This document shows, in pieces, positions 1 through 64,000 of a stretch of 64,000 nt of DNA. The stretch covers positions 1 to 64,000 of the forward strand of contig NZ_FQYQ01000009.1 of the NCBI RefSeq assembly GCF_900141825.1, written 5' to 3'. The stretch's first letter is position 1. The number at the start of each line of letters is the position of its first letter. The notes beneath the pieces are model-generated. The model was not told the origin of the DNA and searched no databases. It worked only from the letters and a program-made list of their open reading frames with translations. A program made the position numbers and the translations under genes. The stretch comes from Pseudobutyrivibrio xylanivorans DSM 14809. Its GTDB lineage: Bacteria; Bacillota; Clostridia; Lachnospirales; Lachnospiraceae.

Positions 1-126
1 CTTATCCATTGCAAGAAGCCTTTTCACTGTGTTGCGTGAGATACCAAGGAGTTGAGCTGTAGCGCGTTTCGACTTCGTTTGCTTGTACACTTTCTGTACA
101 GCTGCCCAATCTTCCAAGTCTTTCAC
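1..126 (-). CDS. istA: IS21-family transposase IstA, N-terminal part (runs off left edge)
   Basis: The reverse strand from a GTG start at 126 encodes about 42 residues. They contain the segment DLEDWAAVQKVY followed by RATAQLLGISRNTVKRLL, which is the helix-turn-helix typical of the IS21 transposase IstA N-terminus. A GGAG ribosome site lies just upstream of the GTG. IstA binds the terminal repeats of its element and, with the ATPase IstB, carries out transposition. The rest of the gene lies outside the window, so whether the element is intact cannot be judged. Direct repeats at 195-317 fit the multiple terminal repeats of an IS21 end. Confidence 0.75.
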   Translation of the reverse strand, partial: MKDLEDWAAVQKVYKQTKSKRATAQLLGISRNTVKRLLAMDK

Positions 127-194
127 CTCTTTTTTCTCCTTTCCGTATATACGAATTGATATACGAAAAGTATTGTATTTTTCTTAAAGAGGGG

Positions 195-324
195 GGTCAA
201 TTCTAAGTATTAAATTTTCAAGGAACAACAATTATAATATATGACAACAGGATTTACTTGTTATATCTGGTGGCTCAATTCTGAGCGTAAATCCTGGGTC
301 AGTTTTAAGTGTAAATCAACACCA
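195..324. mobile_element. IS21-type terminal region with repeated transposase-binding motifs
   Basis: Three direct copies of a motif close to GGTCARTTYTRAGYGTAAAT occur at 195-215, 272-292 and 297-317; the last two are about 25 bp apart. An inverted GGATTTAC half copy lies at 249-256. Multiple direct repeats inside each end are characteristic of IS21 elements, whose ends read TG...CA. The outer end probably falls at one of the CA dinucleotides at 317-324. The target duplication cannot be checked because the other end is outside the window. Confidence 0.6.
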
Positions 325-381
325 ATGTTGGGCTTTGCAGTTTTTTCATAGTTATAAATTAAAATCAAAGAGCATAAGCAT

Positions 382-689
382 GGCTACACAACTGATGGCA
401 ACATCATCCAACCATTTGCATTCACAGGCTACCAGGAGGATGCCTTGGTGAAACGTTAAGAAGACATGGAAGTAAGTATTTAACATATTATGCGGTAAAT
501 GAAGGAATACCATTTGGGTTAGATACAATTGTAGCCACAGGTCAAAAATGGTGGGAGAACATAAAGGGTAATATAAATCAAAAGGAAGATAAAACAAAAG
601 AAGCTACTCAAAATGAAGATAAATATAAGCCTACAGAATTAATTAATGAAAGAATAATTTCTACGGAAAAAGAGGAATATGATGAGTAA
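382..689 (+). pseudogene. RHS-repeat protein remnant (frameshifted C-terminal scrap)
   Basis: One frame from 382 reads GYTTDGNIIQPFAFTGYQED, a strong match to the conserved RHS core near the FAFTGYQED motif, then hits a stop after DALVKR. A second frame, open from about 441 to a stop at 687-689, continues as GCLGETLRRHGSKYLTYYAVN and onward into a Lys/Glu-rich tail. No start codon or complete RHS core is present, so I read this as the frameshifted tail of a polymorphic-toxin-type RHS protein cut off on its left by the IS21 end. The assignment of the second frame to the same original gene is inference. Confidence 0.6.
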
Positions 690-703
690 AGGAGAGGTAG
701 AGC

Positions 704-1165
704 GTGAAGAGAATATACATAGTAACTTTGATTGAAGTATTAATTATTTTACTCGGAATAGGGATATATGTTTTTTATACAATTAAAAAGCATGGAAATA
801 TTCTTGGAAAAAATCCATTTGGAAGCTATGGAGAGAATTTCTTTAAGAATCATAGTTTGTTAGCAAATGCAATATGTCATTTTTTAATTTATGGATTATC
901 TTTGTTTATTCTGATTGAGTTATGCATTCCAGTAATAATGGATTTTCCAGCAGCAATGAACGATGAATACATGGAAACATCGGGTTATGTAGTTAGATGG
1001 GATATTACTCAAGAAAATACAAATAAATTAAGGCGTATTTCTATTATAGATGAGGAAAATGCGGAATTACATCTTAACGTTTATGGATATAGCTTACATA
1101 AAGACGAATATATAAAAGTTAGATATTTTAAACATTCAAAGTATGGAAAGGTTGTTTATGAATAA
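704..1165 (+). CDS. small membrane protein of unknown function
   Basis: The 153-residue product starts at a GTG preceded by AAGGAGAGG. It has two predicted membrane segments: about residues 5-27, and 55-80 (ANAICHFLIYGLSLFILIEL region). A soluble C-terminal half follows, with alternating charged and aromatic residues ending KYGKVVYE. I do not recognise a named family. It directly follows the RHS remnant by 14 bp and overlaps the next small membrane gene, so the pair may be immunity-type genes of the decayed toxin module, but nothing in the sequence proves that. A housekeeping-like role is less likely given the setting. Confidence 0.55.
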   Translation: MKRIYIVTLIEVLIILLGIGIYVFYTIKKHGNILGKNPFGSYGENFFKNHSLLANAICHFLIYGLSLFILIELCIPVIMDFPAAMNDEYMETSGYVVRWDITQENTNKLRRISIIDEENAELHLNVYGYSLHKDEYIKVRYFKHSKYGKVVYE

Positions 1166-1682
1166 TTTACTTCAAATATCCTTAATTGAGAAAGTTCAAT
1201 TAGCTGGTTTGGTTATGTTTGTAATAGAGTTAATAGCATTTCTAATAGACAATGCTTATTCGCAGGGATTAAGAGAGGTAGTAAGATTACGTCCTAGAAA
1301 AACATCAGCATTAATAGGAATGTTTATGTCTGTTTTTGCAATTTGGACATGCTATATCGTCGCTGATAGCTGTAAAAATGAGGTTGATGTATATATGCTA
1401 GCAGGGTTAGGTATATTTATAATTATTTTTGGTGCCTTTTTAGTATTAATACGGCTCAATAATTTTTATACATATGTACTGGAAGACGATAAAATTGTCA
1501 TCTATAAAATGTTTATTTTTAAAAGAGAAATCAGCTTAAAAGAAATTGATAAGATAGAACAAAAATCTGATGGTATAAAAATATATTTGAAGAATCAAAG
1601 GAAGATTTTTATAGACTATATGTTTGATAACCAAGAATCTTTAAAGAAAGAATTGCGTGGTAATGGAATTTACTTGTGTTAG
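1158..1682 (+). CDS. small membrane protein with PH-like C-terminal region, unknown function
   Basis: The reading frame opens at 1143, but the ATG at 1158 is preferred. It has GGAAAGG at the right distance and overlaps the upstream stop by 8 bp, a usual translational-coupling arrangement. The product (174 residues) has membrane segments near the N-terminus and around residues 50-68 and 75-100. A soluble tail follows, with a pattern of strands such as DKIVIYKMFIFKREISLKEI resembling bacterial PH-like membrane-associated domains. It is co-transcribed with the preceding gene. Function is unknown; immunity to an RHS-borne toxin is a contextual guess. Confidence 0.55.
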   Translation: MNNLLQISLIEKVQLAGLVMFVIELIAFLIDNAYSQGLREVVRLRPRKTSALIGMFMSVFAIWTCYIVADSCKNEVDVYMLAGLGIFIIIFGAFLVLIRLNNFYTYVLEDDKIVIYKMFIFKREISLKEIDKIEQKSDGIKIYLKNQRKIFIDYMFDNQESLKKELRGNGIYLC

Positions 1683-1877
1683 GTATGGTATGAATTCGAA
1701 ATTGGTAAGGACATAGCAAAAGGATTGTTTATCAGAAGTGTCTTTGGAATGATTTTGTTCAGTGTGCTTCTTGTTTGGGCAATTATTGACGGGGCACATC
1801 CTCTTGTAAGAGGTATATTCAGCTTTTTTTTACTTCTCAGTATTATGTTTATGCTATTAGCTAGACCTCATAAGTAA
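1683..1877 (+). pseudogene. fragment of a small membrane protein
   Basis: Directly after the TAG of the preceding gene, and in the same frame, the sequence stays open to a TAA at 1875-1877. It encodes a hydrophobic peptide, including GMILFSVLLVWAIIDGAHP and a second hydrophobic run before ARPHK. No ATG with a ribosome site starts it. A TTG right after AAAGGA (about 1721) is the only weak candidate. It is either a broken membrane gene or the detached 3' end of one; readthrough of the TAG is possible but unsupported. Confidence 0.4.
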
Positions 1878-1929
1878 GCGTTTTATACGTTCCAATCAAA
1901 CTTTATAGGAACATAAATATTAACATAAG

Positions 1930-1962
1930 CTGCAAAGCCAACTACGGTCTTTGCAGTTTTTT
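1930..1962 (+). terminator. intrinsic terminator before the type VII secretion genes
   Basis: CTGCAAAG at 1930-1937 pairs with CTTTGCAG at 1949-1956 and is followed by six T. The right arm, the T run and the following CATA (18 bp, 1949-1966) recur exactly at 333-350 without a left arm, right beside the IS21 end. Confidence 0.75.
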
Positions 1963-2025
1963 CATATCTTTGATTTATAATTGTTCCACAGATTGTGGAC
2001 AGCCTTATAACAAAGGATGGAAAAT

Positions 2026-5000
2026 ATGATTACACAGGATTTTAATTCGAATAATCAAAATAAGAAACAGGGGAAAGCATTGGAATACCCAGAATTCTTC
2101 TTAAAGGCCAGGGAGCTTTATGAGCTGCCGGATGATAAGATAGAGGTTCTTAATCCTGAGAATCCACCTCAGGAGCCAAAGAAGAATCTGTTGATGACGC
2201 TAACACCTGTTTTTTTGATGCTTATTCTTATGGTGTTTGTGCGAAGCCGCATGATGAGTGGCGGCATTATGTACGTGTTGTACTTTGCTGCATCTATGAT
2301 GATTGGTGCGGCTATGTCGGTGTGGACCTATATCGATAATGGCAAGGATTATAAGAAGAAGGTAGCAGAGCGCGAAGAAAAATACGGCGAATATATCAAC
2401 ACTAAGGTTGAGGAGATTAACAAGCTTAGAAAAGAAGAAAAAGATATTATTACCCGAAGGAATCCATCACTTGAAACTACAGTTGACAGGATTCTTAAGT
2501 TTTCTCCGGAGCTTTTTGAAAAGCGCAAGGAACACGAGGATTATCTTGATGTTCGTCTGGGCACTGGAAATGTAAAATCTCTTCTTCAGGTGGAATATCA
2601 CAAGCAGGAGTATGTTCATGTTTATGATGATTTGATTAATGTGCCAGAGCGCATCCATAACCAGTATGAATATATTCCGCAGATGCCAGTGGTACTTCCT
2701 CTTGGCAAGGTAAACGCTGTAGGCTTTGTTGGAAACAGAACAAAGCTTTATCACATCATGAAGAACCTGGTGCTTACAATTGCAGGTCAGGAATCTTTTA
2801 CAGATGTGAAGATGGTATTTCTTCTTGATGAGGTCTATGCGCCATACATGCAGTGGGTTCGCTGGCTGAAGAATACTTATGATGAGGAGACTGGCGCCAG
2901 AAATATCATGTATGATGATGAGACCAGCAAGCTTGTGCTGGGAAATATTTATGCAGAGATTTCAAAGCGTGAAGGCATGAAGCCAGAAGCTGTAAAAGAG
3001 CTTCCAGATTATATCGTATTTGCCTTCCGTTCGGAGCGTTTGTCGGAGCATCCAGTAAGTAAGTATTTTGATACTGCCAGAAAATATGGATTCACCTTTA
3101 TCTTCTTTGAGGAGACAGAGGCGCTGTTGCACAAGGCATGCGAAATCGGAGTTACACTCAGCGATAGCGATAACATAGGCTGGGTAAAGGATTTGAAGGA
3201 TGCCACAGAGGTTCAGGAGTTTACCTATCCTCATGTCAGCAAGGAAGTGGCAGAGCAGTGTGCCAGAAAGCTGGCTCCTGTATTTATTAAAGAGCCATCA
3301 CTGGAAAATGATCTGGTGAAGAGCATCACACTTTTCGAGCTTCTTGGAATAAGAAATATTTCTGAGCTTTCATTGGAAGAAAGATGGAGAAATTCCAGAA
3401 TCTACGAGACAATGGCTGCACCTCTTGGTCTAAAGAGTGGTGGAGATGTGGTATCCCTTGATATACATGAGAAGTTCCATGGACCACATGGTCTTGTTGC
3501 AGGTACTACAGGTTCTGGTAAATCAGAAATTCTCCAGAGCTACATCCTGTCACTTGCCACATTGTTCCATCCATACGAGGTGGGATTTATCATCATCGAT
3601 TTCAAGGGCGGTGGTATGGCAAACCAGTTTAAGGATCTGCCACATTTGAATGGTGCCATTACAAACATCGACGGCAAGCAGATAAATCGTTCACTGATGT
3701 CTATTAAGGCTGAGCTGATTAAGCGTCAGGAGCTTTTCGCCAAGTATGATGTAAATAAGATTGATGATTATATCAAGCTCTATAAGAACGGCACTACACC
3801 TACACCGCTTCCACATCTCATTGTTATCGTTGATGAGTTTGCGGAGCTGAAAAGTGAGCAGCCTGAGTTCATGAAGGAGCTTATTAGTGCTGCACGTATT
3901 GGTCGAAGTCTTGGTGTTCATTTGATTCTTGCCACACAGAAGCCAGCGGGTGTTGTAAATGACCAGATTTGGAGTAATTCAAAGTTCAAGCTGTGTTTGA
4001 AGGTACAGGATAAATCAGATAGTAACGAGGTACTGAAATCGCCACTTGCAGCGGAAATCAGAGAGCCAGGTCGAGCATATTTGCAGGTGGGCAATAACGA
4101 GATTTTCGAGCTGTTCCAGTCGGCATATAGTGGCGCGTACATTTCAGATGCCAACGTGAGAGCAGTGAAGAAGTTTGAGATTTCTTCAATGGATTTGGCT
4201 GGACGCAGGAAAGTGCTGTTTGCCCAGAAGCCTCAGAAGAACGACAATACAGTTACAGAGCTTGATGCTATTGTTGAGTATATAGATCAGTATTGTAAGA
4301 AGGCTGGAATTAATAAGCTTCAGGAGATATGCCTACCTCCACTGGGGGATGTAATCCCATATCCTGAGAAGCTTGCAAAAGAGGGTACGGATATTGTTGT
4401 GCCTGTAGGTATTTACGATGATCCATCCCGTCAGGCACAAAGAGAGCTTCAGGTAAACTTTACCCAGAACCATGTATTTATTCTTGGCTCATCACTTTCT
4501 GGAAAGACTTATCTTGTTCAAAACATGATTTATGGTCTTACCCAGAAATACACACCAGAAGAGGTAAATATCTACATCCTTGATTTTGCTTCAATGGTTA
4601 TGAAGGCATTTGAGCAGCTGAAGCATGTGGGCTCAGTTATCAGTCTGGCAGATGAGGATAAGCTGAAGCATTTCCTTGATATGATTCAAAAGAAGATTGA
4701 TGAGCGAAGAGAGATTCTTGCCAACGCAGGTCTTAGCTCATTTGGAGCATACAGGGATGCTGGAAACACTGATATTCCGCAGATTGTAATCTTCCTTGAA
4801 AACTACACAGCCTTTAAGGATGTTTATGCTAATTACGAGAGTCAGTTTATAAAGATTTGTAGAGATGGTGTGGCACTTGGTATCTCTATCGTAATTACGA
4901 ATCAGCAGATGAGCGGAATTGGCTACAGGCTCATTACAAACTTCTCTACGAAGATTGCAATGAACTGTAACGACCGTTCACAGTATTCGATGCTTATCGA

Positions 5001-5934
5001 CAAGTGCAGAACTCAGCCAGATGAAATGCCAGGCCGCGGTCTTATCACAATCGATAATGAGGTTATGGAATTCCAGACCTATCTTGCATTCTCTATGGGC
5101 AAGGAGGTTGAGCGAATTTCAAAGATTAAGGAATATATTGAGAGCGTCAACAGCAAATACGTTACCACCACTGTTGAGCAGGTGGATTATGTTCCGAATG
5201 TATTGAATGACGAATATCTCATTACCCGATTCGGCAGTGCCAAGATGACGGATTACAAGATGTTAGTAGGCTTGGGCTATGCCAAGGCAAATCCTGAGTA
5301 CAACGATTTGCTTAAGAAGCCGCTACTTGCCATCCTTGGCAGGGATGACTTGGGACGCAGTGATTTTATCCGTTACACCATGGATAAATTCGGAGACAGT
5401 GTAGGCGATTTCCCTGTGGAGCTTACAGTTATTGATGATGAGAAGGGTAGCCTTTCATATTGTAAGGATAATCCAGCATTGAAACATTATACTGAGGATC
5501 AGATGGAGATAATCGATGTCATCGAGGATGCTTATAACATCGCCAAGGGTCGCTTCAACAAGAAGATGACAGGCGAATCTATTTCCGGCGAGCCTCTTCA
5601 GGTTATTGTGCTTGCCAGCCCTCAGATTCCAGATGTGCTGAAGGAAAGCGGCGAAGTATATGAAAAGTTCAAGAGTCTGATTACCAAGTATGCAAACTGC
5701 AGAGTTTCAATCATCTTTACAAACATTGAAAATGTTACGTTGACCGCACTATCAAACCCAGTCTTAATCGTAATTCGAAATTGCATGAATGTGCTTTGCT
5801 TCGAGGATATGGCTGATATTAAGTTCGTTGATATCAATATTAATATCAAGCGTCAGGTTAAAAAGGCTAATGCCAAGGGTGATGCATTCTTTATCAGCGA
5901 TGGAAAGATTATGAGAGTCAAGACGGTGGAATAG
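2026..5934 (+). CDS. essC: type VII secretion ATPase EssC/YukBA-like, lacking FHA domains
   Basis: This membrane-bound FtsK/SpoIIIE ATPase would drive export through a Firmicutes type VII (ESX/Yuk) system. An ATG at 2017 is in frame, but the ATG at 2026 has AAAGGATGG at proper spacing, giving about 1302 residues. Numbering from 2017: two membrane segments lie near residues 57-102, followed by a charged coiled region. The first ATPase domain has Walker A GTTGSGKS (about 496) and Walker B LIVIVDEF (about 602). The second has GSSLSGKT (about 824). The third carries a degenerate P-loop, GRDDLGRS (about 1107). Canonical EssC proteins begin with two FHA domains; here the membrane segments start after only about 55 residues, so FHA is absent. 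It lies 11 bp before a YukD-like gene. No EsxA, EssB or EsaA gene is in the window. Confidence 0.9.
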   Translation: MITQDFNSNNQNKKQGKALEYPEFFLKARELYELPDDKIEVLNPENPPQEPKKNLLMTLTPVFLMLILMVFVRSRMMSGGIMYVLYFAASMMIGAAMSVWTYIDNGKDYKKKVAEREEKYGEYINTKVEEINKLRKEEKDIITRRNPSLETTVDRILKFSPELFEKRKEHEDYLDVRLGTGNVKSLLQVEYHKQEYVHVYDDLINVPERIHNQYEYIPQMPVVLPLGKVNAVGFVGNRTKLYHIMKNLVLTIAGQESFTDVKMVFLLDEVYAPYMQWVRWLKNTYDEETGARNIMYDDETSKLVLGNIYAEISKREGMKPEAVKELPDYIVFAFRSERLSEHPVSKYFDTARKYGFTFIFFEETEALLHKACEIGVTLSDSDNIGWVKDLKDATEVQEFTYPHVSKEVAEQCARKLAPVFIKEPSLENDLVKSITLFELLGIRNISELSLEERWRNSRIYETMAAPLGLKSGGDVVSLDIHEKFHGPHGLVAGTTGSGKSEILQSYILSLATLFHPYEVGFIIIDFKGGGMANQFKDLPHLNGAITNIDGKQINRSLMSIKAELIKRQELFAKYDVNKIDDYIKLYKNGTTPTPLPHLIVIVDEFAELKSEQPEFMKELISAARIGRSLGVHLILATQKPAGVVNDQIWSNSKFKLCLKVQDKSDSNEVLKSPLAAEIREPGRAYLQVGNNEIFELFQSAYSGAYISDANVRAVKKFEISSMDLAGRRKVLFAQKPQKNDNTVTELDAIVEYIDQYCKKAGINKLQEICLPPLGDVIPYPEKLAKEGTDIVVPVGIYDDPSRQAQRELQVNFTQNHVFILGSSLSGKTYLVQNMIYGLTQKYTPEEVNIYILDFASMVMKAFEQLKHVGSVISLADEDKLKHFLDMIQKKIDERREILANAGLSSFGAYRDAGNTDIPQIVIFLENYTAFKDVYANYESQFIKICRDGVALGISIVITNQQMSGIGYRLITNFSTKIAMNCNDRSQYSMLIDKCRTQPDEMPGRGLITIDNEVMEFQTYLAFSMGKEVERISKIKEYIESVNSKYVTTTVEQVDYVPNVLNDEYLITRFGSAKMTDYKMLVGLGYAKANPEYNDLLKKPLLAILGRDDLGRSDFIRYTMDKFGDSVGDFPVELTVIDDEKGSLSYCKDNPALKHYTEDQMEIIDVIEDAYNIAKGRFNKKMTGESISGEPLQVIVLASPQIPDVLKESGEVYEKFKSLITKYANCRVSIIFTNIENVTLTALSNPVLIVIRNCMNVLCFEDMADIKFVDININIKRQVKKANAKGDAFFISDGKIMRVKTVE

Positions 5935-5945
5935 GAGATGGGCTT

Positions 5946-6191
5946 ATGAAGGATAAGATGATAATTGAATTTTGCTGGGGTGACAGCAGGCAGGATATCG
6001 AGGTGCCAAGATCCCTTACCTGTGATGAGTTAATCTATTCTCTGAATGAGGGCATCGGACTTGGACTTGATGTGAATAATCCAGACAGCTTTTCATTCAG
6101 CTGTGACATAGCCAAAGGTGAGATTAGAGGTGAGAAATCACTGGAGGATGTCGGGCTTATGGATGGCGCTGTAGTGAGACTGGTGGAATAA
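5946..6191 (+). CDS. yukD: YukD/EsaB-like ubiquitin-fold protein
   Basis: The 81-residue acidic protein begins MIIEFCWGDSRQDIEVPRSL after a short lead. It contains the pattern of a ubiquitin-like fold: an early strand pair, a helix around TCDELIYSLNEGIGLG, and a terminal MDGAVVRLVE strand. YukD/EsaB proteins are small conserved partners of type VII secretion loci. The gene follows essC by 11 bp with an AGGAGATGG ribosome site, and a strong terminator ends the unit. The assignment rests on size, fold pattern and position rather than a diagnostic motif. Confidence 0.75.
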   Translation: MKDKMIIEFCWGDSRQDIEVPRSLTCDELIYSLNEGIGLGLDVNNPDSFSFSCDIAKGEIRGEKSLEDVGLMDGAVVRLVE

Positions 6192-6201
6192 CAAATAAGA
6201 A

Positions 6202-6235
6202 GGGAACCTCCCGTATGAGAGGTTCCCATTTTTTA
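6202..6235. terminator. terminator between yukD and the convergent xylanase gene
   Basis: GGGAACCTC (6202-6210) pairs perfectly with GAGGTTCCC (6219-6227) and is followed by a T-rich run. It sits between convergent genes. Confidence 0.85.
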
Positions 6236-6266
6236 CGTGGTTATAAACTTATAATCATTCAATCCA

Positions 6267-8606
6267 TTATTTTACATTTGACCAGATTTTGTATTCTACG
6301 TTAGGATTTACACCCTTCATTTCGAATAACTCACTTACAGTTACGAATGTGTAACCCTGGTTCTTAAGACCTTCGATGATCTGTGGAAGAGCTGATACAG
6401 TCTGGCTGTTGCCCTGGAAGTCGTGAAGGAGAATAATGTCACCATCCTTAGCTGAGCTAAGAACAGAGTTTACTCTCTGAGAAGCTGATGTGCTTGACTC
6501 CCAGTCGTTGTGCATACTTCCCTGAATGAAAGGAAGGTCGATGTTCTGGTACATTGTGTTGTTTACAGAAATGTAAGGTGGTCTGAAGAACTTCACGTCA
6601 ACACCAGCTGTGTTCTTAATAGCAGAAGCTGTCCAGTCAATCTGGTTTCTAATCTGTGAAGCATTCATTTTTGTCATGTCCTCATGTGTGTATGAGTGGC
6701 AAGCAAGCTCACAACCCATCTTTACCTGTCTCTGTACGATAGAAGCTGTGTTAGAGTTTACGTTCTGTCCAATAAGGAAGAATGTAGCCTTAACATTGTA
6801 CTTCTCGAGAATATCAAGTACCTGGCTTGTTGTGCTTGAAGGACCATCGTCAAATGTAAGAGCAATAAGCTTCTGGTTCTGTGTGTTTGTACCTGAGTTA
6901 TTGCCTGTGTTAGAAGAGCTTCCAGCACCAGCGCCTGCTCCGGCACCAGCTGCACCTGCTCCACTAATTGTTAAGTAATCAAGGTAAGCATCCCACTGAC
7001 CATCATCAGCTGTAACAACAAGCTCGATTGTCTGATTGCCTGTGCCGTGACTTACGTTTTTGATTGTGTACTCTGCAGGATAAGAATCTCCATAGTAGAA
7101 GGTTCCCTTGTTCTGGCCACCAATCTTCAAATCAACGCGAGCCATCTTGTTATTGTTAGAGCATCCGCGAAGTGTGAAATCGTGTGTGCCTGAAGCAAAG
7201 TACTGTGTATATTTAACTGCGTCATTATTAGCATAGAGGGCTACTCCGTTGAAAGGAGAAGAGATGTTGCCAGTGTACTGGCCACTCTTTGTCATCTTTT
7301 CGCATTCAATCTTTGTAGAGCCTGAAGTCTCTGTAGAAGCACCTGTGTTTCCAGACTGCTGCTCTGTAGAGCCTGTGTTACCTGTCTGGCTGCCAGTGTT
7401 TCCTGTGTTTCCAGTGTTGCCGCCCTGTGAAGAAGAGCCGCTGCCTGATTTACCTTCAGAGCTGATACCGCCAATTCCGAGCCAGTCAAGATAAGCATCC
7501 CACTGACCATCATCAGCTGTAACTACAAGCTCAACTGTCTGATTGCCTGTGCCATGGCTAACGTTTTTGATTGTGTACTCTGCAGGGTTAGCATCGCCAA
7601 AATAGAATGTACCCTTATTCTGACCGCCAATCTTAAGATCTACACGAGCCATGTTGTCATTGTTTGAGCAACCGCGAAGTGTGAAATCATGAGTTCCCTT
7701 TGTAAAGTTCTGTGTGAACTTAACTGTGTCGTTGTTTCCATAGAGAGCTACGCCGCTGAAAGGAGAAGAGATACCGCCAGTATACTGGCCACCCTTTGTC
7801 ATGGTTTCGCACTGAATCTTGTCAGCATCTGCTACTGTTACAAGATTGTTACCAGCGTTTTCATTTCCAGTGTTTCCACCCTGGTTTCCGCCCTGGTTGC
7901 CAGAACTGCTAGAAGAACCACCGATTGTCATGTTGTTCTTATAAACGCTGGCAGAACCGCTACTCTGATATCCCTCGATATTTAATGCGGCTTCATAAAG
8001 TTTACCGCATCTCATACCCATTCTTTCCCAAGCCTTAAAGTGCTCAGAAACGCTAATTGTACCGCTAGTTCTCTTAGAGGTACGAACGCTAAAGTACTGT
8101 TTAAATGTTGTGTCACCCTGAATAGAAGGTGCATTGTATCTTGTGGTTTCATAGACATCATATGTGCCACCATCTACCTGGATCTGACCCTTTGGTGTTC
8201 CTCCTGGTGGACGCCATGTTCCCCAGCTGTCTACGATGTAATACTCAACAAGCGGATCTACGGTCCAGCCATAGACGCAAAGATAAGAATTACCGTTAGG
8301 TCTGTAGTCACAGCCGTAATCAAAGGTAATATTTCCTATCTGCTGATAAGTCTGTGTACTATCGAATTTCTTACCTTTACGGAAAAGAGCATTGTTGATG
8401 TTGCTCCATGAACAATCGAACGTTCCCCCAGCGTTCAATGTCATGCTAGTGTTTCCGGTATCTTTCCATAACTCGTAGTCGTAACCATCCTGGTTACCTG
8501 TCTTATTGTTGTAGATTGTATCAGCTGCTTTTACTGTCATGGATGGAACCAAGAGTGTAGCAGACATAACAATCGCCAACAACGCCGCTGTTAATTTGTT
8601 TTTCAC
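6267..8606 (-). CDS. secreted GH11 xylanase with two CBM36/CBM6-like modules and a CE4 deacetylase
   Basis: This is a multidomain enzyme for xylan breakdown outside the cell. The frame opens at a GTG at 8621, but AGGAGG sits inside that stretch and points to the GTG at 8606 ([10 protein letters not shown]), giving 779 residues. Numbering from 8621: signal peptide 6-32; GH11 xylanase 34-236 with candidate catalytic Glu126 ([10 protein letters not shown]) and Glu216 (IEGYQSSG); Ser/Gly/Asn linker; first carbohydrate module 268-385; second 438-553 (both end in [11 protein letters not shown], as in calcium-dependent CBM36); Gly/Ala linker; CE4 domain 584-770 with TFDDGP, HSYTH, RPPY and LLHD. CE4 domains attached to xylanases usually remove acetyl groups from xylan. 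The gene stands alone, with terminators downstream. Confidence 0.93.
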
Positions 8607-8826
8607 TAATAACCTCCTCACTTTTTCATATACATTAATATGTTATAACCACATAAATATTGTAATTGTGGAATAAAAGGGTAAAAACAGGACAAATTAT
8701 ATATTTAACCGGAAAAATTATATAAATATTTCGAAGAAGTTACGACAATATTACGTCTGCATAAAATAGTTTAGGAAAAACTAAAGAATAATCAGAATTA
8801 TTTATGCAAAATTAAATCACATTTAT

Positions 8827-8857
8827 ACTTTAACTCGCTAAAGTGATATGCTACAAT
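8827..8857 (+). promoter_or_regulatory. promoter with palindromic operator upstream of the ABC transporter
   Basis: The 18-mer ACTTTAACTCGCTAAAGT (8827-8844) has 6-bp inverted arms. A -35 TTTAAC at 8829-8834 lies inside it, and a -10 TACAAT at 8852-8857 follows after exactly 17 bp. The same palindrome with the same promoter geometry precedes the aspartate kinase gene at 11729. A repressor bound here would block the -35 box. Confidence 0.65.
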
Positions 8858-8896
8858 ATTGCTATTAGTCGAACGCAGTATTGAGGAGGACAACTT

Positions 8897-9949
8897 ATGA
8901 AAAAGAAAATAATTTCAATGCTTATGATCATGACCATGGCAGCAGCATGCTTTGCTGGTTGTGGCGGCAAGAAAGCAGTAGATAATGGAGCAGGTGCCGA
9001 CACAGCTGCTGATGGAAAGATATATAAGGTGGGGATTATCCAGTATGTTGATGACGCATCCCTTAATCAGATTGTAGACAATCTTGAGAAGGAGCTTGAT
9101 GCCATCGCAGAGGAGAAGGGTGTTACCTTTAACTACAAGGATTACTACTACAATGGTCAGGCTGATTCCACTACAATCAACCAGATTGTTACAGAGCTTA
9201 TAAATGATGAGGTAGATGTGCTTGTTCCAATCGCAACACCTACAGCAATGATTTGCCAGTCAGCTACAGAGGACAATCAGATTCCAGTTATTTTTGCAGC
9301 AGTATCTGATCCAGAGGGCGCAGGTCTTGTAGCTTCAAATGATGCACCAGGTGCCAACATCACAGGTACATCAGATGCTCTTAATACAGAGGCTATTCTT
9401 GATTTGATGATGGAGCAGGATAGAGATTTACAGAAGGTTGGTCTTCTTTATGATAAGTCACAGGATGCTTCAACAGCTCCAATCAAGGCAGCTAAGGCAT
9501 ACCTTGAGAATGCAGGTATCGAGGTTGTTGAGAAGACTGGTACAACAAATGATGAGGTTATGCTTGCAGCAGATGCTCTTTGTGCAGAGAAGGTTGGAGC
9601 AGTATTCACACCAACTGACAACACAATCATGACAGCTGAGCTTGCTATCTATGAGAAGTTTATCGATGCAGGAATTCCTCACTACTGTGGTGCAGATTCA
9701 TTCGCACTTAACGGTGCATACCTTGGATATGGTGTAAACTACGCAACACTTGGTGTTGAGACAGCAAAGATGGTTGCAGAGGTTTTAGTGGATGGCAAGG
9801 AGCCAGCTTCACTTGCAGTTAAGACTCTTGATAATGGTACAGCTACTGTTAACACAGAGACAGCTGCAGCACTTGATTTGGATTACGAAAAGCTTCGCGA
9901 TATGTGCGATGGATTTGTAGAAATCCAGACTTCAAAGGAGTTCGAATAA
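8897..9949 (+). CDS. trpX: ABC transporter substrate-binding lipoprotein (TrpX/ABC_sub_bind family)
   Basis: The 350-residue protein has a lipoprotein signal with lipobox FAGC (Cys22) and a two-lobed periplasmic-binding fold starting YKVGIIQYVDDASLNQIV. The sequence matches the ABC_sub_bind family, often annotated as the tryptophan/tyrosine-type TrpX. A permease and an ATPase follow immediately (TrpY and TrpZ). The solute cannot be read from sequence. The shared operator with aspartate kinase suggests an amino-acid connection, but that is inference. A promoter lies at 8829-8857 and GAGGAGG precedes the ATG. No T-box leader is present in the short 5' region, although such transporters are often T-box controlled. 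Confidence 0.85.
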   Translation: MKKKIISMLMIMTMAAACFAGCGGKKAVDNGAGADTAADGKIYKVGIIQYVDDASLNQIVDNLEKELDAIAEEKGVTFNYKDYYYNGQADSTTINQIVTELINDEVDVLVPIATPTAMICQSATEDNQIPVIFAAVSDPEGAGLVASNDAPGANITGTSDALNTEAILDLMMEQDRDLQKVGLLYDKSQDASTAPIKAAKAYLENAGIEVVEKTGTTNDEVMLAADALCAEKVGAVFTPTDNTIMTAELAIYEKFIDAGIPHYCGADSFALNGAYLGYGVNYATLGVETAKMVAEVLVDGKEPASLAVKTLDNGTATVNTETAAALDLDYEKLRDMCDGFVEIQTSKEFE

Positions 9950-9969
9950 ATAATTAGGGGTTTAATGTT

Positions 9970-10917
9970 ATGTCGTCTATATTTACAATTTCGATTTTTC
10001 AGAGTGCTTTAGAACTAGGGTGTATATACGCCCTAGTTGCTTTAGCACTTTTTATTTCATTTACAATTCTTAACATCGCAGATTTGACCACAGATGGCTG
10101 CTTCACATTAGGTTGTGCGGTAGGTGCTGTGGTTACACTCGCTGGTCACCCATTCCTTGCACTTATTGCGGCAATGGTATCTGGAGCAATGGCAGGTTTT
10201 GTCACTGCATTCTTACAGACAAGACTTGGGGTGGAATCTATCCTTGCAGGTATTATCGTAAATACGGCATTGTATACTATCAACATTGCCGTAATGGGAT
10301 TCTCATCTCTTATCAACCTGTTTGGATGCGATACACTTTTCTCTTTGGGAAAAGATGGATTCGTAAATGCGATATTTGGTGACTGGTACAAGGTGGTTAC
10401 AGTAGCACTTATTGTTGTGTTAATCGCTTTGGCTCTCTGGTGGTTTCTTGGTACTACACTTGGTATGTCTATCCGTGCAACAGGTGATAATGCCGAGATG
10501 GTAAAATCATCATCTATCAATCCTACATTTACAATCACTGTAGGTCTTTGTCTTGCCAATTCACTTACTGGTCTTTCAGGTTGTCTCATTGCCCAATATC
10601 AGAAATCTGCAGATATCAATATTGGTACAGGTATGGTTACAATCGCGCTGGCTTCACTTATCATTGGACAGACTCTTATTGGCAACAAAGGAAGCACAAT
10701 CAGAAGAATCCTTGGAACTATTCTTGGTTCTGTTCTTTACAGATTTATTGTGGCAATCGCTCTTAGAATGAGTGTGCCAGCAGAGGCCTTAAAGCTTGTT
10801 TCTGCAATAATTGTTGCAGTTGCAATCGCAATGCCTTATGTTAGAAAGAAGGCAGCCCTCAAAAAGAGAGAGTTTGCTAACTATAGAGGTAACAGGGAGG
10901 TGAAGGACAATGCTTAA
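9970..10917 (+). CDS. trpY: ABC transporter permease (TrpY-like)
   Basis: The 315-residue integral membrane protein has about eight hydrophobic segments and the branched-chain-type permease (BPD_transp_2) pattern. This includes LNIADLTTDGCFTLGCAVGA near residues 35-55 and the loop GMSIRATGDNAEMVKSSSIN around 170. It forms the membrane channel for the binding protein encoded just upstream (20 bp gap). Its 3' end overlaps the ATPase gene by 8 bp, indicating translational coupling. The C-terminus is Lys/Arg-rich and cytoplasmic. Confidence 0.88.
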   Translation: MSSIFTISIFQSALELGCIYALVALALFISFTILNIADLTTDGCFTLGCAVGAVVTLAGHPFLALIAAMVSGAMAGFVTAFLQTRLGVESILAGIIVNTALYTINIAVMGFSSLINLFGCDTLFSLGKDGFVNAIFGDWYKVVTVALIVVLIALALWWFLGTTLGMSIRATGDNAEMVKSSSINPTFTITVGLCLANSLTGLSGCLIAQYQKSADINIGTGMVTIALASLIIGQTLIGNKGSTIRRILGTILGSVLYRFIVAIALRMSVPAEALKLVSAIIVAVAIAMPYVRKKAALKKREFANYRGNREVKDNA

Positions 10918-11710
10918 AATCGACAACATCTCAAAGACCTTCAATCCCGGCACCGTCAATGAAAAGGCGGCACTTACCAATCTTTCTTTAGATTTAAAGG
11001 ATGGAGATTTTGCCACTATCGTTGGTTCTAACGGAGCGGGCAAATCTACCATGTTCAATGCCATCGCAGGTACCTTCATAGTTGATGAGGGAAACATTTA
11101 TCTTGATGGTGAGGACATTACATTCAAGAAGGAGCATGTTCGAAGCAAGGTGATAGGACATCTTTTCCAGGATCCTTTGAAGGGCACTGCTCCAAACATG
11201 ACCATTGAGGAAAATATGGCACTTGCTTACTTACGTGCCAGCCATGCTTCAAGCCAGTACTTCTCACGAATCAGTGGCAAGGACAAGGCAAAGTTCAGAG
11301 AGCAGCTTTCACTTCTTGGCATGGGACTTGAGGATAGAATGAAGCAGCCAGTTGGCTTATTATCAGGTGGTCAGCGTCAGGCCCTCACACTTTTGATGGC
11401 TACATTTGTTACACCTAAGCTTTTGCTTTTGGATGAGCATACAGCAGCTCTTGATCCAGCCACAGCAGAAAAAGTCCTGGAGCTTACAAAGAGTATCGTT
11501 GCAGAACGTGGAATCACCTGCCTTATGGTTACCCACAATATGCACCAGGCACTTGACGTAGGTAACAGAACCCTTATGATGAATGCTGGACAAATCGTTT
11601 TCGATACTTCAGGGGAAGAGAGAGCAGGGCTCACTGTAAATGACCTTTTAGAGAAGTTTAAGGTGGGCGCTGGAGAAGAATTAGATAATGACAGAGTACT
11701 TTTATCGTAG
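10910..11710 (+). CDS. trpZ: ABC transporter ATP-binding protein (TrpZ-like)
   Basis: The 266-residue ATPase powers the TrpXY-type importer. It shows Walker A GSNGAGKS at residues 39-46, signature LSGGQRQ near 150, and Walker B LLLLDEHTAALD near 172-182, where His replaces the usual Pro of DEPT. A switch His lies in VTHNMHQ. Start and stop overlap with the permease gene by 8 bp, with GGGAGGTGA upstream. It is the last gene of the transporter operon; the next promoter begins within about 20 bp of its stop. Confidence 0.9.
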   Translation: MLKIDNISKTFNPGTVNEKAALTNLSLDLKDGDFATIVGSNGAGKSTMFNAIAGTFIVDEGNIYLDGEDITFKKEHVRSKVIGHLFQDPLKGTAPNMTIEENMALAYLRASHASSQYFSRISGKDKAKFREQLSLLGMGLEDRMKQPVGLLSGGQRQALTLLMATFVTPKLLLLDEHTAALDPATAEKVLELTKSIVAERGITCLMVTHNMHQALDVGNRTLMMNAGQIVFDTSGEERAGLTVNDLLEKFKVGAGEELDNDRVLLS

Positions 11711-11728
11711 TTTTTTGGGCAATTTAGC

Positions 11729-11759
11729 ACTTTAATTCGATAAAGTATTAGTGTACACT
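11729..11759 (+). promoter_or_regulatory. promoter with the same palindromic operator, upstream of aspartate kinase
   Basis: ACTTTAATTCGATAAAGT (11729-11746) matches the transporter operator at 8827 in 15 of 18 positions, with both 6-bp arms identical. The -35 TTTAAT (11731-11736) and -10 TACACT (11754-11759) are 17 bp apart, in the same register relative to the palindrome as at 8827. Confidence 0.65.
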
Positions 11760-11810
11760 GTTAAAAGTTATTTCATACGAAAATATTAGAACAATGAGGT
11801 TTTGATTATT

Positions 11811-13133
11811 ATGAAGAAGGTAGTTAAATTCGGCGGTAGCTCACTTGCGGACGCCGGCCAGTTTAAGAAGGTTGGCGATATCATCCGCGCTGATGAGAAT
11901 CGCGTGTTTGTAGTTCCATCGGCACCAGGTAAGCGCAACAGCAAGGACACAAAGGTTACAGACATGCTTATTGGCACCTATGAGGCTGCTAAGGCAGGCA
12001 AGGATGTTAAGGAAAATCTTAAGGCTATCAAGGCTCGCTATGATGAGATTATTACAGGTCTTGAGTTAAAAGATTTCTCACTTGATGAGGATTTCAAAGA
12101 AATTGCAGCCCAGATTAAAGAGGATTTATCACTTGATTATCTTGCAAGCCGTGGAGAATATCTCAACGGAAAGATTATGGCTAAGTACTTAGGCTATGAT
12201 TTCATCGATGCAAAGGACGTTATCTTCTTCAATGAAGAGGGAATGCTCAATTCATACAAGACTGAAAAGACAATGGCAAAGGCTCTTGAGGAGCATCCAC
12301 GTGCAGTCATCCCAGGTTTCTATGGCTGTGGTAAGGACGGCAAGGTAAAGACATTCTCACGTGGTGGTTCTGATGTTACTGGTTCAATCGTTGCAGGTGC
12401 TGCAAAGGTTGATGTTTACGAGAACTGGACAGACGTTTCAGGATTCTTGATTTGCGACCCACGTATCGTTAAGAATCCAGTAGGAATGCAGACAATCACA
12501 TACCGTGAGCTTCGCGAGCTTTCATACATGGGCGCAGGCGTTCTTCACGAGGATGCTATTTTCCCAGTTCGTTCAGCAGGTATTCCTATCAATATCAAAA
12601 ATACAAACAGGCCAGAGGATGATGGTACTTGGATTGTAGAATCTACAGCTCAGAGAAATGAGTACGTTATCACTGGTATTGCTGGTAAGAAGGGCTTCTG
12701 TACAGTACTTATCACAAAGTCTCTTATGAACTCAGAGGTTGGTTTCTGCCGAAAGGCTCTTCAGGCATTCGAGGACAACGGAATCAGCATCGAGCACATG
12801 CCTTCAGGTATCGACACAATGACAGTTGTTGTTCACGAGGATGAGTTCATCAACAAGGAGCAGGCAGTAGTTTCTGCTATCCACCGTAATTGCTCACCAG
12901 ATTCTATTGAGATTGAGTCAGATCTTGCACTTATTGCAGTTGTAGGTCGTGGTATGAAGAGCACACGTGGTACTGCTGGTCGTATCTTCTCAGCCCTCAG
13001 CCATGCACATGTAAATGTACGCATGATTGACCAGGGTTCTTCCGAGTTGAATATCATCATCGGAGTTCAGAACGAAGATTTCGAGGCTGCTGTGAAAGCA
13101 ATTTACGATATCTTTGTACTTACAAAACTTTAA
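11811..13133 (+). CDS. lysC: aspartate kinase
   Basis: Aspartokinase phosphorylates aspartate, the first step to lysine, threonine, methionine and diaminopimelate. The frame opens at a TTG at 11802, but the ATG at 11811 (MKKVVKFGGSS) is the usual family start and is preceded by TGAGGT, giving 440 residues. The kinase core has KFGGSS at 5-10 and the FSRGGSDVTGS substrate loop. Two ACT regulatory domains form the C-terminus, the second containing AVVGRGMKSTRGTAGRIFSA. This is the monofunctional class, expected to be feedback regulated by amino acids. It is monocistronic: own promoter with operator, and a terminator directly after the stop. Confidence 0.93.
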   Translation: MKKVVKFGGSSLADAGQFKKVGDIIRADENRVFVVPSAPGKRNSKDTKVTDMLIGTYEAAKAGKDVKENLKAIKARYDEIITGLELKDFSLDEDFKEIAAQIKEDLSLDYLASRGEYLNGKIMAKYLGYDFIDAKDVIFFNEEGMLNSYKTEKTMAKALEEHPRAVIPGFYGCGKDGKVKTFSRGGSDVTGSIVAGAAKVDVYENWTDVSGFLICDPRIVKNPVGMQTITYRELRELSYMGAGVLHEDAIFPVRSAGIPINIKNTNRPEDDGTWIVESTAQRNEYVITGIAGKKGFCTVLITKSLMNSEVGFCRKALQAFEDNGISIEHMPSGIDTMTVVVHEDEFINKEQAVVSAIHRNCSPDSIEIESDLALIAVVGRGMKSTRGTAGRIFSALSHAHVNVRMIDQGSSELNIIIGVQNEDFEAAVKAIYDIFVLTKL

Positions 13134-13151
13134 TATTTGATTAGTAGTATG

Positions 13152-13178
13152 GCCCTCGGGATTCCGAGGGCTGTTTTT
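13152..13178 (+). terminator. terminator after aspartate kinase
   Basis: GCCCTCGG (13152-13159) pairs with CCGAGGGC (13164-13171) around a four-base loop, followed by TGTTTTTT. Confidence 0.9.
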
Positions 13179-13307
13179 TATTGTGGAGACAAATATGACA
13201 GAGTGGATGAAAAGTTCATGGATAAAACACACCCCTCGAGATGAATTTTGGTACAATACACATTGTAACCAGTTGGATTGAATGTCACAATTTGTGGAAA
13301 AAAGGGG

Positions 13308-13336
13308 TTGACAAGTATGCCAAGACGAGCTAGCAT
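13308..13336 (+). promoter_or_regulatory. consensus-like promoter in intergenic region
   Basis: TTGACA (13308-13313), a 17-bp spacer and TAGCAT (13331-13336) make a good vegetative promoter. The -10 box runs directly into a tetranucleotide repeat. Transcription would start near 13343. Confidence 0.55.
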
Positions 13337-13361
13337 CAATCAATCAATCAATCAATCAATC
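13335..13361. repeat. tetranucleotide microsatellite (ATCA) x 6.75
   Basis: Twenty-seven bases of perfect ATCA repeat begin inside the -10 box of the promoter at 13308 and cover the predicted transcription start. Slippage would change the promoter or 5' end of the transcript. Confidence 0.9.
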
Positions 13362-13465
13362 TGTCTGGCATAACTATGCAGAATTCTATTATTATATATT
13401 TTGATGATTAGCCGTCATAACAGACTAAGAGAGGATTCTCTTGGTTTGTTATGACGGTTTTTTAT
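13343..13465 (+). ncRNA. possible short RNA or attenuated leader ahead of the secreted-protein gene
   Basis: Between the promoter at 13308 and the gene at 13510 there is a complete, very stable terminator. CCGTCATAACA (13412-13422) pairs with TGTTATGACGG (13447-13457), an inner AAGAG/CTCTT stem extends it, and T6 follows. A transcript of about 120 nt would result. A second inverted pair, TGCCAAGAC (13318-13326) with GTCTGGCA (13363-13370), brackets the ATCA repeat but begins upstream of the likely start site. The sequence contains no convincing ORF. It could be an independent small RNA or a leader that limits expression of the downstream gene. Confidence 0.4.
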
Positions 13466-13509
13466 ATTGGGGAAAAGAGTTTGGCAATTGAATGAGGAGG
13501 TATGAGTAC

Positions 13510-16038
13510 ATGAAGAAAACAAGGAAAGCACTGTTAAGCATGATTCTTTCGGCGGCAATGGTTATTGCTATGCTACCGGGGATGAGTATGGTGGTAAAGG
13601 CTGAATCTACTGTAACTGTAACAGCCGAGAACCTAGGATACAGTGCAGGTAATATTATACCTGCTGAAACTTGGCTTGAGGTGTTGTCAGAAGGTGTGAC
13701 TTTAACACTTAGTACTTTTATAGGGAATGAGGACGCGCCTAGAGAGGTTGTTGACATAAAGAAGACTGGAGGCGATCACGGACCCAAAGTAAAACTTATA
13801 AGGGATGCTAAAGTTAAGGCTTATAGTTATGCAGATTCAGTACATACTTTATCAGTGGTATACGAAGATATCTCAGGTGACACAGGGTCAGGTGGTGGCT
13901 CATCAGATGCAGGAGACCCTGGTAGTGGCTCATCAGATGCAGGAGGCTCTAGTACCCCAGAAACACATATTCATGATTGGGATTATAGAGATTTAGGAAA
14001 TGGAGTATTGCGGGCTGAATGTACATGTGAAGTGAGACCTACCCTCACCATTGTAGCCCCAGATCTTTCAAGATTAGGTTCTGGTAGTCCAAACGCTACT
14101 TTATTACCAGATCAACTTTGGACAGATAATAATTTACCTACAAATTTTACAATTAATTACGCAAATTTTGCTAATGGTGAGCATTGTGATTCTGCACCAA
14201 CTACAGCAGGCGAATATATTGCTGCTGCATCAGCACCTCATCCAAAGAATAATAATCAGACAATATATGTAAGTTTAATCTACACAATCTCTGCATCAAG
14301 CACGAGTGGTGGCTCAGGAAATGAAGGAGACCCTGGTAGTGGCTCATCAGATGCAGGAAACCCAGGTAGCGGCGCAAGCGATGAAGGAGGCGCTGGTGGT
14401 GACTCCGGAAACAGCTCAGATGCCCAGCAAGAAGGCTCTAATGATTCTATACTTTTTGCAGTTGGTGATTATGGTTTTGATATTCAGGGCAAGGATGGAA
14501 ACAAGAATATACAAACTACTTTTTCGAATAGAGGTTATGTGACCCGAATGCAAGTAGGAAGTAATTCCACGGACTTTTCAGACTTTGCATACGGAAAAAA
14601 ATATTCATACGAAGGAATAGAAGGCAATGTTACAGCTAGCCTTAATGGTAATAGTGTAGCTATAGTTTATACATTGAAAAATACTACTAACGAAACAAAA
14701 TCCGTAAAAATAGGCTCTTATGCAGATACGCAGATAGGTGATGATGACGATGCGCCAGTTTCATTTACAAACAAAGGAATACAAATGATTTCTAAAGACG
14801 GTAAGTATGCATTTGTAGTAAATCCAGGCAATGCAGATTTTACAACGAGATGGTATGGAAGTTGTGGAGAACGTTCTGGTAATGTATTTAATAACAGAAC
14901 AGATTCTGAAACATTTACCTCTGATAGTGGCGTGGCATGGTCATGGTCTGTTGAGGTGCCAGCAAATTCAACAGTCACAAGAACAGCTATACTGGCAGCG
15001 GGAAGTGCAGAGTCAATTATTGAACCACAGAGTGATACAAATAAATCAACAGCAACAATCGCTGTTTCAGGTGAAACTGCAGTTAAAGGCGAAAATCCTA
15101 TAGTTCCTAATCTTAATTCAGAAGCAGCAAGTCAGGGTGATGATGTTACACTTGATATGCAGATAACTGCTGACCCAGAAACTACATTTGCTACTAATCC
15201 AACTTTAAATAACGAACCAGAAGTTAAGGAAGAGGTTAAGGGGCAGTTCAAGGACGAAAGCACAATAAAGGTTGATGTTTTACATATTAATGTTAGAAAA
15301 CTTGTAGCAGGTGTATTTGCAGCAACATTAACAAATACAAATTCTGTTCTTGAAATCGGAGTAGGCTATAATTTTACTGGTAAGTATGACCCTTCACTTG
15401 TAAGTAAGCACGGTGATGAAGTAAGAACATTTGCAACCTTAACAGCTAGACCAACAGCAGGTAATTATATAAATAGCTCTTTCTTCGCTGATACAGAGAA
15501 TGATAAATTCTATATTTACTCAAAAGATTACTCTGATTTTGTAATCTCTTACTCAACAGTAGAGGGCAATGCTCAGAATAGAACAGTTATTGATCCAAAT
15601 GCAGGTGGCTCATCAAGTACTAGTAGTGCGCCAAAGACCATTCCTGTATACAGACTTTTCAATAAGGTAAATGGAAACCATCTGTTTACAACTAATGCAG
15701 AGGAGAAGGATATTCTTGTAGCTAATGGCTGGGCAGATGAAGGTATTGCATGGCAGGTAGTTGCTAACACAGCTACACCTGTATATCGTCTATTTGATGC
15801 AGCTGGAAGCGGTGAGCATTACTATACAGCAAATGAAGCTCTTAAGGCTGAGCTTATAGCTAAGGGATGTGTTGATGAAGGTGTTGCTTGGTATGGTCAG
15901 GCTGCTAATGGTAGAACTGTATACAAGGTAACCAATACTAAGTATGGAAAGAGTGTTCTCACTACATCTGTAGAAGAGAAGGAGGCTCTTGTAGCTGCAG
16001 GCTTCGCTGCAGAAGAAGCAGATTTTAAGGTAAATTAA
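13510..16038 (+). CDS. large secreted protein with C-terminal DUF5648-type repeats
   Basis: The frame opens at 13492, but GAGGAGG lies inside it and places the start at the ATG at 13510 (MKKTRKALLSM). The product is 842 residues with a signal peptide. Two low-complexity Ser/Gly/Asp linkers (DNA 13885-13950 and 14305-14420) are built of repeats like GSGSSDAG. A middle region from ILFAVGDYGFDIQ to SWSVEVPANSTV looks like a beta-rich surface domain. The C-terminal 130 residues hold three repeats of the VYRLFN...HLFTTNAEEKD...GWADEGIAW type (DUF5648), common in secreted cell-wall-associated proteins. No catalytic domain is recognised, so a surface-attachment or binding role is inferred. It is monogenic, between two terminators. 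Confidence 0.75.
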   Translation: MKKTRKALLSMILSAAMVIAMLPGMSMVVKAESTVTVTAENLGYSAGNIIPAETWLEVLSEGVTLTLSTFIGNEDAPREVVDIKKTGGDHGPKVKLIRDAKVKAYSYADSVHTLSVVYEDISGDTGSGGGSSDAGDPGSGSSDAGGSSTPETHIHDWDYRDLGNGVLRAECTCEVRPTLTIVAPDLSRLGSGSPNATLLPDQLWTDNNLPTNFTINYANFANGEHCDSAPTTAGEYIAAASAPHPKNNNQTIYVSLIYTISASSTSGGSGNEGDPGSGSSDAGNPGSGASDEGGAGGDSGNSSDAQQEGSNDSILFAVGDYGFDIQGKDGNKNIQTTFSNRGYVTRMQVGSNSTDFSDFAYGKKYSYEGIEGNVTASLNGNSVAIVYTLKNTTNETKSVKIGSYADTQIGDDDDAPVSFTNKGIQMISKDGKYAFVVNPGNADFTTRWYGSCGERSGNVFNNRTDSETFTSDSGVAWSWSVEVPANSTVTRTAILAAGSAESIIEPQSDTNKSTATIAVSGETAVKGENPIVPNLNSEAASQGDDVTLDMQITADPETTFATNPTLNNEPEVKEEVKGQFKDESTIKVDVLHINVRKLVAGVFAATLTNTNSVLEIGVGYNFTGKYDPSLVSKHGDEVRTFATLTARPTAGNYINSSFFADTENDKFYIYSKDYSDFVISYSTVEGNAQNRTVIDPNAGGSSSTSSAPKTIPVYRLFNKVNGNHLFTTNAEEKDILVANGWADEGIAWQVVANTATPVYRLFDAAGSGEHYYTANEALKAELIAKGCVDEGVAWYGQAANGRTVYKVTNTKYGKSVLTTSVEEKEALVAAGFAAEEADFKVN

Positions 16039-16055
16039 TTGAATATAAGCTTCTA

Positions 16056-16090
16056 AAAAATGGCTCTTGCTAAGGCAAGGGCCATTTTTA
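16056..16090 (+). terminator. terminator after the secreted repeat protein
   Basis: AAAAATGGCTCTTGC (16056-16070) pairs with GCAAGGGCCATTTTT (16075-16089) with one mismatch. Confidence 0.85.
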
Positions 16091-16246
16091 TGTAAAATAT
16101 CACTAGACAACTCTAATTCTGCAATGTATTATATTCCTGCCGTAGGCATTCATACTTGTTCATTTCTATAACGAATTCATTTGGAAAGTTTTTGTCTTTT
16201 TTCTTTCCGAAATCCTATTTCATGCTATAATTTAAGGAGAATAGAA

Positions 16247-17131
16247 ATGGCAAAAGTTAATAGAGAGTACAAGGATAGATTATTTAGAATACTATTTGGT
16301 ACTGAAGAAATGAAGGATAATATCCTTCAACTTTACAATGCATTGAATGGCACTAGCTATGAGGATGCAAGTGAGCTAGAACTCACAACTATTGAGGATG
16401 TAATATACATCAGTATGAAGAATGATGTTTCATTCTTATTTGACAGCTATCTATCTGTATGGGAGCAGCAGAGTAGCTTCAATTCTAACATGCCTGTAAG
16501 AGGCTTAATGTATTTTGGAAAGTTATATGATCAGTACATTAAGACACATGGAATAAATATTTATTCCAGTGGTTTGAAGAAAATACCAACTCCAAGGTAT
16601 ATCGTTTTTTATAATGGTACAACAGATAGACCAGCAGTTGAAAAGCTCAGACTTTCAGATGCTTTTATCAATGAAGATAAGAGTGGTGATTTTGAGTGGA
16701 CCGCAACAGGGTATAATCTCAATAAGGGTAAAAATGACAGGCTTTTGGAAAAGTGCCAGCCATTAAGAGATTATATGGAGCTAATCAACAGAATCAGGAC
16801 AGTTTCACTTGATTATGATATTGAGAAAGCTGTAGATATTGCGGTTGATTCATGCATTGAAGATGGAATTCTTAAAGAATTTTTGGAGAAGCACAAAGCG
16901 GAGGTATGCGGTATGGTTATCACTGAATTTGATGAAAAAGCTTTTGCTGAAGATATGCGTGCAGAGGGACGAGAAGAAGGACGAGAAGAAGGACGTGAGG
17001 AAGGACGCGAAGAACGTCTAGTGGAAGATATTCGTAATCTAATGAAGAACTTATCCTTAACCGCAGAAAAAGCCATGGCAGCTCTTGGAATTTTAGAAGA
17101 TGAGTACGAAAAGTATAAGTCTATGCTGTAA
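16247..17131 (+). CDS. Rpn-family recombination-promoting nuclease (PD-(D/E)XK, transposase_31-like)
   Basis: The ATG at 16247 (MAKVNREYKDRLFRILFG) with AAGGAG at proper spacing is chosen over the upstream in-frame ATG at 16181, giving 294 residues. The N-terminal half shows the Rpn/PF04754 pattern: KDRLFRILFG, then VSFLFDSYLSVWEQQSS containing the candidate E-x-Q element of a PD-(D/E)XK nuclease, then the KIPTPRYIVFYNG strand. Such proteins occur in multiple copies in Lachnospiraceae, and E. coli RpnA promotes RecA-independent recombination. The C-terminus contains a REEG repeat encoded by 12-bp tandem units (about 16965-17010), typical of the family and prone to slippage. A TATAAT at 16225-16230 probably marks its promoter. 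Confidence 0.8.
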   Translation: MAKVNREYKDRLFRILFGTEEMKDNILQLYNALNGTSYEDASELELTTIEDVIYISMKNDVSFLFDSYLSVWEQQSSFNSNMPVRGLMYFGKLYDQYIKTHGINIYSSGLKKIPTPRYIVFYNGTTDRPAVEKLRLSDAFINEDKSGDFEWTATGYNLNKGKNDRLLEKCQPLRDYMELINRIRTVSLDYDIEKAVDIAVDSCIEDGILKEFLEKHKAEVCGMVITEFDEKAFAEDMRAEGREEGREEGREEGREERLVEDIRNLMKNLSLTAEKAMAALGILEDEYEKYKSML

Positions 17132-17158
17132 AAGGGGGAAAATTAGATTATAAACAGC

Positions 17159-17217
17159 TTGTTAGCATAGGGGGAGTTTGCTATACTATTGACAGTTTAA
17201 GTCAAGAGAGGTATAGC
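17159..17217 (+). promoter_or_regulatory. pyr operon promoter with overlapping inverted repeat
   Basis: TTGTTA (17159-17164), 17 bp and TATACT (17182-17187) give the promoter. GCTATAC (17180-17186, overlapping the -10) is inverted as GTATAGC (17211-17217) immediately before the pyrC ATG. An inner TTGAC/GTCAA pair lies at 17189-17193 and 17201-17205. The short leader leaves no room for a PyrR-type attenuator. Confidence 0.55.
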
Positions 17218-18504
17218 ATGAGCCTTATAATCAAAAATGGTAGGGTTTTGAACCCACCTACAGACACAGACGAAATATTGGATATTAAGATAGACGGGAA
17301 CATTATCTCAGCTGTTGAGGCTGAGATTGTTCCCGTCTCTTTTGATGAAGTAATTGATGCGGCAGGCTGCTACGTCATGCCAGGCTTCATCGATATGCAT
17401 GTGCATTTCAGGGATCCAGGACAGACTGCAAAGGAAGATATCGAGACAGGTTCCAAGGCAGCAGCAAGAGGTGGAGTGACCACAGTTCTTTGTATGCCAA
17501 ACACAAAGCCTGTTGTGGATAACCCTGAGCTTGTGAATTACGTTCACGATAAGGGTGCCCAAGTTGGACTTACAAGAGTTCTTCAGGTTGGTTCTGTTAC
17601 CAAGGGCATGGAAGGCAAGGAGCTTTCAGATTTACAGGGAATGTTTGATGCGGGAATCCCTGCCATCTCCGAGGATGGCAAATCTGTTATGGATTCTGGT
17701 TTGTATCGCGAAGCTATGAAGATTGCCGTAGCTGCGGATGTTCCAGTGCTTGCTCACTGCGAGGATATTAATCTGGTGCAGGGTGGCGTCATGAACATGG
17801 GTACCAAATCTGATGCTATGGGAGAAAAGGGCATCAGCAATGCTGTGGAAAACATTATTGAAGCCCGTGACATTATGTTGGCAGAGGAGACTGGTGCCAC
17901 ACTACATCTATGTCACTGCTCTACAAAGGAGAGCTACCAGATTTTAAAAGAGGCAAAGGAAGCAGGCATTAAGGTGTCTGGTGAGGTTTGCCCACATCAT
18001 TTCACACTCACTGAGGATGACATTGTGCCAGGAGATGGCAATTACAAAATGAATCCTCCAGTTCGTACTTTCGAAGACAGAGAAGCTCTTAGACGCGGAT
18101 TAGCAGAAGGAGTTTTTGAAGTAATATCTACAGATCACGCACCTCACACAGCTGAGGAGAAAGCTAAGGGGTTTGCATCCCCATTTGGAATTGTAGGTCT
18201 TGAGACATCAGCAAGTCTTGCATACACCGAGCTTGTTTTATCAGGTCTAATCACACCACTTACAATGGCAGCTTACATGAGCAGCAATCCAGCTCGTATC
18301 TTAGGTCGCGAAGACATAGGAGATTTGTCAGTTGGCAAGGCAGCCGATATCACAATTTTCGACCCTCGTACAGAGTATGAGATTCATGCCGCTGATTTTG
18401 TTGGTAAATCTAAAAATATGCCTTACGAAGGCCGTCAGGTTCAGGGTAAGGTTTTAAAGACAATATATGGAGGTAATGTTGTATATGATTCAGAAGCTAA
18501 TTAA
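17218..18504 (+). CDS. pyrC: dihydroorotase
   Basis: Dihydroorotase cyclises carbamoyl-aspartate to dihydroorotate in pyrimidine synthesis. The 428-residue type I enzyme shows the metal-binding HVHFRDPG at residues 61-68, followed by further ligand motifs HCED, HCSTK and STDHAPH. The C-terminus closes the amidohydrolase beta-sandwich (KAADITIFDP). It is first in an operon with pyrF, pyrK and pyrD; its 3' end overlaps pyrF by about 20 bp. GAGAGG six bases upstream serves as the ribosome site, and an inverted repeat spans promoter to start codon. Operon control may be transcriptional, because no attenuator is visible. Confidence 0.95.
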   Translation: MSLIIKNGRVLNPPTDTDEILDIKIDGNIISAVEAEIVPVSFDEVIDAAGCYVMPGFIDMHVHFRDPGQTAKEDIETGSKAAARGGVTTVLCMPNTKPVVDNPELVNYVHDKGAQVGLTRVLQVGSVTKGMEGKELSDLQGMFDAGIPAISEDGKSVMDSGLYREAMKIAVAADVPVLAHCEDINLVQGGVMNMGTKSDAMGEKGISNAVENIIEARDIMLAEETGATLHLCHCSTKESYQILKEAKEAGIKVSGEVCPHHFTLTEDDIVPGDGNYKMNPPVRTFEDREALRRGLAEGVFEVISTDHAPHTAEEKAKGFASPFGIVGLETSASLAYTELVLSGLITPLTMAAYMSSNPARILGREDIGDLSVGKAADITIFDPRTEYEIHAADFVGKSKNMPYEGRQVQGKVLKTIYGGNVVYDSEAN

Positions 18505-19405
18505 CCAAATCAAAGAGAAAAATGCGCCAATCGTTGTAGGTCTCGATCCTACAATGAAATTAATGCCAAAGAGTTTAGTTGATAAGTACATCAACGAGTA
18601 CGGTCAGACCTTAGAGGCAGTGGGAGAAGCCATGTTTGACTACAACCGTCAGATTATGGATGCCTGCGCAGATTTGATTCCAGCAGTAAAGCCACAGATT
18701 GCCATGTACGAAAGCTACGGCATCCCTGGCATGATTGCATATAAGAAGACAGTTGATTACGCTAAGGAGCTTGGCCTTATCGTTATCGCCGATATCAAGC
18801 GTGGTGACATCGGTTCAACATCTACAGCATACGCTCTTGGTCACCTTGGCTCAGTTCAGGTAGGCGATTACAAGTACCAGGGTTTCGATGCTGATATGGC
18901 TACGGTTAACCCATATCTTGGTTCAGATGGTGTTCAGCCATTCGTTGACGTTTGTAAGGAAGAGGATAAGGGAATCTTCGTACTTTGCAAGACATCTAAT
19001 CCATCATCTGGCGAGTTCCAGGACAGACTCATTGACGGCAGACCTCTTTACGAGCACATGGCTGAGAAGATTGAGGACTGGGGAATGGAGACAAGAGAAG
19101 GTTACTATTCAAAAGTTGGTGCAGTTGTTGGTGCCACATATCCAGAGCAGGGTGCAAAGCTTCGTAAGCTCATGCCTCACGCATACATCCTTGTTCCAGG
19201 CTACGGTGCACAGGGTGGAAGAGGAAAAGATCTTGTACATTTCTTCAATGAAGATGGTCTCGGTGCAATCGTTAATTCCAGCCGTGGAATCATTGCAGCA
19301 TATCAGCAGGAAAAGTACGCATCATTCGGCGAGGCAAATTTCGCAGGTGCCAGCCGTGCGGCAGTAGAGGATATGCTTGAAGATATTAGAGGAGCACTTA
19401 AGTAA
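18485..19405 (+). CDS. pyrF: orotidine 5'-phosphate decarboxylase (long class)
   Basis: OMP decarboxylase forms UMP from OMP. Candidate starts are ATGs at 18467, 18476 and 18485. The last (MIQKLINQIKEKNAPIVVGLDP) fits the family and follows GGAGG, giving 306 residues, typical of the longer Actinobacteria/Clostridia-type OMPDC. The active-site segment VIADIKRGDIGSTS is present (the D-x-K-x-x-D motif as DIKRGD), and the phosphate-binding end includes VPGYGAQGG. The stop overlaps the pyrK start by one base. The enzyme acts in the cytoplasm with the neighbouring pyr proteins. Confidence 0.95.
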   Translation: MIQKLINQIKEKNAPIVVGLDPTMKLMPKSLVDKYINEYGQTLEAVGEAMFDYNRQIMDACADLIPAVKPQIAMYESYGIPGMIAYKKTVDYAKELGLIVIADIKRGDIGSTSTAYALGHLGSVQVGDYKYQGFDADMATVNPYLGSDGVQPFVDVCKEEDKGIFVLCKTSNPSSGEFQDRLIDGRPLYEHMAEKIEDWGMETREGYYSKVGAVVGATYPEQGAKLRKLMPHAYILVPGYGAQGGRGKDLVHFFNEDGLGAIVNSSRGIIAAYQQEKYASFGEANFAGASRAAVEDMLEDIRGALK

Positions 19406-20169
19406 TGAAGATAAAAGAAAAAGCGGTAGTTTTATGGCAGGAGAAATTGGCAGAGGGTGTTTACAGCCTTACACTTGAGACAAACATCGTGGATTATGCT
19501 GTCCCAGGGCAGTTTATCAGCATCTTTTCAAATGATGGCAGCAAGCTTTTGCCACGTCCAATCAGTATTTGCGAAATCAATAAGGACTACGGAACACTTC
19601 GCGTAGTTTACCGTGTGGTTGGTGCAGGAACAGAGGAATTTTCTCAGCTTAAAATGGGCGATAAGGTAGAGGTTATGGGACCTCTCGGAAACGGATTCCC
19701 ACTTGAAGGCAGAAATGCAATTGTCGTTGGCGGCGGTATCGGTGTGCCACCAATGCTTGAGCTTGCTAAGCAGTTACCGGGTAAGGTTACAGCTGTTATG
19801 GGCTATCGTAACAATGATCTGTTTCTTACAGAGGAATTTGAAAAGGCAGTGGCAAATCTTTACATTGCCACAGATGATGGTTCAGTTGGAGTTCGCGGTA
19901 CAGTTGTTGATGCCATGAGAGAAAACGATTTGGTGGCAGATGTAATCTATGCCTGCGGTCCAAAGCCAATGCTTCGCGCAGTGGCAGATTTCGCTTTAGA
20001 GAATCAGATTAAGTGCTACGTTTCTATGGAAGAGCGCATGGCATGTGGAGTTGGCGCATGCCTTGGCTGTGTTTGCAAGTCAAAGGAAACTGACGAGCAC
20101 AGTCATGTAAATAATAAGAGGGTTTGTAAAGACGGCCCAGTATTCTTGTCAACGGAGGTGGTACTATAA
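19405..20169 (+). CDS. pyrK: dihydroorotate dehydrogenase electron-transfer subunit
   Basis: PyrK carries FAD and a [2Fe-2S] cluster and passes electrons from dihydroorotate dehydrogenase to NAD+. The 254-residue protein has the ferredoxin-reductase flavin motif (LPRPISICEIN, residues ~50-60), a nucleotide-binding GGGIGVPP motif, and four C-terminal cysteines in CGVGACLGCVC and a later RVCKDGPVF. These match the PyrK cluster ligands. It overlaps pyrF and pyrD by single bases (TAATG), implying tight translational coupling and a fixed PyrK:PyrD ratio. Confidence 0.95.
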   Translation: MKIKEKAVVLWQEKLAEGVYSLTLETNIVDYAVPGQFISIFSNDGSKLLPRPISICEINKDYGTLRVVYRVVGAGTEEFSQLKMGDKVEVMGPLGNGFPLEGRNAIVVGGGIGVPPMLELAKQLPGKVTAVMGYRNNDLFLTEEFEKAVANLYIATDDGSVGVRGTVVDAMRENDLVADVIYACGPKPMLRAVADFALENQIKCYVSMEERMACGVGACLGCVCKSKETDEHSHVNNKRVCKDGPVFLSTEVVL

Positions 20170-21077
20170 TGAACACTAAGGTTAACATCGCGGGCGTGGA
20201 GTTCCAAAACCCTATTATGGAGGCTTCAGGTACCTTCGGTTCAGGCATGGAGTACTCAGAATTTGTTGATTTGAATAAGCTTGGTGCAGTTGTCACAAAG
20301 GGCGTGGCAAATGTGCCATGGCCAGGAAATCCAACACCTCGTATCACTGAGGTTCGCTCAGGGATGCTTAATGCCATCGGACTTCAGAATCCTGGCGTAG
20401 AGGTTTTCTGTGAGAGAGATTTAAAATTTCTTGAACAATATAAAAACACAAAAGTTGTGGTTAATGTTTGCGGTCATTCCGCCGAAGAATATATTGAAGT
20501 GGTTGAGAGATTGGCAGATGAGTCAAGGGTTGATATGTTGGAAATCAACATCTCTTGTCCGAACGTAAAAGAGGGCGGTATCGCCTTTGGACAGGACCCT
20601 AAAGCCGTTGAGGAAATCACTCGTTTAGTCAAGACTCGCGCTAAACAGCCAATCGTTATGAAGCTTTCGCCAAACGTTACCGACATTAAGGTTATGGCAA
20701 AGGCGGCAGAGGCTGGTGGTGCAGATGCCATTTCACTTATCAATACTCTTACAGGAATGAAAATCGATGTAGAACGTCAGAACTTTGTTCTCGCGAATAA
20801 GACCGGTGGTATGTCAGGCCCGGCAGTTCATCCAATTGCAGTTAGAATGGTTTATGAATGTGCAAACGCAGTATCAATTCCAATCATCGGAATGGGTGGA
20901 ATCACCACATGGGAAGATGCAGTAGAAATGATGCTGGCAGGTGCCACAGCTGTCTCTGTAGGCACAGCAAATTTCTTCAACCCAACAGCTACTTTGGATA
21001 TTCTTTCAGGCATTGAAGACTACATGGTTCGCAAGAATATTGAAGACATCAATTCAATCATAGGTATTGTTAAGTAG
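20169..21077 (+). CDS. pyrD: dihydroorotate dehydrogenase, NAD-dependent catalytic subunit (class 1B)
   Basis: The 302-residue FMN enzyme oxidises dihydroorotate to orotate in complex with PyrK. The class 1B catalytic cysteine is in NISCPNVKEGG, and flavin-binding glycine motifs include GMGGITTWEDAVEMMLAGA. It is the last gene of pyrC-pyrF-pyrK-pyrD; pyrE is not in the window. No strong terminator follows. The next 270 bp contain only short repeats. Confidence 0.95.
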   Translation: MNTKVNIAGVEFQNPIMEASGTFGSGMEYSEFVDLNKLGAVVTKGVANVPWPGNPTPRITEVRSGMLNAIGLQNPGVEVFCERDLKFLEQYKNTKVVVNVCGHSAEEYIEVVERLADESRVDMLEINISCPNVKEGGIAFGQDPKAVEEITRLVKTRAKQPIVMKLSPNVTDIKVMAKAAEAGGADAISLINTLTGMKIDVERQNFVLANKTGGMSGPAVHPIAVRMVYECANAVSIPIIGMGGITTWEDAVEMMLAGATAVSVGTANFFNPTATLDILSGIEDYMVRKNIEDINSIIGIVK

Positions 21078-21179
21078 GGAGGTAAGTCAGAAAGTCCAGC
21101 TATAATCTGTCTGTGAAAAATGGTAAATTAAACATAGGGGTCTGCTTGTGAAAATTTTGGTAATGTACAATATATAGAT

Positions 21180-21262
21180 AATTGTGTCGTAGTTCACGGA
21201 TTGTGTTGTAATTCACCGAATGTTCAGACAATATACTCAGAATTATCCGTGACACATTAAAA
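21180..21262. repeat. short direct and inverted repeats upstream of the mecA-like gene
   Basis: Between pyrD and the next gene, ATTGTGTCGTAGTTCACGG is followed directly by ATTGTGTTGTAATTCACCG, a tandem pair differing at four positions. An inverted relative, ATCCGTGACACATT, follows near 21246. The arrangement resembles a cluster of binding sites, or slippage of one. I see no ORF or RNA gene in this gap. Confidence 0.5.
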
Positions 21263-21347
21263 TCTATTTGCTACACTTTAGATACACTCACACAAAAATT
21301 ATCTTATATATAACGGTTTTACTTAGATTTTGAAAGGAGGGGAGCTG

Positions 21348-22046
21348 ATGAAGTTCAAGAAGATAGGTGAGGACAAAATTCGTTGCGTCATCACCAAAGA
21401 AGAAATGGAACAGAACGGCATGGAACTTGGAGATTTCGTCAGTGACCAGGAAAAGACCCAAAGCTTTATCAGGGATATATTAGCAGAAGCGTGTGAGACC
21501 CTCGGAATTGAGACTCATGCTAAAGCATATAGCGTACAGATGACAGTTATGCCTCAGGGTGATGTAGCATTACTCATATCCCCAGATTCAAGTTCAGGAC
21601 TTGCAACGGCTATTGAAGAATTAAAGAAACACCTTACAGGTTTACAAGAAACATTATCTACTACTAAAAAGGAGCAGGTTGTCTCAGGTAGCACAGCAGA
21701 TGTTCCCGTGCAGCCTGTTAATAAACTCCGAGATGATAAGGATGAGGTGACGACCCAGTATTTGGAGACCCCACTTTGGGCTATCCTTCCGAACCTAGAT
21801 GCATCTATTGAGCTCTGTAAACATATTCCAAAGTTTGATGGAATCCAGAGTGTACTATATCGCTACGGCGACGACTATTATGTAAAGCTTAATTTCGAGC
21901 TTACTCGCCGCCAGATATCGGCAGTGATTCTTGTTATTGCCGAGTACGCCAGCCAGATGTTTACGGAAAGCTTCGATGGAGCATTCCTTTTAGAGCATGG
22001 TGATGTAATCTGCGAAGACTGCGTCAATGTATTGTCACAGATTTAA
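21348..22046 (+). CDS. mecA: MecA-family adaptor protein
   Basis: The product (232 residues) matches the MecA/NegA adaptor family, which delivers substrates to ClpC/ClpP or modulates competence and sporulation regulators in Firmicutes. The N-terminal domain (MKFKKIGEDKIRCVITKEEM...ILAEACETLGIE) and the C-terminal beta/alpha domain (SIELCKHIPKFDGIQSVLYRYGDDYYV) are joined by a variable Lys/Gln-rich linker. The frame opens at a TTG at 21330, but AAGGAGGGGAG lies directly before the ATG at 21348, which is the real start. It is monocistronic, with a strong terminator after it. Confidence 0.82.
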   Translation: MKFKKIGEDKIRCVITKEEMEQNGMELGDFVSDQEKTQSFIRDILAEACETLGIETHAKAYSVQMTVMPQGDVALLISPDSSSGLATAIEELKKHLTGLQETLSTTKKEQVVSGSTADVPVQPVNKLRDDKDEVTTQYLETPLWAILPNLDASIELCKHIPKFDGIQSVLYRYGDDYYVKLNFELTRRQISAVILVIAEYASQMFTESFDGAFLLEHGDVICEDCVNVLSQI

Positions 22047-22062
22047 TTAAATAGAAAATATC

Positions 22063-22092
22063 GAGCCACCTTGCTGAGGTGGCTCTTTTTTT
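22063..22092 (+). terminator. terminator after mecA
   Basis: GAGCCACCT (22063-22071) pairs with AGGTGGCTC (22077-22085), followed by T7. Confidence 0.92.
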
Positions 22093-22134
22093 ATTCTATT
22101 TGCATGAAGTGATGAGGTGTTTATCATATTTATG

Positions 22135-22258
22135 ATTTTCACTCCTGCTTGCTACAGCATATCAGCCCGGTCGCGGCGTCAATGATTCCCTTCGGCGCTT
22201 CGCGTTATTGACTCCTCGCCCTTGTGCTGATATGAGGTAATCAAGCAGGGGTGAAAAT
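22135..22258. repeat. long nested palindrome, element A
   Basis: Three nested stems are visible. The outer arm at 22135-22151 pairs with 22242-22258 (17 bp, one wobble). CATATCAGC (22158-22166) pairs with GCTGATATG (22226-22234). GTCAAT (22178-22183) pairs with ATTGAC (22207-22212). Inner sequence is GC-richer than its surroundings. Related elements sit at 38656-38798 and 49425-49544; A and the latter share GGTAATCAAGC before the closing arm and a following GTGGC/GCCAC hairpin. Not a CDS. Confidence 0.8.
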
Positions 22259-22693
22259 GGGGCTGTGGCAAGGCCACATTTGTCACTATCCATCCCATAA
22301 CAACAAAAGTGGGATTTGGATGCATTTTAGAAAAAGTGTTACTTTACGGGTGAAAGATTCAATTTGCGGTAGTAGTTTTTGAATAAATTAATACTACCTA
22401 TATTGATATTTGTTCTTAAGGTAGTAAAAATTTACTACCTGTATTCATTTCCTTATTACAGGTAGTAGAAAATTCCACCAAATTTACTACCTTTTCAAAT
22501 TAGTAAGCCACAGGTAGTAGTTTTTGAATAAATTAATACTACCTATTTAGATATTTCCTCGTCCGGTAGTAAAAATTTACTACCTGCATTCATTTCCTTA
22601 TTACAGGTAGTAGAAAATTTCACCAAATTTACTACCTTTTCAAGTTTGTATGTCTCAGGTAGTAAATGCAATGGGCCTTGCCACAGTCCCATT
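22256..22693. repeat. 20-bp inverted repeat bounding the GGTAGTA array
   Basis: AATGGGGCTGTGGCAAGGCC (22256-22275) and its complement GGCCTTGCCACAGTCCCATT (22674-22693) match at 19 of 20 positions. They enclose the whole 145-bp tandem array plus about 90 bp of unique sequence. A T-rich stretch follows the right copy, so the right arm could act as a terminator if transcribed. The left copy itself holds a small GTGGC/GCCAC hairpin. Confidence 0.8.
22368..22664. repeat. array 1: alternating GGTAGTA / TACTACC sites in a 145-bp tandem repeat
   Basis: GGTAGTA starts at 22368, 22420, 22461, 22513, 22565, 22606 and 22658. Its reverse complement TACTACC starts at 22392, 22433, 22485, 22537, 22578 and 22630. 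Orientation alternates without exception. The block repeats with a 145-bp period (22368, 22513, 22658), two full copies about nine-tenths identical plus the first site of a third. The middle pair is a near-perfect palindrome with 10-bp arms (22419-22440). Neighbouring sites can also pair the other way (TACTACCTGTA with TACAGGTAGTA). The array is AT-rich and non-coding. Confidence 0.9.
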
Positions 22694-22716
22694 TTTATTT
22701 GAGCTTGTTTGCCAAC

Positions 22717-22796
22717 TATCTGCCAAAAGAGGCTCTGTCAAGGGGCGGCGGAGTCGAGCCGTCAGGCATTCCCTTGACAGGGACTCTTGGCAGATA
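22717..22796. repeat. long palindrome, element B
   Basis: An arm of about 28 bp at 22717-22744 is inverted at 22771-22796 with few mismatches: TATCTGCCAA/TTGGCAGATA outside and CTGTCAAGGG/CCCTTGACAG inside. A CGGC...GCCG mini-stem sits in the loop. The style is that of element A, but the sequence differs. Confidence 0.8.
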
Positions 22797-23083
22797 AAAT
22801 AAGCAAAGTTCAAAGACAAAATAAAGGTCTAGCCAAGAAAATAACAAAGGAAAAAGCAAAGGAAAAAAGCAAAGGAAAATAAAAAAGGAAAATAACAAAG
22901 ATTTTCGACACAAAGTAAAGAGGACGCCGGCGAAGGGACCAAAAGGCATCCTTGTAAAGCAAGGAACTTTTGAGTCCTAGTAAGCGAAGCTTACATTCCG
23001 CCAAGGACACATAAATAAAAAAATTTATATAAAGTAAAGAGGACGCCGGCGGGGCGTCCTCTTCAAAAAGGGAGAATAATGTT
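22797..23083. repeat. purine-rich low-complexity region with duplicated GC-rich motif
   Basis: From 22800 to 22910 the plus strand is built of loose GCAAAGGAAAA units. A 21-bp segment at 22912-22932 (AAAGTAAAG followed by AGGACGCCGGCG) recurs exactly at 23031-23051. The second copy forms a hairpin GAGGACGCC/GGCGTCCTC (23039-23061). Smaller hairpins are CCTTG/CAAGG near 22950 and GTAAGC/GCTTAC near 22980. No convincing gene is visible; reading frames here are accidental. Confidence 0.55.
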
Positions 23084-23122
23084 ATGAAAAAAATGGTTCA
23101 TCGCTTCTGTCTTGCGATGTAA
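23084..23122 (+). CDS. possible 12-residue peptide or truncated gene start
   Basis: GGGAGAATAATGTT precedes an ATG that opens MKKMVHRFCLAM and then stops. The ribosome site is good and the peptide resembles the beginning of a signal sequence. It may be the stub of a lost gene or chance. Nothing else coding follows before yjfB on the other strand. Confidence 0.2.
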   Translation: MKKMVHRFCLAM

Positions 23123-23257
23123 TTATAATACTAAGTTAGTTTGAAGGAACAATGGAAAATATGTGAATAAAATTGTAAAAGAAAAAGATTATTTGTGAAT
23201 TGCTTACCACTATTATTTCTAGAGGAAATAGGATAAAAAATATAACTTTTGGGCATG

Positions 23258-23288
23258 AAAAAAGGACCTAAACGGTAGGCCCTTTTCA
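23258..23288 (-). terminator. terminator of yjfB
   Basis: AAAAGGACCTA (23260-23270) is inverted as TAGGCCCTTTT (23276-23286). On the minus strand the hairpin ends in T6, just beyond the yjfB stop. Confidence 0.8.
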
Positions 23289-23316
23289 TATCGTAAAACC
23301 CAAATACATTTATAAC

Positions 23317-23514
23317 TCATATGCGCATATCAATCATGGTACCAGAAGTAGGATAGACCAGACTTTCAAGTGATGGTGCATTCATATCGATGCCTTCAGT
23401 TAAAAGTTGCGCCTGTCCCTCCATGACATCTAATGTCTTACCAAGCATCGCTGTCCCCACAGCTGTAAGTAGCTTGTTCTGACTTAAACTCATAGAAAGC
23501 TCTGATATATCCAT
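23317..23514 (-). CDS. yjfB: YjfB-family putative motility protein
   Basis: The 65-residue product begins MDISELSMSLSQNKLLTAVG, followed by MLGKTLDVMEGQAQLL. This is the conserved pattern of the YjfB family, small proteins of motile Firmicutes that often lie in flagellar regulons. GGGGAGG precedes the ATG. It is monocistronic with its own terminator. No sigma-28-type promoter was clear upstream; instead a 10-bp inverted repeat lies about 60-105 bp before the start. Confidence 0.85.
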   Translation of the reverse strand: MDISELSMSLSQNKLLTAVGTAMLGKTLDVMEGQAQLLTEGIDMNAPSLESLVYPTSGTMIDMRI

Positions 23515-23576
23515 AATTAGCGCCTCCCCTAAAAAAGACTATGCTTTTTCAACTACTCTAAAATTCTACCATTACT

Positions 23577-23619
23577 TGTTCACAAATTGGTGCCAAACTG
23601 TGTCTAAATTGTGAACAAA
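23577..23619. promoter_or_regulatory. inverted repeat in the divergent yjfB/esterase region
   Basis: TTGTTCACAA (23577-23586) is perfectly inverted as TTGTGAACAA (23610-23619). A second pair, TGCCAAA/TTTGGCA, partly overlaps the interval. The position between divergent genes suggests an operator. A TATAAT-like box near 23780 probably serves the rightward esterase gene. The remainder of this 306-bp gap is plain AT-rich sequence. Confidence 0.45.
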
Positions 23620-23820
23620 CTGTGAATTATGGATATTTTGGCACTTTAGATAGAAAAAGCCCTTTGGTATTGTATGACGTGTTGATAATTAGATTAGATA
23701 ACCCTGATGGATATTGAAATATTCATATTTTTTTCATTCTTGTTTCATATTTTACATATTTAAAAATCAGTCTAGAATTACTATAATAGACTTATATCAG
23801 TATGATTTCATGGAGATGGT

Positions 23821-24759
23821 ATGGCCTTATTAAACTTGAATCTTAGTGACCCTCTTATGAAGGCGCTGAAAGCAGTAAATTCAATAGCTGGAAAATCATT
23901 GACGGAAGAAGATTTGCGCAAGCAGCGTTCGGCAATGGAACTGGCTGGAAAGCTGGCGGCACCGACAGGAGGTGTGAGCCTGGAATCATTTCAAGTTGGT
24001 GAGATTCCATGCGAGTGGGTAAAGCCTGATTTGGCACATAATCCACAGTACGTGATTCTATATGCCCATGGCGGTGGATACACCTGCGGAGGTTTGGCAT
24101 ATGCCAGAATATTGGCAGCTAAGCTTGCAGTGTCCACAGGTTTTTCAGTGGTTTCCTTTGAGTATAGACTTGCTCCGGAGAATAAGTTTCCCGCAGCATT
24201 GGATGATGGAAATCAGGTGTGGGATTATTTGATAGAGCAAGGCTATAAGAACGATAAAGTTATTTTGGCAGGTGATTCTGCCGGTGGCAATTTGACGGTT
24301 TGTCTCACTCAAAGAATTTTGCAGGAGGGCAAAGAGCCACCAAGGATGTTGTTATTGTTTAGTCCATGGACTGATATGACAGCAAAATCAAAATCATATC
24401 AACAGTATGACGGCAAGGATCCAATCCTCACAAAGCACTATGTTGAATCAGTGAGAGATGCAGTGATTGGAACGGATGTGGAAGCCGCAGACCCTATATA
24501 TTCACCATTGTTTGGTGAGTTTAAGCATTTTCCACCTACTTTTGTGCAGGTGGGAAAGACTGAAATCCTCTACGAGGACAGTGCCTCACTTGTGAAGCAG
24601 ATTCAGAAGGCTGGAGGCAAAGCGAAGCTGGACGTAGAAAAGGATGGATGGCATGTGTATCAGCAGATGCCCCTTCCCGTAGCGTCACGTGCAATGCGTA
24701 GACTCGCAGACTACGTTTCAGATGAAATTTATAATAATCAGCGGATTAAGGATATATAG
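23821..24759 (+). CDS. alpha/beta hydrolase, HSL/GDXG-type esterase
   Basis: The 312-residue cytoplasmic esterase belongs to the hormone-sensitive-lipase-like family. The oxyanion motif HGGG is in LYAHGGGYTCGG (about residue 82), and the nucleophile lies in GDSAGGN (about residue 157). A candidate catalytic Asp and a His in DGWHVYQQ lie near the C-terminus. It is first in a tight trio with a condensation-type acyltransferase and a zinc-ribbon membrane protein (gaps of 1 bp and an overlapping stop/start), implying a joint role in making or trimming an ester or lipid. The substrate cannot be told. Confidence 0.85.
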   Translation: MALLNLNLSDPLMKALKAVNSIAGKSLTEEDLRKQRSAMELAGKLAAPTGGVSLESFQVGEIPCEWVKPDLAHNPQYVILYAHGGGYTCGGLAYARILAAKLAVSTGFSVVSFEYRLAPENKFPAALDDGNQVWDYLIEQGYKNDKVILAGDSAGGNLTVCLTQRILQEGKEPPRMLLLFSPWTDMTAKSKSYQQYDGKDPILTKHYVESVRDAVIGTDVEAADPIYSPLFGEFKHFPPTFVQVGKTEILYEDSASLVKQIQKAGGKAKLDVEKDGWHVYQQMPLPVASRAMRRLADYVSDEIYNNQRIKDI

Positions 24760-24760
24760 A

Positions 24761-26008
24761 ATGGCAAGAGAAAATTGGTATAAAGTAGATAATGTCGCAA
24801 AGGTTTTCTTAGCCACGGCGGCAAAGAGAGATACGCGAACCCTGAGAGTCAGCTGTACTCTTTGGGAAGACGTAGATCCTGAACTATTACAGCAGGCGGT
24901 GGAGTCAGCTATTCAGCTTCGACCACAGTTTAATGTGCGAGTTCGCCGAGGTATTTTTTGGCACTACATGGAGGACACAGACCTTCAGCCAGTAGTAGAA
25001 AAGGAACATGGACGTGTTTGCCCATCTCTTTATCACCCAGGCAGAATGATGCTGCACTATAAGGTGACTTACTATCACAAGAGAATTAATCTTGATTTGT
25101 TCCATGCTATTTCAGATGGAACAGGTGCATTAGAGTTTTTAAACATTATTGTTTTTGATTATTTGAAGCTTAAATATCCTGATGAGCTTGAAGAGCTAAA
25201 TATTCATTCAGGCGCTTCATATGATGATTTGAATCAGGACAGTTATAGACAGTTTTTTGGAAACTTGTCCTTGAAATCATCAGCATTAAAGGTGGCTTAT
25301 CACCCAAGCGGATTGAAATTGCCATATGATCAACTTCAGTTTTTTGAGATTCAGGTGCCAACAGATGATATCCTTCCAAAGGCTAAAAATATTGGAGTTG
25401 GAATGACCAGCTATATTGGCGCAAAGCTTATGCTTGCTATCAAGGATGATATGCCTCCACGTAAAAAGCATATGCCAATCAATGTGTCTATGCCTGTAAA
25501 TCTAAGAAATTACTATCCAAGTCAGACTTCACGTAATTTCTTCAACAATGTAAATGTTGCCCATGTTTTCGATGAGGAGATTTCCTTTGAGGATTTGGCA
25601 AAGGAATTTGATGCCAAGCTTAAGGAAAACCTTACAGAGGAAAACATTAAAAAACAGATGGATAACTTTGAGACTATGGAATACTTTATTCCAGTTAGAG
25701 CGGTGCCACTGTTCATTAAGCAGATGGTTGTTCGCTATGGCTCAAAGATTATGGATAAAAAGGTGTCAGTTGTTCTTTCAAATCTTAGAGTGCAGCGTCC
25801 ACCAGAGGAGATTATTCCAAAGATTAGAAACTATAATGGTTTCTGTAGCTCATCAAATCTCTTTGTAGTTATGAGCAGCTACAACGGTAAGATGACCCTT
25901 GGAATCAGTTCACCATATTCAAATACAAAGGTAGTAAAAAGCTTCGTTAGAGGCCTCAGTGAGGATGGCATGAAGGTTACTGCTTATGCGACGGAGGTGA
26001 TTCGCTAA
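24761..26008 (+). CDS. alcohol acetyltransferase/condensation-domain-like acyltransferase
   Basis: The frame opens at 24689 inside the esterase gene, but the ATG at 24761 (MARENWYKVDNVAKVFL), one base after the esterase stop and preceded by AAGGAT, is the sensible start, giving 415 residues. The catalytic HxxxDG motif of the BAHD/condensation superfamily appears as HAISDGTGAL. A conserved NLRNYYPS-type segment (PVNLRNYY) follows later. It resembles AATase/wax-ester-synthase-type proteins. The following gene starts on its stop codon (TAATG). Role inferred: transfer of an acyl group, possibly onto a lipid or small alcohol. Confidence 0.75.
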   Translation: MARENWYKVDNVAKVFLATAAKRDTRTLRVSCTLWEDVDPELLQQAVESAIQLRPQFNVRVRRGIFWHYMEDTDLQPVVEKEHGRVCPSLYHPGRMMLHYKVTYYHKRINLDLFHAISDGTGALEFLNIIVFDYLKLKYPDELEELNIHSGASYDDLNQDSYRQFFGNLSLKSSALKVAYHPSGLKLPYDQLQFFEIQVPTDDILPKAKNIGVGMTSYIGAKLMLAIKDDMPPRKKHMPINVSMPVNLRNYYPSQTSRNFFNNVNVAHVFDEEISFEDLAKEFDAKLKENLTEENIKKQMDNFETMEYFIPVRAVPLFIKQMVVRYGSKIMDKKVSVVLSNLRVQRPPEEIIPKIRNYNGFCSSSNLFVVMSSYNGKMTLGISSPYSNTKVVKSFVRGLSEDGMKVTAYATEVIR

Positions 26009-26676
26009 TGAAGAATTGTCCATATTGTAAGATTGATGTTGGAGGAAATTTAAAGAAATGTCCATTGTGCCAGAGCCGTCTGGTAGGCGAGGATGAGGAA
26101 AAATATTTCCCAACACAGTTAAAGTTAAAGTTCCAGTCATTTTTCTTCAAGCTGCAACTGTTCATTGTTTGGATAGTGATTATATCAGCGCTTTGGCTGG
26201 ATTACATATTCAAGCTTCCATTCGGAAAATATGGTGGATTCCATTGGAGCCTTCTGGTGCTGATGTGGTTATTTGCCTTCGAGTTCAGTATCATCCATGT
26301 ATTTAAAAAGGGAATGGATGCCTCCAGAATTATGTCCATAGTAGTGGTAATTGTAATGGCTATGGTGAGTGTTACTGCTTATTACTTTGGTTACCTGCTT
26401 TTCGTTTTGCAATGGGTTATTCCTATCATGGTGATGTGTACAATCATTGCAAATTTTGTGCTGTGCATGGTGGATAAAAGTGGTAACGCGATGGTATATC
26501 TGTTGACAGATTTACTTGTGGGAATTGTTCCATACTTTGTTTACATAACATTAAAGAAGGATTGTCCAATCGAGTGGATGATTTGCTTACTTGTTAGTTT
26601 CATTATTTTTGTGGGAGCAATAATTTTCAAAGGGAGAGAAGTTGTTGGCGAGATTCAGCGCAGGCTGAGCGTATAG
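26008..26676 (+). CDS. zinc-ribbon membrane protein (DUF6320-like)
   Basis: The 222-residue protein begins with a zinc ribbon, CPYCKIDVGGNLKKCPLC (two CxxC pairs), then a short linker. About six membrane segments follow, starting near residue 48 (FFKLQLFIVWIVIISALWLD) and ending near 210. This matches the DUF6320 layout. It is the third gene of the esterase/acyltransferase trio, coupled through TAATG. Function is unknown; it may anchor or sense for the two enzymes. Confidence 0.75.
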   Translation: MKNCPYCKIDVGGNLKKCPLCQSRLVGEDEEKYFPTQLKLKFQSFFFKLQLFIVWIVIISALWLDYIFKLPFGKYGGFHWSLLVLMWLFAFEFSIIHVFKKGMDASRIMSIVVVIVMAMVSVTAYYFGYLLFVLQWVIPIMVMCTIIANFVLCMVDKSGNAMVYLLTDLLVGIVPYFVYITLKKDCPIEWMICLLVSFIIFVGAIIFKGREVVGEIQRRLSV

Positions 26677-26721
26677 CAGGTTTTGCAGCAGTGGTAGTGC
26701 TACCTTACGGAGGTTATTTGC

Positions 26722-29298
26722 ATGAATACCGGAGACAGAATACCTGATAAGAGAAAATATTTATTAGAGAACTTTGGAAGGGCAATGCAGGAAGGCTGGC
26801 TGGAGGTGTATTATCAGCCTATCATCCGTGGCTCTAGTGGAAGAGTATGTGGTGAGGAAGCCCTTGTGCGTTGGGATGACCCAATTTTGGGTGTGCTTAA
26901 CCCTGCAGAATTTATTCCAATCTTAGAGTCTGTCAATCTGATTGACAGATTGGACCTTTACGTTCTAGAACAGGTTATTGCAAAGCTTGAAAAGTTCGAG
27001 GAAATGGGACTATACAGGGTGGTTCATTCTGTAAATTTCTCCCAGATAGACTTTTTCTCTTCAGATATTGTGTCAGAGGTAAAACAGCGAGTGGATGTTT
27101 CATCGGTCCCTCCTTCGCTTATAGCCATTGATGTTATTGAAAGCGCATGCAGTACAAGAGATGAGGCCGTATTATCAAAATTAAAAGAATTCCACGAGCT
27201 GGGTTTCCAGGTTTGGATGGATGATTATGGAAATGGTAATTTTGCGCCTGTTCTTCTTCAGCAGATTCATTTTGATTTGCTTAAAATCAACATGGGGCTT
27301 GTTGGTCAGCTACGTGTAAGCAAAGAAGCCAGAATTATTATAACAGAGCTTGTTAGAATGGCTATGGCTCTTGGTATTGAGGTGGCAGCTGAGGGGGTTG
27401 AGGATGATGAAGAGGTTGAATTCTTAACTGAGATTGGATGTATTAAGCTTCAGGGATTTTACTATTGCAAACCTGTGTCATTATCAGATATTTTGACAAG
27501 ATATAAAACAGGTACTCAGATAGGCTTCGAGAATCCAGATGAGCGCGATTATTATACAACAGTTGGACATGTCAGCTTATATGACCTTGCATTTACGAAC
27601 AGAGATGATGCTGGTGTGGTAGATTATTTCGACACCCTACCTATGGCAATTTTGCAGGTAAATTCTGAGGAAATATCTCTGCTTCGATGTAATGGTAATT
27701 TTAGAAAATTCTTTTATGCGAACTTTACTGAGCAGAGCGGTGTTTCTACATATTATTTCAAAGATTCATCAAAGCATATAGGTTTCTACGCTATGACAGC
27801 AGTCCGTCAGTGCGGAATAGATGGAAAACGTGCTATTATTGACGAGCGTACAAAAAACGGAAAAATGGTTCAGCTGCTTATCGATAAGATTTCGGAAAAT
27901 CCAGTTACAGGAATGTCTGCGGTGGCTGTTGTAATCCTTTCCGTTACAGATACGCCAGATACGACTGACGATTTGACCTACAACTATATCGCAAGAGCTC
28001 TGGCGGAAGATTACTTGAAGCTTTTCTTTGTGGATATGGAGAAGGACGAGTTCACAGAGTATGTTTCTGATGGAAAGAATCGAGATGTATCAGTTGTAGA
28101 CCGTGGTACTAACTATTTTGACCAGCCTGAACTAGAGAAATACAAATTCGTTTACAAGGAAGACAGACCACGATTTATAGATTCCTTTACAAAGGAAAAT
28201 GTTATACGTGACTTAAATCAGTACGGCAAGTACACACTTACTTACAGAACAGTTATGGATGGAAAGCCTACTTATGTAAACTTGAAGGCTGTTCGTGTAA
28301 GAACTGATAACAGGCATATTATCATAGGTATTAGTAATGTTGATGCTCAGACACGTGAGCAGGAGGCTTTCCAGAGAATTAAAGAAGAGCGTATAACCTT
28401 CAATAGAATAGCAGCTCTTTCCAGTGATTTCATTAATATCTATAGTGTTGATCCTGAGACGGGATTCTATGAAATTTTTAAGATGAATCCTGAAAATATG
28501 CAATATGAGTTGGAGCCAGAAGGTAAGGATTTCTTCAAAGAAAGTAGAGATAGACTTAAGGAAATTGTTTACGAAGAAGATGTTGATGCTCTTATGAAAG
28601 TGTTCACTAAGGAACATATTTTGGAGTCTATCAAACAACGTGGATTATTTACATACACTTGCAGAATTAAGAGGATAAATGGTGGTTTAAGATATGTAAC
28701 CATGAAAACTGCCCTTGTAGAAGAGTTGGATGGTCCACAGCTTATTTTTGGTCTTATTAATGTTGATGAGCGGGTTCGAAAGGAAAAAGAATACGCTGAA
28801 AAGGTTTTAGAAGCCGAAGATAAGGCTATTCGAGATGAACTGACAGGTGTAAAGAATAAGCATGCTTATGCAATCGTCGAGGAAGAATTCAATGTAAAAA
28901 TTAACGCAGGAAGGGTATCTGAGTTTGCTATTGTAGTTTGTGATTTGAATGGTCTGAAGGATGTTAACGACCGCTATGGTCACCAGACCGGTGATGAATT
29001 TATTAGAGCAGGCTGTAAGATTATTTGTACGGTATTTGCCCATAGTCCTGTATACCGAGTCGGGGGCGATGAGTTTGTGGTAATAGCTCAGGGCGTTGAT
29101 TATGAAAATATAGATAAGCTTCTTGAAAACATCGAAAGTGTTAACGCTCGTAATAAAAAGAAAAAAGAGGTTACCATAGCTGTTGGCGTTGCCAAGTTTG
29201 ATGGGCAAAGAGAGATGAGTGAGATTTTTGATGCTGCTGACGCTGAGATGTACCTTAATAAAAAGCGTATGAAAAAAGGTGAGCCGACACATCACTAA
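26722..29298 (+). CDS. EAL-PAS-GGDEF protein (cyclic-di-GMP metabolism)
   Basis: The 858-residue cytoplasmic protein has an N-terminal EAL phosphodiesterase domain (residues about 9-250). Its catalytic signatures look intact: EALVRW at 46-51, SVNFSQIDF, DDYGNGNF, LLKINMGL and AEGVED. Sensor-like regions, probably PAS-type, fill 270-690. A C-terminal GGDEF domain follows, with DELTGVKNKHA and the GGDEF motif at 781-785. Both hydrolysis and synthesis of c-di-GMP are chemically possible. Having EAL before GGDEF is the reverse of the common order. GGAGG lies upstream of the ATG. The gene is separate from its neighbours. Confidence 0.9.
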   Translation: MNTGDRIPDKRKYLLENFGRAMQEGWLEVYYQPIIRGSSGRVCGEEALVRWDDPILGVLNPAEFIPILESVNLIDRLDLYVLEQVIAKLEKFEEMGLYRVVHSVNFSQIDFFSSDIVSEVKQRVDVSSVPPSLIAIDVIESACSTRDEAVLSKLKEFHELGFQVWMDDYGNGNFAPVLLQQIHFDLLKINMGLVGQLRVSKEARIIITELVRMAMALGIEVAAEGVEDDEEVEFLTEIGCIKLQGFYYCKPVSLSDILTRYKTGTQIGFENPDERDYYTTVGHVSLYDLAFTNRDDAGVVDYFDTLPMAILQVNSEEISLLRCNGNFRKFFYANFTEQSGVSTYYFKDSSKHIGFYAMTAVRQCGIDGKRAIIDERTKNGKMVQLLIDKISENPVTGMSAVAVVILSVTDTPDTTDDLTYNYIARALAEDYLKLFFVDMEKDEFTEYVSDGKNRDVSVVDRGTNYFDQPELEKYKFVYKEDRPRFIDSFTKENVIRDLNQYGKYTLTYRTVMDGKPTYVNLKAVRVRTDNRHIIIGISNVDAQTREQEAFQRIKEERITFNRIAALSSDFINIYSVDPETGFYEIFKMNPENMQYELEPEGKDFFKESRDRLKEIVYEEDVDALMKVFTKEHILESIKQRGLFTYTCRIKRINGGLRYVTMKTALVEELDGPQLIFGLINVDERVRKEKEYAEKVLEAEDKAIRDELTGVKNKHAYAIVEEEFNVKINAGRVSEFAIVVCDLNGLKDVNDRYGHQTGDEFIRAGCKIICTVFAHSPVYRVGGDEFVVIAQGVDYENIDKLLENIESVNARNKKKKEVTIAVGVAKFDGQREMSEIFDAADAEMYLNKKRMKKGEPTHH

Positions 29299-29303
29299 AG
29301 TGA

Positions 29304-29332
29304 TTGACAAAGTTTTAACAATGCACTATGAT
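29304..29332 (+). promoter_or_regulatory. crotonase promoter with Rex-like operator
   Basis: TTGACA (29304-29309), 17 bp and TATGAT (29327-29332) form a strong promoter. TTGACAA-AGTT-TTAACAA at 29304-29321 matches the Rex consensus TTGTTAA-N4-TTAACAA at 12 of 14 fixed positions and covers the -35. A separate palindrome, ATCACT-AA-AGTGAT, lies at 29291-29304. Confidence 0.6.
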
Positions 29333-29383
29333 AGTAAACAGTAGAAAATAATTGGGGTGAACCCAGCATAGGAGGATTTTGTG

Positions 29384-30187
29384 ATGAGCGAATTCAACAA
29401 TTTAAAGCTTGAGGTTGCAGACGAGATTGCCGTACTTACAATTTCACGTCCAGCAGCACTTAATGCACTTAACAGCGAGACTCTTGACGAGTTAAACGTT
29501 GCACTTACAGAGATCGAGGCTAGAGATGACGTAAAGGTTCTTATCCTTACAGGTGGTCCAGATAAGAAGGATAACGCATTCAAGTCATTTGTTGCTGGTG
29601 CAGATATATCTGAGATGGTTAACTTTACAGCAGCAGAGGCACGTGCTTTTGGTATGAGAGCATCAGTTCCTTTCTTCAAGCTTATGAACATGAGACAGGT
29701 TACAATCTGTGCAGTTAACGGATTTGCTCTTGGTGGCGGTTGTGAGATTTCTATGGCTTGTGATATCCGTATCGCTTCTGAGAACGCTACATTTGGTCAG
29801 CCAGAGTGTGGTCTTGGTATCATCCCTGGTTTCGGTGGTACACAGAGACTTGCTCGTCTTGTAGGTATGGGACGTGCTAAGGAGCTTATCTTTACATGCG
29901 ATTCTATCGATGCAAACGAAGCATACAGAATCGGTCTTGTAAACAAGGTTGTTCCTTGCGAGGAGCTTATGGATACAGCTAAGGCTATGGCTAAGAAGAT
30001 TGCTTCTAAGGGAAGCTATGCAGTATCTATCGCTAAGGCAGCTATCAACAACGGATACGACATGGACATCAAGAATGCAGTTGAGATGGAGGCTAACCTC
30101 TTCGGTATTACATGTTCTACACATGATAAGGCTGAAGGAATGGGTGCTTTCCTTGAGAGAAGAGCTGCAAACCTTACAGATTTCTAA
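29384..30187 (+). CDS. crt: enoyl-CoA hydratase / 3-hydroxybutyryl-CoA dehydratase (crotonase)
   Basis: Crotonase dehydrates 3-hydroxybutyryl-CoA to crotonyl-CoA on the way to butyrate. The 267-residue protein shows the oxyanion-hole segment KSFVAGADISEM, GFALGGGCEISMACDIRIA with the first catalytic Glu, and FGQPECGLGIIPGFGG with the second. A GTG at 29381 and an ATG at 29384 compete; AGGAGG at 29370-29375 favours the ATG. It stands alone rather than in the bcd-etfBA-hbd cluster of many clostridia, with its own promoter, a Rex-like site and a terminator. Rex would link its expression to the NADH/NAD ratio (inference). Confidence 0.9.
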   Translation: MSEFNNLKLEVADEIAVLTISRPAALNALNSETLDELNVALTEIEARDDVKVLILTGGPDKKDNAFKSFVAGADISEMVNFTAAEARAFGMRASVPFFKLMNMRQVTICAVNGFALGGGCEISMACDIRIASENATFGQPECGLGIIPGFGGTQRLARLVGMGRAKELIFTCDSIDANEAYRIGLVNKVVPCEELMDTAKAMAKKIASKGSYAVSIAKAAINNGYDMDIKNAVEMEANLFGITCSTHDKAEGMGAFLERRAANLTDF

Positions 30188-30201
30188 TTTATCGCAATTT
30201 T

Positions 30202-30228
30202 GACCCCTCGTAAGAGGGGTCTTTTTTT
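30202..30228 (+). terminator. terminator after crt
   Basis: GACCCCTC (30202-30209) pairs with GAGGGGTC (30214-30221), then T7. Confidence 0.92.
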
Positions 30229-30311
30229 ATGCCACTTTACCTTGATAAATTATCCATAAACAGTTAGAATATTTAAAATTAGGTGAAATATAATTTTTTA
30301 AAGGAGAGTCT

Positions 30312-30806
30312 ATGAGTTACGACTATTATTATACTGATGATGTAGAAAGAGAAATCAAGAATCTTCAGAATGAAAATGGCAACCCATCAAACTATGGCTT
30401 AGCTATTGCTTCACTCATAATGGGTATAGTCTCATTGGTATTTTTCTTATTTCTTTTAAATATTATTTCAGCTATTATTGCCATTATATTAGGCTTTGTT
30501 TTTATTGGTGGTACTAAGGCTGGTCAAAAAGGCAGAGGTCTTGCAAAGGTCGGCATCATCACATCTATTCTTTCTATTGTTTTATGTATAGGAAGCTATG
30601 TGTTGATTTTCCAGAATGCTAGTAACATCACTAAGATGATGGAAAATGAGTTTAAGAGCAATAACTCTCAGTTCCATTACTACGAATCTGACGGGGAAGA
30701 TCCATTTAAGGACTTCGATGACATAGAAGATTTTTATAAGTTCTATGAGAACCCAGATGATTTTGAAGACTTCCTTAATGATAATGATAAGGATGACACA
30801 CTTTAA
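30312..30806 (+). CDS. DUF4190-type small membrane protein
   Basis: The 164-residue protein starts at an ATG with AAGGAGAG upstream. Two hydrophobic segments (about residues 27-65 and 75-102) surround a short GTKAGQKGRGLAKVGI loop, the layout of DUF4190 proteins. A very acidic C-terminal tail rich in Asp, Glu, Phe and Tyr (DPFKDFDDIEDFYKFYENPD) may be exposed. Its function is not known. It stands between the crt terminator and the ileS leader. Confidence 0.75.
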   Translation: MSYDYYYTDDVEREIKNLQNENGNPSNYGLAIASLIMGIVSLVFFLFLLNIISAIIAIILGFVFIGGTKAGQKGRGLAKVGIITSILSIVLCIGSYVLIFQNASNITKMMENEFKSNNSQFHYYESDGEDPFKDFDDIEDFYKFYENPDDFEDFLNDNDKDDTL

Positions 30807-30910
30807 TTTGGATGAAAGTCTGGGGGACTAACCACCCTTCGGATTTTTGCATATAAAAATAAGGGTTAGGTGACGAGAAAGCCTAGCCTCACAGAAAGGA
30901 ATTACTTTAT
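30807..30910 (+). promoter_or_regulatory. ileS upstream region with extended hairpin, no T-box
   Basis: ACTAACC...CCCTT near 30829-30840 is roughly inverted as AAGGGTTAG near 30863-30872, around a loop of about 25 bases. AGGCTAG-like complements (TTAGGTGA...CCTAGCCTCA) follow. None of the T-box hallmarks (GGGTGGNACCGCG, terminator) are present in the 104-bp gap, unlike most Firmicutes ileS leaders. Confidence 0.35.
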
Positions 30911-33900
30911 ATGTACAACAAAGTAGACGCAAGTTTAAATTTCGTTGAGCGCGAAAAGCAGGTGCTCAAGTTCTGGAACGAGAATGACATCTTCCAGAAG
31001 TCAATGGATTCAAGAAAAGAGGGAGAGACATACACATTCTATGATGGCCCTCCAACAGCAAACGGCAAGCCTCACATCGGTCATGTTGAGACTCGTGCCA
31101 TTAAGGACATGATTCCTAGATACCAGACAATGAAGGGCAAGTTCGTTCCTCGTAAGGCTGGTTGGGATACACATGGTCTTCCAGTAGAGCTTGAAGTTGA
31201 GAAGCTTCTTGGTCTTAACGGAAAAGAGCAGATTGAAGAATACGGTATGGAGCCTTTCATTAAGCAGTGTAAGGAATCCGTATGGAAATACAAGGGTATG
31301 TGGGAGGATTTCTCTGGAACAGTTGGTTTCTGGGCAGATATGGACAATCCTTACATCACATATGATGACAATTTCATCGAGTCTGAGTGGTGGGCACTTA
31401 AGACAATTTGGGACAAGAAGCTCCTTTACAAGGGATTCAAAATCGTTCCTTATTGCCCTCGTTGTGGTACTCCACTTTCAGCACAGGAGGTTGCTCAGGG
31501 CTACAAGACAGTTAAGGAGCGCTCAGCAATCGCACGTTTCAAGATTAAGGGAGAGGATGCATTCTTCCTCGCATGGACAACAACACCATGGACACTTCCA
31601 TCAAACCTTGCACTTTGCGTAAATCCAGTTGAGACTTACATCAGAGTAAAGGCAGCAGATGGCTATACATATATTCTCGCAGAGGCACTTGCTGATAAGG
31701 TACTTGGCAAGCTTGCTAAGGAAGAAGGCGAGAAGGCTTACGAAGTTCTTGAGACTTACAAGGGAACAGACCTTGAGTACAAGGAATACGAGCCACTTTT
31801 CGAGTGCGCTGGCATTGCAGCTGAGAAGCAGCACAAGAAGGCACACTTTGTAGTATGCGATGATTACGTTACTATGTCAGATGGTACTGGTATCGTTCAT
31901 ATCGCTCCTGCATTTGGTGAGGACGATGCTAAGGTTGGCCGTAAGTACGACCTTCCATTCGTTCAGTTCGTAGATGGCAAGGGTGAGCTTACAGAGGAGA
32001 CACCATACGCTGGTCAGTTCGTTAAGGATGCAGATCCAAACGTACTGAAGGACCTTGATGCTAAGGGACAGCTCTTCGAAGCACCTAAGTTCGAGCACGA
32101 GTATCCACACTGCTGGAGATGCGACACTCCACTTATCTACTACGCTAGAGAATCATGGTTCATCAAGATGACTGAGGTTAAGGATGACCTGATTAAGAAT
32201 AATAACACTGTAAACTGGATTCCAGATTCAATCGGTAAGGGACGTTTTGGCGATTGGCTTGAGAACGTTCAGGACTGGGGTATCTCACGTAACCGTTACT
32301 GGGGAACTCCACTTAATATCTGGGAGTGCCCAGACTGTGGAAAGCAGATTTCAATCGGAAGCCGCAAGGAATTGGCAGAGCTTTCAGGACGTGCTGATGC
32401 AGAGAATATCGAGCTTCACCGTCCATACATCGATGAGGTTACATGCACATGTCCTGATTGTAAGGGCACAATGAAGCGTGTGCCAGAAGTTATCGACTGC
32501 TGGTTCGATTCAGGTGCTATGCCATTCGCTCAGCATCACTATCCATTCGAAAATAAGGAAGTATTTGAGCAGCAGTTCCCTGCTAAGTTCATTTCAGAGG
32601 CTGTTGACCAGACACGTGGTTGGTTCTATTCGTTGATGGCTGAATCAACACTACTTTTCAACAAGGCTCCTTATGAGAACGTTATCGTACTTGGTCACGT
32701 TCAGGATGAGAATGGTCAGAAGATGTCTAAGTCTAAGGGCAACGCTGTTGATCCATTCGACGCACTTGAGAAGATGGGTGCAGATGCTATCAGATGGTAC
32801 TTCTATACCTCTTCAGCACCATGGATTCCAAAGAGATTTGGTGAAAATGCAGTTATGGAAGGCCAGAGAAAGTTCCTTGGAACTCTTTGGAATACATATG
32901 CTTTCTATATCTTATATGCAAATATTGATGAGTTTGATCCTACAAAGTACGAGCTTGATTTCAGCAAGCTTGCAGTTATGGATAAGTGGATTCTTTCTCG
33001 TCTTAATTCAGCAATCAAGGCTGTTGATGAGAACCTTGGTTCATACAAGATTCCAGAGGCAGCACGTGCTCTTGATGAGTTCGTAGATGACATGTCAAAC
33101 TGGTATGTTCGTCGTTGTCGTGACAGATTCTGGGCAAAGGGAATGGAGCAGGATAAGATTAATGCTTACATGACTCTTTACACATGCCTTAAGGATATTG
33201 CACTTGCAGCAGCGCCAATGATTCCTTTCATGACAGAGGAAATCTACCAGAACATGGTACGCTCAGTAGATAAGACAGCTCCAGAGTCTATCCACCTTTG
33301 CGACTTCCCAGTTGTAAATGAGCAGTTCATCGACAAGAAGCTTGAGGAAGATATGGATGAGCTTCTTAAGATTGTAGTTCACGGACGTGCTTGCCGTAAC
33401 ACAGCTAACATCAAGAACCGTCAGCCAATCGGTCAGATGTACATCAAGGCTGAGCATGAGCTTGATGAGATGTATGTATCAATCATCGAGGATGAGCTTA
33501 ACGTTAAGAAGGCTACATTCACAGATGATGTTTCAAACTTCACATCATACAGCTTCAAGCCACAGCTTCGTACAGTAGGACCTAAGTATGGTAAGTTCCT
33601 TGGTGGCATCCAGAAGGCACTTTCTAGCCTTGATGGAAACGCAGCTTATGCAGAGCTTAAGGCAAATGGGGTATTAAGATTGCCTGAGGTTGATGAATCT
33701 ATCGAGCTTGCAGAGGAAGATTTACTTATTTCTATGGCTCAGACAGAGGGCTTCGTAGCAGACGGCGACAACTACGTTACAGTAGTTCTTGATACAAACC
33801 TTACAGAGGAGCTCCTTGAGGAAGGTTTTGTACGTGAAATCGTATCTAAGATTCAGACAATGCGTAAGGAAGCAGATTTCGAGGTTATGGATAGAATCAC

Positions 33901-34069
33901 AGTTTCTTACGAATCATCTGATAAAATAAAGAGCGTATTTGAGAACAACAAGGACTTCATTGCAAATGAAGTTTTAGCTGATGCAATTAACGTAGGTGCA
34001 ACCGGCTCTCACGTAAAAGAATGGAATATCAATGGGGAAAAGGTAACGTTAGGAGTATCTAAAAACTAG
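30911..34069 (+). CDS. ileS: isoleucyl-tRNA synthetase, eukaryote-like type 2
   Basis: IleRS charges tRNA-Ile and edits valine. The 1052-residue enzyme has HIGH at 55-58 (NGKPHIGHVETR), the segment GWDTHGLPVELEVEKLLG, and KMSKS at 604-608 (GQKMSKSKGNAVDP). The GLPVELEVEK form and total length match the archaeal/eukaryal-like IleS2 class rather than the usual bacterial IleS1. IleS2 enzymes are generally mupirocin-insensitive (family knowledge). Cys pairs CPRCG and CPDCG may bind zinc. It is followed at 16 bp by glycogen phosphorylase, with no terminator between. Confidence 0.93.
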   Translation: MYNKVDASLNFVEREKQVLKFWNENDIFQKSMDSRKEGETYTFYDGPPTANGKPHIGHVETRAIKDMIPRYQTMKGKFVPRKAGWDTHGLPVELEVEKLLGLNGKEQIEEYGMEPFIKQCKESVWKYKGMWEDFSGTVGFWADMDNPYITYDDNFIESEWWALKTIWDKKLLYKGFKIVPYCPRCGTPLSAQEVAQGYKTVKERSAIARFKIKGEDAFFLAWTTTPWTLPSNLALCVNPVETYIRVKAADGYTYILAEALADKVLGKLAKEEGEKAYEVLETYKGTDLEYKEYEPLFECAGIAAEKQHKKAHFVVCDDYVTMSDGTGIVHIAPAFGEDDAKVGRKYDLPFVQFVDGKGELTEETPYAGQFVKDADPNVLKDLDAKGQLFEAPKFEHEYPHCWRCDTPLIYYARESWFIKMTEVKDDLIKNNNTVNWIPDSIGKGRFGDWLENVQDWGISRNRYWGTPLNIWECPDCGKQISIGSRKELAELSGRADAENIELHRPYIDEVTCTCPDCKGTMKRVPEVIDCWFDSGAMPFAQHHYPFENKEVFEQQFPAKFISEAVDQTRGWFYSLMAESTLLFNKAPYENVIVLGHVQDENGQKMSKSKGNAVDPFDALEKMGADAIRWYFYTSSAPWIPKRFGENAVMEGQRKFLGTLWNTYAFYILYANIDEFDPTKYELDFSKLAVMDKWILSRLNSAIKAVDENLGSYKIPEAARALDEFVDDMSNWYVRRCRDRFWAKGMEQDKINAYMTLYTCLKDIALAAAPMIPFMTEEIYQNMVRSVDKTAPESIHLCDFPVVNEQFIDKKLEEDMDELLKIVVHGRACRNTANIKNRQPIGQMYIKAEHELDEMYVSIIEDELNVKKATFTDDVSNFTSYSFKPQLRTVGPKYGKFLGGIQKALSSLDGNAAYAELKANGVLRLPEVDESIELAEEDLLISMAQTEGFVADGDNYVTVVLDTNLTEELLEEGFVREIVSKIQTMRKEADFEVMDRITVSYESSDKIKSVFENNKDFIANEVLADAINVGATGSHVKEWNINGEKVTLGVSKN

Positions 34070-34085
34070 GAGGGGTTTTGAGATT

Positions 34086-36542
34086 ATGAAGAGACAGATG
34101 CCAAGCACCAAAGAATTGGAGCGAGAAATCAAAGACCGCGTAAAGTCCATGTTTCGTAAGGATTTTGAAGATGCAACTGAGGAGGAGATTTACAGAGCCT
34201 GCGCCGAAGTTGTAAATGACGTGGTTATTGATAACTGGCTAACTACTCAAAAGGAGTTTGTAAAGCAGGATCCAAAATGTGTTTATTACATGTCAATGGA
34301 GTTCCTGATTGGACGACTTCTCGGCAATAATATGATAAATATGCGAGGCTACACCGAAGTAATGGATGCTCTTGCAAATTTAGGAGTAGACATTAACCTT
34401 ATCGAGGATCAGGAGCCAGATCCTGCTCTTGGAAATGGTGGTCTTGGCAGATTGGCAGCATGTTTTCTCGATTCTCTTGCTACCTTGCAGTACCCTGCCT
34501 ATGGCTGCGGTATTAGATACCACTACGGTATGTTCAAGCAAAAGATAAATGATGGATTCCAGGAAGAAGTTCCAGATGATTGGCTTCAGACCCGTTATCC
34601 ATTTGAGCTTCAGCGCTCAGAGTATGAATTTGAGGTAAAGTTTGGCGGTTGGGTGCGCTATGAAAATCAGCCTGATGGCTCTACTAAATATATTCATGAG
34701 GGCTACAACTCAGTAATTGCCACACCATACGATATGCCAATCACTGGCTTTGATAATGGTATGGTAAACACTCTTATGATTTGGGATGCCAAGCCAAAGG
34801 AAGTATTCAGACTTGCATCCTTTGAGCGTGGCGACTACAACAAGGCTGTCGAGGACATGAATTTGGCCCGCAACCTTACAGAGGTTCTTTATCCTAATGA
34901 TAATCACATCCAGGGCAAGGAGCTTCGTCTAAAGCAGCAGTACTTCTTTGTATCTGCATCTCTTCAGCGAGCAATTGATAAATATTTGCGTTATCACAAT
35001 GATATTATGCGTCTGCCAGAGAAGGTGGTATTCCAGATGAATGATACACACCCTACACTGACAGTTGCTGAGCTTATGCGACTTTTGATGGATGAGCATG
35101 GTCTCGGTTGGGATGATGCCTGGGAGGTTACTACTCATTGTGTAGCCTATACAAATCACACCATCATGGCAGAAGCTCTTGAGAAGTGGCCAGAGGATAT
35201 TTTCAAAGGTCTGTTACCTCGTATCTACATGATAGTTGAGGAAATCAACCGTCGTTTTTGCGAGGAAATTAAGGCTAAATTCCCTGGTGATGATGAAAAG
35301 GTTCACCGCATGGCAATCCTTGCTGACGGTCAGGTAAAGATGGCTCATATGGCTATTTGCGCCGGCTTCTCAGTAAATGGTGTTGCTGCTCTTCATACAG
35401 AAATCTTGAAGAACGTTTCTCTTCATGATTTCTATGAGATGTATCCTGAAAAATTCAACAACAAGACCAACGGTATTACTCAGCGTAGATTCCTTATGCA
35501 CGGCAATTACAAGCTTTCTGACTGGGTAATTAAGAAAATTGGTCGTGGTTGGATTACTGATTTATCTCAGATGGAGAAGCTTACTATGCTTCTTGATGAT
35601 AAGAAATCACTTCAGCAGTTTATGGATATTAAGCTGGAGAACAAGAAGCGACTTGCAAAATATATCTTTGACCATAATGGTATAGCAGTTGACCCTAACT
35701 CAATTTTTGATGTTCAGGTTAAGAGACTTCATGAGTACAAGCGTCAGCTTCTCAATATTTTGCATGTAATGTATCTGTATAATCAGATTAAAGAGCACCC
35801 AGAGATGGATTTCTACCCAACGACATTTATCTTTGGCGCAAAGGCATCTGCAGGTTATGAGAACGCTAAGCTTATTATTAAGCTTATCAACAATGTAGGT
35901 GCAGTAATTAATAATGATAAATCTATAGATAATAAGCTTAAGGTTGTATTTATCGAGGATTACCGAGTTTCCAATGCAGAGTGGATTTTTGCAGCAGCAG
36001 ATGTTTCTGAGCAGATTTCCACAGCTTCAAAGGAGGCTTCAGGTACAGGTAATATGAAATTTATGCTTAATGGTGCCGTTACAATTGGTACCATGGACGG
36101 TGCCAACGTGGAGATGTACCAGGAGCTTGGCGGAGAGAATATTTTCATCTTCGGTATGAGCTCTGATGAGGTTATTGCTCACGAGAAGAATCACGACTAT
36201 AACCCTGTTGATGAGATGAACAAAAATCCTCATATACAGAAGGTGCTGTCTCAGCTCGTTAATGGCAACTACAGCATAGATAATCCAGAGCTTTTCAGAC
36301 CTATCTACAATTCACTTTTGAACACTCAGTGTACTGAAAGAGCTGATACTTATTTCGTTCTTAAGGATTTCGCATCTTACTGCGAAGCTCATGAGAAGAT
36401 TCAGGAGGCTTATAAGGACAGAGAAAAGTGGGCAAGAATGGCACTTTCAAATGTGGCACATGTTGGTAAGTTCTCATCAGACAGAACTATCCAGGAATAT
36501 GTAGATGACATTTGGCATCTGGACAAGCTTGAGCTTAAATAA
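34086..36542 (+). CDS. glgP: glycogen/starch phosphorylase
   Basis: The 818-residue PLP enzyme releases glucose-1-phosphate from alpha-1,4-glucans. Hallmarks are YYMSMEFLIGRLLGNN, EPDPALGNGGLGRLAACFLDS, QMNDTHPTL and the PLP-lysine region EASGTGNMKFMLNGAVTIGTM (quoted in part). Length is normal for the family. GGAGGGG lies about ten bases before the ATG. It sits directly after ileS and 15 bp before a CPBP protease gene; no functional link to ileS is evident beyond likely shared transcription. Confidence 0.95.
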   Translation: MKRQMPSTKELEREIKDRVKSMFRKDFEDATEEEIYRACAEVVNDVVIDNWLTTQKEFVKQDPKCVYYMSMEFLIGRLLGNNMINMRGYTEVMDALANLGVDINLIEDQEPDPALGNGGLGRLAACFLDSLATLQYPAYGCGIRYHYGMFKQKINDGFQEEVPDDWLQTRYPFELQRSEYEFEVKFGGWVRYENQPDGSTKYIHEGYNSVIATPYDMPITGFDNGMVNTLMIWDAKPKEVFRLASFERGDYNKAVEDMNLARNLTEVLYPNDNHIQGKELRLKQQYFFVSASLQRAIDKYLRYHNDIMRLPEKVVFQMNDTHPTLTVAELMRLLMDEHGLGWDDAWEVTTHCVAYTNHTIMAEALEKWPEDIFKGLLPRIYMIVEEINRRFCEEIKAKFPGDDEKVHRMAILADGQVKMAHMAICAGFSVNGVAALHTEILKNVSLHDFYEMYPEKFNNKTNGITQRRFLMHGNYKLSDWVIKKIGRGWITDLSQMEKLTMLLDDKKSLQQFMDIKLENKKRLAKYIFDHNGIAVDPNSIFDVQVKRLHEYKRQLLNILHVMYLYNQIKEHPEMDFYPTTFIFGAKASAGYENAKLIIKLINNVGAVINNDKSIDNKLKVVFIEDYRVSNAEWIFAAADVSEQISTASKEASGTGNMKFMLNGAVTIGTMDGANVEMYQELGGENIFIFGMSSDEVIAHEKNHDYNPVDEMNKNPHIQKVLSQLVNGNYSIDNPELFRPIYNSLLNTQCTERADTYFVLKDFASYCEAHEKIQEAYKDREKWARMALSNVAHVGKFSSDRTIQEYVDDIWHLDKLELK

Positions 36543-36557
36543 TATTGGAGACAAATA

Positions 36558-37442
36558 ATGAATCAGAACAATACTGACAGAAGAAATTATATTCCATGGA
36601 TTTTTCTGCCAACTATTCTTGCAATTATAATTCAGACAGCCGCATCTATTATGGCACTTGAGTTTTATATAGTTGCAGAGATGAGCACCTATACAGGTAA
36701 CGATTACACAAGCTTCATGGTCCAGGTGATTAACGATTATTCAACTGGTGAAGGTGTAGCATGGACTTCTGTTATATATGCTGCCACAACAGCTGTAATC
36801 GCCTTTTGGGTGTACAAAAAATATTGCAGAGAAGGAAAGCTTTCATGGCTTTCAGGCAAGTCCAATAATATACCACTTACAATCTGCGGAATATTGCTTT
36901 TCTCATTTGGAATGCAGTATGTGACTGTTTACCTTATGAATGCATTGGCTTCGTCATTCCCTTCTTGGTTGGAGGAATATGAGGAGCTTATGGAATCGGC
37001 AGGAATTAGCGGTAGCATGACACCGGTCATGATTGTTTATGCAATCATTTTAGGACCTATATGCGAGGAGCTTATATTCAGAGGAATTACTTTCCACGCA
37101 GCAAAAAAGGTTATGCCATATTATTATGCTATTCTGGTTCAGGCTATAATGTTTGGCGCCTTCCATATGAACAAGCTTCAGGGAGTATATGCCTTTGTTT
37201 TAGGTTTAGGTTTAGGCTACATAATGTATCTTTACGACAGCCTTGTTATTACAATTATTATTCATGTTTTGTTTAATTTTATCGGTACTATCGGTTCAGA
37301 ATATTTGCCGATGGGAGGAGATTCAGTTGTATCATTCTTCCTTTGCTGTCTTGCGGCACTTGTGGTTTCCTACGGAGCCATCCTTGTACTGAAAAATGCA
37401 TCAGCAGTGGTTAATAATAACAGCGAATCAACCGATATATAA
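36558..37442 (+). CDS. CPBP-family intramembrane metalloprotease
   Basis: The 294-residue polytopic membrane protein has the CAAX/CPBP (Abi) motifs: EELIFRGI with the paired catalytic Glu and Arg, FGAFHMNKLQGVYAFVLG with the first His, and HVLFNFIGT with the second His and Asn. Seven to eight membrane segments fit the family. In bacteria these proteins serve as bacteriocin-immunity factors, maturation proteases or unknown roles. It is downstream of glgP with a 15-bp gap, and a strong terminator follows. Confidence 0.85.
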   Translation: MNQNNTDRRNYIPWIFLPTILAIIIQTAASIMALEFYIVAEMSTYTGNDYTSFMVQVINDYSTGEGVAWTSVIYAATTAVIAFWVYKKYCREGKLSWLSGKSNNIPLTICGILLFSFGMQYVTVYLMNALASSFPSWLEEYEELMESAGISGSMTPVMIVYAIILGPICEELIFRGITFHAAKKVMPYYYAILVQAIMFGAFHMNKLQGVYAFVLGLGLGYIMYLYDSLVITIIIHVLFNFIGTIGSEYLPMGGDSVVSFFLCCLAALVVSYGAILVLKNASAVVNNNSESTDI

Positions 37443-37465
37443 TTACACGGACGAGTATCATAGAG

Positions 37466-37500
37466 ACCAGGAAGGCCTTAAGGTTTTCCTGGTTTTTTCT
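37466..37500 (+). terminator. terminator after the CPBP protease gene
   Basis: ACCAGGAA (37466-37473) pairs with TTCCTGGT (37486-37493), with a partial inner stem, followed by T5. Confidence 0.88.
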
Positions 37501-37604
37501 TTTATTTGAGGTAATAGTGCCACCTCAAATAAGGATTTCTATGAGGGCTGAAAAAGGACTTTCTTCTTTTAACGATATTTGGTTTTCACAAAGGAGGAAA
37601 GCGA

Positions 37605-38633
37605 ATGGTAATTAACAATGCTGAGGTTTCTATGGCCTCAACCACTAGCTACACTAGTGGAATGCGTCTGACTGTTCAGTCAGAGACAAAACCCGTTTTT
37701 GATCTGAAGGAGATTACCCTTTTGGGGGATGGACTTCAGGCAGAAGAAACTGAAAAGGAGGAAAAGACAGAAGCTGTGGATAATGCTATAGAGCTCAAGC
37801 CTTCCAGCGAGTATACCCTGCGCTTGAGAACCATTGAGTATCTCCTTAAAATGTTTATGCTTGGAAGATACTTTGATGAGGACAGTGCCTTTGGGCAGAT
37901 GCTGAGAGAAACCTTTGGTTCTATGGATGAGCTTGGAGATATGTCCTCCACTGATAATGGAGCATTGTTCTTTCAGACAACCACTGTATCCTATGAGCAC
38001 TGGGAGAGTCAGAGTGTGGAATACTCTTCTACAGGCACAGCTATCACAGCCGACGGACGAAAGCTAAGCTTTAATTACAGTTTCGCCTTGTCGGAGTCCT
38101 TCACTGAGAAGTATGAAAATGTATATGCAGCAGTGAGAAACTGTGTGGATCCACTGGTAATCAATCTGGATGATTGCCCAACATCAATTGCTGATCAGAC
38201 CTTCTTCTTCGATTTAGACGGGGATGGAGAGGAGGATGAAATTCACAATCTTGGTAAAGGCTCAGGCTTTTTGGCACTTGATAAGGATGATGATGGTTTT
38301 ATTAAAAATGGGCTGGAGCTGTTTGGTGCAAGAACTGGAGATGGCTTTGGAGAGCTTGAGGAGTATGATTCAGACAAGAATGGCTGGATTGACGAGAACG
38401 ACCCAGTATTTACAAAGCTAAGAATCATGACCATCAATGAGAAAGGGGAGCAGGAGCTGTTTGGACTGAAGGAATCTGATGTGGGAGCGATATATCTTGG
38501 CAGGCTTGACACACAGTTCATCCATCGAAGTGATAACTACGATGCAAACGCGGTCACTCGCAAATCAGGCATGTTTTTACACGAAAGTGATGGACATGCA
38601 AGTGGTGTGCAACACGTTGATTTTATGACTTAA
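37605..38633 (+). CDS. EF-hand/calcium-binding-like protein of unknown function
   Basis: The 342-residue protein has no signal peptide. The C-terminal half is rich in Ca-binding-loop motifs: FDLDGDGEEDEI, LDKDDDGFIKNGLELFG, and YDSDKNGWIDENDPVF. These follow the DxDxDG spacing seen in dockerin/EF-hand-like modules of bacterial adhesins and hemolysin-type proteins. The N-terminal half (NAEVSMASTTSYTSGMRL) is of unknown fold. AAAGGAGGAAAG gives a strong ribosome site. It lies alone between a terminator and palindrome element C. A role in calcium-dependent surface or motility functions is speculation. Confidence 0.65.
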   Translation: MVINNAEVSMASTTSYTSGMRLTVQSETKPVFDLKEITLLGDGLQAEETEKEEKTEAVDNAIELKPSSEYTLRLRTIEYLLKMFMLGRYFDEDSAFGQMLRETFGSMDELGDMSSTDNGALFFQTTTVSYEHWESQSVEYSSTGTAITADGRKLSFNYSFALSESFTEKYENVYAAVRNCVDPLVINLDDCPTSIADQTFFFDLDGDGEEDEIHNLGKGSGFLALDKDDDGFIKNGLELFGARTGDGFGELEEYDSDKNGWIDENDPVFTKLRIMTINEKGEQELFGLKESDVGAIYLGRLDTQFIHRSDNYDANAVTRKSGMFLHESDGHASGVQHVDFMT

Positions 38634-38655
38634 TTTAATTATAATATCATTCAGT

Positions 38656-38798
38656 TAGCAAATAGCTAGAAAGACTTGGAAAGCGCAAGCAAGGGGGCAC
38701 CATACAGCACATGGGATGGGGCCTACGCCGGCGGGGGGACCCGTGTGCTGATATGGGGGATGCCTTGCGGGAGCTTGATGCAGTAGATTGCTATTTGC
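38656..38798. repeat. long nested palindrome, element C
   Basis: GCAAATAGC (38658-38666) is inverted as GCTATTTGC (38790-38798). Inside, CCATACAGCACA is roughly inverted as TGTGCTGATATGG, and a very GC-rich core (GGGGCCTACGCCGGCGGGG) fills the centre. GTGCTGATATG is shared with element A. The right arm ends only about 10 bp before the start of the sugar-sensor gene, so its fold would affect that gene's transcript. Confidence 0.75.
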
Positions 38799-38814
38799 GG
38801 GAGAAGTAATGTTT

Positions 38815-39867
38815 ATGAAATTAGGCGGGAAGAAAATTAAATTCAAAAGCAACAGTGCACTTGTCATTGCGGCAGGTTGCACTGTTGCTTTTATGTTTTT
38901 AACCACAATTATTAGCTTCGTTTTATACAATCAGCGCATGCATGAAGCCAATAATCTTCTGAAGGAAGCAAAGTACACCCAGTACGATTCCTATGTGGTA
39001 CTTATCGCCTCTAATGATAAAAGTGATTTCTGGCAGAATGTTTATCAGTCAGCCTTCGAGTACGGAAAAGAGCACGGCGTCTATGTGGATATGATATCCG
39101 ACAACGTGGATGTTAATTACAGTAAGACAGAGCTTTTGGAGATGGCCATCGAATCTGGTTGCGATGGAATAATGCTTGAGGGGGATGACCAACCAGAGAC
39201 ACAGGAGCTTCTCACAAAGGCATATTCTGCCCACATCCCAGTGATTACACTAGAAACAGATATTGCTTCAGAAAGCCGCGTCAGCTTTGTAGGTGTAAAT
39301 AACTACACCATTGCCAATCTTTATGCTGATGCTATAAAGAAGAATCTTGTTAAGCAAAAGCATGTCATGGTTATAGCCAACAATACCTATGCTGATGCCA
39401 CACTTAATACATTCGTAAATAACATTCAGGGGGCTTTTTCGGAAGAGGAACTTCCAAATGGACCTCTTGAGTTTGAAGTCAGAAGAATTGAAAGTAATGA
39501 TGCCTTCGCTACAGAAGAATACATTCAGAATCTGTTCCAGAAGAATGAGATTCAGCCAGTGGTAATCTGCCTTGATGAGCTGTCCACAGCGGGCTTCTAT
39601 CAGGCTATGATTGATTACAACAAGGTTGGTCAGATACTTCTTTTCGGAAACTATGAATCCCAGTCTATTTATACAGGAATTAAGCAGGGGGTTATCAAAA
39701 GCACAGTTACCATGAACGCTTCAAGCATGGGACAGGCCGCAGCAAAGGCGTTTATTGAGTATCACCAGACAGGTCATGTTTCCGATTATATCAATGTTGA
39801 GCCGGAGATTATTGACGGCGATAACATTGAGTCATATCTGAAGGAGGTGGAAGATGCAAACCATTAA
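38815..39867 (+). CDS. membrane-anchored sugar-binding protein (Peripla_BP_4), probable sensor partner
   Basis: The frame opens at a TTG at 38788 within element C. ATGs at 38809 and 38815 follow GGAGAAG, and I take 38815 (MKLGGKK). One N-terminal membrane segment (SALVIAAGCTVAFMFLTTII) precedes a LacI/ribose-type periplasmic-binding domain. Recognisable parts are VVLIASNDKSDFWQNVYQSA, the IESGCDGIMLEG hinge and a GQAAAKAFIEY segment near the end. It overlaps the histidine kinase gene by 14 bp. The non-cleaved anchor and the position suggest it presents bound sugar to the kinase (three-component sensing), as in YesM-type systems. Confidence 0.8.
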   Translation: MKLGGKKIKFKSNSALVIAAGCTVAFMFLTTIISFVLYNQRMHEANNLLKEAKYTQYDSYVVLIASNDKSDFWQNVYQSAFEYGKEHGVYVDMISDNVDVNYSKTELLEMAIESGCDGIMLEGDDQPETQELLTKAYSAHIPVITLETDIASESRVSFVGVNNYTIANLYADAIKKNLVKQKHVMVIANNTYADATLNTFVNNIQGAFSEEELPNGPLEFEVRRIESNDAFATEEYIQNLFQKNEIQPVVICLDELSTAGFYQAMIDYNKVGQILLFGNYESQSIYTGIKQGVIKSTVTMNASSMGQAAAKAFIEYHQTGHVSDYINVEPEIIDGDNIESYLKEVEDANH

Positions 39868-41332
39868 ATCACTCTCCTTGAGAAAAAAGATGATTATCGT
39901 ATTCTGTCTACCAATCATTCTGCTCTTCATGGTAAATATCGTTTTGTACATGGGAACCGACAGAATGCTTACTTCCTTAGACGAGGTATATGCCAGCAAT
40001 AATTCTCTTAATGAACTGACAGGCGCGTTGGATGGACTTCAGACAGCCACTACTGTGTATCTTGGAACAAAGACTAGTAACGCACTTGAGGAATACTACA
40101 TCGCAGAGCAGAACTACAGAGATCTTCTCAAAAATCTTGATGATAATAATGATGTAAATGACAGCAGAGTGCTGGAGAGAAATATTCTTAAGATGTCAGC
40201 TAATTACCTGGAGCTTACAAATCATGCGGTTGAAAGTAAGCGTGGAGGTAATGTTGAGAAGTACAAGAGCTACTATGAGGAAGCCAGCAGAACCTACGGA
40301 TATATCGATTCAAATATTACAAGCCTAAATAATCAGCAGTTCATCAACAACTCAAAATCCTACAGTACCATGATGTCTGCATTACAGACACTTGAAGAGC
40401 TGAATATTTTGACACTGATTATTATCGGAGTTGCCAATCTTTCTTTCGTAGTTTTGATTGCATCAACAATCACCAGTCCACTTGTAAAGCTGGCTCAGGC
40501 TGCAAACAGAGTGTCCGATGGTGATTTTGATGTGGCACTTCCAGCGGTAATCAATAACGATGAGGTAGGTGTTGTGACTCGTGCCTTCAACAAGATGGTA
40601 GTTTCACTGAAGGCCTATATCACCAAGCTTACCGAGTCTATGGAGACAGAGCGAAAGCTAAAGGAAAATGAGCTGATTATGGCAAATCATATTAAGGATG
40701 CGGAGCTGAAATATCTTCAGTCTCAGATTAATCCTCATTTCCTTTTTAACACATTAAATGCTGGCGCCCAGCTTGCCATGATGGAGGGTGCAGACCGCAC
40801 CAGCGAATACATGCATAATGTAGCCAATTTCTTCCGATACAACATCAAAAAGAATAAAGATGCTGTAACTCTTAAAGAGGAGATTGAGCTGGTAGATATA
40901 TATATTTACATCATCAATGTTCGTTTCGCAGGGGAGATTCAGTTTGCCAAGGACATAGATGAGAGACTTCTAGGGGTGAAAATACCTAGTATGATACTTC
41001 AGCCTATTGTTGAAAACAGTATCAACTATGGTGTAAGAAACATAGAATGGACCAAGAAAATCCGCCTTTCTGTCTACGAATTAGGTGATTATATCTGTGT
41101 TAGCATCAAGGACAATGGAATTGGAATGACAAATGAGACCATCACCAAGATTCTAGAGGGAAGCTACGAGGAAAATTCTCAAAAGTCTGATTCAAACGGA
41201 GTTGGTCTTGCAAATTGCATCGAGCGCCTAAATATTTTTTACGAGCGTGATGATGTACTGGATATTATTTCAGAAGGAGAAAATAAAGGTACAGAGACAA
41301 TTCTGTATCTGCCAGGGTTAGAAAATGTATAA
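39854..41332 (+). CDS. sensor histidine kinase, YesM-type
   Basis: The 492-residue inner-membrane kinase has transmembrane segments at about 15-35 and 190-212 around an extracellular four-helix-like sensor. A HAMP domain follows (SPLVKLAQAANRVSDGDFDV). The His_kinase domain has phospho-acceptor His295 in SQINPHFLFNTLN, and the HATPase_c has QPIVENSINYG and DNGIGM. AAGGAGGTGG precedes the ATG inside the upstream gene. Its stop overlaps the response-regulator gene by 8 bp. It presumably phosphorylates that regulator in response to sugar bound by its neighbour. Confidence 0.93.
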   Translation: MQTIKSLSLRKKMIIVFCLPIILLFMVNIVLYMGTDRMLTSLDEVYASNNSLNELTGALDGLQTATTVYLGTKTSNALEEYYIAEQNYRDLLKNLDDNNDVNDSRVLERNILKMSANYLELTNHAVESKRGGNVEKYKSYYEEASRTYGYIDSNITSLNNQQFINNSKSYSTMMSALQTLEELNILTLIIIGVANLSFVVLIASTITSPLVKLAQAANRVSDGDFDVALPAVINNDEVGVVTRAFNKMVVSLKAYITKLTESMETERKLKENELIMANHIKDAELKYLQSQINPHFLFNTLNAGAQLAMMEGADRTSEYMHNVANFFRYNIKKNKDAVTLKEEIELVDIYIYIINVRFAGEIQFAKDIDERLLGVKIPSMILQPIVENSINYGVRNIEWTKKIRLSVYELGDYICVSIKDNGIGMTNETITKILEGSYEENSQKSDSNGVGLANCIERLNIFYERDDVLDIISEGENKGTETILYLPGLENV

Positions 41333-42914
41333 GGTAATGTTAGCAGATGATGAAGGAATCGTAATCGACTCCCTCAAATTTATAATTGAAAAAGAGTATG
41401 GTAGCCAGTGTGATATCCGAGTTGCCAAAACAGGCCGTCAGGTTATCGAGCTTACAGAGGAATTCCAGCCGGATATTGCTTTTATGGATATTCAGATGCC
41501 GGGCATAAACGGTATCGAGGCTATGCGTGAGATTCGTCGTACAAATAAGCATGTGGTTTTTATTGTAATGACAGCCTACGATAAATTTGATTATGCCAAG
41601 GAAGCTATTTCTCTTGGGGTTTTGGACTATTTGAATAAGCCTGTCAGCCGAGAGGCTATTCTCGATATTCTCCAAAAAGCCATGGGGAGAATCGATGGAG
41701 AGCGTACTAAAAGAAGCAACGATTTAAAGGTACGAGAAAAGCTAGAAATTGTAGTACCAATTATCGAAAATGGACTTATTCAGGATTTGTTATTTAAGGA
41801 GTACTTTCAGGAGGATATTGATAACTACAAGACTCTTCTTGGCATCGATTGCGATTATGGATATATGGCATGTATGACCTTTGGTCGAGAGCTTGTAGGA
41901 AATTACATGACAAGCGCTGTTGCTGCATCTATTCAGGCGCAGAAATCCTATAAGGAAATCCACACCATCACAGAGGATTATATTAAGGGAATTATGGGAA
42001 ATGTTATGTCCAACAAGATTCCTATTCTCATTCCATGCCAAAACGATACACTTTCATATAATGAGAGAAATGAGATTGTGGAAAGTGCTCGCGCCCTATG
42101 CAGAAAGTTGGCAGACCGCTTTGACATGGACTTTAGAGTGGGATTTGGTTCTGTTAAGCCACTTGAAAGAATGTGTGAATCTTACGAAGAAGCTAACTCA
42201 GTGTTGATAAGTAACACTAGTCACGTAGCTCATGTGGATGACATGCCTGTTGCTTGCCAGTACGAGGAAAACTATCCAATGGATTTGGAGAAACGCCTTT
42301 TTGACGAGATTACTCTTGGAAATGTCAGCGAGTCAGTATCAGTAGCACAGACCTTCTTTGACTGGATGGAAAGCACCTATGCCAGTGACAATGATAGCGT
42401 TCGTTTGAAATGCTTGGAATTTGTACTTTGGGCAGAGCATCTTGCATATGAAAAGACAGGTCGTATGTACGAATTTAAGAGTAGGGCAAACTATCTTTCA
42501 GAGCTTATGAGTCTTAGTGGTCTCGCAGATGAGAAAATCTGGTTCACAGAAAAGATTAAGGATGCTGCCTTCTGGGTTTCAAATAAGCATGAAGAACAGT
42601 CCATGAGTGCTGTAAATCAGGCAAAGCAGTATATAGATGAGAATTATATGAAGGAGCTTACTCTGGATGATGTTTCGAGAGTGGTTAACATCAGCTCATA
42701 TTATTTCTCAAAGGTGTTCAAGGAAGAAACGGGAGAAAACTTCATTGACTACCTGACAAAGCTTAGAATTGAGGCGGCCAAAAAACTGCTTAAGACTACA
42801 AATAAGTCTATGAAAGAGATTTCTGCAGAGGTTGGTTATTCAGATCCAAATTACTTCTCACGAAATTTCAAAAAGTATACAGGCAAGACACCTACGGACT
42901 ATGCCCGCGGTTAA
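41325..42914 (+). CDS. response regulator with AraC-type DNA-binding domain, YesN-type
   Basis: The 529-residue regulator has a receiver domain with phospho-acceptor Asp55 in IAFMDIQMPG and acidic residues ADDE at 7-10. A long middle domain follows, then a C-terminal AraC/XylS double helix-turn-helix (LDDVSRVVNISSYYFSKVF; VGYSDPNYFSRNFKKYTG). It is translationally coupled to the kinase gene. Given the operon content it is expected to activate the sugar ABC transporter genes that follow at 44189-49371. The target site is not identified. Confidence 0.93.
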   Translation: MYKVMLADDEGIVIDSLKFIIEKEYGSQCDIRVAKTGRQVIELTEEFQPDIAFMDIQMPGINGIEAMREIRRTNKHVVFIVMTAYDKFDYAKEAISLGVLDYLNKPVSREAILDILQKAMGRIDGERTKRSNDLKVREKLEIVVPIIENGLIQDLLFKEYFQEDIDNYKTLLGIDCDYGYMACMTFGRELVGNYMTSAVAASIQAQKSYKEIHTITEDYIKGIMGNVMSNKIPILIPCQNDTLSYNERNEIVESARALCRKLADRFDMDFRVGFGSVKPLERMCESYEEANSVLISNTSHVAHVDDMPVACQYEENYPMDLEKRLFDEITLGNVSESVSVAQTFFDWMESTYASDNDSVRLKCLEFVLWAEHLAYEKTGRMYEFKSRANYLSELMSLSGLADEKIWFTEKIKDAAFWVSNKHEEQSMSAVNQAKQYIDENYMKELTLDDVSRVVNISSYYFSKVFKEETGENFIDYLTKLRIEAAKKLLKTTNKSMKEISAEVGYSDPNYFSRNFKKYTGKTPTDYARG

Positions 42915-42946
42915 TTGCCACTTAGGATGTAAGGAGAATAATAGGT

Positions 42947-43990
42947 ATGAAGGGTTTTTTGAAAAAGATGACGGTCTGTCTGTTGGCGGGCTGTCTACTT
43001 TGCGGATGCAGCAGCCGGGCTCAGGAGAATTCTACTGCTCAGCCGGAGGAGGATGAGCTGGAAATAGGTATGTGCTTTGACTCATTTGTTATCGAGCGAT
43101 GGGAAAAGGACAGAGACATTTTTGTGGATACAGCTTCTTCTATGGGAGCTACAGTAAACGTTCAAAATGCCAATGGGGATGTTGAAAAGCAGATTGAACA
43201 GATTCAGTATTTAATAGATAAGAAGGTAGATTGCATTGTTATTATCGCCATAGACGCAGAGGCTCTTACTGGTGTGGTAAAGGATGCTAAAAAAGCTGGG
43301 ATTCCAGTGGTATGTTACGACAGACTTATTCCTAACGTAAATGCGGATTTATATATTTCCTTTGATAATGAAAAAGTTGGAAGTATGCTTGGTAGTGCCA
43401 TAGTTAGTTCAGGTGCTAAAAAAGTTATTATGATTTGCGGACCATATACAGATATGAATGTTCCTATGGTAAATCAGGGCTTCATCAAATTAATGAACGC
43501 AAACAGCATAGATATCCTTGATACATATAATTGTGAGGGTTGGAAAGCTGAGCTTGGTGGAGCATATGTATATGATCACATGGATTTAGTACGTACTGCC
43601 GATGCTATCATGTGCGGAAATGATGATGTGGCAGCTTCTGTAATCAAAGCTCTTGCTGTTGCACAGCTTGCAGGAGAAATCCCAGTAGTTGGGCAGGATG
43701 CAGATCTTCCAGCATGCCAGCACATAGTGCAGGGTACACAGCTTATGACAGTTTATAAGCCTGTAGGTAAGCTTGCCGAGGAAGCTGCAAAGCTTTCAGT
43801 ACAGCTGGCACAGGGGCAGGATCTTTCTGTAATGAATAGCATTAGCGATGGTGAAAATACTATTCCATACGTAGCCATCGAACCAGTGGCTGTAAATAAG
43901 GATAATTTGGATGAAGTAATCATCGACGGAGGCTTCCACAGCCGTGAGGACGTGTATTTAAATACATTAGATAGTGAAAATAGCCAGTAG
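42947..43990 (+). CDS. sugar-binding lipoprotein (Peripla_BP_4)
   Basis: The 347-residue protein has a lipoprotein signal with LLCGC (Cys21). A sugar-binding fold starts at ELEIGMCFDSFVIERWEKDR and includes KKVDCIVIIAIDAEAL and an AIMCGNDDVAAS segment. It is the second of three binding proteins in the locus and lies between the two-component system and a terminator, so it is likely made with the regulators. It may be a scavenging or sensing receptor distinct from the main transporter receptor at 44189; their folds are related (ChvE/XylF type). Confidence 0.85.
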   Translation: MKGFLKKMTVCLLAGCLLCGCSSRAQENSTAQPEEDELEIGMCFDSFVIERWEKDRDIFVDTASSMGATVNVQNANGDVEKQIEQIQYLIDKKVDCIVIIAIDAEALTGVVKDAKKAGIPVVCYDRLIPNVNADLYISFDNEKVGSMLGSAIVSSGAKKVIMICGPYTDMNVPMVNQGFIKLMNANSIDILDTYNCEGWKAELGGAYVYDHMDLVRTADAIMCGNDDVAASVIKALAVAQLAGEIPVVGQDADLPACQHIVQGTQLMTVYKPVGKLAEEAAKLSVQLAQGQDLSVMNSISDGENTIPYVAIEPVAVNKDNLDEVIIDGGFHSREDVYLNTLDSENSQ

Positions 43991-44013
43991 CATAAAATTG
44001 TAATCTAAGATAG

Positions 44014-44046
44014 GGACTAGCACAAAAATGTGCTAGTCCTTTTTTT
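44014..44046 (+). terminator. terminator between the sensor genes and the transporter genes
   Basis: GGACTAGCACA-type stem from 44014-44024 pairs with TGTGCTAGTCC (44029-44039), then T7. Confidence 0.92.
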
Positions 44047-44188
44047 AACGTAAATACGGATTAGACAAAAATGTGAAGAAAGTGACAACCATTTAAAGAC
44101 AGGTAAATGTTAAAGTATTTTCAGAACGGAAAACTGCTAAGGTTTTCAAAAATATCAAACCTAAAATGAAAGGGAGGTTTTTTAGGAA

Positions 44189-45310
44189 ATGAAAAAGAAA
44201 TTATTAAGTGTACTCTTAACAGGCGCTATGGCAGCTTCTATGTTAGTAGGCTGTGGAACAAGCACAGAGACAACAGATTCAGCTCCAGCAGCAGATGCAG
44301 GTGAGGCTACAGAGTCTACTACAACAGCTGGTGGCACAAAGGTTGGTGTAGCAATGCCTACAAAGGACCTTCAGAGATGGAACCAGGATGGTGCTAACAT
44401 GGAGAAGGAGCTTAAGGCAGCTGGATTTGATGTTGACCTTCAGTACGCTTCAAACGATGTTCAGACACAGGTTTCTCAGATTGAGAACATGATTAACTCA
44501 GGATGTAACGTACTCGTAGTTGCAGCTATCGAGGGCTCTTCACTTGGTGAGGCTATGGATATGGCAGCTGAGAAGAACATCCCAGTTATCGCTTATGACC
44601 GTCTTATCATGAACTCAGATGCAGTTTCTTACTATGCTACATTTGATAACTACAAGGTAGGTCAGGTTCAGGGTCAGTACATCATCGATCAGCTCGACCT
44701 TGAGAACACATCTGATACATTCACACTTGAAATCACAGCTGGTGATCCAGGTGATAACAACGCTGGTTTCTTCTACAACGGTGCTATGGACCTTCTTAAG
44801 CCATACATTGAAAAAGGAACACTTGAAGTTAAGTCTGGTCAGGTAGAGTTTGCAGAAGTTGCAACTCCAGCATGGGCTACAGAGACAGCTCAGTCACGTA
44901 TGGAGACAATCCTTTCTTCTAACTATGCTAGCGATGACCTTGATATCTGCCTCTGCTCAAACGATTCTACAGCACTTGGTGTTGAGAACGCACTTGCAGC
45001 AAACTACAAGGGTAAATATCCAATCATCACAGGTCAGGATTGCGATATCGAGAACACAAAGAACATGATCGCTGGAAAGCAGTCTATGTCAGTATTCAAG
45101 GATACACGTACACTTGCTTCACAGGTTGTTAAGATGGTAGGTCAGATCCTTAATGGTGAGACAGTAGATGTTAACGATGAGAAGACATATGACAACGGAA
45201 CAGGTATCATTCCTTCTTACCTTTGCGAGCCAGTATTCGCAGATGCTAACAACTACAAGGAGCTCCTTATCGATTCTGGATACTACACAGAGGATCAGTT
45301 AGCTGATTAA
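44189..45310 (+). CDS. chvE: ChvE/XylF-type sugar-binding lipoprotein of the ABC transporter
   Basis: The 373-residue lipoprotein (lipobox MLVGC, Cys22) has a Ser/Thr/Ala linker. The mature protein starts KVGVAMPTKDLQRWNQDG, with IAYDRLIMNSDAVSYYATFDNYKVG (quoted in part) typical of ChvE-like multiple-monosaccharide receptors. Codon use is strongly biased (almost uniform GGT, CTT, ACA), as for highly expressed genes. Two ribosome sites (GGGAGG and AGGAA) precede the ATG. A hairpin with a weak T tract between this gene and the ATPase could raise its stoichiometry. Confidence 0.9.
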   Translation: MKKKLLSVLLTGAMAASMLVGCGTSTETTDSAPAADAGEATESTTTAGGTKVGVAMPTKDLQRWNQDGANMEKELKAAGFDVDLQYASNDVQTQVSQIENMINSGCNVLVVAAIEGSSLGEAMDMAAEKNIPVIAYDRLIMNSDAVSYYATFDNYKVGQVQGQYIIDQLDLENTSDTFTLEITAGDPGDNNAGFFYNGAMDLLKPYIEKGTLEVKSGQVEFAEVATPAWATETAQSRMETILSSNYASDDLDICLCSNDSTALGVENALAANYKGKYPIITGQDCDIENTKNMIAGKQSMSVFKDTRTLASQVVKMVGQILNGETVDVNDEKTYDNGTGIIPSYLCEPVFADANNYKELLIDSGYYTEDQLAD

Positions 45311-45350
45311 TTAGGTGCCTTTCACATCTAAAATCCAAAACAGTTTTATA

Positions 45351-45375
45351 GGGCGAGCTTAGCTCGCCCTTATTT
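45351..45375 (+). terminator. intra-operon hairpin after the binding-protein gene
   Basis: GGGCGAGCT (45351-45359) pairs with AGCTCGCCC (45361-45369), followed by a weak TTATTT. Partial termination or mRNA stabilisation would favour binding-protein synthesis. Confidence 0.6.
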
Positions 45376-45461
45376 AAAGGTTTGAACACAGAGAATATTT
45401 TGAAGAGAATACACTAAGGTTATTCTTTTATAGAAGTTTTATTTATAGGGAGGTAATACAA

Positions 45462-46988
45462 GTGGGAAAAACAATACTTGAGATGGTCAACATCACCAAA
45501 GAGTTCCCAGGCGTAAAGGCCCTTGATAACGTTAATCTTAAGGTAGAAGAAGGTGAGATTCACGCTCTTGTAGGCGAGAATGGTGCTGGTAAGTCTACTC
45601 TGATGAATGTATTAAGTGGAATTTACCCATTCGGTTCTTACACAGGCGACATTGTATACAATGGAGAGGTTTGTAAGTTCCAGAAGATTAAGGACTCAGA
45701 GGAAAAGGGAATCGTAATTATCCATCAGGAATTAGCCCTTATTCCTTACATGTCAATTGGTGAGAACATGTTCCTTGGTAATGAGCAGGGAAAGAAAGCA
45801 GCTATTGATTGGGACAAAACATATGCAGAGGCTGATAAATATCTGAAGATGGTAGGTCTTTCAGAAAGCAGCCGTGTACTTATAAAAGATATCGGTGTTG
45901 GTAAGCAGCAGCTTGTAGAAATTGCAAAGGCACTTGCTAAGCACGCAAAGTTACTTATTCTTGATGAGCCTACTTCATCTCTTAACGAGACTGACTCAAG
46001 GGCACTTCTTGATTTACTTCTTGAATTCAAAAAGCAGGGAATGACTTCAATCATTATTTCCCACAAGCTTAATGAGGTTTCTTACGTAGCAGATAAAATC
46101 ACAGTTATCCGTGATGGTTCTACAATTGAAACACTTGATAAGACAACAGATGATATTTCTGAAGACAGAATTATCAAGGGCATGGTAGGTCGTGAAATGA
46201 CAGACCGTTTCCCAAAGCGTCATGATGTAAAAATCGGCGACATCGCTATGGAAGTTAAGGATTGGACAGTATTCCATCCACAGTTTGCAGAGCGTAAGGT
46301 TGTTGACGGTGTATCAATGAACGTTCGTAAGGGTGAGGTTGTTGGTATTGCCGGACTTATGGGTGCTGGCCGTACAGAGCTTGCCATGAGTATCTTTGGT
46401 AAGGCTTATGGAACAAACATCTCAGGACAGCTCTTCTTAAACGGAGAAGAGGTTCACCTTAAGAATATTAAGGATGCTATCAAGCACAAGATTGCATACG
46501 TTACTGAGGATAGAAAGGGCAATGGACTTGTTCTTACAAATCCAATCAAGATTAACACAACACTTTCAAATCTTTCAGAGATTTGCTCAAAGCGTGTAAT
46601 CGATCAGGATAAGGAATATCAGGTAGCAGAGGATTACAGAGATAAGCTTAAGACAAAGTGTCCTACAGTTGAGCAGAACGTTGGTAACCTTTCAGGTGGT
46701 AACCAGCAGAAGGTTCTTCTCGCTAAGTGGATGTTTGCAAATCCAGATGTACTTATCCTCGATGAGCCAACAAGAGGTATCGATGTTGGTGCTAAGTACG
46801 AAATTTACTGCATCATCAATGACCTTGTAGCAGCTGGAAAGTCAGTTATCATGATTTCTTCAGAGCTTCCAGAGGTACTTGGTATGTCAGATAGAATTTA
46901 TGTTATGAACGAGGGCAAGATAGTTGGAGAAATGGCTGGTTCTGAGGCATCTCAGGAGAGCATCATGTCTTGCATCTTAAAGAATTAG
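45462..46988 (+). CDS. gguA: sugar ABC transporter ATP-binding protein (MmsA/GguA-type)
   Basis: The 508-residue tandem ATPase energises monosaccharide uptake. The first domain has GENGAGKST and [13 protein letters not shown]. The second has [14 protein letters not shown] and [19 protein letters not shown], as in RbsA/XylG/GguA proteins. It starts at a GTG preceded by GGGAGGTAATAC. The frame of the next gene overlaps it, but the real permease start is 14 bp downstream. It serves the binding protein at 44189 and probably both permeases. Confidence 0.93.
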
Positions 46989-47002
46989 AAGGGAGAGAAA
47001 AC

Positions 47003-48172
47003 ATGGTTTCAAATAATATTGGAAATACATTAAAAAAGTACACCATGGTTATCGCCCTGGTGATAGTTATTGGAATTTTCTACGTTGGAACAGGCGGAAC
47101 AATCCTTCTGTCTCAGAACGTAAACAACCTTCTTTCACAGAACGCTTATGTATTCGTTCTTGGAACTGGTATGTTACTTTGTATTTTAACTGGTGGTAAC
47201 ATCGATCTTTCTGTTGGTTCAGTAGTCTGCTTCGTAGGCGGTATCGGAGCAATGCTTATGGACAAGAAAGTAAACGTATGGGTAGCAGTAATCGTTATGT
47301 TACTTGTAGGTATTCTTGTTGGTGCATGGCAAGCCTTCTGGGTTGCATATGTAAATGTTCCACCATTCATCGCAACACTTGCTGGTATGTATGCTTTTAG
47401 AGGACTTTCAAATGTAGTTCTTAACGGATATGCAGTATCAATTTCAAACAAGACATTCCTTAATGTTTTTGGTGGTGGTGCTGATTGCTACATTCCAGAT
47501 TTCTTCCATGGTCCTAAGCTTAATATCACATGTATAGTAGCTGGTGTGATTACAGTTGTTATATATGCATTCCTCTCAATCAGAAAGAGAGCGCTTGCTT
47601 CTAAGAAGGGCTATGACACAACAAGTGCATTAGGATTTTATGCTAAGCTTGCTATCATTTCAGCAGTGATTATATTCCTTGCTTATAAGCTTGCAGGATA
47701 TAAGGGTATTCCTACATCACTTCTTTGGATCATCCTTATAGTACTTGTTTACAACTACGTTACAACAAAGACTACAATCGGTCGTTACTTATATGCAGTA
47801 GGTGGTAACGAGAAGGCTACACAGCTTTCTGGTATCAACACTAAGAAGGTTTACTTCTTCGCATATACGAATATGGGATTCTTGGCAGCATTTGCTGGTA
47901 TCCTTACAGTTGCTCGTGCAGCATCAGCTCAGCCTACATACGGTCAGTTCTACGAGATGGATGCTATCGGTGCTTGCTTCATCGGTGGTGCTTCAGCATA
48001 TGGCGGAACAGGTTCAGTATTCGGAGCTATTGTCGGTGCTCTTTTAATGGGTGTTATCAACCAGGGTATGTTAATCATGGGTGTTGATGCCAACTATCAG
48101 AAGGTTGTAAAAGGCCTTGTACTTCTCGCAGCGGTAATCTTTGATGTTATGTCTAAGAGAGAGAAGAAATAG
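47003..48172 (+). CDS. gguB: sugar ABC transporter permease 1 (MmsB/GguB-type)
   Basis: The frame opens at 46970, but the ATG at 47003 (MVSNNIGNTLKKYTMVIALV) with AAGGGAG is the start, giving 389 residues. About ten membrane segments are present. The conserved permease stretch LLCILTGGNIDLSVGSVVCF lies near residue 55, and the C-terminal YGGTGSVFGAIVGALLMGVINQG motif occurs (quoted in part). A second, clearly related permease follows after 17 bp, so the pair may form a heterodimeric channel. Confidence 0.9.
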   Translation: MVSNNIGNTLKKYTMVIALVIVIGIFYVGTGGTILLSQNVNNLLSQNAYVFVLGTGMLLCILTGGNIDLSVGSVVCFVGGIGAMLMDKKVNVWVAVIVMLLVGILVGAWQAFWVAYVNVPPFIATLAGMYAFRGLSNVVLNGYAVSISNKTFLNVFGGGADCYIPDFFHGPKLNITCIVAGVITVVIYAFLSIRKRALASKKGYDTTSALGFYAKLAIISAVIIFLAYKLAGYKGIPTSLLWIILIVLVYNYVTTKTTIGRYLYAVGGNEKATQLSGINTKKVYFFAYTNMGFLAAFAGILTVARAASAQPTYGQFYEMDAIGACFIGGASAYGGTGSVFGAIVGALLMGVINQGMLIMGVDANYQKVVKGLVLLAAVIFDVMSKREKK

Positions 48173-48189
48173 GAAGGGAGGAGCGAAAA

Positions 48190-49371
48190 GTGAAAGACAA
48201 AATTTTAAAGATAGTTAAAGAAAACACTATGCTCATTGTACTGGTCCTGGTTGTTCTCTTCTTTAACACTACAACACACGGCACTATGTTAATGCCAAGT
48301 CAGTTCAATGCACTTATCACACAGAACGCATACGTTTATGTTCTTGCAACTGGTATGTTGATGTGTATGTTAACAGGTGGTAACATCGATCTTTCCTGCG
48401 GTTCATTCGTTTGTTTAGTAGGTGTTATCGGCGCAAAGGTTATGGTAAATATGGGAGCTCCAACTATCGTTGGAATCCTTGTAATGCTTCTTGTAGGTGT
48501 TATTTACGGAGCAATTCTTGGATACGTAATTGCGTATATCAATATTCCACCATGGATTGCTACACTTGCAGGTTTCCTTGCACTTCGTGGATGGGGTGTT
48601 GCATTACTTAACGGTAATTCAAACATCAGCCCACTTCCACCAGCCTTCTGTAGCCTCTTCTCAGGAAAGATGAACGATCTTTTCGGAGGCCCAAGAATCG
48701 GTGGCGTACAATACAATATGACAAGTATTGTAATCGCACTTATCGCATCAGTAATCGTAGTATTCCTTCTCTTTAGAGAACGCGCGACAAAAATTAAGAA
48801 GGGATATGTTGCTGATAGCTTTGTAAAGGTTGTTGTAAAGTCAGTGCTTATCTGCTTTGTAATTATGCTCTTTGGTTACAAGTTTGCACTTGCAGGTGGT
48901 GTTCCTTATTCACTTATCTGGGTAGCTGTAATCGTTATAATCTACAGCTTCATCACATCTAAGACAGATATTGGACGTTACTTCTATACAATCGGTGGTA
49001 ACAAGGAAGCTACAAGACTTTCAGGTATTGATACAAAGCGTATCATGTTCATCGCATACCTTAACATGGCAGTTCTTACTGTTGTATCTGCATTCCTTAC
49101 AATGGCTCGTTTCCAGGCTGCAAACTCTACAGCTGGTACAAACTACGAAATGGATGCAATTTCTGCCTGCGTAGTAGGTGGTGTATCTGCTTACGGTGGT
49201 TCAGGTTCTGTATTTGGTATGATTATCGGTGCTACACTTATCGGTGTTATCAACCTTGGTATGTCCCTTATGGGTATTGATGCTAACTGGCAGAAGGTTG
49301 TTAAGGGTGTCGTTCTTCTCGGCGCTGTAGTATTCGAAATCCTCAATAATAAGAAAACAGCTACCAAGTAG
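48190..49371 (+). CDS. sugar ABC transporter permease 2 (MmsB/GguB-type paralogue)
   Basis: The 393-residue permease starts at a GTG with GGAAGGGAGG upstream. It shares the main motifs of its neighbour (LMCMLTGGNIDLSCGSFVCL, YGGSGSVFGMIIGATLIGVIN region) but diverges elsewhere, consistent with an old tandem duplication. Most MmsAB/GguAB systems have only one permease gene, so this operon would assemble either two transporters or one heterodimer. A terminator follows at once. Confidence 0.9.
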   Translation: MKDKILKIVKENTMLIVLVLVVLFFNTTTHGTMLMPSQFNALITQNAYVYVLATGMLMCMLTGGNIDLSCGSFVCLVGVIGAKVMVNMGAPTIVGILVMLLVGVIYGAILGYVIAYINIPPWIATLAGFLALRGWGVALLNGNSNISPLPPAFCSLFSGKMNDLFGGPRIGGVQYNMTSIVIALIASVIVVFLLFRERATKIKKGYVADSFVKVVVKSVLICFVIMLFGYKFALAGGVPYSLIWVAVIVIIYSFITSKTDIGRYFYTIGGNKEATRLSGIDTKRIMFIAYLNMAVLTVVSAFLTMARFQAANSTAGTNYEMDAISACVVGGVSAYGGSGSVFGMIIGATLIGVINLGMSLMGIDANWQKVVKGVVLLGAVVFEILNNKKTATK

Positions 49372-49396
49372 TCTATTTTCTTCATTATATTCTCTT

Positions 49397-49425
49397 GCCT
49401 CAGGCGTATAGCCTGGGGCTTTTTT
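49397..49425 (+). terminator. terminator of the sugar transporter operon
   Basis: GCCTCAGGC (49397-49405) pairs with GCCTGGGGC (49411-49419) with one wobble, then T6. Confidence 0.9.
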
Positions 49426-49544
49426 ATCAGCTGGCTTTACCTATGATATCCACCATTTCTTGCAGTCAAGAGCAAGCCTGCGGTGCTTCGCACTCTTGAC
49501 AGCAGGAAATCAGGTGGATAATAGGTAATCAAGCCAGCTTGATA
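49425..49544. repeat. long nested palindrome, element D
   Basis: Three nested stems: AGCTGGCTT (49429-49437) with AAGCCAGCT (49531-49539); TATGATATCCACC (49442-49454) with GGTGGATAATA (49513-49523); GTCAAGAG (49465-49472) with CTCTTGAC (49493-49500). It starts right at the operon terminator. GGTAATCAAGC before the last arm, and a GTGGCGAAGCCAC hairpin at 49553-49565 just after, match element A. Confidence 0.8.
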
Positions 49545-49790
49545 ATGGGACAGTGGCGAAGCCACAAGTTCCATTTAGAAGTTAGGTGGGTTATAAATAT
49601 AGTATTGGGGGCAATTACGGAAAAAAGCTTGAAATTGTAGGGTTGTTACGTAGCCCAATGTGACAGTGTGTATTATTTAGGCAACAATAAATTAGAGATA
49701 GAGTACTAACTGTGGAGTATGGAGGACTTGCTGATAGAAAGCCCTTTTTATACTACGTAAAAGGAAGGTGTTAATGGGAATTATTCCGTA
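49545..49790. repeat. array 2: degenerate TACGGAA / TTCCGTA sites
   Basis: After the GTGGC/GCCAC hairpin, TACGGAA starts at 49617 and a TTACGTA variant at 49646. A TACGTAA variant starts at 49754 and TTCCGTA at 49784. Each pair is 29-30 bp apart, as in array 3 (57556-57803), and the outer words are the same. The stretch between the pairs and on to 49996 shows no gene; GAAGGTGTT occurs twice (49765 and 49864). Confidence 0.55.
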
Positions 49791-49996
49791 AAGAGGAGTG
49801 GTCTAAGAGTAGTTAATTCACACTTATACAGTGTTTTTAAGAAAAATTGAGAAAAAACTGTAGGAAGGTGTTGAGATGGAACTCAGATAAAGATATAGTG
49901 TCTAAAGCTGGATTGAAAAGAAAAGACTAAACCACAAAAATTGTAATATATGGAGAATTAGGGTAAAATCCATATAAATTATAGGAGGTAAGTGAG

Positions 49997-50590
49997 ATGG
50001 GTTTATTTTCAAAGTATAGGGAAGCAGGGGAATCTGTAAACTATGATAATGTAGAGCGATTTGGTGCGCCAGTGCGCTCATTGTTTACAAGTACTAAGGT
50101 GATTACACTTCGTCATGAAATTACAATAACAGATGATAATGAGAATGTAGTTTATGTGGCCCGTACCCAATTTCCAACAATAAAAGATAAGACTGATATT
50201 TGGGATTCAAATGAACAGCTGGTAGCTCATCTTGAAAAGCAGATTTTTTCTTTTCATGAAAGACGTTTTGTTACTATGGCTGATGGTACTGAATTCCAGT
50301 TATCAAATGAGATTTTCCATATAATCAAAGATGTTACAAATATCGAGGGATTAGGCTGGCGGCTTAAGGGAAATTTTGTGGGTCTTAATTTTGAGTTATA
50401 TGATGCTAATGATGAAATACTTGCAGTTATATCACAAAAGATGATCTCTCTTCATGATAAGTACTGCATCGACATTTACAAGTCTGAGCATGAGAAAACA
50501 ATAGTGGCTATTCTTATAGCTCTACAGCACATGATGGCAGACAGAAGAAATTCCGAGGCGGCTTCAGCTTCAGCTTCATCATCTTCATAA
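49997..50590 (+). CDS. LURP-one-related (Tubby-like fold) family protein
   Basis: The 197-residue protein has a beta-barrel pattern of the LURP-one/YxjI family: KVITLRHEITITDDNENVVY, then repeated strands, ending with a helix IVAILIALQHMMADRR that would thread the barrel. A Ser/Ala tail follows. These proteins are related to Tubby C-terminal and scramblase folds, and their bacterial role is not known. A strong ATAGGAGG site precedes the ATG. It is monocistronic, convergent with the acyl-CoA synthetase gene across a shared terminator. Confidence 0.8.
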   Translation: MGLFSKYREAGESVNYDNVERFGAPVRSLFTSTKVITLRHEITITDDNENVVYVARTQFPTIKDKTDIWDSNEQLVAHLEKQIFSFHERRFVTMADGTEFQLSNEIFHIIKDVTNIEGLGWRLKGNFVGLNFELYDANDEILAVISQKMISLHDKYCIDIYKSEHEKTIVAILIALQHMMADRRNSEAASASASSSS

Positions 50591-50673
50591 AGCTGATTAT
50601 TATAACAAAATACTTATAACGAAAATGGAATAAGTATTAGAAAAAACATGTCTGTTCTTAATACAATATAAAA

Positions 50674-50704
50674 GGGCCTAGAAGTTATAGGCCCTAATAT
50701 TTTT
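50674..50704. terminator. bidirectional terminator between convergent genes
   Basis: GGGCCTA (50674-50680) pairs with TAGGCCC (50688-50694), with a T-rich tail on the plus strand. AATACTTAT/ATAAGTATT at 50609-50638 is a second, AT-rich inverted repeat upstream. The rest of the gap is empty. Confidence 0.65.
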
Positions 50705-50776
50705 GTTATTTATAATGCGTGCCATCTATGGTATTTTTAACGACCATGGCTCATAGTGTAGACAAACAAATTATTA

Positions 50777-52201
50777 TTAGATAGCAATAGCTGTTCTTTT
50801 AATCTTACCTGTTCCAGTCTTTTCGAATTCTGTATCTCTGAATTCTACACCGTAGATTCTTTTGTAAAGTGGAAGCTTTTTATTGAGCTCCTCTACGTGT
50901 GCTTTGATTTCATCTTGAGTACCTTCTTCGCTGAAGACGGAAACATGAATTCTGTCATTTTTTTCGAAGGCGATACATTCCTTTACGTTGGAATTGGCGT
51001 ACATGTAGTTCTCAAGCTCCTCAGGGCTGACGTTCTCACCACCTGAGAGGATGATAAGATTCTTCTTACGACCAGTGATGTAAAGGTATCCATCCTCGTC
51101 AAGATGACCAAGATCACCTGTGAAAATCATACCGTCGCGTAGGATTTCTTCGGTAGCCTCATCATTTTTGTAGTAACCCATCATGTTACCCCAGTAGTTG
51201 ATACCGATTTCGCCATCGATAATCTTAATCTCTGCATCATCATATGGGCGACCTACAGAAGCCATGTGATGTTCCATATCGAAGTTGAATGTAGCATTTC
51301 CGCCTGTTTCAGTCATACCATAGTACTGCCCGAAAGCGATGCCGTGTGAAGTGATTTCTTTAACATCCTCGACACTTACAGGAGCACCTGCTGTGCAAAG
51401 AATCTTAACATTACCAAGTCTGTCGACGTGACCTCTTCTGATAGCCTTAAGCCAAAGCTTTAAAGTGCCAGGAAGAACACAAGCATAATCAATCTCTTCA
51501 CCTACAAGGTCATCGAGAATGTTTTCTGGATGAACACTCTGATAGAATGTGCAAGCGTGCTCTGACCATGTGATAAGAGCAAGCAGACCACCTATGTGAT
51601 AGAATGGGAAATTTGTGTAGATTGGCATTCCAGGATATGGCTCAAATCCGTTTGAGTATCCCTTTGGAAGTGCAATCTTCTCACCGCCGAAGATATTGCC
51701 AACAGAAAGCATTACACCCTTTGAAAGGCTAGTTGTGCCTGATGTGTAGACAATCATCATAAGGTTGTTAGCTTCTTCTTCTGTGAAGTCCTTAAGATCT
51801 TTTGCTTCTACATCACCTTTAAGTGCGATGTCAAAGCTGTAAGTCTTTACATCTGATAAGAAGCTGAATTTTTCAAGATCGTCAGCAATAAGATATTCTG
51901 CATCAGAATTCTTTACTGCGAACTTAAGATTTTCTTCCATCTCACGGAAGTTAAGTGGGATGAAAACTGCTCGGCTGAACATGAGCGCAATTGCGATAAT
52001 TACGTATTCATAGCTGTTTCCGCCGATAAGGGCTATGTGCTTGCCCTCTAATGGACCCATAAGATTTTCAAGTCTTGTAGCGCATTCTTTTATGTCGCGT
52101 ATGTATGTCTCAAATGTAATGTTGTATGAATTTTCGCCGTCCAAGAATCTGAAAGCATTAACATGCTTTTCCTGTTCCAATGTTTCCAAATATTTGAACA
52201 T
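50777..52201 (-). CDS. acyl-CoA synthetase / AMP-dependent ligase
   Basis: The 474-residue adenylate-forming enzyme activates a carboxylic acid with ATP. Motifs: MMIVYTSGTTSLSKGVML (P-loop; the usual TSGTTG-x-PKG appears as TSGTTSLSKG), YYGMTETGGNATF, FTGDLGHLDEDGYLYITGR, and the C-terminal lysine in EKTGTGKIKR. It is shorter than typical acyl-CoA ligases, mainly in the N-terminal part. AAGGAGG precedes the ATG. It is divergent from the ABC-F gene and monocistronic. Its substrate could be a short or aromatic acid; the sequence does not decide. Confidence 0.87.
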   Translation of the reverse strand: MFKYLETLEQEKHVNAFRFLDGENSYNITFETYIRDIKECATRLENLMGPLEGKHIALIGGNSYEYVIIAIALMFSRAVFIPLNFREMEENLKFAVKNSDAEYLIADDLEKFSFLSDVKTYSFDIALKGDVEAKDLKDFTEEEANNLMMIVYTSGTTSLSKGVMLSVGNIFGGEKIALPKGYSNGFEPYPGMPIYTNFPFYHIGGLLALITWSEHACTFYQSVHPENILDDLVGEEIDYACVLPGTLKLWLKAIRRGHVDRLGNVKILCTAGAPVSVEDVKEITSHGIAFGQYYGMTETGGNATFNFDMEHHMASVGRPYDDAEIKIIDGEIGINYWGNMMGYYKNDEATEEILRDGMIFTGDLGHLDEDGYLYITGRKKNLIILSGGENVSPEELENYMYANSNVKECIAFEKNDRIHVSVFSEEGTQDEIKAHVEELNKKLPLYKRIYGVEFRDTEFEKTGTGKIKRTAIAI

Positions 52202-52420
52202 TATTCTACCTCCTTGTTCAAAAATTATTGCGAACGTTAAAAATTATAGCATGAATAGGTGTCGGGATTTTTGAAGAAGTTGCCAATTTGGTGCTTTTCG
52301 TGACAGGCTTTAGGGGATACTAACTATTGATGATATATGTGAAAACTTTTAAAAAGAAGAGTGTAATTAATTAGTTACTATTCACAGTAATATTAGTTAA
52401 TTAATGGTAACATTGATGTG

Positions 52421-52673
52421 TTGCATTTTGTTCTTATAGGTATTATACTGAAGCAAATTGAAAGAAAGTACACGTTTGTGTGTAGGTGAGGAAATGAGAA
52501 CAAGATAGTTTAATTTGAGTAAGCACATATGATTTTATGGCCTGAGAATCAGGCTAGTTTGTGTACGCTTAAATTAGATTATCGCTTTATTTATCCTTAT
52601 TTGCACTGATAGGTGATTATAGAGGATTTTTTAGCGAGTCTGTTTTGCGTATGCAAATACAGACTCTTTTTTT
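52421..52673 (+). promoter_or_regulatory. promoter and attenuator-like leader of the ABC-F gene
   Basis: TTGCAT (52421-52426), 17 bp and TATACT (52444-52449) form a promoter about 230 nt upstream of the ABC-F start. The leader contains a four-codon ORF (52494-52508), a GCCTGA-GAA-TCAGGC hairpin near 52541-52555 and a strong terminator, GAGTCTGT/ACAGACTC (52636-52643 with 52659-52666) plus T7, ending 15 bp before the gene. This is the layout of drug-inducible ribosome-mediated attenuators of ABC-F resistance genes. In the remaining stretch from 52202 to 52420 only AT-rich inverted TTAATTAA-type repeats are seen. Confidence 0.65.
52494..52508 (+). CDS. putative leader peptide MRTR of the ABC-F attenuator
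   Basis: ATG AGA ACA AGA TAG follows AGGTGAGGAA. The reading frame is minimal, but its place between promoter and terminator and its basic residues match leader peptides that stall ribosomes under antibiotic. Conservation in relatives would be needed to be sure. Confidence 0.4.
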   Translation: MRTR

Positions 52674-52688
52674 GCACTGGAGGTTTTT

Positions 52689-54212
52689 ATGGCACAAATT
52701 AATGTTACAAATTTAACTTTTGCTTATGAGGGAAGCTTTGACGATATTTTTGAGAATGTTTCCTTTTCTATAGATACTAATTGGAAGCTAGGATTTATCG
52801 GCAGAAATGGTAAAGGTAAGACAACCTTTTTAAATTTACTTCTGGGAAGATATGAATATGAGGGAAGCATTTCTACAAATGTCGTTTTCGATTATTTTCC
52901 ATATAAGGTCAGTGGGACGGATATGGAAAAGACAGCAGACGAGCTTATGGAAAAATGGAAGCCATCTGTGGAAAGCTGGAGAGTTATGTGTGAACTGCCT
53001 CAGCTATCAATAGATGCTGACCTGCTTTACAGACCTTTTAAGACATTGAGCTTCGGAGAGCGTACTAAGGTTATGCTTGCCGTATTGTTTTCTGGGGAAA
53101 ATGACTTTCTGTTGATTGATGAGCCAACGAATCATTTGGATATGGAGGCTCGTGAAATTATAAAGAATTACCTGGCAGCAAAGAAGGGATTTATCCTTGT
53201 TTCTCATGACAGAGATTTGCTTGATGCTTGTATTGACCATGTATTGGTTTTAAACAGAGCAACAATAGAGGTTCAGGCAGGAAACTTTTCAAGCTGGTGG
53301 GAAAATAAAGCAAAAGCAGATGCATTTTCTAAGCATGAGAATGAAAAGCATTTAAAGGAAATTGGAAAGCTGAAAGCTACAGCAGACAGATCTTCTAGAT
53401 GGGCAGACAAAGGTGAGGCAAGAAAGATTGGCTTTGACCCAGTTAAGGAAAATGATAGAAGTATAGCAACCAGATCCTACATTGGAGCCAAGACTAAGAA
53501 AATGCAGGCAAGAGTGAAATCCTACGAAAAGCGAATTGACCGTGAGATAGCTGAGAAAGAGGGCTTACTTCAGGATTTGGAGGAACCAATCGACCTGAAG
53601 GTAATGCCGATGGAGCACTATAAGAAGGTGCTGGTTGATTGCAAGGATTTGACTTTGAAATATCAGGATGGCACAGAGCCTGTTATTAGCAATTTGTCCT
53701 TTGATTTGCTTCAAGGGGAGAGAGTATTTTTAAGTGGAGAGAACGGATGTGGAAAATCCACATTAATTAAGGCGATTTTGGCGGAAGCCAGTGCTGGCGA
53801 TGTCTCAAACCTTGCCATTGAAGGAACTCTGAATGTGGCACCAAATCTTGTTATCTCATATATCAATCAGGATACCTCCTGGCTTAAAGGTAGCTTGAAA
53901 GACTATGCCCTGAAAAATGGATTGGATTATAGCCTTTTTCTTTCTATTCTGAGCCAGTTGGATATGAGCAGAGTTCAGTTTGAAAAGAATATAGAGGACT
54001 ATTCTGAGGGGCAAAAGAAGAAGGTTCTTATAGCTGGAAGTTTGCTTACTTCAGCCCATTTGTATATTTGGGATGAGCCACTAAATTACATCGACGTGTT
54101 CTCACGTATGCAGATAGAAAAGCTGATAGAGGAGTATCAGCCTACTATGCTTTTGGTGGAGCATGATGTGAGATTTAGAGAAAAGCTTGCCACAAAAGAG
54201 ATAGCACTATAG
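52689..54212 (+). CDS. lsa: Lsa-type ABC-F ribosomal protection protein
   Basis: The 507-residue protein has two ABC domains and no membrane segments. First domain: GRNGKGKTT (residues 37-45), LSFGERTKVMLA, LLIDEPTNHLD. Second: GENGCGKST, YSEGQKKKVLIA and LYIWDEPLNYIDVFSR. The interdomain linker is Lys/Glu-rich. DWKLGFIGRNG-type residues (NWKLGFIGRNGKGKTT) and the WDEPLNYID motif are those of the Lsa group, which displaces lincosamides, streptogramin A and pleuromutilins from the ribosome. The attenuator-like leader supports a resistance role. Whether this allele gives resistance is not known. Confidence 0.85.
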   Translation: MAQINVTNLTFAYEGSFDDIFENVSFSIDTNWKLGFIGRNGKGKTTFLNLLLGRYEYEGSISTNVVFDYFPYKVSGTDMEKTADELMEKWKPSVESWRVMCELPQLSIDADLLYRPFKTLSFGERTKVMLAVLFSGENDFLLIDEPTNHLDMEAREIIKNYLAAKKGFILVSHDRDLLDACIDHVLVLNRATIEVQAGNFSSWWENKAKADAFSKHENEKHLKEIGKLKATADRSSRWADKGEARKIGFDPVKENDRSIATRSYIGAKTKKMQARVKSYEKRIDREIAEKEGLLQDLEEPIDLKVMPMEHYKKVLVDCKDLTLKYQDGTEPVISNLSFDLLQGERVFLSGENGCGKSTLIKAILAEASAGDVSNLAIEGTLNVAPNLVISYINQDTSWLKGSLKDYALKNGLDYSLFLSILSQLDMSRVQFEKNIEDYSEGQKKKVLIAGSLLTSAHLYIWDEPLNYIDVFSRMQIEKLIEEYQPTMLLVEHDVRFREKLATKEIAL

Positions 54213-54331
54213 GTGGATGGGGTTGAGCTTTAATTTTTAGATATTTAAATGATTACCATGTTATAGGGTTTGTTGATTTAAACCTTGCAATCAGATATAA
54301 TTCAGCGTAATTTAGGAGTGGAGGCAAAGTT

Positions 54332-55024
54332 ATGAAAACAATAATAATTAATGGGCAGAATCATCAAGGGTCGACTTACCATATTGGCAAGGAGTTGGCA
54401 GATAAAATTGGCGGCGAAACAAAGGAGTTTTTTCTTCCAAAAGATTTTGGAGAGTTTTGCCTGGGATGTACAAACTGCTTTTTAAAGGGCGAAGAAACTT
54501 GCCTACATTATGAAAAGCTGAAGCCTATTGTAGATGCTCTTGATGAGGCTGACGTAGTAATACTTACAAGTCCTGTTTATGTTATGCATTCAACCGGTTC
54601 TATGAAAGCATTTTTGGATCATCTTGGCTATCGCTGGATGGTGCACAGGCCAGAGGAAAAGATGTTTAAAAAGCAAGGTGTTTGCATAAGTACTGCAGCA
54701 GGGGCTGGAATGAAGTCTACTAACAAGGATATGGCAGACAGTCTATTTAATTGGGGAATTGCAAAGATTTATAAATATGGAATGGCTGTGGCAGCTACAA
54801 GCTGGGAGGACGTTTCTGAAAAGAAAATGGCTAAGATACATAAGGACATGGATAGACTTGCGGCTGATATCAAAAGCAGTCATGGGAACGTGAAGCCAGG
54901 AATAAAATTAAAGGCTTGGTTTATGTTATGTCGCTTCATACAAAAGAATGGATACAATCCTAAGGACATGGAGTATTGGAAGTATAAAGGATGGACAGAG
55001 GAAAATCGTCCTTGGAAGGCATGA
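54332..55024 (+). CDS. flavodoxin-like NAD(P)H-dependent FMN oxidoreductase
   Basis: The 230-residue protein has the flavodoxin fold of the NADPH-dependent FMN reductase/WrbA-like group: MKTIIINGQNHQGSTYHIGK at the N-terminus, the cysteine-bearing CLGCTNCFLKGEETC, and ILTSPVYVMHSTGSMKAFLDHL. The cysteine motif is common in anaerobe oxidoreductases of this type. GGAGTGGAGG precedes the ATG. It follows the ABC-F gene by 119 bp with no obvious terminator. Confidence 0.82.
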   Translation: MKTIIINGQNHQGSTYHIGKELADKIGGETKEFFLPKDFGEFCLGCTNCFLKGEETCLHYEKLKPIVDALDEADVVILTSPVYVMHSTGSMKAFLDHLGYRWMVHRPEEKMFKKQGVCISTAAGAGMKSTNKDMADSLFNWGIAKIYKYGMAVAATSWEDVSEKKMAKIHKDMDRLAADIKSSHGNVKPGIKLKAWFMLCRFIQKNGYNPKDMEYWKYKGWTEENRPWKA

Positions 55025-55065
55025 GTAATGTGAAAAACCAGTTCAAGAACGTGTAGTAGAAATTA

Positions 55066-56127
55066 ATGATGATACGAAGAATAAAAAAGATTTTTAAAGT
55101 GATAATAATTGCTATCATTTCCTTCATAGCAATTATTCTAGTGGCACATTTCATAGGCAGAATAATTAATAACAGAACACCTGAGGGTGGGATAAATGAA
55201 TCAATGTATGTAGATATTAATGGAACAAAGCAATGGATAAATATCTATGGACAGGATAAGGATAATCCAGTTTTACTTTATCTTCACGGCGGTCCAGGTT
55301 CATCAACGAGTATTTTTGATTATGTGTTCACAAGAAAATGGAGTGATGTTTACACGGTAGTCACTTGGGATCAGCGTGGCTGTGGAAAAAGCTACAACAC
55401 TTCTAAAACAGAAACTATAACAGTAGATATTTTGATGCAGGACGGCAAGGAGATTACTGAGTTCCTACTTGACTATATGGGTAAAGATAAGATTACTCTT
55501 CTAGGACATTCGTGGGGTTCCTTGTATGGTGCCAACTTAGCTCTGGAGTACCCTGAATACTATGAAGCATTTATTGGCACAGGACAATTTATCGATCCTA
55601 AAGAGAATGAGCAAAGGCTTTACGATGCTGCACAGGAATGGAGTGAGGGCGACGAAGAAGGGAAGGCAATACTTGCAAAATGGTCTCCTGACAAAGAAGA
55701 TTCCTTAGAGGCTATACAGGCAAGAAACGCTACTCTGGAAAGATATGGCTATGGCATGATGAAAGATGGTTCTGACTATAATCTCTATACCACAGTGATT
55801 TTCAATCCAAACTATTCGATAAAGGATTATGTTAGATATCTGACAAATGGTAGTAAGGAGTTCGAACCGTATTTGGCTTTTTGGGCTAATGATGAAATGT
55901 CAAAGCTATCTCTACTTCGTAAATACGAATACAAAGTAGCCTACTACAATATAAATGGAGATATGGATTATCAGACAAACTACCAGATTGCCTGTGAATA
56001 CTTTGATAATGTGAACGCTCCATATAAAGAAATGTTTGTGATGAAAAATGCAACTCACGGTCTTTTGGAATCACGCTCAGAAGAATTCTCGGAGATAGTA
56101 CATAAGATAGCAGAGAGACAGAAGTAG
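55066..56127 (+). CDS. membrane-anchored alpha/beta hydrolase, proline iminopeptidase-like (S33)
   Basis: The 353-residue protein has one N-terminal membrane segment (IKVIIIAIISFIAIILVAHFI region) and an extracellular S33-like hydrolase domain. It shows the oxyanion motif HGGPGSST, WDQRGCGKS, nucleophile GHSWGSLYG, and late Asp and His in NGDMDYQT and NATHGLLE. The active site looks complete. The ribosome site is weak; ATGs at 55066 and 55069 are both possible. It begins a run of closely spaced small genes. Substrate could be a peptide or ester. Confidence 0.82.
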   Translation: MMIRRIKKIFKVIIIAIISFIAIILVAHFIGRIINNRTPEGGINESMYVDINGTKQWINIYGQDKDNPVLLYLHGGPGSSTSIFDYVFTRKWSDVYTVVTWDQRGCGKSYNTSKTETITVDILMQDGKEITEFLLDYMGKDKITLLGHSWGSLYGANLALEYPEYYEAFIGTGQFIDPKENEQRLYDAAQEWSEGDEEGKAILAKWSPDKEDSLEAIQARNATLERYGYGMMKDGSDYNLYTTVIFNPNYSIKDYVRYLTNGSKEFEPYLAFWANDEMSKLSLLRKYEYKVAYYNINGDMDYQTNYQIACEYFDNVNAPYKEMFVMKNATHGLLESRSEEFSEIVHKIAERQK

Positions 56128-56139
56128 GAAGTGAGTAAA

Positions 56140-56592
56140 ATGGTTGATATAAGAATTGCTACAAAAGATGATATTGAGAGTTTGATGAGCATTCGACTTG
56201 AGATGCTTAAGGTCGTGAATAATCTACCAGAAGATTATGTGTATTCAGATGACTTGAAAAATGAAAGTCGCGATTACTTTTTGAATGGAGACCAGATGAC
56301 GGTTTTTGCCATCGATGGGGAGACGGTTATTGGCTGTGCATCCATGAGTTTTATTAGGATAATGCCAACATTTAATCACCCAACAGGCAAAAGAGCCCAT
56401 CTTATGAATGTCTACACAAGAGAAGAATATCGCCGACAGGGGATAGCTCAAAAGATGGTTGAGTTGTTAATTGAGAAAGCATGGGAAAAAGGTGCCACAG
56501 AAATCAGTCTTGATGCAACCACATTGGGAAGACCACTCTATGAAAAAATAGGATTTACAGATTCAGAAGAATGTATGGTTTTGGCAAAATAA
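56140..56592 (+). CDS. GNAT family N-acetyltransferase
   Basis: A GTG at 56131 opens the frame, but the ATG at 56140 (MVDIRIATKDD) has AGGAAGTGAG at the right distance, giving 150 residues. The acetyl-CoA-binding motif A is YTREEYRRQGIAQKMVELLIEKAWEKGA (R-x-x-G-I-A in the centre), and the end carries LYEKIGFTDSEECMVL. The substrate is unknown. It is the first of several GNAT genes in the region, with about 13-bp gaps, indicating an operon. Confidence 0.88.
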   Translation: MVDIRIATKDDIESLMSIRLEMLKVVNNLPEDYVYSDDLKNESRDYFLNGDQMTVFAIDGETVIGCASMSFIRIMPTFNHPTGKRAHLMNVYTREEYRRQGIAQKMVELLIEKAWEKGATEISLDATTLGRPLYEKIGFTDSEECMVLAK

Positions 56593-56605
56593 AGGAGCGA
56601 CATAA

Positions 56606-57118
56606 ATGGAACAGACAATTATTTTGCAAACAGAAAGACTTTTTCTTCGTGAAATGAATATGGATGACTTTGATGCATTATACAAAGTTCTCGCTGATAG
56701 AGACATCATGCAGCATTATCCATATACTTTTGACGAGAAAAGAGTCAGAGATTGGATTGAAAGAAATATGAATCGCTACCATAAGGATGGTTTTGGTCTT
56801 TGGGCTGTATGCTTGAAAGATACTGGAGAGATGATTGGGGACTGTGGATTGACACTTCAGAATATTGATGGGGAGATGTTACCTGAGATTGGTTATCACA
56901 TTCGTGCAGATCATCAGCGCAAAGGCTATGCAAAGGAAGCGGCAGCAGCTGTCAGAGATTGGGCTTTTTCTAGCACGAATTACCCAGCACTCTATTCATA
57001 TTGCAAATACACAAATGTTGGTTCATATAAGACAGCGGAATCAATAGGTATGCATTTTGAGAAGGAATACACAGATCCCGAAAACAAGATTACACATGTA
57101 TCAGTATTATTTCGCTAG
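56606..57118 (+). CDS. GNAT acetyltransferase, RimJ/RimL-like
   Basis: The 170-residue protein begins MEQTIILQTERLFLREMNMDD, the classical RimJ/RimL/GNAT_3 start. It contains GYHIRADHQRKGYAKEAAAAV (quoted in part, the Q/R-x-x-G-x-A acetyl-CoA motif) and SYCKYTNVGSYKTAESIGM. AAAGGAGCG precedes the ATG. It is coupled to GNAT genes on both sides. Substrate is unknown; N-terminal protein acetylation and small-molecule detoxification are both possible. Confidence 0.9.
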   Translation: MEQTIILQTERLFLREMNMDDFDALYKVLADRDIMQHYPYTFDEKRVRDWIERNMNRYHKDGFGLWAVCLKDTGEMIGDCGLTLQNIDGEMLPEIGYHIRADHQRKGYAKEAAAAVRDWAFSSTNYPALYSYCKYTNVGSYKTAESIGMHFEKEYTDPENKITHVSVLFR

Positions 57119-57128
57119 GAGATGGCTC

Positions 57129-57545
57129 ATGTTTTTCAAGAAAAAGATTGAGTATAAGCAGACTACAGAATTTACAGCTGATCAATTGCAGAGATTATTT
57201 CTTTCGGTCAACTGGGAATCAGGAAAATACCCAGAGAAATTAGTCAGAGCAATGCTCAATTCTTCTAGAGTTATATCTGCATGGGATGGAGATAAGTTAA
57301 TTGGGTTGGTTCGTGCATTAGATGATGGAGAGACTGTAGCATTTCTCCATTATCTTTTGGTAGACCCAGCATATCAGGGCTATCACATTGGAGATAATTT
57401 AATGAAACAGATTATGAGCTTTTATGAGAATCTCTTGTATGTGAAAATCATTCCATCTGATCCTAAAACAATTCCATTCTATGAGAAATATGGATTTAGA
57501 CAATATGACAACTACTCAGCTATGGTTCGCAAGAATTTTTCATGA
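57129..57545 (+). CDS. GNAT acetyltransferase
   Basis: The frame opens at 57057 inside the preceding gene, but the ATG at 57129 (MFFKKKIEYKQTT) follows AGGAGATGGCTC and is the sensible start, giving 138 residues. Motif A is VDPAYQGYHIGDNLMKQIM and the end carries IPFYEKYGFRQYDNYSA. The first 32 bp around the start are nearly identical (31/32) to those at 62923-62954, where another gene begins MFFKKKIE. An alternating TACGGAA array begins about 10 bp past the stop. Confidence 0.85.
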   Translation: MFFKKKIEYKQTTEFTADQLQRLFLSVNWESGKYPEKLVRAMLNSSRVISAWDGDKLIGLVRALDDGETVAFLHYLLVDPAYQGYHIGDNLMKQIMSFYENLLYVKIIPSDPKTIPFYEKYGFRQYDNYSAMVRKNFS

Positions 57546-57555
57546 AACTCTAGTT

Positions 57556-57803
57556 TACGGAATAAACATGGTTTATAGCCTTTTTTACCGTAGTCATTTT
57601 TGTAGTTAACATTGCTTTTACGGAAGATTAAGAGTTTATGTCCTTGTTTTCCGTAGGATTTTTTGCATGTTGCAAGGATGTAAGTGATTTGATTCAAAAT
57701 TACTACGGAAAAACAATTGTTTTAAGCTAGTTGTTCCGTAAAGAGGTTCAATATACCAAAATTGACTACGGCAAAAATGACATGAGATGTTAAATATTCC
57801 GTA
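57556..57803. repeat. array 3: alternating TACGGAA / TTCCGTA sites
   Basis: Eight sites alternate strictly in orientation: TACGGAA at 57556, TACCGTA at 57586, TACGGAA at 57619, TTCCGTA at 57649, TACGGAA at 57704, TTCCGTA at 57734, TACGGCA at 57767, TTCCGTA at 57797. Steps are 30, 33, 30, 55, 30, 33 and 30 bp, so two four-site blocks repeat with a 148-bp offset. Each facing pair encloses 23 bases that are not themselves conserved. The gap holds no gene; the last site is 27 bp before the next start codon. Confidence 0.88.
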
Positions 57804-57829
57804 AATCTAATTTTTAAGGGAGAATAGCT

Positions 57830-58078
57830 ATGCCAAAAGTGAAGATTACAATTACAAAGAGTAAATGTAGATGTGGGTATTTCAAGGAAGGACGGGAGTT
57901 TATAGTGGATGACTTATGTCCACCATTATGTCATGAGTTATGGAATAATATATATCCTTCAGTCTATGGCTTGCAAAATGGTGCTACCCTTGACTATGGG
58001 GATGTAAGAGCAAAAATGTTTGATGCAAAATGTCCGGATGAAGGAAGGGTTTGCATACATGGGGAGGTTTTAGAGTAG
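57830..58078 (+). CDS. TIGR04076-family small protein
   Basis: The 82-residue protein begins MPKVKITITKSKCRCGYFKEG and contains CPPLCHELWNNIYPSVYGLQNG and FDAKCPDEGRVCIHGEV. Its six cysteines are spaced as in the TIGR04076 family. The cysteine pattern suggests metal or cofactor binding, but no function is established. AAGGGAG lies upstream of the ATG. It is followed at 8 bp by a truncated GNAT gene. Confidence 0.8.
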   Translation: MPKVKITITKSKCRCGYFKEGREFIVDDLCPPLCHELWNNIYPSVYGLQNGATLDYGDVRAKMFDAKCPDEGRVCIHGEVLE

Positions 58079-58085
58079 ATAATCT

Positions 58086-58286
58086 ATGAATTCAAACATA
58101 TCAAAGTTGAGTAACCAAGAAGCTGATATTCATATTAAAGAAGAGCGCATTTCTGCTGAGGAATATATTGAATTTATAAAGAGAACTGATTTGGGGTCAC
58201 AGTATCCCAAGGTACGTTTTGAGGAACGAATCAGGACGCTGGTTAAGAATCATATAGAGTGGACCGAGTGGACCGTTCAATCCTGA
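58086..58286 (+). pseudogene. GNAT acetyltransferase, 5' fragment only
   Basis: The first 60 residues (ERISAEEYIEFIKRTDLGSQYPKVRFEERI, quoted over positions 20-50) match the N-terminus of a known GNAT group, whose next conserved part would be the acetyl-CoA region. Here the frame changes to IEWTEWTVQS and stops. GAGTGGACC occurs twice at the end (58258-58276). The rest of the acetyltransferase is missing, so the gene is truncated by a deletion whose other side is the chromate-transporter fragment. Confidence 0.7.
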
Positions 58287-58290
58287 ATGA

Positions 58291-58665
58291 AATGAAAAAT
58301 GGAGCGAAAAAGGAGGATTGCTGGGAGCCGCTATAGCAACCACAGCAGTTGTTTTACCTGCATTTTTTATTATTCTGATTATTATGGTAATTATGAACAA
58401 GTTCCTTCAGAATCCATATGTTAAAGCTGCTTTAAGTGGTTTGAAGCCTTGCATTATTGGAATTATTTTAGTGACAGGTGCACTTATGATTTTAAAGAAT
58501 TGCGGACTATTATTTGATGGTAAGACAGATATACTTACTATTGGATTAACTTGTGGTATTGCATTTATATATTTTGGTTCAAGGAAAATTATGAAAAAAG
58601 CTATTAATCCTATAATGATGATATGCATGTCAGCAGTGGTGGGGATTGTGGCATACGCTTTGTAG
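58291..58665 (+). pseudogene. chromate transporter (ChrA/ChrT family), 3' fragment
   Basis: From GGLLGAAIATTAVVLPAFFI onward the sequence follows the C-terminal part of one ChrA half: NPYVKAALSGLKPCIIGIIL and further membrane segments, ending AVVGIVAYAL. The N-terminal segments are lost. A TTG at 58318 preceded by AAAGGAGG might still start a 115-residue peptide. A full domain is about 170-190 residues, so it is probably nonfunctional. It directly abuts the GNAT fragment. Confidence 0.65.
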
Positions 58666-58719
58666 CATGTTAATGTATTTGTATGTGAGAAAATGTTTGC
58701 AACGAGGAGACTTAAATAA

Positions 58720-59556
58720 ATGAACGAGCAAATAAGAAAAAACACCGCATTATCTTGTTGGATTATATTTGTAATCTTGATATTAGTACATGGGTTTGAG
58801 GCTATCGTCCTTAGGATGGATGAAACTATTTTTGGAGAGAACTTCATCAATAAGGTATTTGGCATTCTCGTAGTTTTCCTAGTGGTGCGAAGCCTTAACT
58901 GGAAATTGTCTGATATAGGGTTTGCCAAAATTGGATTTATAAAACACATCGGCATAGGATTATTGATTGCCATGTGTTCGTTTATTATTTCATATGGTGT
59001 AGAAATCATTATCCTCAAAATCCAGGGGTACGATATCGAATTTGGAATTTTCACTACCGGATTTTCATTGACAGGTGAAGCTGATGTGCATACTGGAATT
59101 GGATTTATCCTGATGTGTGTGTTCTTCAATATCATAAACGTAGTTATGGAGGAAGGCACATTTAGAGGACTTTTTTATTGTATTTACGGTATTGATCATT
59201 CTGCTAAGTTCGCGTTGCTGTTTCAGGCATTCTTATTTGGAGTATGGCATATTGTGACACCACTTCATAATCTGATTGATGGTGATATTAACATTGGAGC
59301 ATTCATTGGACTAAGCGTGGGATATATCATTCTTGCTGGACTAATGGGTATCAAATGGGGACTGCTTTATCGTATGACTGGAAGTCTTTATGTAGGAATG
59401 GCTGACCATTTCTTCAACAATTGCGTTGCTACAAATCTGCTTCATGTAATTACAGAAAGCGGCGTGGATGAAATGATGATCATTCGTGTGGCAATAGCTC
59501 AGTTGTTATCATTTACAATTATTCTGCTGGTATGGAAGAAAAGAGAGAATAGATGA
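58720..59556 (+). CDS. CPBP-family intramembrane metalloprotease
   Basis: The 278-residue polytopic protein has the CPBP motifs EEGTFRGLFYCIYG (Glu pair and Arg), FGVWHIVTPLHNLIDG (first His), and a C-terminal DHFFNNCVATN (His and Asn). Eight hydrophobic segments are visible. GAGGAGAC precedes the ATG. It is distinct in sequence from the CPBP protein at 36558. It lies between the truncated chromate transporter and repeat array 4. Confidence 0.83.
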   Translation: MNEQIRKNTALSCWIIFVILILVHGFEAIVLRMDETIFGENFINKVFGILVVFLVVRSLNWKLSDIGFAKIGFIKHIGIGLLIAMCSFIISYGVEIIILKIQGYDIEFGIFTTGFSLTGEADVHTGIGFILMCVFFNIINVVMEEGTFRGLFYCIYGIDHSAKFALLFQAFLFGVWHIVTPLHNLIDGDINIGAFIGLSVGYIILAGLMGIKWGLLYRMTGSLYVGMADHFFNNCVATNLLHVITESGVDEMMIIRVAIAQLLSFTIILLVWKKRENR

Positions 59557-59665
59557 TTACTCATTTGACTTCTGCAGAGGGTGTCGCTCTTGTCACAATA
59601 CTGCAAAGTGTGTAATGGATGATTCTTCGGTAATCGAGAAAATTTAGCAACAATACAATAAATGT

Positions 59666-59946
59666 TTATCGCAGCATTACAAGATAATCCTATTTTTCAT
59701 GGGACCAGTGATAAAAAATTCCTATTTTTTTATATTCTTTATCGCAAGGATACGAAGTTATGCGCATTTCAATGCTTGCCGCGATAGAAAATCATCCATT
59801 TAGAGGGGATTTTTATCACAAGCCGTGTCATCCGCCTCAGTGTTTTCGTTTTGGCGCGATAAAAGAATGTTTAAATCCGTAGCAATATAGTACTTTTTTA
59901 TCGCATGAATGTGTAGGATGCTTTAATATTTACTTAGTTGCGATAC
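59666..59946. repeat. array 4: alternating TTATCGC / GCGATAA sites
   Basis: TTATCGC-type words start at 59666, 59739, 59813 (TTATCAC) and 59898. Inverted words start at 59708 (GTGATAA), 59781 (GCGATAG), 59856 (GCGATAA) and 59940 (GCGATAC). Orientation alternates through all eight. Steps are 42, 31, 42, 32, 43, 42 and 42 bp. The sequence between sites is not conserved and has no gene. The gap from 59557 to 60051 holds only this array plus unremarkable flanks. Confidence 0.82.
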
Positions 59947-60051
59947 TTATATCAGTTGCGGTTTTAAAGAACTAGAAGTTTTTCCACTATTGTGGGATGA
60001 GTGGAATCCCTGCCAGGTGTATGTGTTGACTTTGAAGTGAGGTGTAACGTT

Positions 60052-60564
60052 TTGAATATATTAGCTGAAACAGATAGATTATTAATAGTTGAGATGACAA
60101 TGGATATGGTGGAGGACGTCCACAGAAATTCATTAGATGAAGATACAAGAAGATTTGTACCTGATGAAGTATTTGAAACATTGGAAGAGGCCAAGGATAC
60201 GGTGGAATTCCTAATGTCTCAATATAATTCCACTGATGGGCCGATGGTTTATGCATTGCTTTTGAAAGAGGATGATGTAAATATAGGGTACGTTCAACTT
60301 GTTCCCATTGGAGAAGGCAAATGGGAGATTGGGTACCATATTGCAAAACAGCATACATGCAAAGGCTATGCAACGGAAGCAGTAAAAGTATTTCTTCCGA
60401 TTATAACAAAGAAAGTTGGCGTAGATGAAGTTTATGGAATTCGTTTATTGGAAAACAAAGCATCAGGAAGAGTCCTGGAAAAATGCGGATTTGAAACCTT
60501 CTTTGAAGGAGAAGGTGCTTATCATGATGGAGTCTATAAAATAAGTAAGAGTGTTTGGGGATAG
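60052..60564 (+). CDS. GNAT acetyltransferase, RimJ/RimL-like
   Basis: The frame is open from 60001, but the family start matches LNILAETDRLLIVEMTMDM. The TTG at 60052 follows GTGAGGTG and is preferred, giving 170 residues. Motif A is YHIAKQHTCKGYATEAVKVF and the end has RLLENKASGRVLEKCGFE. It is followed directly by a nucleoside-phosphorylase-like gene. Substrate unknown. Confidence 0.82.
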   Translation: MNILAETDRLLIVEMTMDMVEDVHRNSLDEDTRRFVPDEVFETLEEAKDTVEFLMSQYNSTDGPMVYALLLKEDDVNIGYVQLVPIGEGKWEIGYHIAKQHTCKGYATEAVKVFLPIITKKVGVDEVYGIRLLENKASGRVLEKCGFETFFEGEGAYHDGVYKISKSVWG

Positions 60565-60569
60565 AAAAT

Positions 60570-61319
60570 ATGTTAAAAGATTTTTATGATATCGAAACAG
60601 AACCAATAGTAAATCTTGAAGCATTTTATGGTAAACCTAAAGAGATTACTGATAAATGCTTAATTATTTTTTCTAAAGAAATTCATGATTATTTGCTGGC
60701 AAATTATGCATGTGAAAACATCGGAACAATAACTGCTTGTAATGGAAATACACCTATATATTTAGTTGAACATAATGGGGAAAAAATAGCATTCTATTTA
60801 ACAGGTATTGGAGCAGCTGTTGCATCAGGAACTTGCTATGAGGTTTACTGGCAAACAGGTGCTACAAAATTTATTATGTTTGGCTCCTGTGGAAGCTTAA
60901 ATCCCGAAGCCACAACAGGTAAATTCATTGTGCCAACCCAAAGTTACCGAGGCGAAGGCACATCATATTATTATGCACCGGCTGCAGATTATATTGATAT
61001 AAAAGGTTCTGAGAGATTATCAGAAATTTTTGAAGAGCTAGATATCCCACATGTAAAAGGTCGAGTCTGGACTACAGATTCAATGCTTAGAGAGACAAAA
61101 GGGCTGGTTTCAAAAAGAAAAGCTGAAGGATGTATAGCAGTAGAAATGGAACTTGCTGGTGTTCAGGCATTATGTGATTTTTATGGTTTGACACTGTATG
61201 ATTTTCTTGAAGCTGGTGATGTACTTGCAGATAGCGGCTACGAAGTGAAAGAATTAAAAAATGCAAATCACAGTCTTGGAAAGTTATTTATAGCACTAGA
61301 AGTTGCGGTAAGAATATAA
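60570..61319 (+). CDS. nucleoside phosphorylase (uridine/purine phosphorylase family)
   Basis: A TTG at 60555 opens the frame, but the ATG at 60570 (MLKDFYDIETEP), five bases past the upstream stop, fits better, giving 249 residues. The PNP_UDP_1 fold is visible in FYLTGIGAAVASGTCYEVYW, the phosphate-binding FIMFGSCGSLNPEATTGKFI (quoted in part), and the substrate-contacting AVEMELAGVQALCDF. The C-terminal Asp of the active site (AGDVLADSGYE) is plausible. Role: reversible phosphorolysis of a nucleoside; base specificity is uncertain. Confidence 0.85.
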   Translation: MLKDFYDIETEPIVNLEAFYGKPKEITDKCLIIFSKEIHDYLLANYACENIGTITACNGNTPIYLVEHNGEKIAFYLTGIGAAVASGTCYEVYWQTGATKFIMFGSCGSLNPEATTGKFIVPTQSYRGEGTSYYYAPAADYIDIKGSERLSEIFEELDIPHVKGRVWTTDSMLRETKGLVSKRKAEGCIAVEMELAGVQALCDFYGLTLYDFLEAGDVLADSGYEVKELKNANHSLGKLFIALEVAVRI

Positions 61320-61348
61320 GCTTAGTTAGTCAAAATGGAGAGTCAAAA

Positions 61349-61894
61349 ATGGTATTATTAGTTATTGATGTACAAAAAGGAATTACAGATAGCAGATTAT
61401 ATAATTTTGATAGTTTCATACGAGAGACAAAGAAGGTCATTGATGCTGCAAGAGCAAAGAATATTGAGATTATTTATGTTCAGCATGATGATGGTCCTGG
61501 AACAGGTTTTTCGGTAGGAGATGAGGACTATGAGATAGCAGATCAGGTTGCTCCAAGCGAGCATGAAAAGGTTTATGTTAAGACTATCAATAGTGCTTTT
61601 GGGAATGAGAAGTTGGCTCAACACTTACAAGAACAAGAAGATAAGCGACTAATGATTGTTGGATTACAAACAAATTTCTGTATTGATGCAACAGTAAAAT
61701 CTGCCTTTGAAAGAGGCTTCAAGGTGATTATCCCAAAGGAAACAAATTCTACTTTTGACAATGATTACATGAACGGAGAGACTACATACAGATATTATAA
61801 TGAAATGATGTGGCCTGAAAGATTTGCACAGTGTGTATCTGTAGAAGAGGCTATTATAATGATGGAGAGAAATTATGGTACAAGAGATAATTAG
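61349..61894 (+). CDS. cysteine hydrolase (isochorismatase/nicotinamidase family)
   Basis: The 181-residue hydrolase starts MVLLVIDVQKGITDSRLYN, carrying the catalytic Asp. It continues with YVKTINSAFGNEKL (catalytic Lys candidate) and LQTNFCIDATVKSAFERGF with the nucleophilic Cys. GGAGAG precedes the ATG. Its 3' end overlaps the deformylase-like gene by 20 bp. Members hydrolyse amides such as nicotinamide or related small molecules; the substrate here is unknown. Confidence 0.87.
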   Translation: MVLLVIDVQKGITDSRLYNFDSFIRETKKVIDAARAKNIEIIYVQHDDGPGTGFSVGDEDYEIADQVAPSEHEKVYVKTINSAFGNEKLAQHLQEQEDKRLMIVGLQTNFCIDATVKSAFERGFKVIIPKETNSTFDNDYMNGETTYRYYNEMMWPERFAQCVSVEEAIIMMERNYGTRDN

Positions 61895-62285
61895 AAATCA
61901 AATGTTTTTGGCTCAGAAGTGCGAGCCTGCCACAGAGAAGGATGCGCAGATAGCACAGGATTTGCTGGATACATTAAGAGCTAACATAGATCACTGTGTT
62001 GGTATGTGTGCCAACATGATTGGAGAAAGGAAGACTATTATTGCTGTTGCGGCTGGTCCTTTTCAGTTTGTAATGATTAATCCAAAGATTACCAAAAAGA
62101 AGGGCGAGTATAAGACTGAGGAAGGATGTCTGTCCTTGGATGGAGTAAGACCTTGCACTAGATATGACGAGATTGAGGTTGACTTCCTTAATCAAAACTT
62201 TGAACCACAGCATGCCAAGTATACTGGGCTTACTGCAGAATCTATCCAACACCAGATTGACCATTGTAATGGGATAGTAATATAA
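61875..62285 (+). CDS. peptide-deformylase-like protein lacking the catalytic Glu
   Basis: The 136-residue protein aligns with peptide deformylase. EEGCLSL (82-88) carries the metal-binding Cys, and the third motif is HQIDH (126-130) where active enzymes have HExDH. The catalytic general base Glu is thus Gln. The first motif is GMCANMIG (43-50) instead of GLAAxQ, so its conserved Gln is missing too. The metal ligands Cys and both His remain. It is shorter than normal Def (150-190). Start overlaps the upstream gene, with GGAGAG nearby. It is likely a paralogue with altered or no deformylase activity. Confidence 0.8.
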   Translation: MVQEIIRNQMFLAQKCEPATEKDAQIAQDLLDTLRANIDHCVGMCANMIGERKTIIAVAAGPFQFVMINPKITKKKGEYKTEEGCLSLDGVRPCTRYDEIEVDFLNQNFEPQHAKYTGLTAESIQHQIDHCNGIVI

Positions 62286-62316
62286 GAAATTAACATATTT
62301 AAGAGGACAACATTGA

Positions 62317-62379
62317 ATGATAATTAAACAGCAACTGGAGATAATAGAGCAGATATATGAACTTAAAACAATTAAATGA
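62317..62379 (+). CDS. possible 20-residue peptide overlapping the next GNAT start
   Basis: AAGAGGA precedes an ATG opening MIIKQQLEIIEQIYELKTIK, then TGA inside the next gene. It could couple translation to the GNAT gene, or be chance. No homology is evident. Confidence 0.25.
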   Translation: MIIKQQLEIIEQIYELKTIK

Positions 62380-62920
62380 GAACGAAATAACGAAGCTCTA
62401 CAATGAGCATATGGTAATAGATTTTCCCAAGGATGAATTGAAGCCACTGAATATGATTCTAGAATCAGTGCGTGAAGGTTTTTATGATTGCCTGGGGCTT
62501 TATGAAAAAGAGGAAATGGTTGGCTATACCTTCATGGTAAAGCTTGATAACAGCTATCTAATAGATTATATAGCTATCTTTCCAGAGCTTAGAAACAAAG
62601 GTATAGGAGCAAACCTACTCATTATTATAGATGACTATCTTGAAACAGCAGATAGAATTTTTGGAGAAGTAGAAGATCCAGACTATACAGATGATGAAGA
62701 GCAAAAGAAGCTTCAAACCAGGCGCCTAAACTTCTATCTACGCAATAGCTGTAGAGACACAGGGCTTCGAGTAAATTGTTTTGGTGTTAACTACATAATA
62801 TTAGAAGCAGGAAAGACTCAATTTAAGGATAAAGATGAGGCTTGGAATCTGTATGAAAGATTCTATAAAAGCTTCTTACCAGAGGAGAAATTCAAGAAAA
62901 ATATAAGAAGAATAAATTAG
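62357..62920 (+). CDS. GNAT-fold acetyltransferase
   Basis: The 187-residue protein has a GNAT core: LYEKEEMVGYTFMVKLDNSY, then the acetyl-CoA motif IAIFPELRNKGIGANLLIII (quoted over the central part). A longer C-terminal half than usual follows, with KTQFKDKDEAWNLYERFYKS. The ribosome site is weak (GGAGATAATAGAGC is distant), which may be offset by coupling from the small ORF upstream. It sits in the dense run of small enzyme genes. Substrate unknown. Confidence 0.8.
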   Translation: MNLKQLNENEITKLYNEHMVIDFPKDELKPLNMILESVREGFYDCLGLYEKEEMVGYTFMVKLDNSYLIDYIAIFPELRNKGIGANLLIIIDDYLETADRIFGEVEDPDYTDDEEQKKLQTRRLNFYLRNSCRDTGLRVNCFGVNYIILEAGKTQFKDKDEAWNLYERFYKSFLPEEKFKKNIRRIN

Positions 62921-62930
62921 GTGATGGCTT

Positions 62931-63146
62931 ATGTTTTTCAAGAAAAAGATTGAGAAAAAAACATATGATAAATCAACCAAGAAACCTATTATAAAAGCTT
63001 CTATTTGTAATGGAGAGCAAGTTGCTGGTTTCAAGAATATATTTACTGGTGCCTTTGAAGAAGTGATGCTTATAAAGAACCAAGATGATTTGGCGGCATT
63101 CAAAGAGATATATGATATCACTGAAGAAATTGAAAAGGTATATTAA
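62931..63146 (+). CDS. small protein of unknown function
   Basis: The 71-residue product begins MFFKKKIEKKTYDKSTKKP and continues with an alpha/beta-looking segment ending DITEEIEKVY. The 32 bp spanning its ribosome site and first codons are almost identical to those at 57121-57152, but the remainder is different. This points to local recombination or duplication of the translation-start region. No family was recognised. It is preceded by TAGGTGATGG. Confidence 0.55.
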   Translation: MFFKKKIEKKTYDKSTKKPIIKASICNGEQVAGFKNIFTGAFEEVMLIKNQDDLAAFKEIYDITEEIEKVY

Positions 63147-63151
63147 AAGAT

Positions 63152-63250
63152 ATGACTTCTTGTGGGCTACTTAAGGAAAAACCTATGCTTTGGTATTATG
63201 CTGCAAAAGCTCAAAAAGAAGATAAATATATTATTCACTATGGAATATAA
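63152..63250 (+). CDS. short hypothetical peptide (32 residues)
   Basis: An ATG opens MTSCGLLKEKPMLWYYAAKA and runs to a TAA at 63248-63250. The ribosome site is poor. The composition (Trp, Tyr, Lys) is protein-like and the space between genes is otherwise empty, so it may be real or the tail of a degraded gene. Confidence 0.3.
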   Translation: MTSCGLLKEKPMLWYYAAKAQKEDKYIIHYGI

Positions 63251-63293
63251 TTATTTATAAAAGTAAATGTAATTAGAAAAGGAGAATATTGAA

Positions 63294-63716
63294 ATGGAAA
63301 AGAAAAGTACAAAGAAAATAATAATAGGTTTGGTTATATTAGCAGTGCTTATTGGTGGCTTTTTATTATGCTACAACAAGTTTGCTGCTAAGGGCACAGT
63401 TGGCGAAAAGGCCATAGTAATTGAAGTAGTAGATTCTAATGGCATTAGTTCAGAGTACGATGTTAACACAGATGCTGAGTATTTGAAGGATGCTATGGAT
63501 GAGTTAGCCGCTAGTGACAGCTCTTTCTCATTTAGTGGCCAGGAAGGTGATTATGGTCTCATGGTAGAAGTAATCAACGGAGAGCAGGCTATCTATGCTG
63601 AGGACAATGCTTATTGGGCATTATATGTAAATGGAGAGTATGGACAGTATGGTGTAACTGAGCAGCCAGTAGGTGATGGAGATACCTATACCTGGAAATA
63701 TGAATCTGCAGAATAA
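63294..63716 (+). CDS. DUF4430 surface protein, ECF-transporter associated
   Basis: The 140-residue protein has an N-terminal membrane anchor (IIIGLVILAVLIGGFLLC) and a DUF4430 (transcobalamin-C-like) domain, including YLKDAMDELAASDSSFSFSG and AYWALYVNGEYGQYGV. DUF4430 proteins are often paired with ECF-type vitamin importers and may bind the ligand outside the cell. The following S-component gene starts two bases after its stop. AAAAGGAG precedes the ATG. Confidence 0.85.
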   Translation: MEKKSTKKIIIGLVILAVLIGGFLLCYNKFAAKGTVGEKAIVIEVVDSNGISSEYDVNTDAEYLKDAMDELAASDSSFSFSGQEGDYGLMVEVINGEQAIYAEDNAYWALYVNGEYGQYGVTEQPVGDGDTYTWKYESAE

Positions 63717-63717
63717 T

Positions 63718-64000
63718 ATGAATAATAAAGTCTGTTTTACCACTAAAGATATTGCTTTAGCGGGGATGATGATTGCCGTAATCGAAGTATGTAAGGTGGC
63801 CCTTAGTTTTTTACCAAACATAGAACTGACCACATTTTGGCTGATAATGTTCACTTTATATTTTGGAAGAAAAGTGGTAGCAGTTGTTCCAGCTTTTATC
63901 TTGGTGGAAGGTGTCGTCTACGGAATGAATACCTGGTGGATAATGTATCTTTATATTTGGCCACTGCTTGTATTACTTACATGGATTTTTAGGAAGGAAG
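63718..64000 (+). CDS. ECF transporter S component (partial, runs off right edge)
   Basis: From the ATG at 63718 the frame stays open to the window end, encoding MNNKVCFTTKDIALAGMMIA. Further hydrophobic segments follow, including FWLIMFTLYFGRKVVAVVP and a WIMYLYIWPLLVLLTW run. This is the pattern of ECF-type S components (membrane ligand-binding subunits). Overlap-like spacing with the DUF4430 gene implies a joint importer for a cofactor or vitamin; the ligand is unknown. The C-terminus is outside the window. Confidence 0.75.
   Translation, partial: MNNKVCFTTKDIALAGMMIAVIEVCKVALSFLPNIELTTFWLIMFTLYFGRKVVAVVPAFILVEGVVYGMNTWWIMYLYIWPLLVLLTWIFRKE

What the first reader, a model, noticed from the sequence alone, without database searches (positions are those of the whole stretch)
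22368..22664. Strictly alternating GGTAGTA/TACTACC array with exact 145-bp tandem period
Thirteen copies of a 7-bp word alternate with its reverse complement without exception. The whole block repeats at 22368, 22513 and 22658. Adjacent sites can pair in two mutually exclusive ways (GGTAGTA...TACTACC or TACTACCTGTA...TACAGGTAGTA), so an RNA could switch folds and a DNA-binding dimer would find regularly spaced sites. The whole array is enclosed by a 20-bp inverted repeat (22256-22275, 22674-22693). It is not a CRISPR, attC or REP pattern that I recognise.
Basis: seen in the sequence. Interest (0 to 1): 0.78.

Follow-up and report, generated by a model that had tools for sequence, protein, structure and literature searches.

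The report
Solo array matching a nuclease gene
The repeated DNA words form a row of paired, evenly phased sites that matches the row in front of a gene for a DNA-cutting-type enzyme elsewhere in the same rumen bacterium, and related bacteria carry many such genes, usually each with a row of its own word; what the rows do is still to be tested.

Summary
In detail: 13 exact GGTAGTA/TACTACC words at 22368-22664, strictly alternating, in a 145-bp tandem. It is not an RNA switch. It is a row of seven dyads (TACTAYCT-N19-AGRTAGTA) 41 or 52 bp apart, close to whole helical turns. The word recurs at about ten places in this genome and in 13 of 29 Pseudobutyrivibrio genomes; words are kept while spacers diverge. 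One array lies directly upstream of a 262-aa gene for a PD-(D/E)XK-like protein (C41, same genome). This family has no Pfam or NCBIfam entry and several paralogs per genome. Upstream arrays, with words that differ between paralogs, occur at 56 of 68 genus loci, 20 of 25 loci of other Lachnospiraceae genera, but only 7 of 18 loci outside the family. Spacings keep a 10.5-bp phase. The window array has no such gene beside it: it is a "solo" array in a MITE-like frame. In a sister species the same frame downstream of mecA holds an array with the word of a different nuclease-type gene. Best reading: a new nuclease/cognate-array system that works like REP-RAYT without being it. Binding, cutting and mobility are inferred, not shown.

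The parts
22138..22258 (.). left frame: cruciform-forming palindrome 1
   Evidence: sequence and (I7: 22153-22166/22226-22239); left frame 134 of 145 aligned positions identical in the G416 element at the same mecA site
22256..22275 (+). left arm of the enclosing inverted repeat (19 of 20 pair with the right arm)
   Evidence: (I1)
22284..22326 (.). degenerate dyad of another word (TGCATCC type), read as the remnant of a replaced array
   Evidence: its left end aligns with the first TGCATCC dyad of the G416 element in the same frame
22340..22374 (.). dyad 1 (left half degenerate TACTTTA, right half GGTAGTA)
22392..22426 (.). dyad 2 TACTACC-N21-GGTAGTA
22433..22467 (.). dyad 3
22485..22519 (.). 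dyad 4
22537..22571 (.). dyad 5
22578..22612 (.). dyad 6
22630..22664 (.). dyad 7
22368..22657 (.). 145-bp tandem duplication (two copies, 90%), three dyads per period
22674..22693 (-). right arm of the enclosing inverted repeat
22717..22796 (.). right frame: cruciform-forming palindrome 2
   Evidence: I5, I10; right frame 144 of 159 identical in G416

Best explanation
The window holds a solo member of a nuclease/cognate-array system. Shown by sequence: the array is a run of seven dyads (half-site about YTACTAYCTR, A/T at the dyad centre, dyads about a whole number of helical turns apart); the same word array lies just upstream of a PD-(D/E)XK-like gene elsewhere in this genome (G000:C41:141699-142484); the gene family occurs across Lachnospiraceae and in some other Clostridia, and in Lachnospiraceae most members with enough upstream DNA have an upstream array, with words that differ between paralogs; solo arrays of such words lie at other intergenic places and, in the window, inside a MITE-like frame whose array is replaced by one of another word in a sister species. 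Inferred: the protein binds its own dyads, perhaps through its variable N-terminal part, as a cooperative row on one face of the DNA; the upstream array represses or tunes its own gene; solo arrays are dispersed docking sites kept or spread by the nuclease, as REPINs are by a RAYT, and framed copies are non-autonomous elements that borrow such docking sites.
For: Same word at 11 places in the genome, two at contig ends sharing one flank. Genus: 13 of 29 genomes by the three-word pattern; the reversed control hits once, in one genome; dyad pattern with up to 1 mismatch: the same 13 hold 9-61, the other 16 hold 0-1, reversed control 0-3. Family: 2 of 397 genomes, both this genus. Upstream arrays of >=4 dyads: 56 of 68 genus loci, 20 of 25 loci of other Lachnospiraceae genera, and in the class search 9 of 10 Lachnospiraceae and 7 of 18 other loci; no shuffle of 10 per locus reached four; downstream 5 of 67, 0 of 25, 2 of 26. 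Control windows: 3 of 201 reach four, all three parts of further arrays. Spacing phase at 10.5 bp: R 0.84 (216 distances, 50 arrays); without the 50-54 class n=86, R 0.75. Nuclease pairs 70-99.5% identical share words in 45 of 49. Orthologous arrays: words differ less than spacers in 9 of 9 comparisons. E, PD, E-H residues invariant in 22 paralogs. Array exchange inside one frame between G000 and G416. Words TGCATCC and GTTAAGT also have solo arrays.
Against: No binding, cutting or transcription data. Outside Lachnospiraceae 11 of 18 testable loci show no array of >=4 dyads, nor do 12 of 68 genus and 5 of 25 other-genus loci; in a first count one shuffle also reached four, at L233, whose array is doubtful. 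The phase test on the family and class sets alone does not single out 10.5 bp sharply. Word similarity follows nuclease similarity only weakly (Spearman 0.10 N-terminal, 0.07 C-terminal; partial N given C 0.083, 8 of 200 permutations as high; C given N 0.020, 48 of 200), so placing the binding in the N-terminus is tentative; below 70% identity the word-sharing test is flat at 33-39%, its background. Three of the 13 array-bearing genomes (G402, G410, G420) showed no comEC-clade nuclease among the hits, whose list was cut. In G399 and G398 solo arrays mix TACTGCC and TACTATC while the nuclease array is TACTATC. The structure model is poor (pLDDT 61.6) and no Foldseek match reaches E 0.001.
Confidence: 0.72

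Rival explanations
1. RNA element: the array is transcribed and forms a row of hairpins that switch between two pairings, or acts like a type III antitoxin RNA in front of a nuclease toxin.
For: Strong inverted repeats, fold z -9.8; repeats upstream of a nuclease-type gene resemble toxI-toxN (recalled); between-dyad word position 2.3 sd above chance, and one inner position of that pairing above chance without stratifying (108 of 198, expected 82.6).
Against: Spacings step by DNA helical turns; dyad centre nearly restricted to A/T; inside dyads pairing beside the words is 3.5 sd below chance and at word positions at chance; no Rfam match at gathering scores; no ToxN-type Pfam match up to E 0.05 in 22 members.
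Confidence: 0.06
2. Operators of a host transcription regulator: the nuclease-like protein is a repurposed DNA-binding regulator, the upstream array is its autoregulatory operator and the solo arrays control neighbouring genes.
For: The last dyad mostly starts 40-120 bp before the start codon; solo arrays stay at orthologous places across species.
Against: Catalytic-type residues invariant in 22 paralogs; only two protein clusters (8 and 4 members, not identified) recur at non-orthologous array loci, mostly not next to the array; solo arrays lie between convergent and co-directional genes as well as divergent ones; many paralogs with differing words are odd for a regulator.
Confidence: 0.2
3. 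DNA sponge or addiction: the arrays hold a harmful nuclease in check, and solo arrays are selected as extra sinks.
For: Many dyads per array (up to 12 upstream, L153), own-promoter position, slow change of words in solo arrays.
Against: Loss seems tolerated: in G416 the best match to the TACTACC-type nuclease is a 67-residue C-terminal piece at 97% (C21:408320-408520), and it has no TACTAYC array.
Confidence: 0.15
4. Pure MITE: the words are incidental filler of a palindromic transposon moved by an unrelated transposase.
For: Frame motifs around the window array and in eight other stretches of G000 (L028-L035, two of which may be one locus), in CF1b (L088) and partly in G398 (L134).
Against: Most of the fetched arrays of other species lack these motifs; words are kept while spacers diverge; the word matches a nuclease-type gene's array.
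Confidence: 0.12

Closest known systems
REP/BIME repeats with RAYT (TnpA-REP) transposases
   Same: Intergenic palindromic words in alternating orientation; an enzyme gene next to its cognate repeats; cognate solo repeats elsewhere in the genome; words differ per enzyme (abstracts and outlines of PMC2817692 and PMC8049555 read).
   Different: RAYTs are tyrosine transposases related to IS200/IS605; here a PD-(D/E)XK-like protein with no Y1-transposase Pfam match up to E 0.05. The unit is a wide dyad in phased rows, mostly upstream only, with 0-61 dyads of this word per genome rather than more than 100 REPs.
PD-(D/E)XK nucleases (restriction enzymes, resolvases, PADLOC PDC-S68 C-terminus)
   Same: E...PD...E pattern invariant; PDC-S68 C-terminal match E 1.5e-26; best Foldseek hits include DrdV, MunI, FAN1 and Bax1, among unrelated ones.
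   Different: No Pfam family within E 0.001 and no NCBIfam family within E 1; E-H where E-x-K is usual (recalled); most Lachnospiraceae members have an upstream DNA array; the PDC-S68 models are about 1,200 positions long.
Partition and iteron arrays (e.g. F plasmid sopC; recalled)
   Same: Rows of short inverted words at a fixed period, protein-bound.
   Different: Chromosomal, several words per genome, linked gene is nuclease-like; par genes were not searched for.
Pneumococcal BOX elements and MITEs (search listing only, PMC3049150; features recalled)
   Same: Modular intergenic repeats with palindromic parts and a variable core.
   Different: The core is an exchangeable row of words shared with nuclease-type genes; target-site duplications not established.

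Membership tests
REP-RAYT | HUH/Y1 tyrosine transposase domain in the associated protein | tested here: not met
   nine weak families at E up to 0.05 over 22 members, none Y1_Tnp (full list shown)
REP-RAYT | cognate repeats beside the enzyme gene | tested here: met
   upstream at 56 of 68, 20 of 25 and, outside the family, 7 of 18 loci; RAYTs are flanked on both sides, here mostly upstream only
REP-RAYT | cognate solo repeats track presence of the enzyme | tested here: inconclusive
   TACTAYC arrays in 13 of 29 genomes; a nuclease with that word seen in 10 of the 13 and in none of the other 16 among listed hits; the list was cut
REP-RAYT | more than 100 copies per genome | tested here: not met
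   0-61 dyads of this word per genome
PD-(D/E)XK nuclease superfamily | conserved E / PD / (D/E)xK motif | tested here: met
   E159, P189-D190, E205-H206 invariant in 22; but the usual K is not there (H206 next to E205)
PD-(D/E)XK nuclease superfamily | alpha-beta-beta-beta-alpha-beta core fold | tested here: inconclusive
   Predicted order of elements fits, but pLDDT 61.6; best Foldseek E 0.017
PD-(D/E)XK nuclease superfamily | metal-dependent DNA cleavage | not testable with these tools
   needs protein
Type III toxin-antitoxin | RNA antitoxin repeats with ToxN-type endoRNase | tested here: not met
   No RNA covariation inside dyads, helical phasing, no ToxN-type match at E up to 0.05
CRISPR or other guide arrays | long constant repeats with unique spacers | tested here: not met
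   Only the 7-10-bp words are constant; spacers align between orthologous arrays. Cas genes were not searched for
MITE | terminal inverted repeats | tested here: met
   for the window frame; unframed arrays lack them
MITE | target-site duplication and empty site | tested here: inconclusive
   mecA 3' site holds an array in 2 of 25 genomes with over 1 kb in hand, one of the 25 partly masked; no duplication was looked for systematically

The most novel reading that the evidence does not exclude
Lachnospiraceae, and some other Clostridia, carry a large, undescribed class of sequence-specific nucleases, each docking cooperatively on its own helically phased array, with DNA specificity that diversifies between paralogs; small mobile frames swap these arrays like cassettes to ride on whichever nuclease the host has. 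This would be a second, independent invention of the REP-RAYT way of life, built on a restriction-enzyme-type fold.
Probability: 0.35. Interest if true: 0.9.

Novelty: categorically new. Interest (0 to 1): 0.82.

Why it matters
It links an odd repeat to an unnamed nuclease-like family with matches in 51 of 150 Lachnospiraceae genomes (own genome included, a few by the C-terminal part only) and 21 of 291 Clostridia genomes (own included), and gives for most Lachnospiraceae members a predicted target word. That makes a protein-to-DNA-word code directly testable, and offers a parallel to REP-RAYT for asking how sequence populations persist inside bacterial genomes.

Tried and rejected
RNA switch: rejected by pair statistics inside dyads and helical phasing; the small excess for between-dyad pairing is told above. 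Known RNA family: none at gathering scores. Pattern scan of GTDB genomes: 20 of 36 stretches were Pseudobutyrivibrio records; the other 16 (Saccharibacteria tRNA-linked repeats L059, L085, L093; Tannerellaceae/Parabacteroides; Chamaesiphon, Bacilli, Lachnospira, Nitrospirae) and three viral contigs (L094-L096) were dropped, because spacing or copy number differed. Neighbour-gene function: two protein clusters of 8 and 4 recur at non-orthologous array loci, not followed up. Phage or plasmid origin: one 4-kb phage record with a distant relative and no array in 1.1 kb upstream; five plasmid records with partial matches, four under AAA-ATPase annotations; viral contigs: one partial relative. N-terminal specificity test: weak. 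PDB by sequence: one chance-level hit. Literature: the searches listed nothing that I recognised as such a nuclease-array pair; open-licence PMC papers only. Of papers I saw search listings, and the abstracts and outlines of PMC8049555 and PMC2817692.

Rows dropped before counts: the single dyad at G000:C18 was not counted as an array; nuclease loci with under 250 bp of upstream DNA were not testable; identical units were collapsed, and arrays with identical word and spacings were collapsed for phasing; distances of 130 bp or more were left out of phasing; pairs at 99.5% identity or more were left out of word sharing. The 28 class loci include L262, a locus of the own genome. The word mask is made from exact words in either sequence, which favours the words somewhat; three of its nine comparisons are nuclease-linked arrays, six are solo arrays, and the mfd pair is so diverged that its spacers are near random.

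Full report
Observation. Read as dyads, the array is TACTACC-N21-GGTAGTA at starts 22392, 22433, 22485, 22537, 22578 and 22630, plus a first dyad at 22340 whose left half is degenerate. Steps between dyads are 52 or 41 bp.

Copies. A DNA search of the own genome (3.42 Mb, 57 contigs) gave 12 matches, and the word-pair pattern 12 places, one of them a single dyad. I took the 11 other stretches plus that one (the window copy is L001). Within them TACTACC to GGTAGTA is nearly always 28 bp, and GGTAGTA to the next TACTACC mostly 24 or 13 bp. Frame motifs (cruciforms, inverted ends) were found in the window and in L028-L035, not in L036 or the C41 stretch L037.

Genus and beyond. The three-word pattern occurs in 2 of 397 Lachnospiraceae genomes sampled, both Pseudobutyrivibrio, and a degenerate form likewise in 2 of 397. 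In the genus 13 of 29 genomes match; the reversed control hit once, in G405. Named records with such arrays include P. ruminis CF1b and AD2017, Pseudobutyrivibrio sp. YE44 and several MAGs. Over 220 distinct dyads of 28-bp spacing the logo is YTACTAYCTR, an A/T centre, and the mirror image; the 50 with 29-bp spacing agree.

RNA or DNA. With shuffles within genomes or loci, pairing at the word position inside dyads is at chance, and pairing beside the words is 3.5 sd below chance; between dyads one position is 2.3 sd above and another 2.5 sd below chance. Dyad-to-dyad distances over upstream arrays with different words cluster at 31-32, 42-43, 51-54, 61-65, 72-74, 84-86 and 93-96 bp, with a looser group at 102-108 and a few at 26, 49, 50 and 127: resultant length 0.84 at 10.5 bp for 216 distances in 50 arrays; 0.75 for the 86 distances outside 50-54 bp, phase -0.2, maximum near 10.6. 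The family and class loci give 0.82 for 39 distances, but their periodogram is broad. Distances within one array are not independent, so the printed Rayleigh p values are only indicative. This points to proteins on one face of the double helix.

The linked gene. At the comEC locus of several species the array lies beside a ~262-aa gene. It has no NCBIfam family and no Pfam match better than E 0.0049, in one of 22 members; its C-terminal half matches the C-terminus of PADLOC PDC-S68 and weakly phage endonuclease and resolvase families. E, PD and E-H residues are invariant in 22 paralogs. The weak model has a beta-beta-beta-alpha N-terminus and a C-terminal order that fits a PD-(D/E)XK core; the top Foldseek hits include restriction-type and related nucleases among unrelated chains, none with E under 0.001.

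Paralogs with their own words. 28 of 29 genus genomes have members at E <= 1e-8, up to 11 matches each. De novo dyad scans of their flanks show many words: TACTAYC, TACTGCC, ACACGAA, TACGTCT, TGCATCC, TACGGGT, TACAGTG, CTACGGT and others, mostly directly upstream of the start codon. Loci with at least four upstream dyads: 56 of 68 in the genus; 20 of 25 in other Lachnospiraceae genera; in the class-wide search 9 of 10 Lachnospiraceae (one of them the own genome) and 7 of 18 others. None of 10 shuffles per locus reached four; downstream counts are 5 of 67, 0 of 25 and 2 of 26. An earlier count with a laxer length rule gave 20 of 26 for the other genera, and there one of 20 shuffles of L233 did reach four. 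Of 201 control windows three reached four: two are parts of TACTGCC arrays, one is a GTTAAGT array with the same architecture. Close nuclease pairs (70-99.5% identity) share words in 45 of 49 cases; more distant pairs show only background sharing, and the overall correlation is weak.

Solo arrays. By profile search no family member lies in the stretches held around the window array and most other arrays; those at comEC are the exception. Words change more slowly than spacers in nine of nine pairwise comparisons, six of solo and three of nuclease-linked arrays: for example 8 of 105 against 134 of 242 positions at mfd, 4 of 84 against 69 of 215 at the MerR-type locus. The words TGCATCC and GTTAAGT have solo arrays too.

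Exchange. Downstream of mecA, 2 of 25 genomes with over 1 kb in hand (one partly masked; four more had too little) have an array: G000 (the window) and G416. Both sit in the same frame (left 134 of 145 and right 144 of 159 positions identical), but the inside differs (126 of 289): G000 has TACTACC dyads and a decayed TGCATCC dyad, G416 has TGCATCC dyads. G416 has only a short piece of the TACTACC-type nuclease and no TACTAYC array, but has a nuclease locus with TGCATCC dyads upstream (L162). In G401 the same mecA 3' region holds a member of the nuclease family itself (L272). So the array behaves as an exchangeable cassette within a frame, apparently matched to a resident nuclease; this rests on one pair of genomes.

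Mechanism. I read the array as a docking row for the cognate nuclease-type protein; upstream arrays probably autoregulate; solo arrays are dispersed docking rows, maintained as a sequence population, with framed ones as non-autonomous elements. Binding is inferred from word sharing, phasing and linkage; regulation, cutting and mobility are further inference.

Known or new. The pairing recalls RAYTs and REPs, whose defining points (enzyme flanked by repeats, co-evolution, correlation of rayt presence and REP abundance) I took from the abstract of PMC2817692. The enzyme family differs (no Y1 match) and so does the architecture. I recognised no paper on it in the searches named in Tried and rejected.

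Noticed in passing
window 22837-22900: Tandem 13-bp purine-rich repeat (GAAAATAACAAAG, five copies) just right of the frame; mostly missing from the G416 element at the same site.
   Followed up: no
window 22912-22932 and 23031-23051: Exact 21-bp direct repeat AAAGTAAAGAGGACGCCGGCG flanking a 98-bp stretch; G416 has a single copy without that stretch, so a local duplication, insertion or deletion.
   Followed up: partly
L272 (G401), downstream of mecA: A member of the nuclease family (E 1.3e-47) lies in the mecA 3' region where G000 and G416 have framed arrays; in G418 (L285) part of one starts at the end of the stretch held (E 8.8e-9).
   Followed up: partly
G000:C23:73617-74402 (about 9.6 kb beyond the window end): Another nuclease paralog with its own upstream array, word TACGGAA/TACGTAA (L173).
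   Followed up: yes
L138 (G399:C1:218944-220018): Solo array of about 20 dyads at mostly 52-bp steps whose word drifts from TACTAYC to TACTGCC along the array; L137 (G398) shows the same mix.
   Followed up: partly
L127:2548-2913 (G400): Array of a third word, GTTAAGT/ACTTAAC, steps 51, 61, 52, 61, 50, 53 bp, with no family member in the stretch held; the same word is upstream of a nuclease in G398 (L204).
   Followed up: partly
L059, L085, L093: Saccharibacteria MAGs carry GGTACTACC repeats directly after what looks like a tRNA gene; found by the pattern scan, different in layout.
   Followed up: no
L062, L063, L071, L076, L080, L081, L086, L087, L090: Tannerellaceae/Parabacteroides contigs share a short GGTAGTA(15)TACTACC(29) repeat at several places, perhaps another dispersed palindromic family.
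   Followed up: no
window 23035-23065: GAGGACGCC hairpin, terminator-like on the minus strand.
   Followed up: no
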